This document shows positions 1 through 47,499 of a stretch of DNA of 47,499 nt, in pieces. Numbering within the stretch: the stretch's first letter is position 1; each line of letters starts with the position of its first letter. This DNA is from Nitrospirota bacterium (lineage in GTDB: Bacteria; Nitrospirota; Thermodesulfovibrionia; Thermodesulfovibrionales; UBA6898): NCBI GenBank assembly GCA_021811105.1, contig JAJZPM010000026.1:1-47499 (forward strand), written 5' to 3'. Position numbers and translations under genes: made by a program. A model generated the notes under the pieces. It worked only from the letters and a program-made list of their open reading frames with translations, was not told the DNA's origin and did no database searches.

Positions 1-702
1 TTTGGCCACATGGCCAAAATTGACCCCCCCTATATCCGGGATGCCGGCTTCCTTCTTCCAATTCTTTATCGTCGTCTCTGCGATTTCGCCAGAATATTCC
101 CTGGCCAACCTATTGACCCCTTCCCCTTTCTTTAATCTTGCGACGACTTCGTGCTTGAGTTTTTGTTTTTTTTCCTTGTTTATTTCCTCCAGCCAACGCC
201 TTATCGAACGTTCCCCGGCACATAGCGCCAGGGCAATTCTCTCATCGGTATAGCCAAGGTCATTGAGTTCTCTTGCCGCCGCCATTCTCTCTTTCGTCGT
301 CAGCGGCATCGGTGAATTGGCATTATACGGACACGACAACTCAAGTATCTCTCCGCGGACTTTTCGGTCTTCAAGGTCGGAGACTGTATAGGCAGGTTCC
401 GTATGTACATTCGCCAGCACATCGGAAGCCTTCAATCTTTTGAGGGCCTCGTATCTGTGCAGTCCTTCAAGAATGAGGTATATCGAGCTCCGGGGGTCGC
501 CCGCCTGTATCAGCAGGACTTCTATGGGGGCGACTGTTCTGCCAGCCTCATTTCTGAAGAGGTCAAGGAAGAAGAGGACGCGATCTTCGACAATTTCTTG
601 CCTGGGATTCGTCCCATCGAGGGATCTGACGTTCTTTAACGGGATCCTCTTCGTGAATATCGTTTTTGTTCTTTGTTGTACCGCCATTGCGCCGTCTGTC
701 AT
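1..702 (-). CDS. ParB/sulfiredoxin-fold DNA-binding protein, 3' end outside window
   Basis: Reading frame of 234 codons on the minus strand, open to the left edge, so its C-terminus is missing. The ATG at 702 is preceded by a GGAGGGG ribosome binding site about 4 bases upstream. Residues 15-90 look like a ParB N-terminal domain: a start like IPLKNVRSLDGTNPRQEI, a PIEVLLI strand, then YLILEGLHRYEALKRL, matching the family pattern of a strand followed by (D/E)GxHRxxA. The rest contains two helix-turn-helix-like stretches, one ending in ERSIRRWLEEI (about 155-175) and one around VNRLAREYSGEIAETTIKNW (about 202-222). ParB-like proteins of this sort partition plasmids, act as nucleases or regulate genes on mobile elements. 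The adjacent recombinase supports a mobile-element origin. Family assignment is fairly secure; the exact role is unknown. Confidence 0.72.
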   Translation of the reverse strand, partial: MTDGAMAVQQRTKTIFTKRIPLKNVRSLDGTNPRQEIVEDRVLFFLDLFRNEAGRTVAPIEVLLIQAGDPRSSIYLILEGLHRYEALKRLKASDVLANVHTEPAYTVSDLEDRKVRGEILELSCPYNANSPMPLTTKERMAAARELNDLGYTDERIALALCAGERSIRRWLEEINKEKKQKLKHEVVARLKKGEGVNRLAREYSGEIAETTIKNWKKEAGIPDIGGVNFGHVAK

Positions 703-1624
703 TATTTCCCCTCCCCAAGTAAAGTTCTGACTTCATCAAAGAAATATTACTTTTGGCCTCGTCAGGACTATTTTTTCTTTGTATTTTTTTAGGCCTTAGG
801 AACAGGGGGTGGGAGTGAATCGATAAAGATGCTCTTCGTGAAAAAGTGAATAAAGGGATTAAGGAATTGAGAGAGAAATAACGATGCTTGTGGTTTCCGA
901 GGCAGGTGTTACGTGGAGATTCCCACGGCCCACCCAATTGCTAAGGCCTTCGTCCGATTGCCCCTTTGGTATTTACCCGCATCTTACCCCGTAGAACTCT
1001 GATTTATGGGACGGAAACCGGAACAAATGAGCGCTCTCGTCAGGAACTGAAGGCCTTAAGCCCGGGCGAAACAGCACTTTTGGTGGAGACTGCGCCACGA
1101 TCGACCGGCATGAGAACACTCGATCCTCTGCCGACTGTCCGCATAGATACAGAGTTTCAGTGGGGGTCGAATAAAGGGGGGGCAAACAGGTGGGTGATAT
1201 TCCAGAGTATCTCATCAGACAGCAAGGAATCGAATCGCTGATCATGAGATTCATATACTGTTTACTAATGGTCAGTTTTATCCTTAACATTTTGATTTTA
1301 AATAATAATACACCTCCTTTTTTGACTTTTTCCATCTGATGCACCTCACTCACCCCCGGCGCAAGGAAGGAGAAATAATATTATTTCATAGCATGGAAAG
1401 CGTAGCGACGCTGAAAGGGAGTCGTCTATTGGGCCTCATTAACCCCATTTTTCCGTCAATAGCGGACATCGAGCTATAAAGGGTCACTAGGCCTGACAAG
1501 CCCTTTTAGATCCGCAAGACCTGAGGGCGGTTTCGGAGTCAAGGCATGACATGCACATATTTGCCCACCATGTAAACATGACGACCATAAATACTTGCAG
1601 TCTCTTGTGGAGAAAAAGACAGAC
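703..1624. other. Long accessory stretch without a convincing gene
   Basis: About 0.9 kb between the ParB-like gene and the excisionase-like gene. Open frames at 966-1241 (plus) and 973-1353 (minus) exist, but their translations are low-complexity or cysteine/proline-rich and resemble no family I know. The motif AGGCCTT recurs near 791, 943 and 1050. A 16-base perfect palindrome lies at 1372-1387. The base composition is more mixed and AT-richer than in the core genes to the right. It may hold the regulatory or attachment region of the mobile element. Confidence 0.4.
1372..1387. repeat. Perfect 16-bp AT-rich palindrome
   Basis: GAAATAATATTATTTC reads identically on both strands. It lies about 240 bases upstream of the excisionase-like gene. 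It could be an operator for a dimeric regulator or a recombinase accessory site; nothing in the sequence decides between these. Confidence 0.4.
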
Positions 1625-1939
1625 ATGCAGAAAACGGAAATACTGCCTGACGAAGAGCTTGACTTAACAGGCAATGAAGGCATACCGGTCATCGTTGACG
1701 ACCTTTACCTTATTAGCCGGCTCAATCTATCAAAAGGATTCATCAACCGCCACGCGAAATCGATGGGTTCCTTCTGCCGACCCCGAAAATTTTTTTTAAA
1801 AAATGTCCTTTGCCATCTTGACAAACTGGCAGGCAAATCAATGAATAAGGATAGGACCACTGAGGTCAGGAAGGCGGCGGCAAAACATCAGGTGAATAAT
1901 CTACTCGACATAGTCATAAAACAAAGAAGGAGAAAGTGA
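1625..1939 (+). CDS. Excisionase-like helix-turn-helix protein
   Basis: A 104-residue basic protein. I chose the ATG at 1625, which has GGAG about 12 bases upstream, over the TTG at 1595. The centre (about residues 25-62) runs YLISRLNLSKGFINRHAK and then RPRKFFLKNVLCHLDK. This is the layout of MerR/AlpA-type winged HTH proteins used as excisionases: a recognition helix, an Arg-rich turn, then F(x)K(x)DL-like residues. The stop codon directly abuts the recombinase ATG, so the two genes are translationally coupled. A directionality factor or regulator for the recombinase is the likely role, inferred from the HTH pattern and the coupling. Confidence 0.6.
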   Translation: MQKTEILPDEELDLTGNEGIPVIVDDLYLISRLNLSKGFINRHAKSMGSFCRPRKFFLKNVLCHLDKLAGKSMNKDRTTEVRKAAAKHQVNNLLDIVIKQRRRK

Positions 1940-2965
1940 ATGACTGTCTATAGAAGGGGAGACGGTTGGTACGTAAACATCAAGCTGGGCGGGGTAAGAC
2001 TCAACCGTAAGATAGGCGATACAAAAAAAGAGGCAAAAGAAAGAGAGGCCGAGCTGAGGACCAAGTTTCGCCTCAAGCAGCTTCATCTGGCCGATATACA
2101 AAACTCCGTGCTCTTTCATACCGTTGCCGAAGAATATCTCGATTATGTCAAAAAGACAAAATCGGGGAGGCTGCTAGAACTCGAGGAGACAGACTATAAG
2201 AATCACCTTGAACCCTTTTTCGGGGACTACTTACTGCAGGACATCAACGACAACATTCTTCTGGCGTTCCAGGGAAGGCAAAAATCCATGGGCTATGCAA
2301 ACAGAACATGCAACATTCACATGGGCCTGGTGAGGAAAATCATGAACTTTGCCAAAGCCAAACAATATATAACGCGTGTGGAACTGAAATATCCAATGCT
2401 CAAAGAAAGCAAGAAGCAGCACGCCTTTTTTGCGCCTCAGGAGTACGAACTTCTGAAAAAGAACATCACTTACGACCTCGCTCTCAAGCGTGTGGAGTTT
2501 GCAAAAAACACCGGCCTCCGTCCCGCTGAGCTTACCTATATCGAATGGGATGACGTGAGTTTTGAGTTCAGAACGATAAAGATCCAGGGAAAGGCGGAGT
2601 GGAAACCAAAGACCGACGAGGAGAGGACCGTCCCGCTCAACAAGACGGCGCTCCAGATTTTGAAGGATCTCTATGAGAAGAGAAAAGGCAGGTGGGTATT
2701 CTCCAATAGCGGTAAACCAGTCAAATCCATCAGACATGCCCTGATGACTGCAGCGCGCCGGGCCGGCATTACAAAAAAGGCGACCCCGAATATGCTCAGG
2801 CACACGTTCGCCACCCATGCTCTCGACATGGGGGCCGATCTCATGTCGGTCAAGGAAGTCCTGGGGCAGAAGAATATAACCACCACAGAGAAGTATCTTC
2901 ATAGCATCAAAGAGAGCATGCGTGATGCCGTAAATCGGGTTGAGCGGAAAAAAAAGAAGAAGTGA
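1940..2965 (+). CDS. Tyrosine recombinase / integrase with substituted catalytic histidines
   Basis: A 341-residue site-specific recombinase of the phage-integrase family. An N-terminal AP2-like arm-binding region (about 1-50) is followed by a SAM-like core-binding domain (about 55-150) and the catalytic domain (about 165-330). Visible active-site positions are Arg194 (TGLRPAEL), Lys218 in the beta hairpin (IKIQGKAEW), Arg287 (NMLRHTFATHALDMGADL) and Tyr319 (TTTEKYLHS). The box II histidine is Asn284 and the box III His/Trp is Gln310 (VLGQKN), so both general acid/base histidines are replaced. The ATG has a GGAG ribosome binding site inside the end of the preceding gene. It probably integrates the accessory segment; the nearby tRNA-Pro is the natural candidate target. 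Family call is certain; activity is uncertain because of the substitutions. Confidence 0.93.
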   Translation: MTVYRRGDGWYVNIKLGGVRLNRKIGDTKKEAKEREAELRTKFRLKQLHLADIQNSVLFHTVAEEYLDYVKKTKSGRLLELEETDYKNHLEPFFGDYLLQDINDNILLAFQGRQKSMGYANRTCNIHMGLVRKIMNFAKAKQYITRVELKYPMLKESKKQHAFFAPQEYELLKKNITYDLALKRVEFAKNTGLRPAELTYIEWDDVSFEFRTIKIQGKAEWKPKTDEERTVPLNKTALQILKDLYEKRKGRWVFSNSGKPVKSIRHALMTAARRAGITKKATPNMLRHTFATHALDMGADLMSVKEVLGQKNITTTEKYLHSIKESMRDAVNRVERKKKKK

Positions 2966-3080
2966 CGTTCTCGCCATTTCATACTATGGGCGCTGACATA
3001 TATGCATTAAGCCGACAACAACTGCTTCATCTCTTGATAACGCTGCCTTCATCTCCGTCTCCGACAACTCCGCAACGGGC

Positions 3081-3109
3081 TTGAAATAATCAATTGCCCT
3101 TTGTAATCT
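3081..3109 (+). promoter_or_regulatory. Candidate sigma70 promoter giving a leaderless transcript
   Basis: TTGAAA (3081-3086), 17 bases, TAATCT (3104-3109), then six bases to the GTG at 3116. The predicted start point falls on or next to the initiation codon, and no Shine-Dalgarno sequence is present upstream of that GTG. Confidence 0.45.
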
Positions 3110-3115
3110 AAATCT

Positions 3116-4597
3116 GTGACGCAGTACGCGATTCTACATGGAGAGAAAACAAGGCCATTCAAAGGCGGCAAAGGGTCCTGTCCCCTATGCGGGGTCCCCG
3201 TTGAGGCGCATTTCGGCGAAATAGAACCAGCGCACTGGCAACATTGTCGTGGGGAGAGAGGATCTTGCGATCCATGGTACGAGCGCCGAACAAAATGGCA
3301 TAAGGATTGGCAAAACAAATTTCCCGAAGCATGGCAAGAAGTCGTCATGACGGATGCAACCGGCGAAAGGCATTATGCCGACGTAAGAACAGATAGGCCC
3401 CTCGTTATTGAATTTCAGAACTCACCGATCAGCTCCTCAACAATTCATATACGAGAAGCTTTTTACGGGGATATGGTGTGGGTCATCAACGCCAGTGGCT
3501 TTAAAGACAATTTTAATCTTGCCAGCGAAGTGACAATGGGACTGAAGAGGATTACCAATGCCCTGCCCACCAAAGAAGGTGACATCAGATCGAAATTTGA
3601 TGCGGAGATCGAGAAACAGGAAACTGAGACTTTTACCACTGAACAGCAAATAAAAGACGCGATAGATGAGACAATACGGCTTCAAAGAAAGATAGACAAT
3701 TACAAGAATTATCTTGATGACTATAGAGGACTCACGGATAAGGCAACAAAGTGGATCACGGATAGCGAAGGCAACTACGCGCCTAACTGCGTCGACTTGT
3801 ATGATTCTTTAAATCGTTCTTATAAAGAACGGTTATTACATATAAGAGATATTATTCGTCAGGACGCTCACTCGATCAATAAAATCGAACAAGACTTCAG
3901 TAAGATAACAAGCCTGAAAAGTGAAATAATAGCCGGCAGAGATTGTAAAAAAGTTCCATACGACAAAATCAATAAGGGTAATTACATGAAAGTCCATGTT
4001 CTATCCCGATCAACCACAGACACATTTTTCAGTGAGCCCGAAAGAATTCATGATGAGATGGGATTATTTCGTTATAAATATCTGACGGACAAGTATGACT
4101 TTTTTCTCGATTATTCCGATGACATTACTAGCCTTCAGCAGGCCATAACGGAGCTTAAGGTTCGAAAACGGACTCTTGACCAGGAACGCGATCAAATAGA
4201 TTCCGAAATGGCAGAGAAGGTCAAACGATGGCTTGTACGTGAACTTGCATCCTCAGAAGAAGCGCTTGCCGGATTAAACATTCAGATCTCGACATTAAGG
4301 GAGAAATCTGGCGCCGACAGGAGGCTGCTTCAGGCGTTACAGAATAGCAAGGGCGAGCGACTTGATACCGCAATAGCAGACTTCAAACGACAGCACGAGG
4401 AAAAAAGACGACAAATCATGAACCGGCATAGGGGCTTTTATCGCCTGATCAAGTGGAAGCACGAGCATAAAGCGTGGAGAGAGGCTTCCCGTCACGTTTA
4501 CTTTGATGGCGGTGAGGGTTATCTATTTCAAAGAACCACTGAAGGTTTGTTTAGAAAAGTCAGCACTGAAGACTTCATGAGAAGTTTGCGTCCATAA
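3116..4597 (+). CDS. CoiA-like nuclease with zinc-finger N-terminus and long coiled coil
   Basis: A 493-residue protein starting at GTG 3116, four codons after an in-frame stop. Later starts would remove the zinc-finger-like region, and no ribosome binding site is visible. Residues 22-44 form CPLCGV...HWQHC, a Cys/His knuckle. Residues 56-117 match the competence protein CoiA family of PD-(D/E)xK nucleases: a Glu-rich helix with H62 and K63, then ADV (Asp89), IEFQNSPISS (Glu99, Gln101) and REAFYGDMVWVI. From about 160 to 450 the sequence is heavily charged and helical, typical of a coiled coil. CoiA aids natural transformation in Firmicutes. The domain also occurs in larger proteins of unknown function in variable regions. 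Here it heads a three-gene cluster beside an integrase, so a DNA-processing or defence role is plausible but unproven. Confidence 0.75.
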   Translation: MTQYAILHGEKTRPFKGGKGSCPLCGVPVEAHFGEIEPAHWQHCRGERGSCDPWYERRTKWHKDWQNKFPEAWQEVVMTDATGERHYADVRTDRPLVIEFQNSPISSSTIHIREAFYGDMVWVINASGFKDNFNLASEVTMGLKRITNALPTKEGDIRSKFDAEIEKQETETFTTEQQIKDAIDETIRLQRKIDNYKNYLDDYRGLTDKATKWITDSEGNYAPNCVDLYDSLNRSYKERLLHIRDIIRQDAHSINKIEQDFSKITSLKSEIIAGRDCKKVPYDKINKGNYMKVHVLSRSTTDTFFSEPERIHDEMGLFRYKYLTDKYDFFLDYSDDITSLQQAITELKVRKRTLDQERDQIDSEMAEKVKRWLVRELASSEEALAGLNIQISTLREKSGADRRLLQALQNSKGERLDTAIADFKRQHEEKRRQIMNRHRGFYRLIKWKHEHKAWREASRHVYFDGGEGYLFQRTTEGLFRKVSTEDFMRSLRP

Positions 4598-4609
4598 GTA
4601 TTATCCCTG

Positions 4610-5326
4610 ATGCAGTGCATTATACCTCATCCATGGATAGAAGAGATTATGCGCGTTAGACGAAGTGATCGATACATCGAGGAACTTTATCCAAATGTCT
4701 GGTTGATGGATAACCATAAATGGGCATTTTACGCCTGGGAAAGTCATAGGGTTCGACCCGGCAATGAAATCCCTTCAGTTCTGGTTCACATGGATTATCA
4801 CTGGGATGGCGTCAATGATTTTCAAGAACCTGCGGCTGTGACCCATCTGATCAATCTTCATTCGTGCGAGAATATAAAAGAATTGGTGGCAGAGGACATT
4901 CTCGTTCGCTATGATTCCTTTATTGCGCCTGCAATTATTCGGGGGTTTATAAGAGAAATACATTTTTTTTGTTTGGATCACGAAAACGATATCGGTCTGG
5001 ATAAAAGTCTGCTGCATGAATATAGGGCTACGCAATTTATTCACACGGATATCGATTCCCTTATTGAACATGTCGCTGGAAGACTTTTAATATTTGATTT
5101 CGACATCGATATTTTTAATCGCTCGGACAGATGGAACGAGGGGAATATTTGGGCAGAAAGGGATATAATCGACTTTGTGGATAAATGTTCGAAGCTGATT
5201 ATGAGGTCATCAGTAGTGACGATTGCCATGTCGTTCGATTATTCCGGAACAGATGACGATACCGCGCACATCGTTAAGCTGGTCGTCCCGAGAATCATCA
5301 AGCATTTCCAAAGAAGATCCTCTTAA
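4610..5326 (+). CDS. UPF0489 family protein with arginase-like metal motifs
   Basis: A 238-residue protein 12 bases after the nuclease gene and probably in its transcript. The pattern NVWLMDNHKWAFYAWE (about 29-44) followed by SVLVHMDYHWDGVND is typical of UPF0489. Residues 60-66 read HxDxHxD, and DFDIDIFN at 163-170 supplies further acidic ligands. This is the arrangement of ureohydrolases (arginase, agmatinase, histone deacetylase-like folds), in which DxHxD and DxD ligands hold two metals. MSFDYSG (207-213) could be a further active-site loop. I infer a metal-dependent hydrolase; the substrate is unknown. The start at 4610 lacks a good ribosome binding site, and an ATG at 4649 is an alternative. 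Confidence 0.7.
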   Translation: MQCIIPHPWIEEIMRVRRSDRYIEELYPNVWLMDNHKWAFYAWESHRVRPGNEIPSVLVHMDYHWDGVNDFQEPAAVTHLINLHSCENIKELVAEDILVRYDSFIAPAIIRGFIREIHFFCLDHENDIGLDKSLLHEYRATQFIHTDIDSLIEHVAGRLLIFDFDIDIFNRSDRWNEGNIWAERDIIDFVDKCSKLIMRSSVVTIAMSFDYSGTDDDTAHIVKLVVPRIIKHFQRRSS

Positions 5327-5378
5327 TGATCAGCAAAGGCTGTGATATTGCGAGAACAGGAGAATTTGACGAGTAACT

Positions 5379-6005
5379 ATGCTTCCGAAAATTTCGATTA
5401 AAGTCGATGTTTCGACAGAAATATTTCTAGACCGTCTTGAGCAGATTGCCAAGAACCTGGGAAATGCTGAAGTGAAAAGAACTCGGGATATTGCAGGATT
5501 TGAAGGATGGCAAGGTTTGAATCTGGACTCGCGCCTGCCAAGTTCTCACGAAAACTTATGCGGTATAGTCTTCTCGCAGCCGGAAAGCGCAGATATGGCA
5601 TTCATAGAGTTAAGCGCTGTGAAATGGCACCCCGACCCTCCGCCATATGATACGTATGTTGAGGCGGCCAGAATTCTTTTTGATCCCCTGATTAAGGGAT
5701 ACAACAAGAAATACAACTCCCGCTATCGGTTAAGTGTCCAGGCAAAAACAGTCAAAAAGTTTGCACTGCCGCCGGAAACGGCAAAACGTCTGCAATCGTT
5801 TATCGCCTGTGCGAATAAAAGAGCCTTGCATCCGAACGACTGGAACCGATTCTATCAATTTATAGCTTTTTGTCATGCACACCATGTGAAATTGACCGGA
5901 AGCCACTTGAGTCGTCTTCTGTTCGAAGGGGGATTCAGCAAGGAAAAAGCCGAATACTTGGCCGATATCTATTGCCACGGCAAGGAAATCCTGGCATTGA
6001 AATGA
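5379..6005 (+). CDS. Hypothetical protein, third gene of the nuclease cluster
   Basis: A 208-residue soluble protein that I do not recognise. It has no signal peptide, membrane segment or obvious catalytic motif. The N-terminal half is mixed alpha/beta (SIKVDVSTEIFLDRLEQIAK). A central stretch contains WHPDPPPYDTYVEAARILFD. The C-terminal part (about 130-205) is helical, with FIACANKRALHPNDWNRFYQ and a helix-turn-helix-like SGSH/LSRLLFEGGFSKEKAEYLAD region. It lies 52 bases after the UPF0489 gene on the same strand and is probably cotranscribed. It is the last gene before the tRNA-Pro, so it marks the right end of the accessory block. Confidence 0.6.
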   Translation: MLPKISIKVDVSTEIFLDRLEQIAKNLGNAEVKRTRDIAGFEGWQGLNLDSRLPSSHENLCGIVFSQPESADMAFIELSAVKWHPDPPPYDTYVEAARILFDPLIKGYNKKYNSRYRLSVQAKTVKKFALPPETAKRLQSFIACANKRALHPNDWNRFYQFIAFCHAHHVKLTGSHLSRLLFEGGFSKEKAEYLADIYCHGKEILALK

Positions 6006-6236
6006 TAAAAGGTCCTTCGGAATCCTTGTCATGGGAGTCCCTGGTATATTTCTAAGGCTGGGTTTACGGAAGAGACGAAAGCCTTGGCCACAAAAAAAGA
6101 GATTCTATTTTCGAGTGCAAATAAATTTTATGTCCTCGTCAGCCAGGTATAAAAGTGATGAAAAAAGAGCACGAAAAAGAGGGAGAAATAATTGTCTCGA
6201 AAAAAAGTTGCGACATTCTTGCGACATGAAAAAAAA
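6006..6236. other. Junction between accessory genes and tRNA-Pro
   Basis: AT-rich, purine-biased plus strand with no convincing gene. It holds a tandem duplication of TTGCGACAT at 6208-6216 and 6219-6227 (11-base period), 48 bases outside the tRNA 3' end. Such short direct repeats near an integration target are often recombinase arm sites, but that is inference. Confidence 0.35.
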
Positions 6237-6268
6237 ACAAGGACCTACAAAACCTTGTAAGTCCTTGT
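6237..6268. terminator. Bidirectional intrinsic terminator after tRNA-Pro
   Basis: A 14-base-pair stem, arms ACAAGGACCTACAA and TTGTAAGTCCTTGT with one G-U pair and a four-base loop. It is flanked by an A-run on the left (U-run for the minus strand) and a T-run on the right. It ends the leftward ihfA-merR-tRNA unit and can also stop rightward transcription from the accessory genes. Confidence 0.85.
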
Positions 6269-6274
6269 TTTTAA

Positions 6275-6351
6275 TGGTCGGGGCGACCTGATTTGAACAG
6301 GCGACCACTCGCACCCCAAGCGAGTGCGCTACCAAGCTGCGCTACGCCCCG
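6275..6351 (-). tRNA. tRNA-Pro (anticodon TGG)
   Basis: A 77-base cloverleaf. The acceptor stem is CGGGGCG paired with CGCCCCG, followed by A and an encoded CCA. The D arm has AGCTTGGTA, the anticodon arm CTCGC-TTGGGGT-GCGAG carries the TGG anticodon, and the T arm contains TTCAAAT. The 5' end lies one base after the TAA of the MerR gene, so the tRNA is processed from the ihfA-merR transcript. Its 3' end points at the integrase-containing accessory block, the usual orientation for a tRNA used as an integration site. Confidence 0.97.
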
Positions 6352-6352
6352 A

Positions 6353-6748
6353 TTATTTCAACTGCTCCAAAATCTCTCTGAGTCTTTTCTTGACGGATCC
6401 TATGACTTCGGCGGGATTCCGGGAACTTACTGTGCGCTTTTCCGGCGCAGCCTTCGGTTCGGCTTCCTTCAGCGTACCCTCACCAAACCTCTTTCTGACA
6501 CCCTCTATCGTGTACCTCTCCTGATACAACATCCGCTTGACCTGCAGAACCAGTTCGAGGTCTTTCTTCACGTATACCCGCTGGCCGGATTTGTTCTTCC
6601 TCGGTCTGAGAAAGTGGAATTCCGTTTCCCAATATCTTAACACATACGGCTCCACTCCTGTGATCTTACTCACTTCGCCGATCTTATAAAAAAGCTTGTC
6701 CGGCACAGGAAGCGAGGCCTTTACTTTTTCCACTGCGGGTTTATGCAT
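6353..6748 (-). CDS. MerR-family transcriptional regulator
   Basis: A 131-residue protein with a MerR winged HTH at about residues 19-88: LFYKIGEVSKITGVEPYVLR, then the YWETEFHFLRPRKNKSGQR wing with the conserved R(x)Y(x)xxDL continuation. The C-terminal 45 residues are charged and lack metal-binding cysteines, so it is not a classical metal sensor; proteins of this shape are often HspR-like or of unknown ligand. The ATG overlaps the 3' end of ihfA, and the stop is one base from the tRNA-Pro. The pairing with IHF suggests a nucleoid or regulatory role. Confidence 0.88.
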   Translation of the reverse strand: MHKPAVEKVKASLPVPDKLFYKIGEVSKITGVEPYVLRYWETEFHFLRPRKNKSGQRVYVKKDLELVLQVKRMLYQERYTIEGVRKRFGEGTLKEAEPKAAPEKRTVSSRNPAEVIGSVKKRLREILEQLK

Positions 6749-7025
6749 TCAGTTTTTCGATCTCTTCTTTCAGTTGGTTGCTCACTCTGAAGGTTATCAC
6801 TCTTCTCGGGGTAATTTCAAGGTCTTCGCCGGTCTTGGGATTTCTTCCACGACGGGCCATCTTTTTTCTTACGTTAAATGTCCCGAAGCCCGAAATCTTA
6901 ATCGACTCACCTTCCGCAAAGGTCTGCTTCATCGTGTCAAAAAGGATCTCGACAATATCCTGGGCCTCCTTCTTCGACAGTCCTACCTTCTCAAAAATTG
7001 CATCAACAAGATCGGCTTTTGTCAT
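6741..7025 (-). CDS. ihfA: Integration host factor alpha-like / HU-family protein
   Basis: A 94-residue DNA-bending protein of the HU/IHF family. MTKADLVDAIFEKVGLSKKE forms the helical dimerisation part. ISGFGTFNVRKKMARRGRNP and the KTGEDLEITPRRVITFRV arm form the DNA-binding beta ribbon with the intercalating Pro. Sequence features (RNPKTGE, RRVITFR) favour IHF-alpha over HU. IHF bends DNA to let NtrC-type activators touch sigma54 polymerase, which fits the sigma54 system at 24-26 kb, and it assists integrases. It is the first gene of the ihfA-merR-tRNA-Pro unit, and a near-consensus promoter lies upstream. Confidence 0.92.
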   Translation of the reverse strand: MTKADLVDAIFEKVGLSKKEAQDIVEILFDTMKQTFAEGESIKISGFGTFNVRKKMARRGRNPKTGEDLEITPRRVITFRVSNQLKEEIEKLNA

Positions 7026-7054
7026 CTTACCTCTCCCCTACAGGAATTTTCTTA

Positions 7055-7083
7055 ATTATATTAAGGAGATAGCTTCTTGTCAA
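7055..7083 (-). promoter_or_regulatory. Near-consensus sigma70 promoter of ihfA-merR-tRNA-Pro
   Basis: On the minus strand TTGACA (7083-7078), a 17-base spacer and TATAAT (7060-7055), both perfect matches, 30 bases before the ihfA ATG. A GGGGAGAGG ribosome binding site follows. Confidence 0.85.
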
Positions 7084-7182
7084 GAAATTTTTAGTTTAAT
7101 TTCGGATACTTATCATATAAGAGGCTGTTTTCACGTCCTTTTCCTGTGTTATTATATACTTTAATTTCGAGGAGGAAGGGCC

Positions 7183-8646
7183 ATGTCATATAAAGATTTG
7201 AGGGAATTTATCAAAGTAATTGAAAGAAAAGGTCTTCTTCTACGGGTCAGGACGGAGGTCGACCCGATACTCGAAATCACTGAAATCACCGACCGCATGT
7301 GCAAGTCTCCGGGGGGAGGAAAGGCGCTTTTTTTCGAGAAGGTGAAGGGTTCGGCCTTTCCTGTAGTTACCAACCTCTTCGGTTCATTCGAGCGCATGTG
7401 CCTTTCCCTTGAGGTGAAGAGGCTCGATGATGTCGCGGAAAGGATAGAGGGACTTCTCAACCAGGCCCCTCCGAAGAGTCTTATCGACAAACTCTCGCTG
7501 CTGCCGAAACTGATCGAATTTTCAAAATATTTCCCGAAGCAGGTGAAAAGCGCGCCTTGTCAGGAGGTGATAGAAAAGGAAAACCCTGATCTCGGCAAAT
7601 TTCCGATCCTGAAATGCTGGCCTCATGACGGTCAACCCGGAGACGAGGGCCGGTTCATTACTTTTCCTATGGTCTTTACAAAAGATCCCGAGACCGGCAG
7701 GCCGAACTGCGGTATGTACCGCATCCATGTCTACGACAAAAACACCACCGGTATGCACTGGCACATCCACAAGGACGGCGCAAGGCACTACGACAAATAC
7801 ACGAAGCTCGGCAGGCGCATGCCCGCAGCGATCGCAGTGGGAAGCGACCCGGCCGTGATCTATGCATCGAGCGCTCCCCTTCCGGAGGCTGTCGACGAAA
7901 TGGTCTTTGCAGGGTTTCTCAGGAAGTCGCCTGTCGAGATGGTCAAGTGCATCACGTCCGACATCGAGGTTACCGCCAACAGCGAGCTCGTGATCGAAGG
8001 GTATCTGGACCCGGGCGAAACCCGGATAGAAGGCCCCTTCGGAGACCACACAGGTTTTTATTCACCCGCCGAACCGTATCCGGTCTTTCACGTTACCTGC
8101 ATCACGCACCGCAGGGACATGATATATCCGGCGACGATCGTCGGCAAGCCGCCGATGGAGGACTGTTACATGGGCAAGGCGACGGAAAGGATATTCCTGC
8201 CCCTGATCCGTCTCGACTTCCCGGAGATCCGGGACATCAACTTACCGATGGAAGGGGTCTTTCACAACTTCGCGATCATCTCGATAAAAAAGAGCTATCC
8301 GGGCCATGCAAAAAAAATCATCAGCGGGCTATGGGGAAAAGGACAGATGATGTTCGCTAAGCTGCTCATCGTGGTCGACGACGACGTTGATGTCCAGGAC
8401 CTCTCCTATACCGCATGGAGAGTGCTGAACAACGTCGACTGGAAGCGGGATACCGTGTTTGCCGACGGGCCGCTCGATGCGCTCGATCACTCGGCGAACT
8501 GGCCGCGATACGGCTCGAAGATGGGAATCGACGCCACTCGCAAGACCCGGGAGGAAGGCATGATGAGGGACTGGCCCGAGGAGATTTTCATGTCTGAGGA
8601 GATTAGAAAACTCGTCGATTCGCGGTGGAAGGAATATGGTCTCTAA
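7183..8646 (+). CDS. UbiD-family decarboxylase
   Basis: A 487-residue prenylated-FMN-dependent (de)carboxylase of the UbiD family. The length is typical. Recognisable segments are GMYRIHVYDKNTTGMHWH and RRMPAAIAVG (prFMN and Arg region), IEGYLDPGETRIEGPFGDHT with the two catalytic glutamates (about 265-285), and the C-terminal VDDDVDVQDLSYTAWR. UbiD removes the carboxyl of 4-hydroxybenzoate polyprenyl precursors in ubiquinone synthesis. In menaquinone-making anaerobes the homologue acts in the futalosine route or on other aromatic acids, so I leave the symbol open. GAGGAGG lies eight bases before the ATG. The next gene overlaps its stop codon. Confidence 0.92.
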   Translation: MSYKDLREFIKVIERKGLLLRVRTEVDPILEITEITDRMCKSPGGGKALFFEKVKGSAFPVVTNLFGSFERMCLSLEVKRLDDVAERIEGLLNQAPPKSLIDKLSLLPKLIEFSKYFPKQVKSAPCQEVIEKENPDLGKFPILKCWPHDGQPGDEGRFITFPMVFTKDPETGRPNCGMYRIHVYDKNTTGMHWHIHKDGARHYDKYTKLGRRMPAAIAVGSDPAVIYASSAPLPEAVDEMVFAGFLRKSPVEMVKCITSDIEVTANSELVIEGYLDPGETRIEGPFGDHTGFYSPAEPYPVFHVTCITHRRDMIYPATIVGKPPMEDCYMGKATERIFLPLIRLDFPEIRDINLPMEGVFHNFAIISIKKSYPGHAKKIISGLWGKGQMMFAKLLIVVDDDVDVQDLSYTAWRVLNNVDWKRDTVFADGPLDALDHSANWPRYGSKMGIDATRKTREEGMMRDWPEEIFMSEEIRKLVDSRWKEYGL

Positions 8647-9017
8647 TGCAGGCAAATGCTCTCATCAAGTGGCTCATAAACACGATCTCTATCATGCTCG
8701 CGATCAAGTGGGTGCCCGGCATTGTTTACAGCGGGGCGTGGTGGGGGATACTTATCGTCGGACTGATATTCGGTCTGATCAACACCTATATCCGGCCGTT
8801 TGTCAAACTCTTCGCCCTTCCCTTGCTGATCCTCTCGCTCGGGCTCTTCACCTTCGTCATTAACGCGCTGATGCTGATGCTTACGTCGTGGCTTTCCGGT
8901 GAGTTCTCTCTCGGCTTCCATGTCGCCGGATTCAAAGCCGCCTTCTGGGGCTCCGTGGTAATAAGCCTCGTCAGTCTCATCCTCTCCTGCCTGATGCCGC
9001 CGAAAGAAGCACAATAG
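8646..9017 (+). CDS. Small membrane protein of the phage_holin_4_2 family
   Basis: A 123-residue protein with four hydrophobic segments: IKWLINTISIMLAIKWVPGI, WWGILIVGLIFGLINTYIRP, LFALPLLILSLGLFTFVINA, and a C-terminal anchor. The INTYIRPFVKLFALPL core is the hallmark of the YvlD/phage_holin_4_2 family found in many bacteria; its function is unknown and it is not necessarily phage-derived. The start ATG at 8646 shares its A with the ubiD TAA, so the two are translationally coupled. Confidence 0.85.
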   Translation: MQANALIKWLINTISIMLAIKWVPGIVYSGAWWGILIVGLIFGLINTYIRPFVKLFALPLLILSLGLFTFVINALMLMLTSWLSGEFSLGFHVAGFKAAFWGSVVISLVSLILSCLMPPKEAQ

Positions 9018-9039
9018 GATCGACCTCACAGGACCGTAA

Positions 9040-9945
9040 TCACGGCGGGCATTTCGCGCATACCGACGTAAAGAGCGCGGTGCTGAGATACCTGTCTCCC
9101 CGGTCGGGCAGGATAACGACGATCGTGCCTTTCCCGATCCTTTCGGCTATCCGCAATGCACCGCTAACGGCGGCGCCGCTGCTCATGCCTACGAAGAGCC
9201 CCTCCCGGAGCGCAAGCATCCTCGTCGTGTCGAAGGCGTCGTCTCCGACGTTTATCTTTTCGTCCAGCGCCGCCTCGTTATAAATCTTCGGGACTATCGA
9301 CTCCTTCATGTTCTTCAGCCCCTGCACCCTGTGGCCCAGAAAAGGCTCGACGCCGACAACTTTAATCTTCTCGCTGAACTCTTTCAGCCTTTTTCCCACT
9401 CCCATCAGCGTGCCCGTTGTCCCCATCCCGGCCACGAGCACGTCGACCTTTCCGTTCGTCTGGGCCAGGATCTCCGGCCCCGTCGTCTCGTAATGGGCCT
9501 TGATGTTGGCAGGGTTGTCAAACTGGTTCGGCATGAAGTATTCGCCCGGTGATTCGTCGACCATTTGATGTGCCCGCTTGATCGCACCGTCTGTGCCTTC
9601 CTTGCCGGGACTGAGCACGAGTTCGGCGCCAAAGGCCTCGAGGACCTTTCTCCGCTCAAGGCTGACGCACTCGGGCATCACGAGCCTGACCCTGTACCCC
9701 TTCGCCGCGCCGACCATGGCAAGACCGATGCCGGTATTCCCGGAGGTCGCTTCGAGAATCGTGTCGCCTTTCCGGATTCGGCCGGTCTCCTCCGCTTCCT
9801 TTATCATGTAATACGCGATCCTGTCCTTCACCGAGCCGCCGGGATTGTTTCCCTCGAGCTTGGCGAGGACCGTGACGCCCGGAATGCTGTTTACCGCCTC
9901 CAATTTCACAAGAGGCGTGTTGCCGATACACTCAAGAACTCCCAT
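9040..9945 (-). CDS. cysM: Cysteine synthase, CysM type
   Basis: A 301-residue fold-type II PLP enzyme. Signature: [16 protein letters not shown] with the PLP lysine, [13 protein letters not shown] as the substrate loop, [13 protein letters not shown] as the phosphate-binding glycine loop, and a C-terminal serine in [10 protein letters not shown]. It makes cysteine from an activated serine and sulfide or thiosulfate. The ATG at 9945 has a strong GAGGAGG site 6 bases upstream, so I prefer it to the TTG at 9972. The protein ends in a CAKCPP tail, an unusual CxxC that could be a redox or metal site. It is convergent with the holin-like gene. Confidence 0.93.
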
Positions 9946-10092
9946 CTGCACCTCCTCGAATGCGTCTTTCAATATAACAGATTTACAGGCCGTGTTGAAA
10001 GCAGGTCATTATTGGCTGTTTTCCCCTTTTTGTTGACCTTCTGACCACTTGGTGATACGCTTTAGCTGAGACTCAGTCAAAGGAGGATGATT

Positions 10093-10290
10093 ATGTTCCA
10101 TAATGAAGAGGGCAACGGAGCAACAGTGCTCATCTCTTTCCTGGTCGGCGGTATCGTAGGCGCCGGATTGGCGCTTCTGTTCGCCCCTTATTCCGGCAAG
10201 AAGATGAGAGGAAAGATCGTGGACATGGCTGACGATGTAAAGGACTATGCCACCGACTACTCCAAGAAGCTGAAACAGAAGATTTCCTGA
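10093..10290 (+). CDS. YtxH-like small membrane protein
   Basis: A 65-residue protein. One N-terminal membrane segment with glycine pairs (LISFLVGGIVGAGLALLFAP) is followed by YSGKKMRGKI and an amphipathic helix DVKDYATDYSKKLKQ. This is the YtxH/gas-vesicle-like stress protein layout: an anchor plus a charged coiled coil. GGAGG sits six bases before the ATG at 10093 and directly abuts the upstream ATG at 10087, so the later start is chosen. Function unknown; relatives are stress-induced. Confidence 0.8.
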   Translation: MFHNEEGNGATVLISFLVGGIVGAGLALLFAPYSGKKMRGKIVDMADDVKDYATDYSKKLKQKIS

Positions 10291-10348
10291 GAAAGAAGAC
10301 TTCGCCGGCGCGCCCCGAACATGGACATGCACAGGCCTTTGGGGTTGC

Positions 10349-10903
10349 TCATCGTTGCGGCGACAGTTGTACCTTGACGTAGGCGTTCTCACGGAGTTCT
10401 TTCAGTGTCTGCTTCAGCCTTGAATTGAGCTGCTTTTCCGTGAGATACTTTTCGATCTCATCCCTGACGTTGTCAAGCGTCTTTCCCGCAAATTTGTCCT
10501 GATTCTTTTTGTAAAACTCCTCGATGTCCGCCTCGCTCACCCTTATGAATGCCCTTACCTTCAGGTCGACGTATTCGTCGATCATCTGGTCCCTTGTCGG
10601 TGCTTCGATTCTGTATTTTTTCGCCTGCCTCCACAACAAGATCCTGTTTATCATCGTGTTAAGGACCTCTTCTTCGGTAATATCGGGCGCAAGTTTTTTT
10701 GCGACCCCGAACTGTTCCCGCAATTCGCTCAGGGTGATGGCCTGGTCATCGACAAAGGCGACAACACGGTCGAAAATCTCGGCCTCTGAAAGAGCAGTGA
10801 GCAGTAAAAAGTGAACAGTGAACAGTAAAAAAACAAAAAAAATTGCCCGCCCTGGCAGCCTTGAGTTTTTTCCTTTCTTCGGCGAAAAATCATGTCGATT
10901 CAA
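10349..10903 (-). CDS. SurA N-terminal domain-like protein lacking a PPIase domain
   Basis: A periplasmic-chaperone-like protein of about 184 residues. A hydrophobic signal segment (AIFFVFLLFTVHFLLLTALS) is followed by IFDRVVAFVDDQAITLSELR, the typical opening of SurA. A helical domain then runs EEEVLNTMINRILLWRQAKK to the C-terminus. The parvulin PPIase domains of SurA are absent, leaving chaperone modules only. I chose the TTG at 10903 because GAGG lies 8 bases upstream; a GTG at 10942 inside the heptamer array is the alternative. It sits just after the BamA-like gene, which fits a role in outer-membrane protein delivery. The signal peptide is encoded by short 7-base repeats. Confidence 0.72.
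   Translation of the reverse strand: MNRHDFSPKKGKNSRLPGRAIFFVFLLFTVHFLLLTALSEAEIFDRVVAFVDDQAITLSELREQFGVAKKLAPDITEEEVLNTMINRILLWRQAKKYRIEAPTRDQMIDEYVDLKVRAFIRVSEADIEEFYKKNQDKFAGKTLDNVRDEIEKYLTEKQLNSRLKQTLKELRENAYVKVQLSPQR
10793..10828. repeat. Imperfect heptamer repeats inside the SurA-like signal peptide
   Basis: AGCAGTG/AGCAGTA followed by GTGAACA twice (10811-10824), all with a 7-base period. They encode the hydrophobic LLFTVHFLLLTALS stretch in the opposite direction. Confidence 0.55.
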
Positions 10904-10929
10904 TTTTGGAACCTCGTATTTCAGGCCGT

Positions 10930-10985
10930 TTTCACCTTTCACCTTTCACCTTTCACCTTTCACCTTTCACCTTTCACCTTTCACC
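10930..10985. repeat. Eight perfect tandem copies of TTTCACC
   Basis: A 56-base heptanucleotide microsatellite between the stop of the BamA-like gene (10989) and the start of the SurA-like gene. On the transcribed strand each unit reads GGTGAAA, which supplies both an AAGGTG-like Shine-Dalgarno element and a GTG codon. Changes in copy number would shift the spacing and frame of those GTG codons. Confidence 0.95.
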
Positions 10986-10988
10986 GTT

Positions 10989-13730
10989 TTAGAACGCATG
11001 GCCGACGCTGAAATGGATTTCGCCCCTGCTCTCTCCGGCCTCCCGGTTCAGTTTGAGGCCGTAATCCACACGCAGAGGCCCCACAGGAGTGTTGTAACGC
11101 AACCCAAGGCCGGTCGTAAATTTAAGCTGCATCGGGTCTACGTCTTTCGCCTTGAGCCAGACATTTCCCATGTCGACAAATGGAACAAGCCCGAAACCCC
11201 TCCCGATGTCGGTCCTGAACTCGATATTGCCCATGAGGTATGCGTTACCTCCCGTCGGGTTGCCGTCCGCCCCTTTCGGGCCGAGGGAGTCCTGCGGATA
11301 TCCCCTGACAGTCGATCTGCCGCCGAGGAAAAACCTCTCGACGATGGGGAGCTGTTCCGTGCTTCCCAGGCCATAGGCGACTCCCCCCCTTACGGAAAAG
11401 GCCAGAGTAATCCTCTTGCTCAGCCTGTGAAAGTTGCTTCCGTAGGCTTCCACTTTGACGAAATCGGTCTCGGACAAGAGCAGAAAACTGGCCATTTTCA
11501 TCGAGAGCCCTGCAAGAAACCCCTGATGAGGGTCGAACGGATTGTCCCTCGTGTCGTATATGATCGCAGGCTTAATGCTGCTGATTGCCAGCGTTCCGGT
11601 GTCCTCCCTGCTCAGTATCACGTCGGGTTTCACGTCAAAGGTCCTGACAAGTGAGAACTCATAATAGAGTTCCGTCTTCAGCTTGTCGCTCAGTTTCTTC
11701 TCAACTCCGGCGGTTACCGAGTATCGATGAAGTTTGTAAAGGGTCTCCCCATTGTCGAAGTTTAGCTCCGTCCTTCTCTCATACAGAAAAAACGTCCTGA
11801 ACGGCAGCCTTTTTCCTAAGAACCACGGCTCGTTATACTGCAGGATATACCTGTTTTCGAGGGAACTCGCCTCGACACGCAGAAGCCCCTCCCTGTTCAT
11901 TCCCCAGAGGTTGCGGTAACCCACCTCCACATACCCGCGGTATTTCTCGAATTCTCCGTATCCGACACCGAACTCGACAGATCCGGCGTTCCCCTCTGCC
12001 ACCTTGATCAGGACGTCCTTTTCTGCATCTTCCCCGTCGACCGTCTCGATTTCTACGTCCGTAAAGAGTCCCAGCTTATAGAGGCGCTGCCTCTGTTCGG
12101 CAAGAAGGCGGAAACTGTATGGTTGCCCTTCCTTGTACAGGAGTTCCCGGCTAAAAACCTTATACTTTGTTTTTTCGTTGCCGATAATCACGGTCTTACC
12201 GAAGAACTTCTCTGCTCCTCCGGTAACCTTGAAGACTACGTTAGCCTTGTAGTTCTCTACGGTGCGCGTCACAATTACATCCACGTTCATATGCCCTGAG
12301 TTCACAAAATAATCAAGTATTCTGAACCTCGCGTCTGTTATGTCCACCTCGTTGTATGGGTCGCCGGGCTTGATCCCGATAAGTGCCATGAGCTTCTCTC
12401 TCGCCGACGGAGGCTCCCCGGTAATTTCAACGGAGCCTATCTCGGTCTTCTTCCCTTCGTCTATGTCTACGACAATCGCCACCGTTGCCGCCGCCTTGTC
12501 TATCTTCGTCTCGATGTCTTTCACCGAGGCGTCGACATATCCGAGAGCCCCGTAAAACTCCTTAAGAGAGTCCTTGTCCCTGTCGATAAGATCCGGATTG
12601 AACGCATCTCCCTCGGTCAAAGACATCACTTCCCTAAGCCGCTGTGCGGGCAGAGTGACGCCGACAAAGGAGATCGACTGGACCTTTACCTTTTCTCCCT
12701 CAAAGACGAAGAACGTGATCGTTCTGCCCTGCTCGTCGGCATGGGTCACAGGCGCGATCTGGGCGAAGGCGTATCCCCTGCTGTGATACAGGGCAAGCAT
12801 CCGGCTGATAGCCTCTTCGATCACCTCGTCGTTAAATTCCTCCACCTCGAAAAAGGGCGCCTCTTTTAAAAGGTCCGCAGTTGAGATCGCGCTGTTGCCC
12901 TCGATCTTGATCGTAAGACGACTTCCCGGGTCGACCTTGATTTCGAGATCACCGTCCCGGAAGGAAGAAGGGCCCACCACCGGCCTGTAATACCCGTGCT
13001 TCTTGAAGAAAGCTTCGATTCGCTTCAGGTCCGCATCAAGTATCCTCCGATTATATACGGCTCCGGGAGATAATTTCATGACGCGGAGCACCGCGTCCGA
13101 ACCGACGTCTTCCGGGGCATGGTAGGAAGGAGGCAGGTCTATCACGATGCTCCTGACAATAAGCGGCCTGCCGGTATCGACATTGAGGATGACGTTTACG
13201 CGATATGTTTTGTCGGTCTTTTCGGCTTCTACGGTTACCTTTGCATCCGGAAAGCCGTATTCCGACAAACGCTCTTTCAGTGCCGCCCCTGCCTTCCCGA
13301 TCAGGTCGTATCTCATCTGCTGGCCTTCTTTCAGCATGAAAAGCTCCCTGAGTTCCCGTGCAGAAAGATCGCTCTTCCCTTTTACCGCTATCTTGTCGAT
13401 CACATCGCGTTCCCTGACCTGCACCTGGACCGCGGGGTTTTCGCCGTCCGGCACATGGACGATGATATCCTCGAATATTCCTTTATAGAAGGCCCGCTTG
13501 ATGCCGTCCCTCACCACTGCCGCATCTATTTTCTGGCCCGGAGTTATGCCGAGCATATTCAAAAACTCATTTTCACTAATCGAAGAAAGCCCCGTCACTT
13601 CAACCTTCCCCACGGTCACCGCCGTCGCAACACGGGGAATAAGGAACAGGGAAATAACGATAATCGAGACAAGAAAACCGGCGCCGAAACGGCCACGGTA
13701 ATTTCGTATTGCCCTATCTCTTCCCGTCAT
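10989..13730 (-). CDS. BamA/TamA-like outer-membrane assembly protein with many POTRA repeats
   Basis: A 913-residue Omp85 protein. A signal peptide (VSIIVISLFLIPRVATA) is followed by repeats of about 75-85 residues, each starting with a V/I-x-GN-like strand and containing a GY/GF turn, such as VGKVEVTGLSSISENEF, IDKIAVKGKSDLSAREL, LTIKIEGNSAISTADLL and VQSISFVGVTLPAQRLR. I count seven before the barrel, against five in BamA and three in TamA. The barrel from about residue 570 includes VRGYPQDSLGPKG (the VRGF/Y loop-6 motif) and ends in VGHAF, an aromatic C-terminus. It folds beta-barrel proteins into the outer membrane or pairs with TamB. The ATG overlaps the tamB stop by four bases, so it is cotranslated with TamB; TamA-like is my working call. 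Confidence 0.93.
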   Translation of the reverse strand: MTGRDRAIRNYRGRFGAGFLVSIIVISLFLIPRVATAVTVGKVEVTGLSSISENEFLNMLGITPGQKIDAAVVRDGIKRAFYKGIFEDIIVHVPDGENPAVQVQVRERDVIDKIAVKGKSDLSARELRELFMLKEGQQMRYDLIGKAGAALKERLSEYGFPDAKVTVEAEKTDKTYRVNVILNVDTGRPLIVRSIVIDLPPSYHAPEDVGSDAVLRVMKLSPGAVYNRRILDADLKRIEAFFKKHGYYRPVVGPSSFRDGDLEIKVDPGSRLTIKIEGNSAISTADLLKEAPFFEVEEFNDEVIEEAISRMLALYHSRGYAFAQIAPVTHADEQGRTITFFVFEGEKVKVQSISFVGVTLPAQRLREVMSLTEGDAFNPDLIDRDKDSLKEFYGALGYVDASVKDIETKIDKAAATVAIVVDIDEGKKTEIGSVEITGEPPSAREKLMALIGIKPGDPYNEVDITDARFRILDYFVNSGHMNVDVIVTRTVENYKANVVFKVTGGAEKFFGKTVIIGNEKTKYKVFSRELLYKEGQPYSFRLLAEQRQRLYKLGLFTDVEIETVDGEDAEKDVLIKVAEGNAGSVEFGVGYGEFEKYRGYVEVGYRNLWGMNREGLLRVEASSLENRYILQYNEPWFLGKRLPFRTFFLYERRTELNFDNGETLYKLHRYSVTAGVEKKLSDKLKTELYYEFSLVRTFDVKPDVILSREDTGTLAISSIKPAIIYDTRDNPFDPHQGFLAGLSMKMASFLLLSETDFVKVEAYGSNFHRLSKRITLAFSVRGGVAYGLGSTEQLPIVERFFLGGRSTVRGYPQDSLGPKGADGNPTGGNAYLMGNIEFRTDIGRGFGLVPFVDMGNVWLKAKDVDPMQLKFTTGLGLRYNTPVGPLRVDYGLKLNREAGESRGEIHFSVGHAF

Positions 13731-16700
13731 TTGAATTCGAAGCGGAAGCGAAGGTCCCCCCCCAGAATCCCCCTTTCGTCCCTTAGGCCCACCAGGGATA
13801 TCTTCTTGCTGAGAAAATATTCGACCTTCACAATCTGGTCCTGTGCCGAACCTACCGAAGAAGTGTAGGTCACAAAAACCTTGTCCCCCAGCAATCTTTT
13901 GGAAACCGTCACACTCGGCTCGACTGTACCCGTCGTCTTGGAGACGTGGGGGTCGATCTGGAAGCGGTCGAGGCCTGTAATCGACCGCATCCTCTCCTCG
14001 ACCACATCCTGGAGCTTGCCGGTCACGAAGGAAGTCGCTTCCCCCGCGCCTATCCCTCCTTCGAGGCCTTTTAGGTTCGCCCCTGTCTGTCCGACGGCAA
14101 GGAGCGACAGGATATCCATTTCTTTCAGAACAGGGTCGGAAGAAAGAGACACATTGAAACGCTCAAACTGGCCCTCGAGATTCATCTTGATCTTGTATCC
14201 GCTGACGTCCGTCTCGGAAGAGATCTCCACGACCGGGTTGATCCTGTTCGGATCAAAAAACCCGACGCTCGCGTGAAGGATCCTGAACTCATTGTTCCTG
14301 AAATAGACCGTACCGTCGGAAGTCTCGATCCTTCCGAAGAGAAGCGGCCGGTAGACCCATCCCCTCAATATCATGTCGGCGCTCACAGTCGCGCGGGCCA
14401 CATTATTGTCTATATAGATATTGTCCTTGCCGGCTATCCTGACGTTGAGTTCGGCCTTTTCGAGACCCGATATGTCCGTCTTATACTTGACAGCCTTCTG
14501 CGTCTTCAGAAGCCAGCTCTTCCATTCCACCCGCTCCCGGTATCTTGCCCGGTTGATCATTACGTCGCCGGAAATAATCTGCGAAGCGGGCGTCCCTTTA
14601 TATAGAATGTTCCCTCCGAAATTGACCGTGAAATCATTGGACGGAGAGACCGTAATGTTCTTCAGCGCCGCCTCCACATAAAACCTCTTAAAGGAAAATT
14701 TCTTGAGATACACGATGCCGGACAAGTCCACATCCCCGCCCCCGAGCTTGCCGGAAAGGCCCTGCAGCACGACTCTGTCGTTGTCCATATAGAGATATCC
14801 GTTCAGGGAACTAAGCCTGTAGGGATAGTCCTTAAGGCCGAAAGATCCGTTCTTCAGTGTGATGCCGCCGTTTATCACAGGGTTGTCCCAGTCCCCGGTT
14901 GCCGCCAGCACGAATTCTGCGTCACCTTTCAAAACACCTATCCTGCTCGAAAGGCTCTTGAAAGGCGAGAGAGAAGAACTTCCTTCGGCAACGAGATTGT
15001 ACTTCCTGCCTATCTCGATGCTGCCGTCAAGCCTGAGCGTCATACTTCCGCTCCTGAGCGATATTTTTTCCATCGTAAGCGTCCTGTCCTTCAGAGAGAG
15101 GCCGATCTCCTTCTCGTTCGCAAAACTGTAACCGTACATCGAAAGCGACATCTGTCTCATCGTCAGGGAACCGCCGACGTGCTCCTTGTCCCCGCGGAGC
15201 AGGGCCGTCCCGCTCATGCTCAGAATCAGGTCCTCAGGAACATCCTTCAGGAAAGAGCTTACGATGAAATCATACCTACCGGTCCGCATCTCGATCTTCG
15301 CTTCCCACGGGATCTCTTTTTCGAGCCTGCCCTTGCCGGTCAGGGAGACCTTACCGTCAAGCAAGTCCGCCTTTACGGCGATGTCCCGGTCCCTGACTGT
15401 TGCGCGTATCGTCCCGCCGCCCACGGGTTTCCCCTTTAGCCGGCCTTCGACCATCCTTCCGTCCAACACAATCGAGGGGTCATCGAAAGTCCCGCGGCCT
15501 TCGGTCTTTAGGCTGAAGACCGCGTCGCCCTTGATCTCCCTCTGCAGAAGGTCGCTCAAGTAGAGCCGGTCGGACGAGGCGTCATATGAAAACAGTCCGT
15601 CGGCGGAGATCGAGGCGTCGCCGGTGATCGACGACTTCCCGCGAAGGACGCGCATTTTCGCGAAATTCAGCTTCCTGTCCTGGTAATTCCAGTCGAACGA
15701 AGCGGAATCAAACGGCACGTGATAGACTGACGCGCGCTCGACCGATGCCCTTCCGGAGAGGACGGGATTTTCGGCGGTCCCGCCGATTCTGACGTCGGAA
15801 TGCAACCGCCCGTAGCCGACGAACTTCGGATAGAATATCCTTGCGAAACGGTCGAGGTCCGCATTTTTTATTGTGGCGCTGAGCTTATATTCAGGTCTTG
15901 CAAGGTCAAAGAGTTCCTTGGCGTCCCTGAATGCAACGCTGCCGCTAAGTGTTGCCGATTGCCCCTTCCCCCTGACTGTCATGTCCTTGATATCCAGTTC
16001 GTTCTTCCGGTAAATGATATTTGTCTCAATGACATCAGCCGCATATTGTTCGTAGACCGGATTCAGTACCTCGATCTGCCCCCCGAGGACAGGGTCGCCG
16101 AAGGTGCCGGTTATCTTCCCCCTGAAGGCAGCGGCGCCTTTCAGTTTTATATAGTAGGGAGAGGTCAGGTCCGTAACGTCCGGTGTGCGCATGCGCCCTG
16201 CGAAATCAAGAGATTTCCTTTCGATATCCGCGGTGCCGTCGGCCGTGATTTCGGAAATCCCCGTCCGGAGTCTTAAATCTGCGAGCGTAAGGAGCGGGCC
16301 TTCCATCCTGTAACGGCCGTAAATATTTCTGATCCTTCCCAGGACGTCTTTGCCGGACTCGACACTCCTGTATTCGAAGCGGCCGGCGGGGTTGAATGTT
16401 GCCCCGGACGTTGACAGGTCACCGCTCACCTTACCGGGCGGCACTCCCGGGTCCCAGCCGATGAGTCTGAATAACGGGCGACTATCCACATCCGCAAAAG
16501 CGACATCGACGGTGTAGGAATTGACGACCGGCAAATCGATCGATGCCGACACCTTTGCACTGCCGTTATAGAGTATCCCCGCGCCTTCGGTGAATCTCAT
16601 GACCCCGTCCCCGTAAGAGACGTTGCACTTGAGCCGTTTCACGTCCACGTCGAAGAGGTTACCGTCAGTCATGACGACCGTCCCCCCCCCCTTGATATTG

Positions 16701-17659
16701 CTCAGGGGCCCCTTCAGCGATGCCTTTACATCCACGAGTCCTTCTACTTTTTCCTTCACCCCGAGCAGTTCCATAACGGTCTGGATGAAAAACTTTCCGT
16801 CAACCTTCAGGTCTGCCGAAACCACATGATTGACATATTGGAGAACGCCCTTTGCCGTAACCTCCCCCTCGCCGGGCCGCGTAAGACCGAAGACCTTCTT
16901 CACCGTGTTTATGAGGAGATGGATATTCGTCTTGAGATCTGCTTTCCCTCCCGAATAGCCCCCTTCCCCGGTCAACGTGGAGCCGAAAGAACTCATCGTC
17001 AGCTTCTTGACAATCACAGTTTCGTCTTTCACCGCGAGGATCAGGTCGGCCCCGGCGGACAGGTCGGGCCAGCCCTTCTTGTTGACTGAGATCTTCTTTG
17101 CCGCAGCGCGTATACGCTGCGTCTCTCCGATAAGGATCTCTCCCTGCAGGCCTTCTACGCCTGATGTCACCCCTTCCTCCGCATCCTGGTAAAGGCCCCT
17201 GCCTCCCTGCACCTCTACTGCCCGAATCTTCACTTCGAACGCGGTGTCCCTCTCTTTCGCAAGGTAGGCCTTCACGTGTTCGATTATTTGAGATGCCTGG
17301 ATACGGTCCGTCGTCACTTCCGGCTCCTTCAGCACCAGCCGCCGTATCTTTATCAGTCGGGCAGGGATCCCCGAAAGTTCCACGTATGCCTTGACCTCCG
17401 GAGCGACAAGTATTCGGGCCCCCTTATCGTCAAATATCTTCAGGTCGTTCGCCTCGACAAACAGCGGGAATAGATTGACGTAAATTCTCCGCGCGATGAC
17501 CTTCTCGCCGGAGATGAGTTCGAGTTCGGGCAATATTGCCTTCTTGAGCGCGTTCGACAGGTAAGGGCCGCGCAGCACGAACACGGCAATGCAGAGGAGG
17601 ACTGCCAGCGGTATAAAATATGCGAACTTCCTCACACTTTTCCTTTTAGGGTCGTCCAT
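13727..17659 (-). CDS. tamB: TamB/YtfN-family inner-membrane protein
   Basis: A 1310-residue AsmA/TamB superfamily protein. A single N-terminal anchor (FIPLAVLLCIAVFVLRGPYL) precedes a very long beta-rich periplasmic region, the kind that forms a hydrophobic groove bridging the inner and outer membranes. The C-terminal DUF490 part carries LSLLAVGQTGANLKGL, EERMRSITGLDRFQIDPH and ends DLRFRFEFK. TamB works with TamA in outer-membrane protein insertion and in phospholipid transport. It overlaps glnD by 28 bases upstream and the BamA-like gene by four bases downstream, so the three are one transcript. The start at 17659 lies inside the glnD end and has no strong ribosome binding site, suggesting coupling to glnD translation. 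Confidence 0.92.
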   Translation of the reverse strand: MDDPKRKSVRKFAYFIPLAVLLCIAVFVLRGPYLSNALKKAILPELELISGEKVIARRIYVNLFPLFVEANDLKIFDDKGARILVAPEVKAYVELSGIPARLIKIRRLVLKEPEVTTDRIQASQIIEHVKAYLAKERDTAFEVKIRAVEVQGGRGLYQDAEEGVTSGVEGLQGEILIGETQRIRAAAKKISVNKKGWPDLSAGADLILAVKDETVIVKKLTMSSFGSTLTGEGGYSGGKADLKTNIHLLINTVKKVFGLTRPGEGEVTAKGVLQYVNHVVSADLKVDGKFFIQTVMELLGVKEKVEGLVDVKASLKGPLSNIKGGGTVVMTDGNLFDVDVKRLKCNVSYGDGVMRFTEGAGILYNGSAKVSASIDLPVVNSYTVDVAFADVDSRPLFRLIGWDPGVPPGKVSGDLSTSGATFNPAGRFEYRSVESGKDVLGRIRNIYGRYRMEGPLLTLADLRLRTGISEITADGTADIERKSLDFAGRMRTPDVTDLTSPYYIKLKGAAAFRGKITGTFGDPVLGGQIEVLNPVYEQYAADVIETNIIYRKNELDIKDMTVRGKGQSATLSGSVAFRDAKELFDLARPEYKLSATIKNADLDRFARIFYPKFVGYGRLHSDVRIGGTAENPVLSGRASVERASVYHVPFDSASFDWNYQDRKLNFAKMRVLRGKSSITGDASISADGLFSYDASSDRLYLSDLLQREIKGDAVFSLKTEGRGTFDDPSIVLDGRMVEGRLKGKPVGGGTIRATVRDRDIAVKADLLDGKVSLTGKGRLEKEIPWEAKIEMRTGRYDFIVSSFLKDVPEDLILSMSGTALLRGDKEHVGGSLTMRQMSLSMYGYSFANEKEIGLSLKDRTLTMEKISLRSGSMTLRLDGSIEIGRKYNLVAEGSSSLSPFKSLSSRIGVLKGDAEFVLAATGDWDNPVINGGITLKNGSFGLKDYPYRLSSLNGYLYMDNDRVVLQGLSGKLGGGDVDLSGIVYLKKFSFKRFYVEAALKNITVSPSNDFTVNFGGNILYKGTPASQIISGDVMINRARYRERVEWKSWLLKTQKAVKYKTDISGLEKAELNVRIAGKDNIYIDNNVARATVSADMILRGWVYRPLLFGRIETSDGTVYFRNNEFRILHASVGFFDPNRINPVVEISSETDVSGYKIKMNLEGQFERFNVSLSSDPVLKEMDILSLLAVGQTGANLKGLEGGIGAGEATSFVTGKLQDVVEERMRSITGLDRFQIDPHVSKTTGTVEPSVTVSKRLLGDKVFVTYTSSVGSAQDQIVKVEYFLSKKISLVGLRDERGILGGDLRFRFEFK

Positions 17660-20112
17660 AGCTCAGACAATATTTCCCGCGCCTTCTCATAATTAATTTT
17701 AGCCTTTTCCGCCTGCACATGAAAAATGTCCTGTGCAAGACCGGATTCGGTGTTGATCCTGGCAGAAATAATGTCCACACCGAGCCCGTACAGCACGTTC
17801 GCGATATCGTAGAGAAGGCCGAGACGATCGGGTGAAAAAATCTCGATGAGACTAAACTCCTCAGACGCCTCGTTATCGAGTTCGATAAATATGTCGAACG
17901 GACTTTCGACCTTCAGACGGCGGCCCTCCACGGAAAAAGGGTTGCCGGCGACGATTACGCCCCTCAATCCTCTGCCCAGATCCTCTTCAAGTCCTTCCCA
18001 CCAGATATCCTTCCAGTTTGAAATTGAAATTTTATCAATTACGATGCCATTCCTGCCAGTAAAAATTCTGCCGTTGACGATATTCAAACCCTTCGAGGAG
18101 AGAAAACCGACGATCTTCGAAAAAAGGCCGGTACGGTCCTCCGCGCTGATCGACAATTCCGCTACTTCGTGAGGCCCAATGTCGATCCGCATCGAAAATC
18201 CGTTCCCTTTCATCTCCCGCACCAGACGATAGTCTTCGATCACTTTCGCCCTCGTTGTAGCGAGCAGGTATCTCTCCGGCATTTCTCCGATAAATTCCAT
18301 GAGGCCGGAAAGCTCTTTCGCGGGACAGAGATTCCGCAGTCCGTTAAGGTATTCCTCTCTTCCTTCCCGGACCCCGGACAGATACGCCAGGGTATGTGCG
18401 TACAACTCCTTGAGGAGATACGCCTTCCAGGAGTTCCAGAATCCGGGGTTCACCGCCGACATGTCGGCGTAGGTAATGAGATAGATCGCCTTCAGGTTCT
18501 CTGCGTCCCCGACCGCGTCGGCGAACATCGCAACCACTTCGCTGTCGGACGGTTCCATCCTCAGCGCGATCCTCGACATAAGGATATGGTTTTTCACAAG
18601 GAATTCTATCCTCGTTCTCTTTTTTACGTCGAGGTTGAACCGCTCCATAATGCGCTTCAGTCTTTTATAACCCTCTTCTTCATGGTGCCTTCCCGCGGCC
18701 TTGCCGATATCGTGAAAGAGGATTGCCATGAATAGGGCGTCGATCCGCCCCACCTCTTTGACGAGGGTATGGAAGTCCTCCAGGTTCTTGTATTTTGTCG
18801 TCCTGAGTCGTTCGAGGTTACGGATCGCAAGAAGGGTGTGCTCGTCGACTGTATACATATGATATGGCTCATGAACGACGAGAAGCCCCAGAGCGCCGAA
18901 TTCCGGTATAAACCTTCCCAACACCCCCGTCTCGTGCATCTCTCTCAGAGTCTCGTAGACGCGGTCCCCCTTCAGTATCTCGAGAAAATGCTGGACCGCA
19001 ACGGGGGATTGCCTCGTCCCCTGACCGATCCGTATCAGCCCCGAGCAGATCTTCTCTCTGGTCGAAGCGCTGAACTTCCCGCCGGTTTTTGAAAAGAGCA
19101 GGAAGCCTTCCACGATCTTCTCCGGGTTCCTCCTGAACAGGTCCTCTTTCGTCACTATAATCTTTCCCCCTGACAGCGAGAAATCATCGTTCAGCTTCTT
19201 CACCCTCCAATCCCTGTAAGAAGGGACATACGACCTGCTGCAGTCCGCCATGATCTTGCGGGTCGTGTCTTTAACGATCTTGCTTTTCAGATGGTAATAC
19301 CGCATGAACCGCTCGATGGCGGTAAACCTCGCCGAGTCTCTGAAGCCCAGCCGACCCGCGACATTCTTTTGATATTCGAACGAAAGGAGATCATTTTTCC
19401 TCAGGCTTTCGAGGTGGAGGGCGAACCTGCTTCGGAGGAGAAAATCGTAGGCGCCGATGAACCTTTTGTATTCATGACCGCTCATGAGCTTCGAAAGTCC
19501 GGAGAATTCCTCGATCTTCAGGGCGACCTTCGAGAGCCAGTAGGAGGTGTGGACATCACGCAGCCCCCCCTCGCCCTCTTTGATGTGGGGTTCAAGCATA
19601 AATACGGAGTCTCCCGAAGCAAGGTGCCGCTTTTCCATTTCGAGCAATTTTTCCCGAACAAAATCCTTCTGCTTCCTATAGGCGATCTCCGGATATACTT
19701 TGGCCCTGAACATTTCGTAGAGCTTCTTGTCTCCGGCAATATACCTCGCTTCGAGCAGAGACGTTCTCGTCCTCATGTCCTTGAATACCTCTTCAATGCA
19801 TTCCCGCGGCGTTCTGAAAGAATGGCTGATTTCAAACCCCGTGTCCCACAGCCTGTAGAGCATCTTCTCTACCGAAACCGTATCGACCCTGTCCGGAGCA
19901 AAAAACATGATATCGATGTCGGAATAAGGACAGAGTTCATTACGGCCGTATCCTCCGGTTGCAATAAGAGCGGCCCTCATCTCCTTATCGACCGAATCAA
20001 AGATGGAACGGACGAGTTGGTCAATTCGTTTCGAGAACCGCTCGGCCAAAAGAAGACCGCTCTTCATTTCGTCGAACCAGAGATTTATCTCGACAAGAAT
20101 CTTTTCTTTCAT
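17632..20112 (-). CDS. glnD: [Protein-PII] uridylyltransferase / uridylyl-removing enzyme
   Basis: An 826-residue bifunctional nitrogen sensor. The nucleotidyltransferase domain has GGYGRNELCPYSDIDI (53-68) with the catalytic Asp pair. A helical linker includes HIKEGEGGLRDVHTSYWL. The HD domain carries LFHDIGKAAGRHHEEEG, which removes UMP from PII. Two C-terminal ACT domains (AEDRTGLFSKIVGFLSSKG and SPDRLGLLYDIANVLYGLG) sense glutamine. The length and domain order are normal. It modifies PII to control glutamine synthetase and nitrogen genes. It heads a leftward operon with tamB, an unusual partnership. No PII or amtB gene is nearby. Confidence 0.95.
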   Translation of the reverse strand: MKEKILVEINLWFDEMKSGLLLAERFSKRIDQLVRSIFDSVDKEMRAALIATGGYGRNELCPYSDIDIMFFAPDRVDTVSVEKMLYRLWDTGFEISHSFRTPRECIEEVFKDMRTRTSLLEARYIAGDKKLYEMFRAKVYPEIAYRKQKDFVREKLLEMEKRHLASGDSVFMLEPHIKEGEGGLRDVHTSYWLSKVALKIEEFSGLSKLMSGHEYKRFIGAYDFLLRSRFALHLESLRKNDLLSFEYQKNVAGRLGFRDSARFTAIERFMRYYHLKSKIVKDTTRKIMADCSRSYVPSYRDWRVKKLNDDFSLSGGKIIVTKEDLFRRNPEKIVEGFLLFSKTGGKFSASTREKICSGLIRIGQGTRQSPVAVQHFLEILKGDRVYETLREMHETGVLGRFIPEFGALGLLVVHEPYHMYTVDEHTLLAIRNLERLRTTKYKNLEDFHTLVKEVGRIDALFMAILFHDIGKAAGRHHEEEGYKRLKRIMERFNLDVKKRTRIEFLVKNHILMSRIALRMEPSDSEVVAMFADAVGDAENLKAIYLITYADMSAVNPGFWNSWKAYLLKELYAHTLAYLSGVREGREEYLNGLRNLCPAKELSGLMEFIGEMPERYLLATTRAKVIEDYRLVREMKGNGFSMRIDIGPHEVAELSISAEDRTGLFSKIVGFLSSKGLNIVNGRIFTGRNGIVIDKISISNWKDIWWEGLEEDLGRGLRGVIVAGNPFSVEGRRLKVESPFDIFIELDNEASEEFSLIEIFSPDRLGLLYDIANVLYGLGVDIISARINTESGLAQDIFHVQAEKAKINYEKAREILSELWTTLKGKV

Positions 20113-20438
20113 ATCACTGCATTACAAAATAAACATAAAGTATTAACTTAGGTCTTATATAAGGTCTTCATGTCTTAGAACTATAACATAATATTAGATT
20201 ACGAGAATATTTTTCGCTGCTGGCATTTTTTTATCGCTTCAGTTGCTTGTCAATAAAGAAGAACGATTACAGCCAGATTGGAATGACAAACTAGACCTTT
20301 CTGTCGTTCTCGCAATACCGAAAGCGTTCATGCCGGGAATCCTTCTTTGGAAGGGCGATCGATATTCATGACTGGGGGAATACAGGGATACTATTTTTTT
20401 TTCTTGACATCATCATATCATTATAATATCATAGCGTT
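20113..20438. other. Divergent regulatory region between glnD and the GntR gene
   Basis: 326 bases without a gene. A palindrome CTTATATAAG sits in AGGTCTTATATAAGGTCTT at 20151-20169, a direct repeat of AGGTCTT overlapping an inverted one, 40 bases before the glnD start. The right end contains the GntR promoter. An AT-rich tract between (about 20180-20240) could hold the glnD promoter, but I see no clear -35/-10 pair. Confidence 0.5.
20404..20432 (+). promoter_or_regulatory. Sigma70 promoter of the GntR gene, probably leaderless
   Basis: TTGACA (20404-20409), 17 bases, TATCAT (20427-20432), then six bases to ATG at 20439. The transcript would start at or next to the initiation codon. The spacer and -10 region contain near-palindromic ATATCATTATAATATCAT, a plausible operator for autoregulation. 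Confidence 0.6.
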
Positions 20439-21200
20439 ATGATGCAAGATGAAACTGATACGTTGCAAAATAAAACAGTTGACAGGTTTAACAGGGAGAA
20501 GCTATACATTCAGCTCACCAGAATATTCCTTGACGAGGCTACCTCCGGGAGATGGAAACCCAACCAGAAGATACCTACCGAGGAGGATCTCTGCAGGCGA
20601 TACGATGTGAGCAAGATTACCGTCCGACAGGCGATTAATAATCTCGTCTCCGACGGCTATCTGATGAAGATCCAGGGCAAAGGAACGTTCGTTACAAGTG
20701 TCCTGCCCGTCGTAGGGCTTTCCATGAGGACACGATTTACAGAAGAAATGTTCGGAGAGGAGGTGAGCACTGAAAAAGAGATCTTATATAAAGGAATCCA
20801 GGACCCTCCTCAGGAGATCCGGACATACCTGAAGACCACGGACAGTATCTTTCAGATACGCTGTAAAAGAACGGTCAACGGGGAACCTGCATATCTTGAC
20901 GAGTCATTCATACCTTATCAGATGCTTCCCGGTATCGAACAACTCAATTTTTCGCAATGTTCCTTTTACTCAGTATTACAGGAACGGGCACTAAAAAAAA
21001 TATTTAAAGTCATACAGACGATCGAGGTACAGCAGGTCCGGGGAGAGTCGGCGATGAACCTCGACCTGAGGGAGGGTATTCCTGTACTCGCGGTGCACAG
21101 GCTCCTCTTCAGCTCCGACAATACCCCCGTAGGGTACACAAGGTTCCTGGGCCGGAGCGATCGATATAAGTTTCAGACGGAATTCGAAAGGATACGCTAA
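20439..21200 (+). CDS. GntR/HutC-family transcriptional regulator
   Basis: A 253-residue regulator. The N-terminal winged HTH (about 22-88) has the family signature IPTEEDLCRRYDVSKITVRQ followed by AINNLVSDGYLMKIQGKGTF. The C-terminal part (about 95-250) is a UTRA ligand-binding domain with RCKRTVNGEPAYLDESFIP and the closing HRLLFSSDNTPVGYTRFLGR. HutC-type proteins respond to small organic effectors; the ligand is unknown. It is 28 bases upstream of the TauE/SafE exporter gene on the same strand and most likely controls it. A consensus-like promoter places the transcription start at the first ATG. Confidence 0.92.
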   Translation: MMQDETDTLQNKTVDRFNREKLYIQLTRIFLDEATSGRWKPNQKIPTEEDLCRRYDVSKITVRQAINNLVSDGYLMKIQGKGTFVTSVLPVVGLSMRTRFTEEMFGEEVSTEKEILYKGIQDPPQEIRTYLKTTDSIFQIRCKRTVNGEPAYLDESFIPYQMLPGIEQLNFSQCSFYSVLQERALKKIFKVIQTIEVQQVRGESAMNLDLREGIPVLAVHRLLFSSDNTPVGYTRFLGRSDRYKFQTEFERIR

Positions 21201-21227
21201 TTCAATAAAGGAGAAAGGAATCAAGAC

Positions 21228-22199
21228 ATGGCAAGGAAACACGTGAAGTTCATTGCTTTGGCTGTAGTTTTTTTCGCAGTCCTTATCACCGCCGGCTACG
21301 TCTTCGCATCAGGAGAGCCGCCGGCTGCGGTGCCGGCCGCAGCGAATTCGGCCATGCCCTGGTGGGCATGGCCGCTCATACTTTTCATCGTAACGTTCTT
21401 TATGGGGATCGTCGCGGTCCTCGGCGGGGTCGGCGGCGGGGTGCTATTCGTCCCGATCATCGGAGGTTTTTTCCCCTTCCATATCGACTTTGTCAGGGGA
21501 GCGGGTCTCCTCGTCGCACTCGCGGGCGCACTTGCCGCGGGGCCGGGACTCCTGAAAAAAGGCATGGCCGACCTCAGGCTCGCGATACCAGTTGCTGTCA
21601 TCGCATCTTCCTGCGCGATCGTCGGCGCGATGATCGGCCTTGCGTTGCCCGCCAAGACCGTCAACATCGCCCTTGGCGGCACCATCCTGGGGATCGTCGG
21701 CATCATGCTGTTAGCTAAAAAATCGGAATATCCCGATGTGCCGAAGGCCGACAATCTTTCGACAGTCCTGAGGATCACCGGCGTTTACCACGAAATATCG
21801 ACAGGACAGGATATCAACTGGAAGATCCACAGGACACCGCAGGGCCTTGCGACATTTATCATTATCGGCATCATGGCCGGCATGTTCGGCCTTGGCGCGG
21901 GCTGGGCGAACGTTCCCGTGCTCAATCTCATGATGGGGGCGCCGCTCAAGGTTTCGGTAGCGACAAGCAAATTTCTGCTCTCGATTACCGACACCTCCGC
22001 AGCCTGGATTTATGTCAATAACGGTGCGGTCCTGCCGATGATGGTCGTCCCTTCGATCATCGGAATCATGCTCGGGTCGATCGTCGGCGTACGCATCCTG
22101 GCGAAGACAAAACCTGCCGCGGTCCGCTACATCGTGATCGCAATGCTCCTCTTTGCAGGCTCGCGGGCGATGCTGAAGGGACTCGGGATCTGGAACTAA
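21228..22199 (+). CDS. TauE/SafE-family sulfite/organosulfonate exporter
   Basis: A 323-residue membrane protein. A first hydrophobic segment resembles a signal anchor ending VFASGEPP. A Pro/Ala-rich loop is followed by about eight membrane helices in two related halves, beginning WPLILFIVTFFMGIVAVLGG with VGGGVLFVPIIGGFFPF and, in the second half, IGIMAGMFGLGAGWANVPVL. The glycine-rich G(x)GG(x)(x)xVP motifs in both halves are the TauE/SafE hallmark. These proteins export sulfite, sulfoacetate or related anions. GGAGAAAGG precedes the ATG. It forms an operon with the GntR gene upstream and a DUF1634-like gene downstream. Confidence 0.9.
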   Translation: MARKHVKFIALAVVFFAVLITAGYVFASGEPPAAVPAAANSAMPWWAWPLILFIVTFFMGIVAVLGGVGGGVLFVPIIGGFFPFHIDFVRGAGLLVALAGALAAGPGLLKKGMADLRLAIPVAVIASSCAIVGAMIGLALPAKTVNIALGGTILGIVGIMLLAKKSEYPDVPKADNLSTVLRITGVYHEISTGQDINWKIHRTPQGLATFIIIGIMAGMFGLGAGWANVPVLNLMMGAPLKVSVATSKFLLSITDTSAAWIYVNNGAVLPMMVVPSIIGIMLGSIVGVRILAKTKPAAVRYIVIAMLLFAGSRAMLKGLGIWN

Positions 22200-22239
22200 G
22201 ATTTTCTAAACGACAACCATTGTAAAAAGGAGGAATCTC

Positions 22240-22656
22240 ATGGATAAAAAAGTGAGGGCAACTGAAGAACAGCTTGCCTATGCGAAGCTCCTCGACAGCG
22301 GAATGAAGACGGGCCTTCTTATCCTCATCGTGACGTTTGCCGTGTACATGTCGGCTGTGCTCACCCCGCATGTTCCGCTTGAAGAACTGCCGAATTACTG
22401 GAAAATGCCGGTGCACAAATACCTTGCAGCCGCCGACATCCACCCGGGATGGGCCTGGCTCGGAATGCTCGGCAAGGGAGATTTTCTCAATTTCATCGGA
22501 ATCGCCTTTCTTGCCGGCGTGACGATCCCTTGCTACATAAGAATTGTCCCTATCCTTTTCGCTAAAAAGGACACAACGTACGGCATTCTCGCAATAATCG
22601 AAGTCCTCGTCCTGGCACTGGCGGCATCCGGAATTCTCAAGGCAGGAGGACACTAA
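22240..22656 (+). CDS. DUF1634-like three-helix membrane protein
   Basis: A 138-residue protein with three hydrophobic helices: GLLILIVTFAVYMSAVL, FLNFIGIAFLAGVTIPCYI and ILAIIEVLVLALAASGIL. The last two are separated by a short basic loop (RIVPILFAKKDTT). Small proteins of this topology commonly accompany TauE/SafE exporters; some are classed as DUF1634, and I assign it there by topology and context rather than by a clear motif. AAAGGAGG lies before the ATG. It may be a subunit or modulator of the exporter. Confidence 0.65.
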   Translation: MDKKVRATEEQLAYAKLLDSGMKTGLLILIVTFAVYMSAVLTPHVPLEELPNYWKMPVHKYLAAADIHPGWAWLGMLGKGDFLNFIGIAFLAGVTIPCYIRIVPILFAKKDTTYGILAIIEVLVLALAASGILKAGGH

Positions 22657-22657
22657 G

Positions 22658-22813
22658 ATGAAAGGATCCTGCCCCATGATGGGCTTTGAAAAACTCCTGC
22701 TGGCTACAGACGGCTCCGAATCCGCTCGGGCCGCGATCCAAAGGGGGACTTGCTCTTTCCCCTCTTTGGCAAAGGGGCAGGGGAGATTTTCTCAATATTC
22801 CCGGCTCCGCTGA
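22658..22813 (+). pseudogene. Truncated universal stress protein gene
   Basis: A GGAGG site precedes an ATG and the sequence MGFEKLLLATDGSESARAAI, which is exactly how a UspA domain begins (beta1, the nucleotide-binding Asp, alpha1). After residue 28 the reading runs into a repeat-like sequence (22740-22795) and stops at codon 52 with no further Usp sequence. The remaining 110 or so residues are missing. Downstream, a different frame ends in GSSLGTVYGMKYVEG before a stop at 22887, possibly the tail of another lost gene. The most likely explanation is a deletion associated with the interspersed repeat. Confidence 0.75.
22740..22795. repeat. Fragment of an interspersed hairpin repeat
   Basis: CCCCTCTTTGGCAAAGGGG followed by CAGGGGAGATTTTCT closely resembles the interior of the elements at 39.4 and 47.3 kb, where CCCTTTGGCAAAGGGAGG precedes AGGAGGGATTTTCT. 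It sits at the breakpoint of the truncated Usp gene. Confidence 0.65.
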
Positions 22814-22899
22814 AGGGCTGCCGCACCCCTTTGTATTTTGGGTCCTCTTTGGGTACAGTATACGGGATGAAATATGTCGAAGGATAAACCGGACGCCCT

Positions 22900-24489
22900 A
22901 TGTCTTTAAAAAAGAAGATCATACTCAGTTTTCTTATCAGCGCGGTCGTCATCGTGATACTCGCCATTTCGGCCTACGTCAATTTCATCGAAATCAGAAA
23001 GGAGATCCGGTATCTCGAGCTTTCCGATACGGTCCGGTCCAAGTCATTGCTGATCCGAAGGCACGAGAAGAACTATTTTCTCTATGGAGACAGAAAGGAA
23101 AGCGAGTACGTCTATGTGTATCTGAAGGACCTCAGGACGATACTTGCACAATCGAGCCCCCTGTACCAGACAAGGAGCGTCTCCGACCTTCAGGCAAGAA
23201 TCGAGGGATACAGCCAGAGGTTTAACCGTATCGAAAACCTTAAATGGGATTTCCAGACGGAGTTCAACCACCTCAAGCCGAAATACGGCCACTTCACCGT
23301 CTTTTTCCCGCTGATTGAATCCACCTTTCTTGAACGGCCCCTCGTAAATGCCGAACTTCTCGAACGTCTCTTTTCGCTCGGTGGGGACGCGCAGGTGGTC
23401 AGGGACCTCAGAGAGCTGGACGCCGAAATAAGCGCTTTGAGAAAAGACGGAGAAGAGATACTTGCGATTTCGACGGACCTCGACAAGTCGGCCAGAGAAA
23501 AGACCGAACAGGCGATCAGGTTCTCGCAGCTGGCCGTCCTCGTGCTCGTTCCGACCTTCCTTGCAGTCGGTCTTATCGCCCTCTTCGCGATCAGCCAGAG
23601 CGCGGTCAAGAGGCTTCAGCTGCTGACGGGCGCGCTCGAAAGGGCCGGCAAGGGCGATTTTTCACGCCTCTCCATCCCGACAGACGAGGACGGAGAAGAC
23701 GAGGTGAGCATCCTCATCCAGGCCTACAACAAGATGGAAGGAGACCTTATTGCGCGCGACCGTGAGATAAGCGTGAAGAACGAGGAGCTTCTCCAGAGCC
23801 GGAAGCTGGCTTCGATAGGGACCCTGGCGTCGGGAGTCGCCCATGAACTCAACAATCCGCTCAACAACATTTATCTCGCCGCCCAGATCCTTTCGAAGGA
23901 GATCGGGCAGGAAACCTGCTCGCCGATTGTGAAGGAGACGGTGGGGGACATCTCTTCACAGACCCTGAGGGTCAAACGGATAGTCAATGACCTTCTTGAA
24001 TTCTCGCGCGAAAAACCTCCCGACCTCAGGGACGTAAATATCGTCGCCGTAATCGAAAATATCCTCGGCCAGATGAAGACCTCCGGCGAGATCGTCCAGG
24101 TGGCCTGCCATGTCGAATCTCCGGAAGCCGTCGAAGTCAGGGCGGACAAGCATCTTCTCGAGCAGGTTTTCATAAACCTTTTCAGTAATGCAGTCGACGC
24201 TATGGACGGAAAAGGGAAGCTCACTGTCTCGGTAGCGGACACCGGCCCTTCCGTAACAATACAGGTCTCCGACACGGGCAGAGGCATCGTGTCTAAAGAC
24301 ATGACGAGGATTTTTGATCCCTTCTTCACGACAAAGGAAAAGGGGACCGGTTTAGGTCTGGCAATCGTTTACAGTATAATAGAAAAACATAAAGGTAAAA
24401 TAGAGGTGAAGAGCGAACCTTTCAAAGGGACTGCCTTTACCATCACACTGCCGGGGAAATATGAAACTGAGTATACTGATCGCGGATGA
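22900..24489 (+). CDS. Membrane sensor histidine kinase of the NtrB type
   Basis: A 529-residue kinase. TM1 is at about 8-28 and TM2 at 211-231, enclosing a roughly 180-residue helical periplasmic sensor (many charged heptads, 4-helix-bundle type). A HAMP domain follows (about 232-285). HisKA contains phospho-acceptor His315 in SGVAHELNNPLNNIYLA. HATPase_c contains FINLFSNAVDAMDGKGK (N box), VSDTGRGIVSKDM (G1) and EKGTGLGLAIVYSIIEKHKG (G2). The VAHELNNPL form is typical of kinases paired with NtrC-like regulators. Its 3' end overlaps the regulator gene by 29 bases. The stimulus is unknown. The start has no strong ribosome binding site because the region upstream was altered by the Usp truncation. 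Confidence 0.94.
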   Translation: MSLKKKIILSFLISAVVIVILAISAYVNFIEIRKEIRYLELSDTVRSKSLLIRRHEKNYFLYGDRKESEYVYVYLKDLRTILAQSSPLYQTRSVSDLQARIEGYSQRFNRIENLKWDFQTEFNHLKPKYGHFTVFFPLIESTFLERPLVNAELLERLFSLGGDAQVVRDLRELDAEISALRKDGEEILAISTDLDKSAREKTEQAIRFSQLAVLVLVPTFLAVGLIALFAISQSAVKRLQLLTGALERAGKGDFSRLSIPTDEDGEDEVSILIQAYNKMEGDLIARDREISVKNEELLQSRKLASIGTLASGVAHELNNPLNNIYLAAQILSKEIGQETCSPIVKETVGDISSQTLRVKRIVNDLLEFSREKPPDLRDVNIVAVIENILGQMKTSGEIVQVACHVESPEAVEVRADKHLLEQVFINLFSNAVDAMDGKGKLTVSVADTGPSVTIQVSDTGRGIVSKDMTRIFDPFFTTKEKGTGLGLAIVYSIIEKHKGKIEVKSEPFKGTAFTITLPGKYETEYTDRG

Positions 24490-25816
24490 CGAAGAGATCA
24501 CTCTGAAACATCTGAGTTATGCCCTCGGGAAAGAGGGTTATGACATCGCCACAGCAAATAACGGTATCGAGGCCCTGAAGCAGATCGAAGGACGGGAGTT
24601 CGATCTGCTGATCGCAGACATAAAAATGCCGGGAATCGACGGCATTACGCTTCTTACCGAAGTGAAAGAGAAGTATCCGGATGTCGACGTAGTCATCATC
24701 ACCGGCTTCGGCAGCATCGAGTCTGCGGTGAACGCGATGTCAAAAGGCGCGACTGATTATGTGACCAAGCCTTTCAACCTCGACGAACTCACCTTTAAGG
24801 TAAAAAAGATCGAGGAAAAAAAAAGGCTCGAAAAAGAGAACGTAGCTCTTAAAGTCACTCTTCAGCAGTCCTTTCCCTCCTCCGGAAAAGGTACGGTTGC
24901 CGGCTTTTCCTTCATCGCCAAGAGCAAGGTGATGAGGCGGGTCACCGACATTATCACCGGAATACAGAGCTCGGACTGCAATGTGCTGATCACAGGCGAA
25001 AGCGGCACGGGCAAGGGGCTCGTGGCAAAGATCATCCATTATACGAGCAGGCGAAAGGGACTGCCTTTCCTCGCCGTCAACTGCGCCATTTTCACGGAAG
25101 AACTCCTGGCAAGCGAACTCTTCGGGCACGAAAAAGGCGCCTTTACCGGCGCGGTCTCGGCGAAACAGGGCCTTCTGGAGATTGCCGACAACGGCACCCT
25201 CTTTCTCGACGAGATAGCCGAGATGTCACCCGCGCTGCAGGCAAAGCTGCTGAAGGTCATCGAAGACAGGGAGTTCATAAGAGTCGGGGGCACACGCTCC
25301 ATCAAGGTCGACGTGAGGTTTATCGCGGCAACAAACCAGAACCTGAATTCGATCATCTCGGGCGGAAGATTCAGAGAAGACCTGTATTACCGCCTCAATG
25401 TTATGGACATATTCATCCCCCCCCTCAGAGAGAGGAAGGAGGACATCACGCCTCTCAGCAGGCACTTTCTCGAGAAACATTCGAAGAAGACGAACAAGAA
25501 GATCACCGGCTTCTCGGAAGAGGCGATGGACATTCTCACTTCCTACGGCTTTCCGGGTAATGTAAGGGAACTTGAAAATATCATAGAAAGAGCGGTAATT
25601 CTCGAAAAGACATCTCTGATCACCCCGGAAAGCCTGCCACAGAGTATAAGATTGTTTCAAATTGAAACTATAGATCCGAATAGGATTAAGACGATTGATG
25701 AACTCAATAAAGACTACGCAGAGAAGATACTCGAATATGCCGAAAATAATAAGTCGAAGGCAGCAGACCTCCTCGGCATATCGCGTACAAGCCTCTGGAG
25801 AATACTGAAGAAGTAA
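24461..25816 (+). CDS. NtrC-family sigma54-dependent response regulator
   Basis: A 451-residue activator. The receiver domain has acidic pocket ADDEE and phosphorylated Asp53 in LIADIKMPGIDG. The AAA+ domain (about 150-385) has Walker A GESGTGKG (179-186), the sigma54-contact loop GAFTGA (226-231), Walker B ADNGTLFLDEIAEM, and an arginine finger around RFREDLYYRLNV. The C-terminal Fis-type HTH reads ENNKSKAADLLGISRTSLWR. The ATG overlaps the kinase gene by 29 bases. It should activate a sigma54 promoter, and one is visible immediately downstream (25996-26011) with an inverted repeat 54 bases upstream of it. Confidence 0.96.
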   Translation: MKLSILIADDEEITLKHLSYALGKEGYDIATANNGIEALKQIEGREFDLLIADIKMPGIDGITLLTEVKEKYPDVDVVIITGFGSIESAVNAMSKGATDYVTKPFNLDELTFKVKKIEEKKRLEKENVALKVTLQQSFPSSGKGTVAGFSFIAKSKVMRRVTDIITGIQSSDCNVLITGESGTGKGLVAKIIHYTSRRKGLPFLAVNCAIFTEELLASELFGHEKGAFTGAVSAKQGLLEIADNGTLFLDEIAEMSPALQAKLLKVIEDREFIRVGGTRSIKVDVRFIAATNQNLNSIISGGRFREDLYYRLNVMDIFIPPLRERKEDITPLSRHFLEKHSKKTNKKITGFSEEAMDILTSYGFPGNVRELENIIERAVILEKTSLITPESLPQSIRLFQIETIDPNRIKTIDELNKDYAEKILEYAENNKSKAADLLGISRTSLWRILKK

Positions 25817-25925
25817 CTAAACCTTCAAATATTTCATTTCCGGGCAGAAAACTGCCAAACCACTCAGCAGTCTTCCCACACAAGTTGCCCTGTCTGCACG
25901 TTTCTGTTATAAATACGTTCAGTCA

Positions 25926-25942
25926 CGTTCCATCTTGGAACG
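25926..25942. promoter_or_regulatory. Inverted repeat, candidate activator (UAS) site
   Basis: CGTTCC-ATCTT-GGAACG, perfect 6-base arms, inside a wider imperfect dyad with CAGTCA to the left and TGACTG to the right. It lies 54 bases upstream of the sigma54 -24 element, a usual distance for an NtrC-type enhancer. Confidence 0.55.
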
Positions 25943-25995
25943 CTGCCATCATGACTGCCGGAACCAATATCGCGTTATTTCAATGACTTATCTCC

Positions 25996-26011
25996 TGGCA
26001 CACATCTTGGT
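25996..26011 (+). promoter_or_regulatory. Candidate sigma54 (-24/-12) promoter of the Usp operon
   Basis: TGGCAC-ACATC-TTGGT: a GG, ten bases, then GG where GC is the consensus. The -24 half is perfect and the -12 half has one mismatch. It lies 35 bases before the Usp ATG at 26046 and directly downstream of the sigma54 activator gene. Confidence 0.65.
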
Positions 26012-26045
26012 ATAACCTTTGTGAAGCAACAAAGGAGGCAAGAAG

Positions 26046-26531
26046 ATGAAGGAAAAAATCTTATTCGCGACAAAAGGAGGTGAAAATACCGACGAAGGAT
26101 TTTCTTATGTCCTAGAACTCGCGAAGGCACTTAATTCCGGAATAGCGGTGCTCGTCGTATATCCCAGGCAGATGATGACGAGCTTTGAAGATGTAATGTC
26201 GGCCGCCGCCTTTGCAGAGGCCGGAGACTTCCAGACTGTCAGGACACTGATGGAGGAACAGGAAACGGAACTGAAGGAGACCGAAGAAAAAAAGATAAAA
26301 GAGATGAAAGTTAAGGCAGGAGAAATATCGGTCGGCCTCATCTATAAAACGGTCTCCGGAGACGTTGCGTCCGCCATCACCGACTATCTCAAGGAAAGGA
26401 CGGGAATCGAGATGGTCCTCTTGAGCCCGAATCTGTCTAAGGAAAGAAAGATACTGGACATAAGGAAGCTGCTTAAAAAAATTTCGAAGCCTATCGTAAA
26501 TATAACATTGCCTGAAAAGGCTGGGGCATAA
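26046..26531 (+). CDS. Universal stress protein-like, with an inserted helical segment
   Basis: A 161-residue protein beginning ILFATKGGENTDEGFSYVLE in the position of a Usp beta1-alpha1. It has a central VYPRQMM strand and ends in the usual IEMVLLSPNL and ISKPIVNITL strands. Between them (about 45-90) is an unusual segment, SFEDVMSAAAFAEAGDFQ, followed by a charged helix rich in E and K. It lacks the glycine-rich G(x2)G(x9)G(S/T) ATP loop of ATP-binding Usps. First gene behind the sigma54 promoter with GGAGG at the ATG. The inserted segment reappears in the next protein, suggesting the two interact or share a partner. Confidence 0.75.
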   Translation: MKEKILFATKGGENTDEGFSYVLELAKALNSGIAVLVVYPRQMMTSFEDVMSAAAFAEAGDFQTVRTLMEEQETELKETEEKKIKEMKVKAGEISVGLIYKTVSGDVASAITDYLKERTGIEMVLLSPNLSKERKILDIRKLLKKISKPIVNITLPEKAGA

Positions 26532-26554
26532 CACTACAAAAAAGGAGGAAGGCC

Positions 26555-26743
26555 ATGAAAGCGATCGAAAAATTAAGGACTAAGTTTGAGGACACCATGT
26601 CCGCAGTCACGTTTGCGGAAGCGGGTGAATTCGAAACCGCAAGACTGATCATGAACAGCGGCAAAGGCCCGCAGGACAGGATCACGAGAAGGATCGACAA
26701 AAGCGTGCGTCCGGAGATGATGACAAAAAGAGCAGGGAAGTAA
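26555..26743 (+). CDS. 62-residue protein sharing a segment with the neighbouring Usp
   Basis: A small basic protein. Residues 11-33 (FEDTMSAVTFAEAGEFETAR and three more) match the segment FEDVMSAAAFAEAGDFQTVR and three more in the preceding Usp at about 15 of 23 positions. The C-terminal half is charged (KGPQDRITRRIDKSVRPEMM). It has a GGAGG site, starts 23 bases after the Usp stop and is in the same operon. I recognise no family. It may be a regulator or partner that mimics the Usp segment. Confidence 0.7.
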   Translation: MKAIEKLRTKFEDTMSAVTFAEAGEFETARLIMNSGKGPQDRITRRIDKSVRPEMMTKRAGK

Positions 26744-26766
26744 CTAACACGAAAAATGGAGGAAAA

Positions 26767-27024
26767 ATGTCAGCTAACAATCAAACCACAAAGAAAAAGC
26801 CCTATGGGGCGGCGATACTCATGGGGCTTGTCTCGGCAGTATTATACAGCGTTCTCCTCATGAACCAGGATATCGCCAACAAGTACTCCGGTCTCGGCGG
26901 GCTCTATGCTTTTCTGCCGATCCTGATCGCCTTTCTCTTTTCCTACATACACGGCTCCTTTACCGGCCATTTCTGGACGCTACTGGGCGTCGAGGCCTCC
27001 CAAAAAAAGAAGGAGGTAAAATAG
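26767..27024 (+). CDS. Small two-helix membrane protein
   Basis: An 85-residue protein. A short charged N-terminus (SANNQTTKKKP) is followed by one membrane helix (GAAILMGLVSAVLYSVLLMN), a loop NKYSGLGG, a second helix (LYAFLPILIAFLFSYIHGSF) and a lysine-rich tail. Family not known to me. It lies between the small Usp-segment protein and the TauE/SafE gene, with a one-base gap to the latter, so it is probably a subunit or assembly factor of that exporter. Confidence 0.75.
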   Translation: MSANNQTTKKKPYGAAILMGLVSAVLYSVLLMNQDIANKYSGLGGLYAFLPILIAFLFSYIHGSFTGHFWTLLGVEASQKKKEVK

Positions 27025-27025
27025 C

Positions 27026-28114
27026 ATGCACGATATCGTACAGCAGGCATCCAACTTTATCAATCTCGACGCCGCACAGTTGATTTATCTCTTTCTCGTA
27101 GGCTTCGTAGGCGGCCTCGTCAGCGGCTTCATAGGGTCCGGCGGCGCATTTGTTCTGACGCCGGGCATGATGAGTCTCGGTGTCCCCGGCCTTGTCGCAG
27201 TGGCAAGCAACATGTGCCACAAGTTCCCTAAGGCCCTCGTGGGTTCGATTAAGCGCGCAAAATACGGCCAGGTAGATGTAAAACTCGGGGTCGTCCTCGG
27301 CATATCGGCTGAGGCGGGCGTCCTCTACGGGGCCCACATACAGGAAAGCATCAAGAAGACCTTCGGAGACGCAGGCTCGAACCTCTATGTGAGCGTCGCA
27401 TTTGTGGTGATCCTCGCGGTCGTCGGCGGGTTCGTGCTCAGAGACGCCTGGAAGACGTACAGATCCGGCAATTCCAATGAAGAAGAAAAAGTCACGAAAC
27501 TCGCACGCTGGGTACAGTCGGTCAATATCCCCGGCACCATGGTATATTTCAAGGCCCTTAACGCACGCATATCTGTCCTCTTTACGATTCCCCTGGGGTT
27601 CGCAACCGGTATGTTGGCCGCGACGATCGCGGTCGGGGGCTTCATCGGCGTGCCTGCGATGATCTATGTCCTGGGCGCCCCGAGCATCATGGCCTCGGCC
27701 ACCGAGCTCGTGATAGCGTTTGTGATGGGGCTCGGAGGTTCGTTCAAGTATGCGATGCATGGTCTCGTCGACATAAGGCTTGCGATGGTCATCCTCGGCG
27801 GGTCCCTTTTCGGCATCCAGCTGGGTGCGATAGGTACCACCTATGTGAAACCTTTCATGATCAAGGTCGTTATGGGCGTAATCATGGTGATCGTTCTCTT
27901 CAGCCGGGCACTGATGGTACCGGTCTATCTCGGCCAGCTCGGACTGATACAGCCTCTGGAAGCAATGACCGTGAAGATACTCAAGAACACCAGTTTTATG
28001 ATAATGATCTTCGCACTTGGACTGGGTGCGTTCATTGTCTTAAGAGCGATGTGGCAGGGACGCCGGGCGGAGCAGAGGGCGGCACAGGAGGCATTCGAAC
28101 ACGCAAACGGTTAG
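27026..28114 (+). CDS. Second TauE/SafE-family exporter
   Basis: A 362-residue membrane protein with about nine hydrophobic helices. It has the two characteristic glycine-rich halves: LVGFVGGLVSGFIGSGGAFV with TPGMMSLGVPGLVAVASNMC, and later GFATGMLAATIAVGGFIGVP. A larger cytoplasmic loop (about 145-175) contains a charged stretch. It differs clearly from the exporter at 21.2 kb, so the two are not a recent duplication. The upstream Usp, small proteins and sigma54 promoter place it under two-component control. Substrate unknown; sulfite or a sulfonate is the family expectation. Confidence 0.9.
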   Translation: MHDIVQQASNFINLDAAQLIYLFLVGFVGGLVSGFIGSGGAFVLTPGMMSLGVPGLVAVASNMCHKFPKALVGSIKRAKYGQVDVKLGVVLGISAEAGVLYGAHIQESIKKTFGDAGSNLYVSVAFVVILAVVGGFVLRDAWKTYRSGNSNEEEKVTKLARWVQSVNIPGTMVYFKALNARISVLFTIPLGFATGMLAATIAVGGFIGVPAMIYVLGAPSIMASATELVIAFVMGLGGSFKYAMHGLVDIRLAMVILGGSLFGIQLGAIGTTYVKPFMIKVVMGVIMVIVLFSRALMVPVYLGQLGLIQPLEAMTVKILKNTSFMIMIFALGLGAFIVLRAMWQGRRAEQRAAQEAFEHANG

Positions 28115-28150
28115 GTGAGGTGCTATCTGCTACCATATGAATAACCGCAA

Positions 28151-28180
28151 GGGGCGGGGCCAGTCTTCCCGCCCCTTTTT
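28151..28180 (+). terminator. Intrinsic terminator after the second TauE/SafE gene
   Basis: Stem GGGGCGGG / CCCGCCCC with a 9-base loop, followed by five T residues (28176-28180). It separates the sigma54 operon from the tandem Usp gene, which starts 28 bases after it. Confidence 0.85.
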
Positions 28181-28207
28181 GCAGGCAGACAAGGACAAAG
28201 GGAAGGC

Positions 28208-29062
28208 ATGGCCAAATACAGGAAAATACTGGTCGCTTTTGACGGGTCAGAATCAAGCACTAACGCACTTCTGCAGGGTTTCAAACTCGCAGTCGAGGAA
28301 AAATCCTGGATAACGGTCACCACAGTCGTGCCCTCATACGAGGGTGACATCGATCTGACAGCGGTGGGCGACATCCACAGGGCGCTCCGCCGTCCGGGGG
28401 AAGAGATTCTTTCAAGGGCATCTGTTCTTGCGAAAAAAGAAGGGGCATTGATAAAGACCGTCCTTGAAGAAGGGGATATCTACAGCAGGCTGGTCGATCT
28501 GGCAGAGGCGGAAAACTGCGGGGTCATTATCATGGGAAGACGCGGAACTTCCCCTTTAGGCCAGTCACTCATCGGGAGTGTCACGGCCCGCGTAATCGGC
28601 CACAGCCAGAGGGACGTGCTCGTCGTACCGAATGGAACGACGATAGGATGGAAGAAGATACTGATCGCAACAGACGGCTCGCGGTACAGCGACCTGGCCA
28701 CGGACAAGGCGATTGATTTTGCCGAGTCTTACGGGGGCTCGATCTCGGCGGTGTCGGCAGTAGACGTACCGGCCGAGTTTTATGCGGAGGCGCCGAACGT
28801 CGTAGAGAAGCTGATAAGGAACGCGAAGGGATTCGTCGCCTCAGTCAAAGCAAAAGCGGAGAAGAAATCCATCCCCGTTTCGACATTCGTGGGAGAAGGC
28901 GATGCGTACGACATTATTGCAAAGGTCTCGCACGAGGAAAACGTCGACATGATCGTGATGGGAAGCCACGGAAGGACCGGACTCAAGAGGCTCCTCATGG
29001 GAAGCGTCACTGAAAAAGTCATAGGACACGCGTCCTGCCCCGTCCTCGTGGTGAAAGGATAA
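28208..29062 (+). CDS. Tandem universal stress protein (two Usp domains)
   Basis: 284 residues made of two Usp domains. Each begins with a beta1 carrying the nucleotide Asp (ILVAFDGSESS; ILIATDGSRYS) and ends with a complete ATP loop: MGRRGTSPLGQSLIGSVT in domain 1 and MGSHGRTGLKRLLMGSVT in domain 2, both of the G(x2)G(x9)G(S/T) type. It is therefore predicted to bind ATP, unlike the Usp at 26 kb. Its frame starts just after a terminator, so some transcript reading through or a separate promoter drives it. Likely part of the same stress response. Confidence 0.94.
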   Translation: MAKYRKILVAFDGSESSTNALLQGFKLAVEEKSWITVTTVVPSYEGDIDLTAVGDIHRALRRPGEEILSRASVLAKKEGALIKTVLEEGDIYSRLVDLAEAENCGVIIMGRRGTSPLGQSLIGSVTARVIGHSQRDVLVVPNGTTIGWKKILIATDGSRYSDLATDKAIDFAESYGGSISAVSAVDVPAEFYAEAPNVVEKLIRNAKGFVASVKAKAEKKSIPVSTFVGEGDAYDIIAKVSHEENVDMIVMGSHGRTGLKRLLMGSVTEKVIGHASCPVLVVKG

Positions 29063-29336
29063 CACGGGAAAAAGAGGACCTCAACTGAGGTGAGAATTAT
29101 TACAGTCCGGAGAGCGGAAAAACTTTTTTGGAAAGTCGCTATACGGAACGGGGGCACTTCCGCAAAGAGGAGCCACCCGGAAAGTCTCCGGCCCCCTTTA
29201 TTTGATTTATTCCGGAAATTGTAGTTGGAAGCACATCCCCTCGCTTTAAAGGCCCAATTTCTGCCGTTCTCCCAACTGTCGGATTTGGTATTATAATACA
29301 TCTGTATACTCTCATTACATGGATTTTGGAGGAAAG
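29063..29336. other. Gap containing a possible structured RNA and a -10 box
   Basis: 274 bases without a gene. The first half holds the fold at 29150-29200. The right end has TATAAT at 29292-29297, 40 bases before the small CDS, without a good -35. Confidence 0.45.
29150..29200 (+). ncRNA. Candidate structured RNA or terminator-like element
   Basis: A stem GGGGGC / GCCCCC (29150-29155 with 29191-29196) encloses a second stem ACTTCCG / CGGAAAGT (one bulge). Within that loop GGAG (29169-29172) can pair with CTCC (29186-29189) as a pseudoknot. TTTA follows the outer stem, so it may simply end the Usp transcript. I do not recognise a known riboswitch; the c-di-GMP-I core is absent. Confidence 0.35.
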
Positions 29337-29516
29337 ATGCCATTATCACTCATGATAACCCTGTCGGATGAGGAAGTCGAATCCCTGAATAAGATGATCG
29401 CAGGCCACAAAGCCTTTGAAACAAAAAAAAGCACATTGGAAGACGCGATTCATGAGTGCATACGGACGGCGCTCTACGAGGAGAGCGAATCATCCGCGCA
29501 GCAGGAAGGCATGTAA
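29337..29516 (+). CDS. Small hypothetical protein
   Basis: 59 residues from the ATG at 29337, which has GGAGG four bases upstream (the earlier ATG at 29319 has none). The protein is MPLSLMITLSDEEVESLNKM, then an acidic, helical region with DAIHECIRTALYEE. No membrane segment or known motif; the pattern of hydrophobic spacing suggests a small helical dimer or antitoxin-like DNA-binding ribbon-helix-helix fold, but I cannot confirm it. Confidence 0.55.
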   Translation: MPLSLMITLSDEEVESLNKMIAGHKAFETKKSTLEDAIHECIRTALYEESESSAQQEGM

Positions 29517-29603
29517 CCTGTTGCCGTCCCGCACCGGTCGCGCGGTTTCCCGGTTGCGCGTTCAGTGTTTTCTCCGAGATTTCGACTTTCAGTATCAGGT
29601 ATA

Positions 29604-30911
29604 ATGACTGGTATGCTTTTTGAGGAGCTTGACATCCCGGAAGCCGTGCTCAGGGGGATCAGAGAGGCTGGGTTCACCCGCTGCACGCCTATCCAGTCGG
29701 CAGCGCTGCCCTTGGCGCTCGCCGGAAGGGACGTAGCCGCGCAGGCACAGACAGGTACCGGAAAAACCGCCGTGTTTCTCATCACCCTCTTTTCCCGGAT
29801 GCTCGCAAAACCCGGACCGGCTCCGGGACCTTCGCCCCGCGCCCTCATCATCGCGCCGACAAGGGAGCTCGTTGCGCAGATAGACGCCGAAGCGAAAAGG
29901 CTCGGGCAGTTCACGGGCTTCCGGATCGTACCCGTTTTCGGAGGAATGGATTATCAGAAACAGAGGGAGGCATTGGGCGAAAGTGTGGATATTCTCATCG
30001 GGACGCCCGGCAGGCTGATCGACTACCTGAAACAAAAAGTCTACAGCCTTAGGAAGACCGAGTTTCTTGTCATCGACGAGGCGGACCGTATGTTCGACAT
30101 GGGGTTCATCAGCGACCTCCGGTTCCTCCTGCGAAGAATGTCTCCCTACGATCAGCGGCAGTCGATGCTATTTTCGGCCACCCTTTCCACGAGGGTCATG
30201 GAACTCTGTTACGAACATATGAACCTTCCGGAGAAGATCGAGGTTTCGCCGGAGCAGGTCACCGTCGGCCTTGTCGAGCAGGAACTCTATCATGTCGGGA
30301 AAGAGGAGAAGCCCGGCCTTCTGTTCGGCATCCTCAGACGGGAGCAGCACGGCCGCATCCTGATCTTCGTCAACATGAAGTCAACTGCGGAAAGACTCGG
30401 CGCTCTTTTCAAAGCCAACAACATCTCTGCCGGAGCGATTACCGGAGATCTCCCTCAGTGGAAGAGGATGAAGATCCTTTCGCGTTTCAAAGAGGGGAGT
30501 CTTCAGACGCTGATTGCGACGGATGTCGCCAGCCGCGGGCTCCATATCGAAGATGTGACCCACGTGATTAACTACGACCTTCCCCAGGACGTTGAGGACT
30601 ATGTCCACAGGATCGGCAGGACAGCGAGGGCCGGCGCTGCCGGCAAGGCGATAAGTTTTGCCTGCGAAGATTATGTATATGCCCTTGAGGACATCGAAGA
30701 ATACATTAAACAGAAGATACCGGTCAGGCCCGTTGAGGACAACCTTATCGTTACCGATTACGAGAGACCTGTCCGGGAAACGCGCGGCAGGGGCCGTCCC
30801 GGTCCGACTCATGAGAGGGCCAGAAAGAGGGGACCCGCCGGCAAGGGGCATGAAGGCGACGCACGGAAGAGGAAAAGGGGAAAAAGACCGCAAGGGCGGA
30901 GGCCCGGATAA
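29604..30911 (+). CDS. DEAD-box ATP-dependent RNA helicase
   Basis: A 435-residue helicase with all family motifs: Q motif (GFTRCTPIQ), AQTGTGKT (I), PTRELVAQ (Ia), GTPGR (Ib), VIDEADRMFDMGF (II), FSATL (III), FVNMKSTAE (IV), TDVASRGLHIEDV (V) and YVHRIGRTARAG (VI). The C-terminal tail is basic and Arg/Gly-rich (RGRGRPGPTHERARKRG), as in RhlE-type helicases that bind structured RNA. I chose the ATG at 29604 with AGG a few bases upstream; an ATG nine bases later is possible. It remodels rRNA or mRNA structure. It stands 87 bases after the small gene. Confidence 0.95.
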   Translation: MTGMLFEELDIPEAVLRGIREAGFTRCTPIQSAALPLALAGRDVAAQAQTGTGKTAVFLITLFSRMLAKPGPAPGPSPRALIIAPTRELVAQIDAEAKRLGQFTGFRIVPVFGGMDYQKQREALGESVDILIGTPGRLIDYLKQKVYSLRKTEFLVIDEADRMFDMGFISDLRFLLRRMSPYDQRQSMLFSATLSTRVMELCYEHMNLPEKIEVSPEQVTVGLVEQELYHVGKEEKPGLLFGILRREQHGRILIFVNMKSTAERLGALFKANNISAGAITGDLPQWKRMKILSRFKEGSLQTLIATDVASRGLHIEDVTHVINYDLPQDVEDYVHRIGRTARAGAAGKAISFACEDYVYALEDIEEYIKQKIPVRPVEDNLIVTDYERPVRETRGRGRPGPTHERARKRGPAGKGHEGDARKRKRGKRPQGRRPG

Positions 30912-30953
30912 ACAGGGACAACAGCTACAGACGGAATGCGATAATACTCCGAC

Positions 30954-31553
30954 ATGAATGACAAGGGAAAAGACAGATTATTTATAGTCATACCCGACAA
31001 TGCATTTCCCGTAAGGGAAGTCGGTAACTGGACGATTTATGTCTCAAAGACGGAGCAGTCGATATACATCGCATCTTCTCCGTCCACATCGCCTCTCAGG
31101 CTCGCAAAAAACGACCTGGAGGAACTGCTCAGGGCAGTGGGCCAGCGGCCAGAGGGAAAAAAGGCTGCGCGTGAAGAAATTGTCGTTCCGAATTACGAGG
31201 GTGACCGGGAAGAGACCCAGCGAGACAAAAGGCAATTCAGGAGATTTACCAGACGCTGCGAGGCGGAATTTACTGCAGGTGACGTGACCAGCCGGGGGAT
31301 CGCGAGTGATTTCTCGCTGAACGGCCTCTTTCTGAAAACCAACTATCCTATTACGGCAGATACGCTAATCGAGATCACGGTCCATCTTCCCGATGGGGCA
31401 ACAGCAAAACTCAAGGGGAAGGTGAAAAGGTCTATGAAGACCGCTATAGGGAAGGTGATGGGCATGCCGGTAAAATCGCTGAAAAACGGCATGGGGGTAC
31501 AGCTGATCGAACGAGACGCCGCGTACCTCCACTTCATACGTTCACTCCTTTAG
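30954..31553 (+). CDS. PilZ-domain protein
   Basis: A 199-residue protein. The N-terminal half is unassigned (RLFIVIPDNAFPVREVGNWT). The C-terminal PilZ domain (about 95-198) begins with RQFRRFTRRCEAEF, which supplies the RxxxR c-di-GMP contact, and continues with DFSLNGLFLKT, the (D/N)xSxxG motif. So it is predicted to bind cyclic di-GMP. It follows the helicase gene by 42 bases. A strong bidirectional terminator ends it. Confidence 0.9.
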   Translation: MNDKGKDRLFIVIPDNAFPVREVGNWTIYVSKTEQSIYIASSPSTSPLRLAKNDLEELLRAVGQRPEGKKAAREEIVVPNYEGDREETQRDKRQFRRFTRRCEAEFTAGDVTSRGIASDFSLNGLFLKTNYPITADTLIEITVHLPDGATAKLKGKVKRSMKTAIGKVMGMPVKSLKNGMGVQLIERDAAYLHFIRSLL

Positions 31554-31593
31554 CGCTGTTCTCTGCCGCAAAATATTCCCAAAATCGCACGAT

Positions 31594-31627
31594 ACAAAAG
31601 GGCAGGGTTTGCGCCCTGCCCTTTTGT
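31594..31627. terminator. Bidirectional intrinsic terminator between PilZ and metF genes
   Basis: A perfect 14-base stem, ACAAAAGGGCAGGG with CCCTGCCCTTTTGT, and a 6-base loop. The stem base is A/T on both sides so it can stop transcription from either direction, serving both convergent operons. Confidence 0.9.
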
Positions 31628-31650
31628 ACAACAGATTTCCTTAACCAGGT

Positions 31651-32625
31651 TTAATCAAACGCCGGTCTCGGGTACAGGCCGGCCGCCTTCACGATCCCTT
31701 CGATCGCGCTTTCCCACTCGATCGCCTGGATATGCACACCCTTCACACCTGGCGTCTCAAGCACCTGGTGGATAAGCTCGACCGTGATCCTGAGCCCTTC
31801 CTGCTCCTGAAGCTCTCGCGCCTTCTTCTTGTCCTCTCCGGCCTCTGCCTTCACCTTGTTCATCCGGTCGATGAGCGACTTAGGCACCGACACACCCGCG
31901 ACAGAGGAGTCCATATACTTGAGCATCATCGCGCTCTTGGGGACGATGATGCCGCCGAGGATCGCGGTCCGCTCGTGGAGTCCCATCTTCCTGATCTTCT
32001 CCATCTGCGACCTGAACCCCTCGATGTCGTAGATGCCCTGGGTCTGGATGAAATCAGCCCCGGCGTTCACTTTTTTCATGAGGTTCACCGGCCTGAAGTC
32101 CACCGGGTCGGCCATTGGAGTCCACGAGGCGCCGATGAAAAACTTCGGCGCAACTTCGAGAGGGTCCCCGCCCTCTTGCTTGCCTTCATCCCGCATCTTT
32201 TTTAGTATACCGACCAGTTGGCAGGTGTCCACGTCATAGACGTTTTTTGCTCCGGGGTGGCCTTTGAGTCTTCCGGCGGCGCTGAAGCTCTGATGGTCGC
32301 CCGCGATGCAGAGACAGTTCCTGAGGCCGAGGGCGGCCCCGCCGAGGAGGTCCGCCTGCATCGCGATCCTGTTGCGGTCGCGGCAGGTCATCTGCATCAC
32401 CGGTTCGAGGCCCTCCTGAAGGGCGATCACCGCAGCAGCGATGCTCGATATGCGGACGACCGCCGTCTGGCAGTCGGTAATGTTTGCGGCGTCGCAAAAC
32501 CCTTTGAGCAACCGGGCCTTTTTCCGGACCTCGTGCCCATCCGCGCTCATAGGCGGCCCGAGTTCTGCCGTTACCGCAGGTTTCCCGCTCGCGATTACTT
32601 TTTCAAGATTGCTTCCGCTCTTCAT
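31651..32625 (-). CDS. metF: Methylenetetrahydrofolate reductase, MetF family
   Basis: A 324-residue TIM-barrel flavoenzyme. Characteristic segments are KPAVTAELGPPMSADG at the start, GLEPVMQMTCRDRNRI, AALGLRNCLCIAGDHQS and GADFIQTQGIYDIEGF. In MetV-containing bacteria, MetF reduces CH2-THF to CH3-THF within the Wood-Ljungdahl pathway and takes electrons from the MetV partner. The ATG shares one base with the metV stop. Length and motifs are normal. Terminated by the hairpin at 31594-31627. Confidence 0.93.
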   Translation of the reverse strand: MKSGSNLEKVIASGKPAVTAELGPPMSADGHEVRKKARLLKGFCDAANITDCQTAVVRISSIAAAVIALQEGLEPVMQMTCRDRNRIAMQADLLGGAALGLRNCLCIAGDHQSFSAAGRLKGHPGAKNVYDVDTCQLVGILKKMRDEGKQEGGDPLEVAPKFFIGASWTPMADPVDFRPVNLMKKVNAGADFIQTQGIYDIEGFRSQMEKIRKMGLHERTAILGGIIVPKSAMMLKYMDSSVAGVSVPKSLIDRMNKVKAEAGEDKKKARELQEQEGLRITVELIHQVLETPGVKGVHIQAIEWESAIEGIVKAAGLYPRPAFD

Positions 32626-33341
32626 TATTTCTTACCTCCTGCTGTCGCGGCCTTCTGCGCCTCCTGCTCCTCGTATGCACGGATGTGCTCGAGCGACACC
32701 CTTCTGGGGCCGCCGTCCCTTGAGGTGGACCAGTTGCGCGGGGGAATGACCTCTGAGAGTTTCTCCAGCGTCCCGAGCTGTTTCATCCTCTCCACAATCA
32801 GGAACCAGGCGCAGTCAATGTCCTTGCTGACCTCGCATTTGCCGTTGTTCGTACCGCCGCAGGGCCCGTTCATGAGCGTCTTGGAGCACCGCGCGATCGG
32901 GCAGATGCCGCCGGTCATATGCAGGATGCAGTTGCCGCAGCCGGCGCAGAGCTCGACGAAATTGCCCGGGGCCTCCACCGCGCCGTAGAACGAGGTGTTG
33001 ATGCCCGGATAGACAGGGATGTTTCCGGTCCTGTCGGACAGGAAATTCACACCGACACCACAGGCGGTGGAGAGTACAAGGTCGTATTTCTTCACTTCAT
33101 CCATAACAGGGTCGAAGTACTCCGGCTCGCAGTGGCGCATTACGCCAAGGTGGTTGACTTCCATCTCCTTCCCTTCCTGCTGCGCCCGCATGCGGATGAG
33201 CGAGGCGATGGTCTCGGCCTCCTTTTCCCCGCCGGCGTGGCAGACCGCAACGCAGGTGTTGCACCCGAAGACGAGGACCTTTCTGAAGTCCTTGACCATC
33301 TCCCATATTTCTTCGATAGGTTTTTGTGATCCGATTATCAT
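32625..33341 (-). CDS. metV: MetV-type methylenetetrahydrofolate reductase subunit
   Basis: A 238-residue cysteine-rich protein. An N-terminal region has CNTCVAVCHAGG. A middle cluster reads CAGCGNCILHMTGGICPIAR and then the MetV signature CSKTLMNGPCGGTNNGKCEV. MetV binds Fe-S and zinc and forms the heteromeric reductase with MetF. A one-base overlap with metF shows cotranslation. The upstream oxidoreductase-MvhD fusion is probably its electron donor. The C-terminal tail is charged (EEQEAQKAATAGGKK). Confidence 0.93.
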   Translation of the reverse strand: MIIGSQKPIEEIWEMVKDFRKVLVFGCNTCVAVCHAGGEKEAETIASLIRMRAQQEGKEMEVNHLGVMRHCEPEYFDPVMDEVKKYDLVLSTACGVGVNFLSDRTGNIPVYPGINTSFYGAVEAPGNFVELCAGCGNCILHMTGGICPIARCSKTLMNGPCGGTNNGKCEVSKDIDCAWFLIVERMKQLGTLEKLSEVIPPRNWSTSRDGGPRRVSLEHIRAYEEQEAQKAATAGGKK

Positions 33342-33523
33342 AGTCTATACTCCTTTATCTAATTCGTTCTTATCGCGTGCAGTTACAATTAAAAGTCCGT
33401 CATCCTCGGGCCTGCCTGCCGGCAGGCAGGCTGGACCCGGGGATCCAGAACATCTTGAAAGTACTGGATTCCCGCTTACTGACTGCGGGACGACAAACAA
33501 AATAACGACTTTATACACAGCAC
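33342..33523. repeat. Intergenic repeat with a perfect 22-bp palindrome
   Basis: GCCTGCCTGCCGGCAGGCAG plus two bases forms a perfect palindrome at 33410-33431. It is embedded in a dispersed-repeat-like sequence with CCGTCATCCTCGGGC on the left, GGACCCGGGGATCCAG in the middle and TGGATTCCCGC on the right (about 33396-33496). It separates the oxidoreductase gene from metV. A shorter form of the palindrome recurs near 39313-39329. It may act as an attenuator between the two genes. Confidence 0.7.
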
Positions 33524-35626
33524 CTATTTAGTCCCTCTCAGCCCCATCTGTTTGATCCGCTCCGAAAAATTCGCACAGACCGCCGCATAGGGATTTCCTC
33601 CGTTGCCTGACGCCGCCGAGAGAATTTCGATGCGGCCGGGGTCGAATCCCAGCATCTTCAATAACTCTTGTCCCCGCTTCACCCGGGCGTCCACGCGGCG
33701 AGCGACATCGCGGTACTTACATGTCCCGTCGCCGCAGCGGACAACAGCAACAGCGTCCGCACCGGCTTCTATTGCCTTGAGAAGGTCAAGCACGTCGATC
33801 CTGCTCGTGCAGTGCACCGGGATTGTCCGCACATTCTTCGGCAGGTCAAAACCGAGCACGCCGACATGATGCGTACACATAAAGGCCGCGATCACCGGCT
33901 CCTGTCTGTTGGGCTCGATCCTGCCGACTGTCTGCGGAAGTGTCCGCCTGATTTCTCTCACGTCATAGCTCACCATGCTGATCGCCTCGGCCGGGCATTC
34001 CGGCGCGCAGAGTCCGCAGGCCTGGCAGTATTCAGGCCGTATCTCGGACACCGATGTAACCACCGGGGCGCCGTATGGGCAAATACGCATGCAGGTCAGG
34101 CAGGCCATGCACTTTTTCTGGTCTACCACTGCTCCGCCTCCGCATCCGCGGCAGCGGCCGGCCTCTTTCAGCGCCTCTTCCTCGTCATAACCGATCTCGA
34201 AGTGGACCATGCTGTCGCAGCGCACCTCGGGAGCAAGATGTTTGATCTCGAGGCGCGGCTCTTTAGCGATCTTCTCCACGACCTCTGGGGGCATCTGTTC
34301 GATCTTTTCTTTCTCCTGGGCCGGAAGTTTCCCCTCGATCGCCTCTCCCTGGCAGTAGAGGTGGATCGCCAGCGCAGCGCGATGGCCGTTTGCCACCGCC
34401 GCAATCGCCGATCCCGGTCCGGTCACGACCTCGCCCGAGACAAAGACGCCTTTTGCGCTGCTCATCTGGGTTGCAGGGTCCCATTTTACGCGGCCCCGTT
34501 CATCCAGTGAAACCGCGCTGTCCTTCAGGAAAGAGACGTCCGACATCTGGCCGATTGTGATGATAATGGTGTCCGCTTCGATCAGGGATGTCTGATCATT
34601 GTCAAAAGAAGGGTTGAACCTGCCGCTTGCGTCGAAGACGGCCTTGACCTTCACCACCTCGAGCCCTTTTACCTTGTCGCCTTCGCGTCTGACCGCCTTC
34701 GGCCCCCAGCGGTGGTTGATCTTGATCGATTCTTCGAGGGCCTCGTCCACTTCCCATTTCCAGGCCGGCATCTCCTCGGCAGACTCAAGGCAGACCATAG
34801 AGACGTCTTTCACACCGAGACGCCTTGCGGTCCTGGCAACATCCATCGCCACGTTTCCGCCGCCGATGACGAGCACCTTCTTTCCCACACACGGCTTTCT
34901 GCCGAAGGCAACGTCTTCCAGGAAGGGGATCGCCAAAAGCACACCAGGACCATCCACGCCTGGAATCGGCAGCGACCTGCTCAGGGAAAGGCCGATGGCG
35001 ATGAGCACCGCATCATGCTGTTTCGCAAGCTCGTCAATTTTCACGTCCTTGCCGATCTCGCAGTTCGTCTTCACTTCGATGCCCTTCGCAATCACGTCGT
35101 CGATATCTTCCTTCAGCATCTCCCTCGGAAGACGGTACGGAGGAATAGCCGAGGCGAGCATGCCGCCCAGCACAGGATGGCGTTCATAGATCGAAACGCT
35201 GTATCCGAAGTCGGCAAGGTCCCGGGCCGCGGTGAGACCGGAAGGCCCCGATCCGATGATGCCGACGCTCTTGCCCTTTGTCTTCTGGACGAGCCTGCGT
35301 CTTGCCCTTCGGTAGTCCAGGGACTTCTCGATGGCAAAGCGTTTGAGGTGCCTGACCGCCAGCGGTTCGTCGATCGTGCATCGCCTGCAAGATTGCTCGC
35401 AGGGATGATGGCAGATCATCGAGCAGACCGAGGCGATCGGATTCGGGGCGGTGATCACCTCGAATGCCTCGTGGTACCTGCCCTGAGCGATCAGGCCGAC
35501 GTAAGCCTGGACGTCCGTATGCGCCGGGCAGGCCGCCCTGCAGGGGGAATAGGGTCTCGTCTCCTTTATTTCAGCGCCGTACGGCCGGTACGGCATGGGT
35601 GCTCCTTCTATTTTTTCCTGTGCCAT
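33524..35626 (-). CDS. GltD-like NAD(P)H:FAD oxidoreductase with ferredoxin and MvhD-type domains
   Basis: A 700-residue multidomain protein. The N-terminal Fe-S region of the GltD type contains C29 and C33 and CSMICHHPCEQSCRRCTID. An FAD/NAD(P)H domain pair follows (GIIGSGPSGLTAARDLAD; VIGGGNVAMDVARTARRLG). A double [4Fe-4S] ferredoxin region has CMACLTCMRICPYGAP and CQACGLCAPECPAEAI. The C-terminal about 145 residues look like MvhD/HdrA-delta: CTHHVGVLGF, IPVHCTSRIDVLDLLKAI, and CGDGTCKYRDVARR. In acetogens, MvhD and Hdr proteins link NAD(P)H and ferredoxin to MetVF; here these parts are fused in one chain. It stands upstream of metV-metF, so I infer it feeds them electrons, possibly by flavin bifurcation. 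Confidence 0.9.
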   Translation of the reverse strand: MAQEKIEGAPMPYRPYGAEIKETRPYSPCRAACPAHTDVQAYVGLIAQGRYHEAFEVITAPNPIASVCSMICHHPCEQSCRRCTIDEPLAVRHLKRFAIEKSLDYRRARRRLVQKTKGKSVGIIGSGPSGLTAARDLADFGYSVSIYERHPVLGGMLASAIPPYRLPREMLKEDIDDVIAKGIEVKTNCEIGKDVKIDELAKQHDAVLIAIGLSLSRSLPIPGVDGPGVLLAIPFLEDVAFGRKPCVGKKVLVIGGGNVAMDVARTARRLGVKDVSMVCLESAEEMPAWKWEVDEALEESIKINHRWGPKAVRREGDKVKGLEVVKVKAVFDASGRFNPSFDNDQTSLIEADTIIITIGQMSDVSFLKDSAVSLDERGRVKWDPATQMSSAKGVFVSGEVVTGPGSAIAAVANGHRAALAIHLYCQGEAIEGKLPAQEKEKIEQMPPEVVEKIAKEPRLEIKHLAPEVRCDSMVHFEIGYDEEEALKEAGRCRGCGGGAVVDQKKCMACLTCMRICPYGAPVVTSVSEIRPEYCQACGLCAPECPAEAISMVSYDVREIRRTLPQTVGRIEPNRQEPVIAAFMCTHHVGVLGFDLPKNVRTIPVHCTSRIDVLDLLKAIEAGADAVAVVRCGDGTCKYRDVARRVDARVKRGQELLKMLGFDPGRIEILSAASGNGGNPYAAVCANFSERIKQMGLRGTK

Positions 35627-35715
35627 GCATACACTCCTGCTTCAGGGATATTCTCTTATTATGTTAACAGATAACCCCTCTCCTATGCCCTCTGAAAAAG
35701 GCTTATGAAGGGACC

Positions 35716-36630
35716 TTACTTGATCGGCAGACCGGCATGCATCTTGGCCGACGTGACGGTGTTTTTCATCAGCATCGTGATAGTCATCGGTCCCACGCCG
35801 CCGGGCACAGGAGTGATCGCCCCGGCGATCTCTTTTGCCGCATCGAAATCAACGTCACCCTTCAGGATCGGGACCATCTTACCGGTCTTTTCGCTCTTCT
35901 TCTCGCCGACCCGGTTGACCCCTACGTCGATCACGCAGGCTCCCGGCTTGATCCACTCGGGTTTTACGAGCCCGGGCACGCCCGCCGCGACGATCAGGAT
36001 ATCGGCCCGTTTGCAGTGGTCCGCCATATTCTTCGTTCCGGTATGCACAACCGTGACGGTCGAGTTTGCGCCCTTTCCCTTCTGAAGCATAATCATCGCG
36101 ATCGGCTTGCCGACTATATTGGAGCGGCCGACCACCACGACTTCCGCGCCGGAAGTCTCGAAGCCTGAGCGGACAATCAGTTCCTGTATGCCCGCGGGCG
36201 TGCAGGGCAGAAATTTCGCCTCGTCCCCGCCGATCATGAGGCGTCCTACGTTGACGGGATGAAAGCCGTCAACGTCCTTGTCCGGGTCGATGGCGTTTAG
36301 GACCTTCTTTTCGTCGATATGCTTCGGTAGAGGGAGCTGGACAAGGATTCCGTGCACCTTCGGGTCCTTATTATACTTGTCGATAAGCGTGAGAAGGGCA
36401 GCCTCGGTGATGTCCTCCGGCTGATCGTCCTGGATCGAAAAGAAGCCGATCTCGTCGGCCGCCTTGTGTTTGCCGGTGACGTAACTGACCGAAGCCGGGT
36501 TCTTGCCTACAAGGATAGTAACCAGTCCCGGCACAACCCCGTGCTTGTCCTTCATCCCCGCGACTTCTTTCTTGAGTTCCTCCCTGATCTGGGCGGCGAT
36601 CTCGGTACCGCTTATGATTTTTGCAGACAT
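35716..36630 (-). CDS. folD: Bifunctional methylenetetrahydrofolate dehydrogenase/methenyl-THF cyclohydrolase
   Basis: A 304-residue enzyme. Family motifs are SVSYVTGKHKAADEIGF with the catalytic lysine, QLPLPKHIDEKKVLNAIDPD, the NADP site VVVVGRSNIVGKPIAM, and the C-terminal ITPVPGGVGPMTITML. It interconverts CH2-THF and formyl-THF precursors and supplies CH2-THF to MetF. It lies 49 bases after folE and 89 bases before the oxidoreductase gene in the same direction. GGAGGAAGA precedes the ATG. Confidence 0.96.
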   Translation of the reverse strand: MSAKIISGTEIAAQIREELKKEVAGMKDKHGVVPGLVTILVGKNPASVSYVTGKHKAADEIGFFSIQDDQPEDITEAALLTLIDKYNKDPKVHGILVQLPLPKHIDEKKVLNAIDPDKDVDGFHPVNVGRLMIGGDEAKFLPCTPAGIQELIVRSGFETSGAEVVVVGRSNIVGKPIAMIMLQKGKGANSTVTVVHTGTKNMADHCKRADILIVAAGVPGLVKPEWIKPGACVIDVGVNRVGEKKSEKTGKMVPILKGDVDFDAAKEIAGAITPVPGGVGPMTITMLMKNTVTSAKMHAGLPIK

Positions 36631-36679
36631 CTTCTTCCTCCTTTAATTAATGCAGTATTCAGTGTCAGCTCGGAAAAAC

Positions 36680-37285
36680 TTAATCGCGCTTTTTTATTAG
36701 TTCAAGCAGCTCTTCTCTTGTCGATTCCTTCGACCTGAATATGCCCCTCACGGCCGAGGTGACGGTCCGCGCGCCGGGCTTTTTCATGCCCCGCATCGAC
36801 AGACAGAGATGCTCGGCATCGATGATCACCATTGCGCCCTTGGGCTTCAGTTTATTCATGATCATGTCGGCAAGCTGGGCGGTAAGCCGCTCCTGCACCT
36901 GGGGCCGCTTTGCCAATATCTCGACCGCCTTCGCCAGCTCACCGATCCCCGCGATCTTTCCCGCGCCGGGGATGTAGGCCACGTGGGCCTTCCCGATGAA
37001 CGGAAGGAGGTGGTGTTCACAGACGGAGTAAAAAGGGATGTCCTTGAGAAGCACCATCTCATCGTGGCTTTCGCCCTCGATATGCTGAAGAATCTCCTCG
37101 GTGGGGGTCTCGAGCCCGGAGAATATCTCCTGGTACATCTTAGCCACCCGCCGGGGTGTGTCCTTTATGCCGGGCCTTTCCGGGTCCTCACCTATCCCCT
37201 CGATGATCAGCCGAACGCCCTTTTCGATCTTTTTCAGGTTCATTTTTCCGGCATCCCTTTTTCCTCTGCTGTTGTCAGCGTCCAT
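36680..37285 (-). CDS. folE: GTP cyclohydrolase I
   Basis: A 201-residue type I enzyme. Zinc ligands are visible in [20 protein letters not shown] (Cys and His) and in [20 protein letters not shown] (second Cys). [19 protein letters not shown] is the N-terminal family block. It converts GTP to dihydroneopterin triphosphate, the first step of folate synthesis. The start is uncertain: the ATG at 37285 lacks a ribosome binding site, and the ATG about 43 bases in (MNLKKIEKG) would trim 14 residues that lie outside the conserved domain. It heads the C1-folate run. Confidence 0.95.
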
Positions 37286-37411
37286 TTCTATCGATTTATA
37301 AATGAAGATCTTAAATTTTACTACGTCTGCAAATAAGACCCAACGAAAAAAATCAACGCTGATGCGGCCTTATACTATACCATTTCCAGGACGAAAAAAC
37401 AGCCTGAAAGA
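37286..37411. other. Short gap between aroF and folE
   Basis: 126 AT-rich bases. I see TAAAAT and TATAGT-like boxes for the minus strand but no clear -35 and no hairpin. Confidence 0.35.
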
Positions 37412-38437
37412 TCATTTGACACCTGACTTCTTCATGAAAGCTTCAAGTCCCCTGATCCGCCCATGAAGTGCTTCGAACTCCTTGAAATGCAGAGACTGCG
37501 GACCGTCAGAAAGGGCATGCTCCGGGTCCGGATGCACCTCCACCATCACGCCGTGGGCCCCCACCACGACAGAGGCGAGCGCTATCTGCGGCACCAGGAT
37601 CCTCTTCCCGGTCGCATGGCTCGGGTCGAAGATGACCGGCAGGTGGGAAAGGGACTTCACCAGGGGAATAACCGCAAGGTCGGCGGTATTCCGTGTCGCG
37701 GTTTCGAAGGTCCTTATGCCCCGTTCGCAGAGAATCACGTCGCGGTTGCCGCCGAGCAGAATGTACTCGGCGGACGCCAGCCATTCTTCCACCGTAGCCG
37801 AAAGTCCCCGTTTCAGCACCACAGGAATCCTTGCCTTGCCTACTTCGGTGAGAAGATCGAAGTTCTGCATGTTCCTGGCGCCTACCTGGAGTATGTCGAC
37901 CTTTTTCGCTGCCAGACCGACCTGCTCCGGACTCATCACCTCAGTTACCACGAGCATGCCGGTCTCCTTTCTCACGGCATCAAGAATTTCGAGACCCTCT
38001 TCCCTCATGCCCTGAAAGCTGTGCGGGCTAGTCCTCGGTTTATATGCGCCGGCCCTGAGCACCCTGACGCCGATTTTCTTCAGAAACCGGGCGGTCCTGA
38101 ATACCTGCTCCCTTCCCTCTATAGCGCACGGCCCGCCGATTACGAGAAAGGGAGACCTCCCGCCGACCCGGACGTTCCCCGGCAGTTTCACTACGGTATC
38201 CGCCGGATGGAAATCACGGCTCACGAGTTTGTACGGCTTTGTGACATGGATGATCTCCATGATCGCCTTAATGGCCCTGAAAGGCGCATCGTCCACCCAT
38301 CCCTGATTGCCGATTATTCCTATCGCTGTCCTCTCGGCACCCGGGATGGCGACAGGCTTGAGACCGAGCGACGTGATCGTCTTTTTGACCAGCTCAACGT
38401 CTTTATCAGCAGCCCAGTTATGAAGTACAATCAGCAT
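37412..38437 (-). CDS. aroF: 3-deoxy-7-phosphoheptulonate synthase, type I-beta
   Basis: A 341-residue enzyme. An N-terminal ferredoxin-like regulatory domain (about 1-70) carries LKPVAIPGAERTAIGI. The barrel has the substrate motifs VIGGPCAIEGREQVF, VLRAGAYKPRTSPHSFQG, LQVGARNMQNFDLL, VVLKRGLSATVEEWLASAEY and VIFDPSHATGKR, with C-terminal VEVHPDPEHALSDGPQSL. It makes DAHP from PEP and erythrose-4-phosphate to open the shikimate pathway. AAGGAG lies 13 bases before the ATG. It may be cotranscribed with folE, whose pathway meets it at p-aminobenzoate. Confidence 0.96.
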   Translation of the reverse strand: MLIVLHNWAADKDVELVKKTITSLGLKPVAIPGAERTAIGIIGNQGWVDDAPFRAIKAIMEIIHVTKPYKLVSRDFHPADTVVKLPGNVRVGGRSPFLVIGGPCAIEGREQVFRTARFLKKIGVRVLRAGAYKPRTSPHSFQGMREEGLEILDAVRKETGMLVVTEVMSPEQVGLAAKKVDILQVGARNMQNFDLLTEVGKARIPVVLKRGLSATVEEWLASAEYILLGGNRDVILCERGIRTFETATRNTADLAVIPLVKSLSHLPVIFDPSHATGKRILVPQIALASVVVGAHGVMVEVHPDPEHALSDGPQSLHFKEFEALHGRIRGLEAFMKKSGVK

Positions 38438-38766
38438 GGTTCGACTGACTCCTTTCAGTTTTGTCGGTTCTGCAGTTGCAATAAAGGAATTCGACCGTCG
38501 GGCCAGGAGCGATGGAAAAGCGCCTTACTCTGCGATACCTTGAAAACCTCTGTCCAGGCCCACCAGACTCAAGAGTAACGTGACCTCCACCCGAATGCCG
38601 CAAGGTGATTACAATCAAAAACAAATGTCGTCATGTAAGGCCTTTTTTCAGCGCTTCTGCCCCGACATTCTCCAGCTGTATCGTTAATTCTACTAAAGGC
38701 AGATTTAAATAGCAAAAATTCTCCTGAAGGCGGTGATATGGTAACCTTTAGGGAGGAGAAATTTGG
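38438..38766. other. Divergent regulatory region between aroF and the thioredoxin gene
   Basis: 329 bases with no gene. The right end folds into the hairpin at 38719-38760. The left part carries the aroF ribosome binding site. I see no T-box or named riboswitch, although aroF leaders often have one. Confidence 0.4.
38719..38760 (+). promoter_or_regulatory. Hairpin that can sequester the thioredoxin ribosome binding site
   Basis: TTCTCC (38719-38724) pairs with GGAGAA (38755-38760), and TGAAGG (38725-38730) pairs with CCTTTA (38745-38750). GGGA is bulged out, so the GGGAGGAG Shine-Dalgarno region at 38751-38758 is mostly inside the stem. The ATG follows at 38767. It could be an RNA thermometer or a protein-controlled leader. 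Confidence 0.45.
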
Positions 38767-39216
38767 ATGAACAGCTCGGCTCTTTTGCGCTGCAAGTCAT
38801 GCAGGACCGTTAACAGGGTTCCGGTAGACAGGCTCATGGAAAAGCCGAAATGCGGGAAATGCAAGGCATCTCTGGATTTTCCTCGATCGCCGGTAGAAGG
38901 AACGACCGCGAATTTCCAGACCGAAGTCTTCGATCCGCCGGGGTTCGTGCTCGTATTCTTCTGGGCGCCCTGGTGCACCCATTGCCGCGGTATGATGCCC
39001 GGTGTAGAGGACGTGGCGCGCCGAAAAGCGGGGAGGCTGAAGGTCGTCATGGTCAACACCGAAAAAGAGACCTACCTCGCGCAGCGTTTCAGCATCATGT
39101 CGGTCCCCAGACTCACGCTCTACCGCGCAGGAAGGCAGGTGGATGAGGTCAACGGGGCACTGTCACCTACACAGCTGGACGAGTGGACGGAACATTACTT
39201 AGTAAAGGTCTCATAA
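38767..39216 (+). CDS. Thioredoxin with N-terminal zinc ribbon, WCTHC active site
   Basis: A 149-residue TrxC-like protein. An N-terminal zinc ribbon uses C9, C12, C29 and C32 (RCKSCRTVNRVP, KCGKC). The thioredoxin fold then has VLVFFWAPWCTHCRGMMP with C70 and C73, and a cis-proline in MSVPRLTLYRAG. The catalytic pair is CTHC rather than CGPC, which should shift the redox potential. Its last residues YLVKVS and stop codon are encoded by the end of the repeat element at 39197, so the C-terminus was probably reset by that insertion. Confidence 0.9.
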   Translation: MNSSALLRCKSCRTVNRVPVDRLMEKPKCGKCKASLDFPRSPVEGTTANFQTEVFDPPGFVLVFFWAPWCTHCRGMMPGVEDVARRKAGRLKVVMVNTEKETYLAQRFSIMSVPRLTLYRAGRQVDEVNGALSPTQLDEWTEHYLVKVS

Positions 39217-39437
39217 TTGAATGCACATTCCTGGAAAGTCTCCTCTCGCCCCTCTCCAGGATCATAACTCCCCTTTTACCCCCTCTTATCTTAAAAGGGG
39301 GAGAGGCGCCGTGCCTGCCGGCAGGCAGGGAGCCTGGGGGCGTTACTCCTAAGGTAATATTCCTCCCTTTGGCAAAGGGAGGTTAGGAGGGATTTTCTGA
39401 TAATCATGTGCATACTATTTCGAGACTGTTAATAAGT
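39197..39437. mobile_element. Transposase-less element A with long terminal inverted repeats
   Basis: Left end 39197-39228 and right end 39406-39437 are inverted copies of one another at 25 of 32 positions, including GTCTC and a perfect 8-base inner core ATGCACAT. Between them lie runs such as CTCCCTTTGGCAAAGGGAGG and a 16-base palindromic core CCTGCCGGCAGG near 39313. No transposase is present. Its left end overlaps the thioredoxin stop and its right end overlaps the coaE stop. A second copy lies at 47.2 kb. Confidence 0.75.
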
Positions 39438-40060
39438 CAGTCATAAGCACTACGGGTGAGCCCACCCTTCTTCATCTCCTCACAGAGCAGACGGTACACC
39501 TCCGCCACCTGTGTCAGCGTCTCCTCTTTTGATCCGCTGTTGTCGATCACATAATCTGCACGCGCCTTCTTTTCTTCGATCGGCAGTTGGCTCCGCAACC
39601 TCAAAAAGGCCTCTTCCCGCGCAACCCCGGAGTTTTCCAGCCGCTCAATTGCGGTCTCCTCCGGCGCGTAGACGGTGATCACCTTTGAGAAATCCTCCTG
39701 ATAATCCCCCTCGAAAAGGAGAGGAACTTCCACGATAACGACGCGGTTTTTATCCTTAATCCTTCCGATAAAATCATTCACCCTTTCGAAGACAAGGGGA
39801 TGGATGATCCCTTCGAGCCCTTTTTTCAACCCAGGATCATGAAAGATCTTCGCAGCAACGGCCTTCTTATCAAGCACCCCACCGACCGCCACAACGTCAC
39901 CCCCAAGGAGCTTTCGCACATTCTCGATCACGCCTGTCTCCTTCAGCAGGAGTTCCACGACACGGTCGCTGTCCAGCGTGACCGCGCCCAGGTCCCTGAA
40001 TGCGGAAAGAACAAAGCTCTTGCCCATGCCGTAATTCCCTGTCAGTGCGGCAACCAGCAT
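39437..40060 (-). CDS. coaE: Dephospho-CoA kinase
   Basis: A 207-residue P-loop kinase. Walker A is ALTGNYGMGKSFVLSAFRD; VTLDSDRVVELLL and VVIVEVPLLFEGD are the substrate and lid regions; RLRSQLPIEEKKARADYVI is the C-terminal family block. It phosphorylates dephospho-CoA in the last step of CoA synthesis. Its ATG adjoins the lolD stop, in an operon with lolC/E and lysS. The last residues (GLTRSAYD) lie next to the repeat element, which may have replaced the original C-terminus. Confidence 0.93.
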   Translation of the reverse strand: MLVAALTGNYGMGKSFVLSAFRDLGAVTLDSDRVVELLLKETGVIENVRKLLGGDVVAVGGVLDKKAVAAKIFHDPGLKKGLEGIIHPLVFERVNDFIGRIKDKNRVVIVEVPLLFEGDYQEDFSKVITVYAPEETAIERLENSGVAREEAFLRLRSQLPIEEKKARADYVIDNSGSKEETLTQVAEVYRLLCEEMKKGGLTRSAYD

Positions 40061-40741
40061 TCAGACGAACATCCCGTCGGCCATCTCAAGCACCCTGTGG
40101 CAGCGGTCCGAAAGAGACTTATTATGCGTGACGACCACAAAGGCAATCCCTTTCCTCTTATTCAGCTCCAGAAAAAGCGCAAACAGGTCATTGCCGGTAG
40201 CGGTATCGAGATTGCCGGTCGGTTCGTCGGCAAGCACCACCACCGGGTTCTGAAGAAGCGCTCTCGCTACGGCAACGCGCTGCTGTTCCCCGCCTGATAA
40301 TTCCCCCGGCCTGTGTCTTATCCTCGCCGACAAACCGAGCTCTGAAAGGAGCGCCGATGCCCTTTTCGCGGCTTCGGCGAATGACATCCCGCTTATCAGG
40401 CCGGGAAGCATCACGTTTTCGAGTGAATTGAATTCCGGCAGCAGGTGATGGAACTGAAATACGAACCCGATGCTCGTGTTCCTGAGCAGGGCAAGAGAAT
40501 TTTCGTCCATCGCGCCGATATCTTTCCCCTTGAACAATACCTTGCCCGATGTGGGTTTGTCGAGCGCGCCGAGAATATGAAGGAGCGTACTTTTGCCCGC
40601 CCCTGAGGCCCCGATGATCCCGAGCATCTCGCCGGAGCCGATCGAGATATCGACACCCTTCAGCACCCTGAGTTCGCCCGCCTCGGTACGGAAGGTCTTG
40701 CTGACACCCCTCGCCTCGACGAGGGGATTGGAATTACTCAT
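40061..40741 (-). CDS. lolD: LolD-type ABC transporter ATPase
   Basis: A 226-residue ABC ATPase. Walker A GIIGASGAGKSTLLHILGAL, Q-loop FQFHHLLPEFNSLENVMLPG, signature LSGGEQQRVAVARAL, Walker B VVLADEPTGNLD, and H-loop VVTHNKSLSDRC. The FQFHHLLPEF region is typical of LolD rather than general MacB/FtsE ATPases. It drives lipoprotein release from the inner membrane with the adjacent permease; the ATG overlaps the permease gene by 8 bases. Confidence 0.94.
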   Translation of the reverse strand: MSNSNPLVEARGVSKTFRTEAGELRVLKGVDISIGSGEMLGIIGASGAGKSTLLHILGALDKPTSGKVLFKGKDIGAMDENSLALLRNTSIGFVFQFHHLLPEFNSLENVMLPGLISGMSFAEAAKRASALLSELGLSARIRHRPGELSGGEQQRVAVARALLQNPVVVLADEPTGNLDTATGNDLFALFLELNKRKGIAFVVVTHNKSLSDRCHRVLEMADGMFV

Positions 40742-41963
40742 ATCGCAAAGGCTCCACGGGGTTCAGTTTTGCGGCCTGCCATGCCGGATAGAGTGTTGCA
40801 AGGAAGCTGATGACGATCGCGGATATCGAGACCGTGAGGAAATCGGAGAGCTGCATCTTCACCGGCAGATGACTGAGGTAATATACATCGGCAGGCAGTT
40901 TGATCAACTCGTACCTGTTCAGCACGTATCCGGTAAGCAACCCCCCGGTGATGCCGATCGCCGTGCCTATGAGTCCTATAAAAAGCCCCTGCAGCATAAA
41001 GACGGTCATGATGCCGCGGTTCGTTGCGCCGATCGCCTTGAGTATCGCGATCTCCCTGCTCTTTTCGATTACATTCATGATGAGGTTGCTGATGATATTG
41101 AAGGACGCCACGAGCACGATCAGGACGAGGATCACAAACATCGCGAACTTCTCGAGCTTGAGTGCGGAGAAGAGGTTCTTGTTCATCTGCATCCAGTCCA
41201 TCACCTGGAAAGGGAATCCCAGTTTCTCCTGCAGCCTTCTTCTGATCTCGGGCGCTTGATAGATGTCGCGGAGCTTCAGCTGGATGCCGGTGACTTCGTC
41301 TTTCATCCCCAGGAAATCCTGCGCGGCTTTCATGTCTGTAAGCGCAAGATTCGAATCGTATTCGAACATGCCGATCTCGAATATCCCGGCGACCCTGAAC
41401 CGCTTCACCTTCGGGAGCATGCCCATCGGCCCTATCTCGCCGACAGGCGAGATTATGTTGACCTCGTCCCCGACAATCACGCCGAGGTTCCCCGCAAGCT
41501 CGCTGCCGAGTATGATGCCCGGCAGTCCCTCTGTCCCGGCAAGCCCCTTCACGCTGCCCTCTTTGATATGGGAAAGGATATCGGTCGTCTTAGACTCGCT
41601 TGCCGGCTCGATGCCGCGCAGAAAGATCCCGTGCGCCCTCTTTTCATAAGAGACCATCACCTGCCCGAGCACGAACGGCGCGAACGACACGATCCCCTTC
41701 TCTCCCTGAAGCCTTCGCTCGACTTCCTTGTAGTCCGGCATCGGGCCCCTATAGTCCCTCACGATTATATGGGCATTGGCGCCGAGTATCTTCTTCTGGA
41801 TGTCCTGCTGAAAACCTGTCATCACCGACAAGACGACGAGGAGCGCCATCACACCCACCGCAACACCGCCGATGGAAATAGCGGTATTTACCGATACGCC
41901 CTTGTATTTCTTCTTCGACTTGAGGTACCGGACCGCGATGAAGACCTGATAGGGAAGGTTCAT
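40734..41963 (-). CDS. LolC/LolE-type lipoprotein-releasing permease
   Basis: A 409-residue FtsX-like permease. An N-terminal helix (ISIGGVAVGVMALLVVLSVM) precedes a large periplasmic MacB-like domain (about 50-255). Three C-terminal helices follow (FAMFVILVLIVLVASFNIIS; GLFIGLIGTAIGITGGLLTG; TVSISAIVISFLATLYPA). It begins MNLPYQVFIAVRYLKSKKK, the LolC/E opening. One permease gene only is present, so it probably acts as a homodimer with LolD. It lies between lysS and lolD, in the same direction. Confidence 0.94.
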   Translation of the reverse strand: MNLPYQVFIAVRYLKSKKKYKGVSVNTAISIGGVAVGVMALLVVLSVMTGFQQDIQKKILGANAHIIVRDYRGPMPDYKEVERRLQGEKGIVSFAPFVLGQVMVSYEKRAHGIFLRGIEPASESKTTDILSHIKEGSVKGLAGTEGLPGIILGSELAGNLGVIVGDEVNIISPVGEIGPMGMLPKVKRFRVAGIFEIGMFEYDSNLALTDMKAAQDFLGMKDEVTGIQLKLRDIYQAPEIRRRLQEKLGFPFQVMDWMQMNKNLFSALKLEKFAMFVILVLIVLVASFNIISNLIMNVIEKSREIAILKAIGATNRGIMTVFMLQGLFIGLIGTAIGITGGLLTGYVLNRYELIKLPADVYYLSHLPVKMQLSDFLTVSISAIVISFLATLYPAWQAAKLNPVEPLRYE

Positions 41964-42008
41964 GAAGGGAAACCCATAAATTCTAGTGCCTCTTCACCAT
42001 GATCGGCC

Positions 42009-43508
42009 TCATTGCTCGTCAGCGGGTCTGTCGGCCTGTTCCGGCTTCAACTGCGGGAAGAGCACCACGTCCCTTATCGACTGTGAATTAGTCAGGAGCA
42101 TGACAAGACGGTCGATCCCGATCCCCTCGCCCGCGGCAGGCGGCATGCCGTATTCGAGCGCCCTGATGAAGTCTTCGTCCATCCAATGCGCCTCTTCGTC
42201 GCCCTCTTGTTTCGCCTTCACCTGTTCGAGGAACCTTCCCTTCTGATCAAAGGGGTCATTTAGCTCCGAAAAGGCGTTCGCCAGTTCCCTGGCGCAGATG
42301 AAGAGCTCGAACCTTTCTACCAGGGCCGGATTGTCCGCCTTCCGCTTCGCAAGGGGGGAGAGCTCAACCGGATGGTCGATGACGAACGTCGGCTGCACAA
42401 GGCCGGGCTCGACCCTCTCCTTGAATATTTCGTCTAGTATCTTGCCGAGCGAGGAGACGTCAGGGATGTCTATTTTGTTCGCCCTGCCCCATGCCTTTGC
42501 CTTCTCCGCGTCGCTAAGTATCTCCTCCGGCACGCCGTTCTTCGCGAGCGCCTCGAGCATCGGCACTCTCGGCCACGGAGGGGTGAGGTCGATGGTGTCG
42601 TCGCCATAGGGGATTTTCAGCGACCCCGCCGCCTTCATCGCAACTTCGGTGATGAGTTCCTCGGTAAGGGACATGAGGAAATTATAATCTTTATAGGCGA
42701 TATAGAATTCCAGCATCGAAAATTCGGGGTTATGTTTTGTGGATATGCCTTCGTTTCTGAAGTTCTTGTTCAGCTCGTACACTCGCTCGTAACCGCCGAC
42801 GAGGAGCCTCTTGAGGTACAGTTCAGGCGCGATCCTGAGGTACAGGTCTATGTCGAGCGCGTTATGATGGGTCTTGAAAGGCCGCGCGGTCGCGCCGCCC
42901 GGTATCTGGTGCATCATCGGGGTTTCGACTTCGATGAAGCCCTTCGTCTCCAGGAAGTCCCTCACCCCCTTGATGACAACGCTTCTCCGCGCAAAGTTTT
43001 CCCTGACCTCGGGGTTCACAATAAGGTCGACGTAGCGCTGACGGTACCGCGTCTCTACGTCCTTGAGGCCGTGCCACTTCTCCGGAAGGGGCCGTATCGA
43101 TTTCGTCATCAGCTGTAATGACCCGACCTCCACGGTGAGTTCGTTTGTCCTTGTCCTGAAGAGCCTTCCCCTCAAACCTACGATGTCGCCGATATCGAGC
43201 TTTTTGAGAAGCTTGTATCCCTCGCCGAGCACGTCCTTCTTAAGATAAATCTGTATCTTTCCGGTGCTGTCCTGTACGTGCGCAAAGGCGGCCTTCCCGA
43301 AATCGCGCATGGCAACGATCCTCCCCGCCAGAGAGCATTCGACGGCGCCGGCTTCCAGTTCTTCTTTCGACGTGTCCCTATACCTCTCAACAAGATCAGC
43401 CGCATGGTCGGTGGCGGGAAACGGCTCTCCATAGGGCTGGACGCCCATCTCTTTCAGTTCTTCGACCTTCCTGATGCGCTGTTTGATGAGTTCGTTTATC
43501 TCTTCCAC
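42009..43508 (-). CDS. lysS: Lysyl-tRNA synthetase, class II
   Basis: 499 residues from the GTG at 43508, which has GAGG five bases upstream. The frame extends to an ATG at 43559, but that has no ribosome binding site and adds a non-conserved cysteine-rich lead. The OB-fold anticodon-binding domain (about 40-150) contains IQIYLKKDVLGEGYKLLKKL. The catalytic domain holds motif 2 FRNEGISTKHNPEFSMLEFY and motif 3 EGIGIDRLVMLLT. It charges tRNA-Lys. It heads a leftward operon with the Lol genes and coaE. Confidence 0.96.
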   Translation of the reverse strand: MEEINELIKQRIRKVEELKEMGVQPYGEPFPATDHAADLVERYRDTSKEELEAGAVECSLAGRIVAMRDFGKAAFAHVQDSTGKIQIYLKKDVLGEGYKLLKKLDIGDIVGLRGRLFRTRTNELTVEVGSLQLMTKSIRPLPEKWHGLKDVETRYRQRYVDLIVNPEVRENFARRSVVIKGVRDFLETKGFIEVETPMMHQIPGGATARPFKTHHNALDIDLYLRIAPELYLKRLLVGGYERVYELNKNFRNEGISTKHNPEFSMLEFYIAYKDYNFLMSLTEELITEVAMKAAGSLKIPYGDDTIDLTPPWPRVPMLEALAKNGVPEEILSDAEKAKAWGRANKIDIPDVSSLGKILDEIFKERVEPGLVQPTFVIDHPVELSPLAKRKADNPALVERFELFICARELANAFSELNDPFDQKGRFLEQVKAKQEGDEEAHWMDEDFIRALEYGMPPAAGEGIGIDRLVMLLTNSQSIRDVVLFPQLKPEQADRPADEQ

Positions 43509-43585
43509 GTTCACCTCGAATAAGAAATACCGGCATATAGTGCACCGCATGCGTAACATGCCGATTTTAAAAGCTAACGGTGTTT

Positions 43586-43594
43586 ATTATAGCA
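43586..43594 (-). promoter_or_regulatory. Extended -10 promoter of lysS
   Basis: Reading leftward, TGCTATAAT is a perfect extended -10 (TGnTATAAT). No good -35 is visible, as expected for extended -10 promoters. It lies about 80 bases upstream of the chosen start. Confidence 0.6.
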
Positions 43595-43659
43595 TAATGC
43601 TGCCGGTCTTCCGAACGGCCTGCCGACAGCATCACCCCGCCAACGTGATAAAATAGCCG

Positions 43660-44145
43660 ATGCGGATTCGGCTCCTCATTAAATTGATCTTCTATTTCCC
43701 GGGCACGGTCCTGCACGAACTGGCGCATTACATCGCCGCGCTTCTTCTCGGAAAAGCAGAAGGCTTCTCGGTAGTCCCAAGGACAGAGGGCGATACCTAC
43801 GTCCTTGGTAGCGTCAAATCGAGGACGAGATACAAGGTACTTTCGTCGTTCATCGCGCTCGCGCCGATCATATGGTGGATAATTCTTTTCCTGACCCTGC
43901 GGCATCTTCACGTCATCGGGATGGGAAGGAACTCGCCGCATATCCATTTCAGCGCGATCGCCAAGAAACTTCGCACCTTCACTCTTTTGGACGTCTTTTT
44001 CTTCTGGCTGTTCATACAGATGCTCTGGGCAGGAAGACTCTCGTTCCCGGACATAAAGAACTTTTTCAGGGGGCTCTTTTCTTTCTCGGGGCTCGTGCTC
44101 GTGATCGTTGCGGCCGCCGCCTATTATCTCCGCCATTCCTTCTGA
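43660..44145 (+). CDS. Small HExxH membrane protein, M50-like metalloprotease
   Basis: A 161-residue protein. The first membrane helix contains FPGTVLHELAHYIAALLLG, an HExxH zinc motif at H19-H23. Two further helices (FIALAPIIWWIILFLTL and LLDVFFFWLFIQMLWAG) and a last one (FSGLVLVIVAAAAYYL) follow. This is the minimal core of site-2 (M50) intramembrane proteases, but the second NPDG-type motif is not visible, so activity is uncertain. It diverges from lysS across a 151-base gap. Confidence 0.7.
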   Translation: MRIRLLIKLIFYFPGTVLHELAHYIAALLLGKAEGFSVVPRTEGDTYVLGSVKSRTRYKVLSSFIALAPIIWWIILFLTLRHLHVIGMGRNSPHIHFSAIAKKLRTFTLLDVFFFWLFIQMLWAGRLSFPDIKNFFRGLFSFSGLVLVIVAAAAYYLRHSF

Positions 44146-44216
44146 TCAGGACCGTTTTTACCTGCCACCACTGTCCGCAGATGCCAGGCGATAACCAGGT
44201 CCTCGCGGACCGCCCA

Positions 44217-44819
44217 TCAAGAGTTCTCCCACGGAGCGACACACCAGTTGTGATTCCAGAGTGATATGACCGGTGTTTCGTGTTCGTACCCGAGAATGCT
44301 GATCGACGCGGTACCGAGTGCAAATAGTCTGCCTGCGTCGGCCGGCAGGCCGAGCCAGCGCGCGCAAAGTACACGGAGCAGATGGCCGTGAGAAAACAGG
44401 ATCACGTCACCCTTGACATCTCTTGCCCGGCTGATGACCCTTCTCGCCCGATCAGCAACCTGTCCGATCGTTTCCCCGCCGGCGGGATCGCCTTTCCAGA
44501 TTGTCCAGCCTGCGACTTTCTCCCGGATCTGGGAGCTGGTAAGGCCCTCATACTCCCCGTAATCCCATTCCCTCAGATCGCCGCTGACTTCGGCAACATC
44601 CCCGTATCCCGCGATTTTGCATGTTTCGACTGCACGGGCGAGCGGACTCGACAGCACGAGGGAAAACGACCTTTGGGCCAGCCTCTCCCTCAGAAGTTCC
44701 GCCTGACGGCGGCCCTCCTCCGTCAGCCCCAGGTCAGTCCTGCCCGTATGTCTGCCGGCCTCACTCCACTGGGTCTCGCCGTGGCGGGCGAGCCACACTT
44801 CGCCGCTTTCGTAAGACAT
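44217..44819 (-). CDS. Histidine phosphatase family protein
   Basis: 200 residues from ATG 44819, which has GGGGGAG five bases upstream and lies 17 bases after the phosphoketolase stop. The catalytic motif RHGET is at LARHGETQWSEAGR. LSSPLARAVETCKIAGY and the second histidine in FSHGHLLRVLC complete the phosphoglycerate-mutase-like fold. DLREWDYGEYEGLTSSQI is shared with alpha-ribazole and other sugar-phosphate phosphatases. Its operon with phosphoketolase suggests a sugar phosphate as substrate. Confidence 0.9.
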   Translation of the reverse strand: MSYESGEVWLARHGETQWSEAGRHTGRTDLGLTEEGRRQAELLRERLAQRSFSLVLSSPLARAVETCKIAGYGDVAEVSGDLREWDYGEYEGLTSSQIREKVAGWTIWKGDPAGGETIGQVADRARRVISRARDVKGDVILFSHGHLLRVLCARWLGLPADAGRLFALGTASISILGYEHETPVISLWNHNWCVAPWENS

Positions 44820-44836
44820 GTTGTCTCCCCCTGATC

Positions 44837-47203
44837 TCATTTCCCCTTCCAGGTCCATTCCCGGATCTCCGGCATGTCCTGACCGTACCTGGCGATATAC
44901 TCCTTGTGTTCGATCAGCTTGTCGCGGACCGCCTGCTTGGTATATGCGGCAATGTAGCCGAGCTTCGGGACGCGGTCGATTACGTCGGCAACGAGGTGGA
45001 ACCGGTCGAGGTCATTGCGGACCGCCATGTCAAACGGCGTTGTGGTGGTCCCTTCCTCTTTGTATCCCCGGACATGGAGGTTCTTGTGGTTAGTCCTGCG
45101 ATAGGTCAACCTGTGTATGAGCCAGGGGTATCCGTGATACGCAAAGATGATCGGCTTGTCGGTGGTGAAAAGGATATCGAATTCCTTGTCCGAAAGTCCG
45201 TGCGGATGCTCCTCTTTCGGCTGGAGCGTCATGAGGTCGACCGCGTTGATCACCCGGACCTTCAAATCCGGCGCGTGCTCCCGAAGTATCTCTGCCGCAG
45301 CGAGGGTCTCCAGCGTCGGCACGTCTCCTGCGCAGGCCATCACCACGTCGGGCTCGCTTCCCCTGTCGTTGCTCGCCCACTCCCATATGCCGATGCCGGA
45401 GGTACAATGTTTGACGGCGGCATCCATATCGAGCCACTGCGGCTGGAGCTGTTTTCCGGCAACGATCACGTTCACATAGTTGCGGCTGCGGAGGCAGTGG
45501 TCGGTAACCGACAGGAGCGTATTGGCGTCGGGAGGGAAGTAGGCACGGACAACGTCTGCCTTCTTGTTGACGACATGGTCGATGAACCCGGGGTCCTGAT
45601 GGCTGAACCCGTTGTGGTCCTGCCGCCATACGTGGGACGTGAGGAGATAGTTCAGGGACGCGACCGGCCTCCGCCAGGGGATTTCTCTGCCCGCGGTCTT
45701 GAGCCATTTTGCATGCTGGTTGAACATCGAGTCCACAATATGGACGAACGCCTCGTAACAGGAGAAGAAACCATGCCTGCCGGTCAGGATATACCCTTCG
45801 AGCCAGCCCTGACAAGTGTGCTCGCTCAGGATCTCCATGACGCGGCCGTTCTCCGAGAGATGATCGTCATCCGGCACGGTTTTGTTGACCCATGTCCTGT
45901 CCGTCACTTCGAAGAGCGCATTGAGACGGTTCGAAGCGGTTTCATCCGGCCCCATGACCCGGAAGTTCCTCGTCTCCGCGTTCATCTTCATCACGTCCCG
46001 CAGAAAGGTGCCCATCACCCTTGTCGCCTCGGCCAATGCCTGCCCAGGCTCAGGCACCTTGACCGCGTAGTCTCGAAAATCAGGCATCTTCAGCTCTTTC
46101 ACAAGAAGGCCGCCGTTTGCATGGCGGTTCATCCCCATGCGCCGCTCCCCCTTCGGGGCCAGTTCCGCAAGCCCGGCTGCAAACCTCCCCTCTTCGTCGA
46201 AAAGCTCCTCGGGGCCATAGCTCTTCATCCACTTTTCGAGGATCCTGATATGTCCCGGCTTAGTGTCCATATCGGCGATAGGCACCTGATGGGACCGCCA
46301 TGAGTCCTCGAGTTTCAGTCCGTCCGCCTCCTTCGGGCACGTCCATCCCTTGGGCGTGCGAAGGATAATCATCGGCCAGCGGGGCCGCGTGAAATTGCCC
46401 TTGGCGCGGGCCTTTCCCTGTATCGCTCTGATCTCGGCAAGGACAGTTTCGAGCGTCTCAGCCATCAGCGGGTGCATTTTTTCGGGGTCCCTTCCCTCAA
46501 CGAAGAAAGGTTTGTATCCGTAGCCCGCGAAGAGGCTCTCCAACTCATCGCGCCCGATCCTCGCAAGGACGGTCGGGTTTGCGATCTTATAGCCGTTCAG
46601 GTGGAGGACAGGCAGCACCGCGCCGTCGTGAGCGGGGTTCAGGAACTTGTTCGAATGCCATGAGGTTGCAAGGGGACCGGTTTCCGCCTCACCGTCGCCG
46701 ACCACGCAGGCAACGATAAGGTCGGGGTTGTCGAAGGCGGCACCGTAGGCGTGCGAGATCGAGTAGCCGAGTTCTCCCCCTTCGTGGATTGACCCCGGCG
46801 TCTCCGGCGCCGCATGGCTCGGGATACCGCCGGGAAACGAAAACTGCTTGAAGAGCTTTTTCATTCCCTCCTCATCACGCGATATATTAGGATAGATCTC
46901 GCTGTAAGTGCCTTCCAGATAGGTATTGGCGATAAGGCCCGGCGCGCCGTGACCCGGACCGAGCATGAACAGAACATTCAGGTCGTGCTCCCTTATCAGA
47001 CGGTTCAGGTGGACGTATATGAAGTTCACTCCGGGCGTAGTTCCCCAATGCCCAAGCAGCCTGGGTTTTATATGCTCCAGCTTCAGTGGCTCCCTCAGCA
47101 TGGGATTGTCCATAAGGTATATCTGTCCGACCGAAAGATAGTTCGCCGCGCGCCAATAGGCATCGAGGCCCTTTATCTGCTTTTTCGAAAGTGTTGCTGG
47201 CAT
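44837..47203 (-). CDS. xfp: Phosphoketolase (xylulose-5-phosphate / fructose-6-phosphate)
   Basis: A 788-residue TPP enzyme of typical length. The N-terminal domain has [20 protein letters not shown] and [20 protein letters not shown]. The TPP/Mg site is [20 protein letters not shown]. The central [18 protein letters not shown] and [12 protein letters not shown] segments and C-terminal [18 protein letters not shown] are family hallmarks. It splits xylulose-5-P or fructose-6-P with phosphate to acetyl phosphate plus a triose or erythrose phosphate. GGGAGGA lies before the ATG. The repeat element B sits directly upstream, within its likely promoter region. Confidence 0.97.
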
Positions 47204-47499
47204 GGCGTCCTCCCGTTCTCATTATTACTAACTGTCTCAGAATTGAATGCACGTTATGACCGAAAAATCTCCCTCTAAGAGTCGTAGACCAAACCCCTCT
47301 TTTGCAAAGAGGGGCAATCACTCCCTTTAGCAAAGGGAGGTGAGGAGGGATTTTCTAATAATTATGTGCATACACAAGCGTCCGACAGTTAAGTGAATAA
47401 ATTCAACTGGTTTTCTGGTTCGTTCATTCTCAGTACTATGCTGATTTCTGTAAGTAGCTGCAATAGCGATGTTCTTTCGAAAACCGAGACGCTCAGAAT
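47204..47499. other. Right-edge gap with element B
   Basis: 296 bases containing the repeat element B (47229-47391), then about 110 bases to the edge with no gene that I can support. Confidence 0.5.
47229..47391. mobile_element. Transposase-less element B, relative of element A
   Basis: Ends TAACTGTC (47229-47236) and GACAGTTA (47384-47391) are perfect inverted copies, followed inward by ATGCACGT (47247) and ATGTGCAT (47364-47371). The interior CTCCCTTTAGCAAAGGGAGG then AGGAGGGATTTTCT nearly repeats element A. No transposase. It lies 26 bases upstream of the phosphoketolase start and may alter its expression. Confidence 0.7.

What the first reader, a model, noticed from the sequence alone, without database searches (positions are those of the whole stretch)
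3116..6005. CoiA-like nuclease, UPF0489 protein and unknown protein beside an integrase and tRNA-Pro
The three co-directional genes are the cargo between the recombinase and the tRNA. One has nuclease signature residues, one has arginase-like metal residues (HxDxHxD, DFDID), one is unknown. Such combinations on integrating elements are typical of defence cargo, though none of these families is an established defence system in this order.
Basis: partly seen in the sequence, partly recalled or inferred. Interest (0 to 1): 0.6.

Follow-up and report, generated by a model that had tools for sequence, protein, structure and literature searches.

The report
Nuclease-containing cargo on giant conjugative element
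Three neighbouring genes (a CoiA-like DNA-cutting enzyme with an unusual coiled-coil insert, an arginase-like metalloenzyme and a protein of a new rare family) sit at one end of what appears to be a ~217-kb self-transmissible DNA element that also carries known anti-phage (BREX) genes, but the three were not found together anywhere else, so they look like assorted mobile cargo and not a conserved defence system.

Summary
In detail: three co-directional ORFs lie between a tyrosine integrase and tRNA-Pro. Gene 1 is a CoiA-family PD-EXQ nuclease in two conserved parts, separated by a ~290-aa coiled-coil-like insert not seen in 58 relatives. Gene 2 is a short UPF0489 (peptide-arginase-like) protein with all six metal ligands but Asn in place of a guanidinium-contacting Glu. 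Gene 3 belongs to a rare unnamed family. The contig ends at position 1, where a ParB-like gene continues in frame on contig C34 across a 19-bp overlap. C34 carries exact copies of the tRNA-Pro 3' end at 211 and 248 kb, F-type conjugation genes and BREX-type genes. The three genes are thus the integrase-proximal tip of a probable ~217-kb ICE, not its whole cargo. A defence or inter-element role for gene 1 remains plausible (a CoiA domain occurs among validated E. coli defence systems). Joint function is undemonstrated. Verdict: new variant of a known kind.

The parts
1..702 (-). ParB-like DNA-binding gene, cut by the contig end; continues in frame as C34:2-811 (about 498 aa in all)
   Evidence: weak HTH_23 hit, ParB likeness by eye; 19-bp exact overlap of contig ends and in-frame continuation
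1595..1939 (+). 114-aa ORF directly before the integrase; possible excisionase/HTH protein (inference)
   Evidence: no family match; position and HTH-like segment only
1940..2965 (+). tyrosine integrase of the element
   Evidence: PF00589 E=1.8e-31; phrog_1 integrase E=2.8e-54
3116..4597 (+). gene 1: CoiA-like PD-EXQ nuclease with zinc-ribbon-like N-terminus, ~290-aa coiled-coil-like insert (about residues 145-430) and conserved CoiA-type C-terminal segment (about 434-480)
4610..5326 (+). gene 2: short UPF0489 (peptide-arginase-like) metalloenzyme; ligands H36, D62, H64, D66, D165, D167; N35 where OspR has Glu11
   Evidence: short relatives; ligand assignment from PMC10028609
5379..6005 (+). 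gene 3: unnamed family; predicted alpha/beta N-terminal domain plus helical C-terminal domain with LHPxDWxRFYxF motif
6233..6272 (.). hairpin with A-run and T-run; terminator for tRNA-Pro (-) and possibly for the three-gene run (+)
   Evidence: also present next to a tRNA-Pro fragment in a congener
6269..6323 (-). attachment-site segment: 3' end of tRNA-Pro, repeated exactly at C34:211143-211192 (50 bp) and C34:247947-248001 (55 bp)
6275..6351 (-). tRNA-Pro(GGG), integration target

Best explanation
The three genes are foreign accessory cargo at the integrase/tRNA-proximal tip of a ~217-kb integrative and conjugative element (ICE) inserted at tRNA-Pro(GGG). Shown by sequence: integrase, repeated tRNA 3' ends in matching orientation, F-type conjugation genes, BREX-type genes, absence of the conjugation gene tested (traU) from near relatives. 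Inferred: gene 1 is the active part. Its zinc-ribbon and PD-EXQ domain cut incoming DNA of phages or rival elements, and its coiled-coil insert drives oligomerisation or partner/target sensing. Gene 2 is a binuclear-metal hydrolase of the ureohydrolase kind acting on a protein, peptide or small molecule, and gene 3 a small binding or adaptor protein. Probably each gene was gained separately and can act alone, even if they share a transcript. P(gene 1 is an active DNase) about 0.75; P(it serves anti-phage or anti-element defence) about 0.5; P(all three act as one system) about 0.2.
For: CoiA assignment through relatives that hit PF25164/PF06054 and through invariant Cys/His and D89...E99xQ101 residues; PD-EXQ prediction for CoiA (PMC1189080). 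Two-part architecture: the C-terminal segment alone matches CoiA relatives (best E=1.2e-6), the insert alone matches none. CoiA relatives lie on plasmids, in an integron-like gene array and in viral contigs, some beside defence or toxin genes: multiubiquitin/ThiF operon, TrlF ATPase, abortive-infection protein, RES/Xre pair, HipA. ICE: tRNA 3' repeats, contig junction, TraU, TraN, TraC, TraH, TraG, TrbI and a coupling protein, BrxC, PglX, PglZ and BrxH, TraU in none of 25 relatives, sequence differing beyond the tRNA 3' end in two congeners. Composition shift. Short UPF0489 relatives are also on mobile DNA, one next to a CAP12/Pycsar-type TIR effector gene.
Against: No activity is demonstrated. 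CoiA relatives also sit in conjugation loci, so a DNA-transfer role for the element is possible. PADLOC models do not recognise gene 1 or five relatives tested, apart from one weak hit of gene 1 to a MukB-like protein in its coiled-coil region. No strong promoter was found before gene 1. The contig join is inferred from a 19-bp palindromic overlap plus an in-frame ORF. No relaxase was identified; the search for one was not systematic.
Confidence: 0.5

Rival explanations
1. A true three-gene defence system: the nuclease is the effector, gene 3 a sensor or adaptor, gene 2 a modifying enzyme that activates or protects.
For: Tight co-directional run (12 and 52 bp gaps), similar low GC (42-46%), hairpin after gene 3. 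Gene-3 homologues lie near a TIR gene and a DUF3368-domain gene; a short UPF0489 relative lies next to a CAP12/Pycsar-type TIR effector.
Against: No second occurrence of any pair: 59 CoiA loci, 11 UPF0489 loci and 5 gene-3 loci lack the partners. No near relative sampled has gene 1 (295 genomes, 229 genomes).
Confidence: 0.2
2. Element housekeeping: gene 1 processes or restricts DNA during conjugative transfer, replication or exclusion of rival elements; genes 2 and 3 are unrelated passengers.
For: CoiA relatives lie next to T4SS, relaxase and coupling genes on conjugative plasmids and in viral contigs; gene 1 is integrase-adjacent, and a Cupriavidus plasmid also has CoiA next to a site-specific integrase.
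Against: Contexts are very diverse, including an integron-like gene array with no transfer function near.
Confidence: 0.25
3. A RiPP-like modification locus: gene 2 is a peptide arginase making ornithine in a peptide encoded nearby.
For: UPF0489 proteins include the peptide arginases OspR, FlmR, OhkR and BipC (PMC10028609, PMC12703449, PMC12707348); all six metal ligands kept.
Against: No RiPP-type maturase gene beside it; the Glu that contacts the guanidinium in OspR is Asn here.
Confidence: 0.05

Closest known systems
CoiA family (PF25164 CoiA_N / PF06054 CoiA_nuc; S. pneumoniae CoiA; 'competence protein CoiA family' genes of plasmids and phages)
   Same: Cys/His N-terminus, PD-EXQ residues D89, E99, Q101, and the C-terminal KxW..A..PVYFDxG segment shared with mobile CoiA proteins
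   Different: ~290-aa coiled-coil-like insert between the two conserved parts; not recognised by the Pfam models directly; not in a competence locus
CoiA-domain defence system of the E. coli selection in PMC9519451
   Same: a CoiA domain is listed among its validated anti-phage systems
   Different: homology to that particular protein was not tested here; no defence phenotype is known for gene 1
Peptide arginases OspR/FlmR/OhkR/BipC (UPF0489, PF12640)
   Same: DxHxD, DxD and N-terminal His ligand; the profile of gene 2 with four relatives matches OspR structure 8BRP (E=2e-41)
   Different: short (238 aa), DNHKWAFYAW in place of EEH(N/H)EAF, no RiPP context; nearer by motif to short UPF0489 genes of viral contigs with AimR-like genes (DHNFAFAAWE)
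F-type (MPF_F) integrative and conjugative elements
   Same: integrase at a tRNA, direct repeats of the tRNA 3' end, TraU/N/C/H/G, TrbI, coupling protein
   Different: very large (~217 kb to the first repeat), with its own RNA polymerase beta'-like subunit, sliding clamp, primase and ribonucleotide reductase
BREX
   Same: BrxC/PglY, PglX, BrxH and PglZ homologues on the same element (C34 151-165 kb)
   Different: about 150 kb from the three genes; subtype and completeness not settled

Membership tests
CoiA family (gene 1) | direct match to PF25164 or PF06054 above the curated cut-off | tested here: not met
   no hit at E<=1; relatives of gene 1 hit the models, only some above cut-off, so kinship is by transitive homology (phmmer E to 5e-38)
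CoiA family (gene 1) | PD-EXQ active-site residues | tested here: met
   D89, E99, Q101 invariant in 7 aligned proteins
CoiA family (gene 1) | nuclease activity | not testable with these tools
   needs purified protein
UPF0489 (gene 2) | PF12640 match above cut-off | tested here: met
   32.2 bits against 27
UPF0489 (gene 2) | six metal-binding Asp/His residues | tested here: met
   H36, D62, H64, D66; D165, D167 in DFDID (sequence)
Peptide arginase FlmR/OhkR type (gene 2) | NCBIfam cut-off, and Glu before the metal His | tested here: not met
   26.8 bits against 350; Asn35 in place of Glu
Known anti-phage defence system | match to a defence model | tested here: not met
   no PADLOC match for genes 2 and 3; gene 1 only a weak MukB-like coiled-coil hit
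Known anti-phage defence system | phage resistance on expression | not testable with these tools
   bench test
ICE (F-type) | integrase plus direct repeats bounding the element | tested here: met
   depends on the inferred C9-C34 join
ICE (F-type) | mating-pair formation genes and coupling protein | tested here: met
ICE (F-type) | relaxase | tested here: inconclusive
   none recognised among the ORFs scanned; search not exhaustive
ICE (F-type) | excision and transfer | not testable with these tools
   needs cells, or reads across the empty site

The most novel reading that the evidence does not exclude
The three genes form a new defence module in which a coiled-coil CoiA nuclease is gated by a UPF0489 enzyme that changes arginines on a protein (gene 1, gene 3 or a phage protein), with gene 3 as sensor: immunity controlled by arginine-to-ornithine conversion.
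Probability: 0.05. Interest if true: 0.85.

Novelty: new variant of a known kind. Interest (0 to 1): 0.42.

Why it matters
It turns a short unexplained cluster into the marked end of a very large conjugative element with BREX-type genes, in a lineage whose sampled near relatives lack it. It also defines three testable items: a CoiA nuclease subtype with a coiled-coil insert, a short mobile UPF0489 subfamily with an altered active site that is shared with viral contigs, and a new small protein family. It also warns that cargo beside an integrase is not by itself evidence for a multi-gene defence system.

Tried and rejected
(1) Conserved three-gene system: rejected because no pair co-occurs elsewhere. 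(2) Single-sequence scans of viral and genome contigs found no relatives; alignment queries worked, except for gene 3 in viral contigs. Genes 1 and 3 gave no match in the phage records. (3) The G213 match to gene 3 is an AbiEii-type nucleotidyltransferase by Pfam, 19.7 bits, and is not counted as a homologue. (4) Gene-3 fold: the N-terminal domain resembles KA1/helix-grip domains (best Z 9.2, 90 residues, 2.7 A) and, lower, BamC and an RnlA domain (Z 7.4); the C-terminal domain best matches Salmonella Q8ZRJ2 (Z 7.5, 76 residues, 2.5 A), with no sequence support. These are near the range of common arrangements and give no function. (5) Solved-structure sequence searches: nothing useful for gene 1, gene 3 or the CoiA profile; the UPF0489 profile hit OspR. 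(6) The idea that C34 is plain chromosome because it holds rpoC: the genome has a separate rpoC on C41. (7) A zinc-ribbon-looking gene near UPF0489 in L126 was checked as a possible CoiA and is not one by Pfam or the CoiA profile. (8) The Jet (MukB-like) hit of gene 1 is put down to coiled-coil composition.

Full report
Observation. Upstream is a tyrosine integrase, 1940-2965 (PF00589, E=1.8e-31), downstream tRNA-Pro(GGG), 6275-6351 on the - strand. The GTG start of gene 1 agrees with where homologues begin. The genes have 42-46% GC and GC3 of 0.44-0.49, against 54% GC beyond position 7000 and GC3 0.66-0.69 in two core genes. A hairpin at 6233-6272 can end the tRNA transcript and possibly the three-gene run.

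Gene 1. Pfam does not recognise it directly. Its first ~160 residues match proteins of 42 plasmids, mostly annotated 'competence protein CoiA family'. Six of these, scanned in turn, hit CoiA_N and in two cases CoiA_nuc. The alignment keeps C22, C25, H40, H43 and C51 and the D89...E99-x-Q101 set, which is the PD-EXQ site predicted for CoiA (PMC1189080). A scan of viral contigs gave 46 more loci. In a set of 58 CoiA-like ORFs over 150 aa, residues 425-493 of gene 1 alone match many (best E=1.2e-6), around a KxW..A..PVYFDxG motif, whereas residues 146-424 match none significantly. So gene 1 is a CoiA protein in two conserved parts with a long, charged, heptad-like insert between them. The coiled-coil nature of the insert is a reading of the sequence, supported only by weak hits to coiled-coil proteins.

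Gene 2. It passes the UPF0489 cut-off and weakly matches the peptide-arginase model. UPF0489 is the family of the peptide arginases OspR, FlmR, OhkR and BipC (PMC12703449, PMC12707348). In OspR the ligands are His12, Asp39, His41, Asp43, Asp165 and Asp167, with Glu11 near the guanidinium (PMC10028609). The alignment gives H36, D62, H64, D66 in gene 2, and the sequence has D165 and D167 in DFDID. The residue at Glu11 is Asn35. A profile of gene 2 and four relatives matches OspR structure 8BRP at E=2e-41. In its class UPF0489 occurs in 8 of 230 genomes, in other contexts: one locus with PqqD-like, sulfotransferase and radical-SAM-looking genes, others as lipoprotein-like proteins with repeat-like ends (by eye). 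The best look-alikes by motif are 219-255-aa proteins from four viral contigs, with DHNFAFAAWE or DHNWAFAAWE and DFDIDIF or DLDLDFF-type motifs. In L126 the gene about 0.4 kb downstream is AimR (E=1e-101), and in L127 the gene just upstream is a CAP12/Pycsar-type TIR effector (E=3e-33). So the short UPF0489 genes are mobile accessory genes too.

Gene 3. No family in four libraries. Homologues at 31-36% identity: a Shinella plasmid, Billgrantia, Nodosilinea, a Rhizobiales contig whose gene is nearly the same as the Shinella one, and a Verrucomicrobia MAG fragment. Of 395 sampled genomes of the phylum only one besides its own rang, and that hit is an AbiEii-type protein, discounted. An AlphaFold2 model (pLDDT 87, pTM 0.55) shows an alpha/beta N-terminal domain and a helical C-terminal domain; structural matches are middling and not informative about function.

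Do they belong together? In none of the gene-3 loci is a CoiA or UPF0489 gene found. In none of 13 plasmid and 46 viral CoiA loci is gene 2 or gene 3 found, and in none of 11 UPF0489 loci the other two. Flanks differ (about 0.2 to 8 kb a side), and the collections are samples, so this is strong but not final. Gene 1 was absent from 295 sampled genomes of its phylum and, by profile, from 229 of its class, its own excepted.

The element. The exact 3' end of tRNA-Pro recurs in the same genome at C34:211143-211192 and C34:247947-248001. The starts of the window contig and of C34 share 19 bp of a palindrome, and the ParB-like ORF that runs off the window at position 1 continues in frame in C34. With this join the tRNA repeats have the orientation expected of an element inserted at the tRNA 3' end: tRNA-Pro, window 6272 down to 1, then C34 1 to 211143, about 217 kb, then a further 36.8 kb to the second repeat. 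C34 carries TraU, TraN, TrbI, TraC, TraH, TraG and a coupling protein and BrxC, a NucC-like nuclease, PglX, BrxH and PglZ at 151-165 kb. TraU is in none of 25 relatives searched besides its own genome. In congeners the sequence matches the window up to the tRNA 3' end (G157, from 6274) or the hairpin (G160, from 6228) and then differs. Together this is best read as an F-type ICE. Marked as inferred: the physical join, excision, transfer and the relaxase.

Mechanism. Shown: conserved catalytic residues and domain order. Inferred: gene 1 cuts DNA of invaders or rivals. The support is that a CoiA domain is listed among validated defence systems in an E. coli selection (PMC9519451) and that some CoiA relatives sit beside defence or toxin genes. 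Others sit in conjugation regions, which supports the rival reading of an element-housekeeping nuclease. Genes 2 and 3 are given a metal-dependent hydrolase role and a binding role by family and fold only.

Verdict. Observation confirmed; interpretation partly supported. The 'three-gene set' fails its own refutation test. Gene 1 is a new variant of the mobile CoiA kind. The larger and better supported result is the ~217-kb element.

Noticed in passing
G000:C34:80653-84696 (-), locus L058: A second complete RNA polymerase beta'-like subunit (1347 aa, Rpb1 domains 1-5, NADFDGD motif kept, 44% identical to the core copy on C41 over the part compared) lies on the element. No beta-like partner was found with the one motif searched. 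Unusual for a conjugative element.
   Followed up: partly
G000:C34:151663-171809, loci L061-L062: BREX-type module: BrxC/PglY, NucC-like PD-DExK nuclease, PglX, BrxH, PglZ, a second methyltransferase and a helicase.
   Followed up: partly
G000:C34:85589-140632: The element also encodes ParB, class II ribonucleotide reductase, DNA polymerase sliding clamp and DnaG primase.
   Followed up: partly
G158:C46, locus L040 6557-6902 and 12497-12778; G000:C34 211 kb and 248 kb: tRNA-Pro 3' fragments preceded by 160-280 bp of shared sequence in two species: likely ends of a family of elements using the same tRNA.
   Followed up: partly
window 1-30 / C34 1-30: A palindrome of about 40 bp (GGGGGGTCAATTTTGGCCATGTGGCCAAAATTGACCCCCC after joining) inside the ParB-like gene lies exactly at the contig break and probably caused it.
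   Followed up: partly
L125, L126, L127: Short UPF0489 genes lie about 0.4-0.5 kb upstream of AimR genes (Pfam-confirmed in L126) in viral contigs; in L127 the preceding gene is a CAP12/Pycsar-type TIR effector.
   Followed up: partly
L007 6918-7892: The gene next to the gene-3 homologue in Billgrantia has a GIY-YIG-looking stretch by eye, but no Pfam match.
   Followed up: partly
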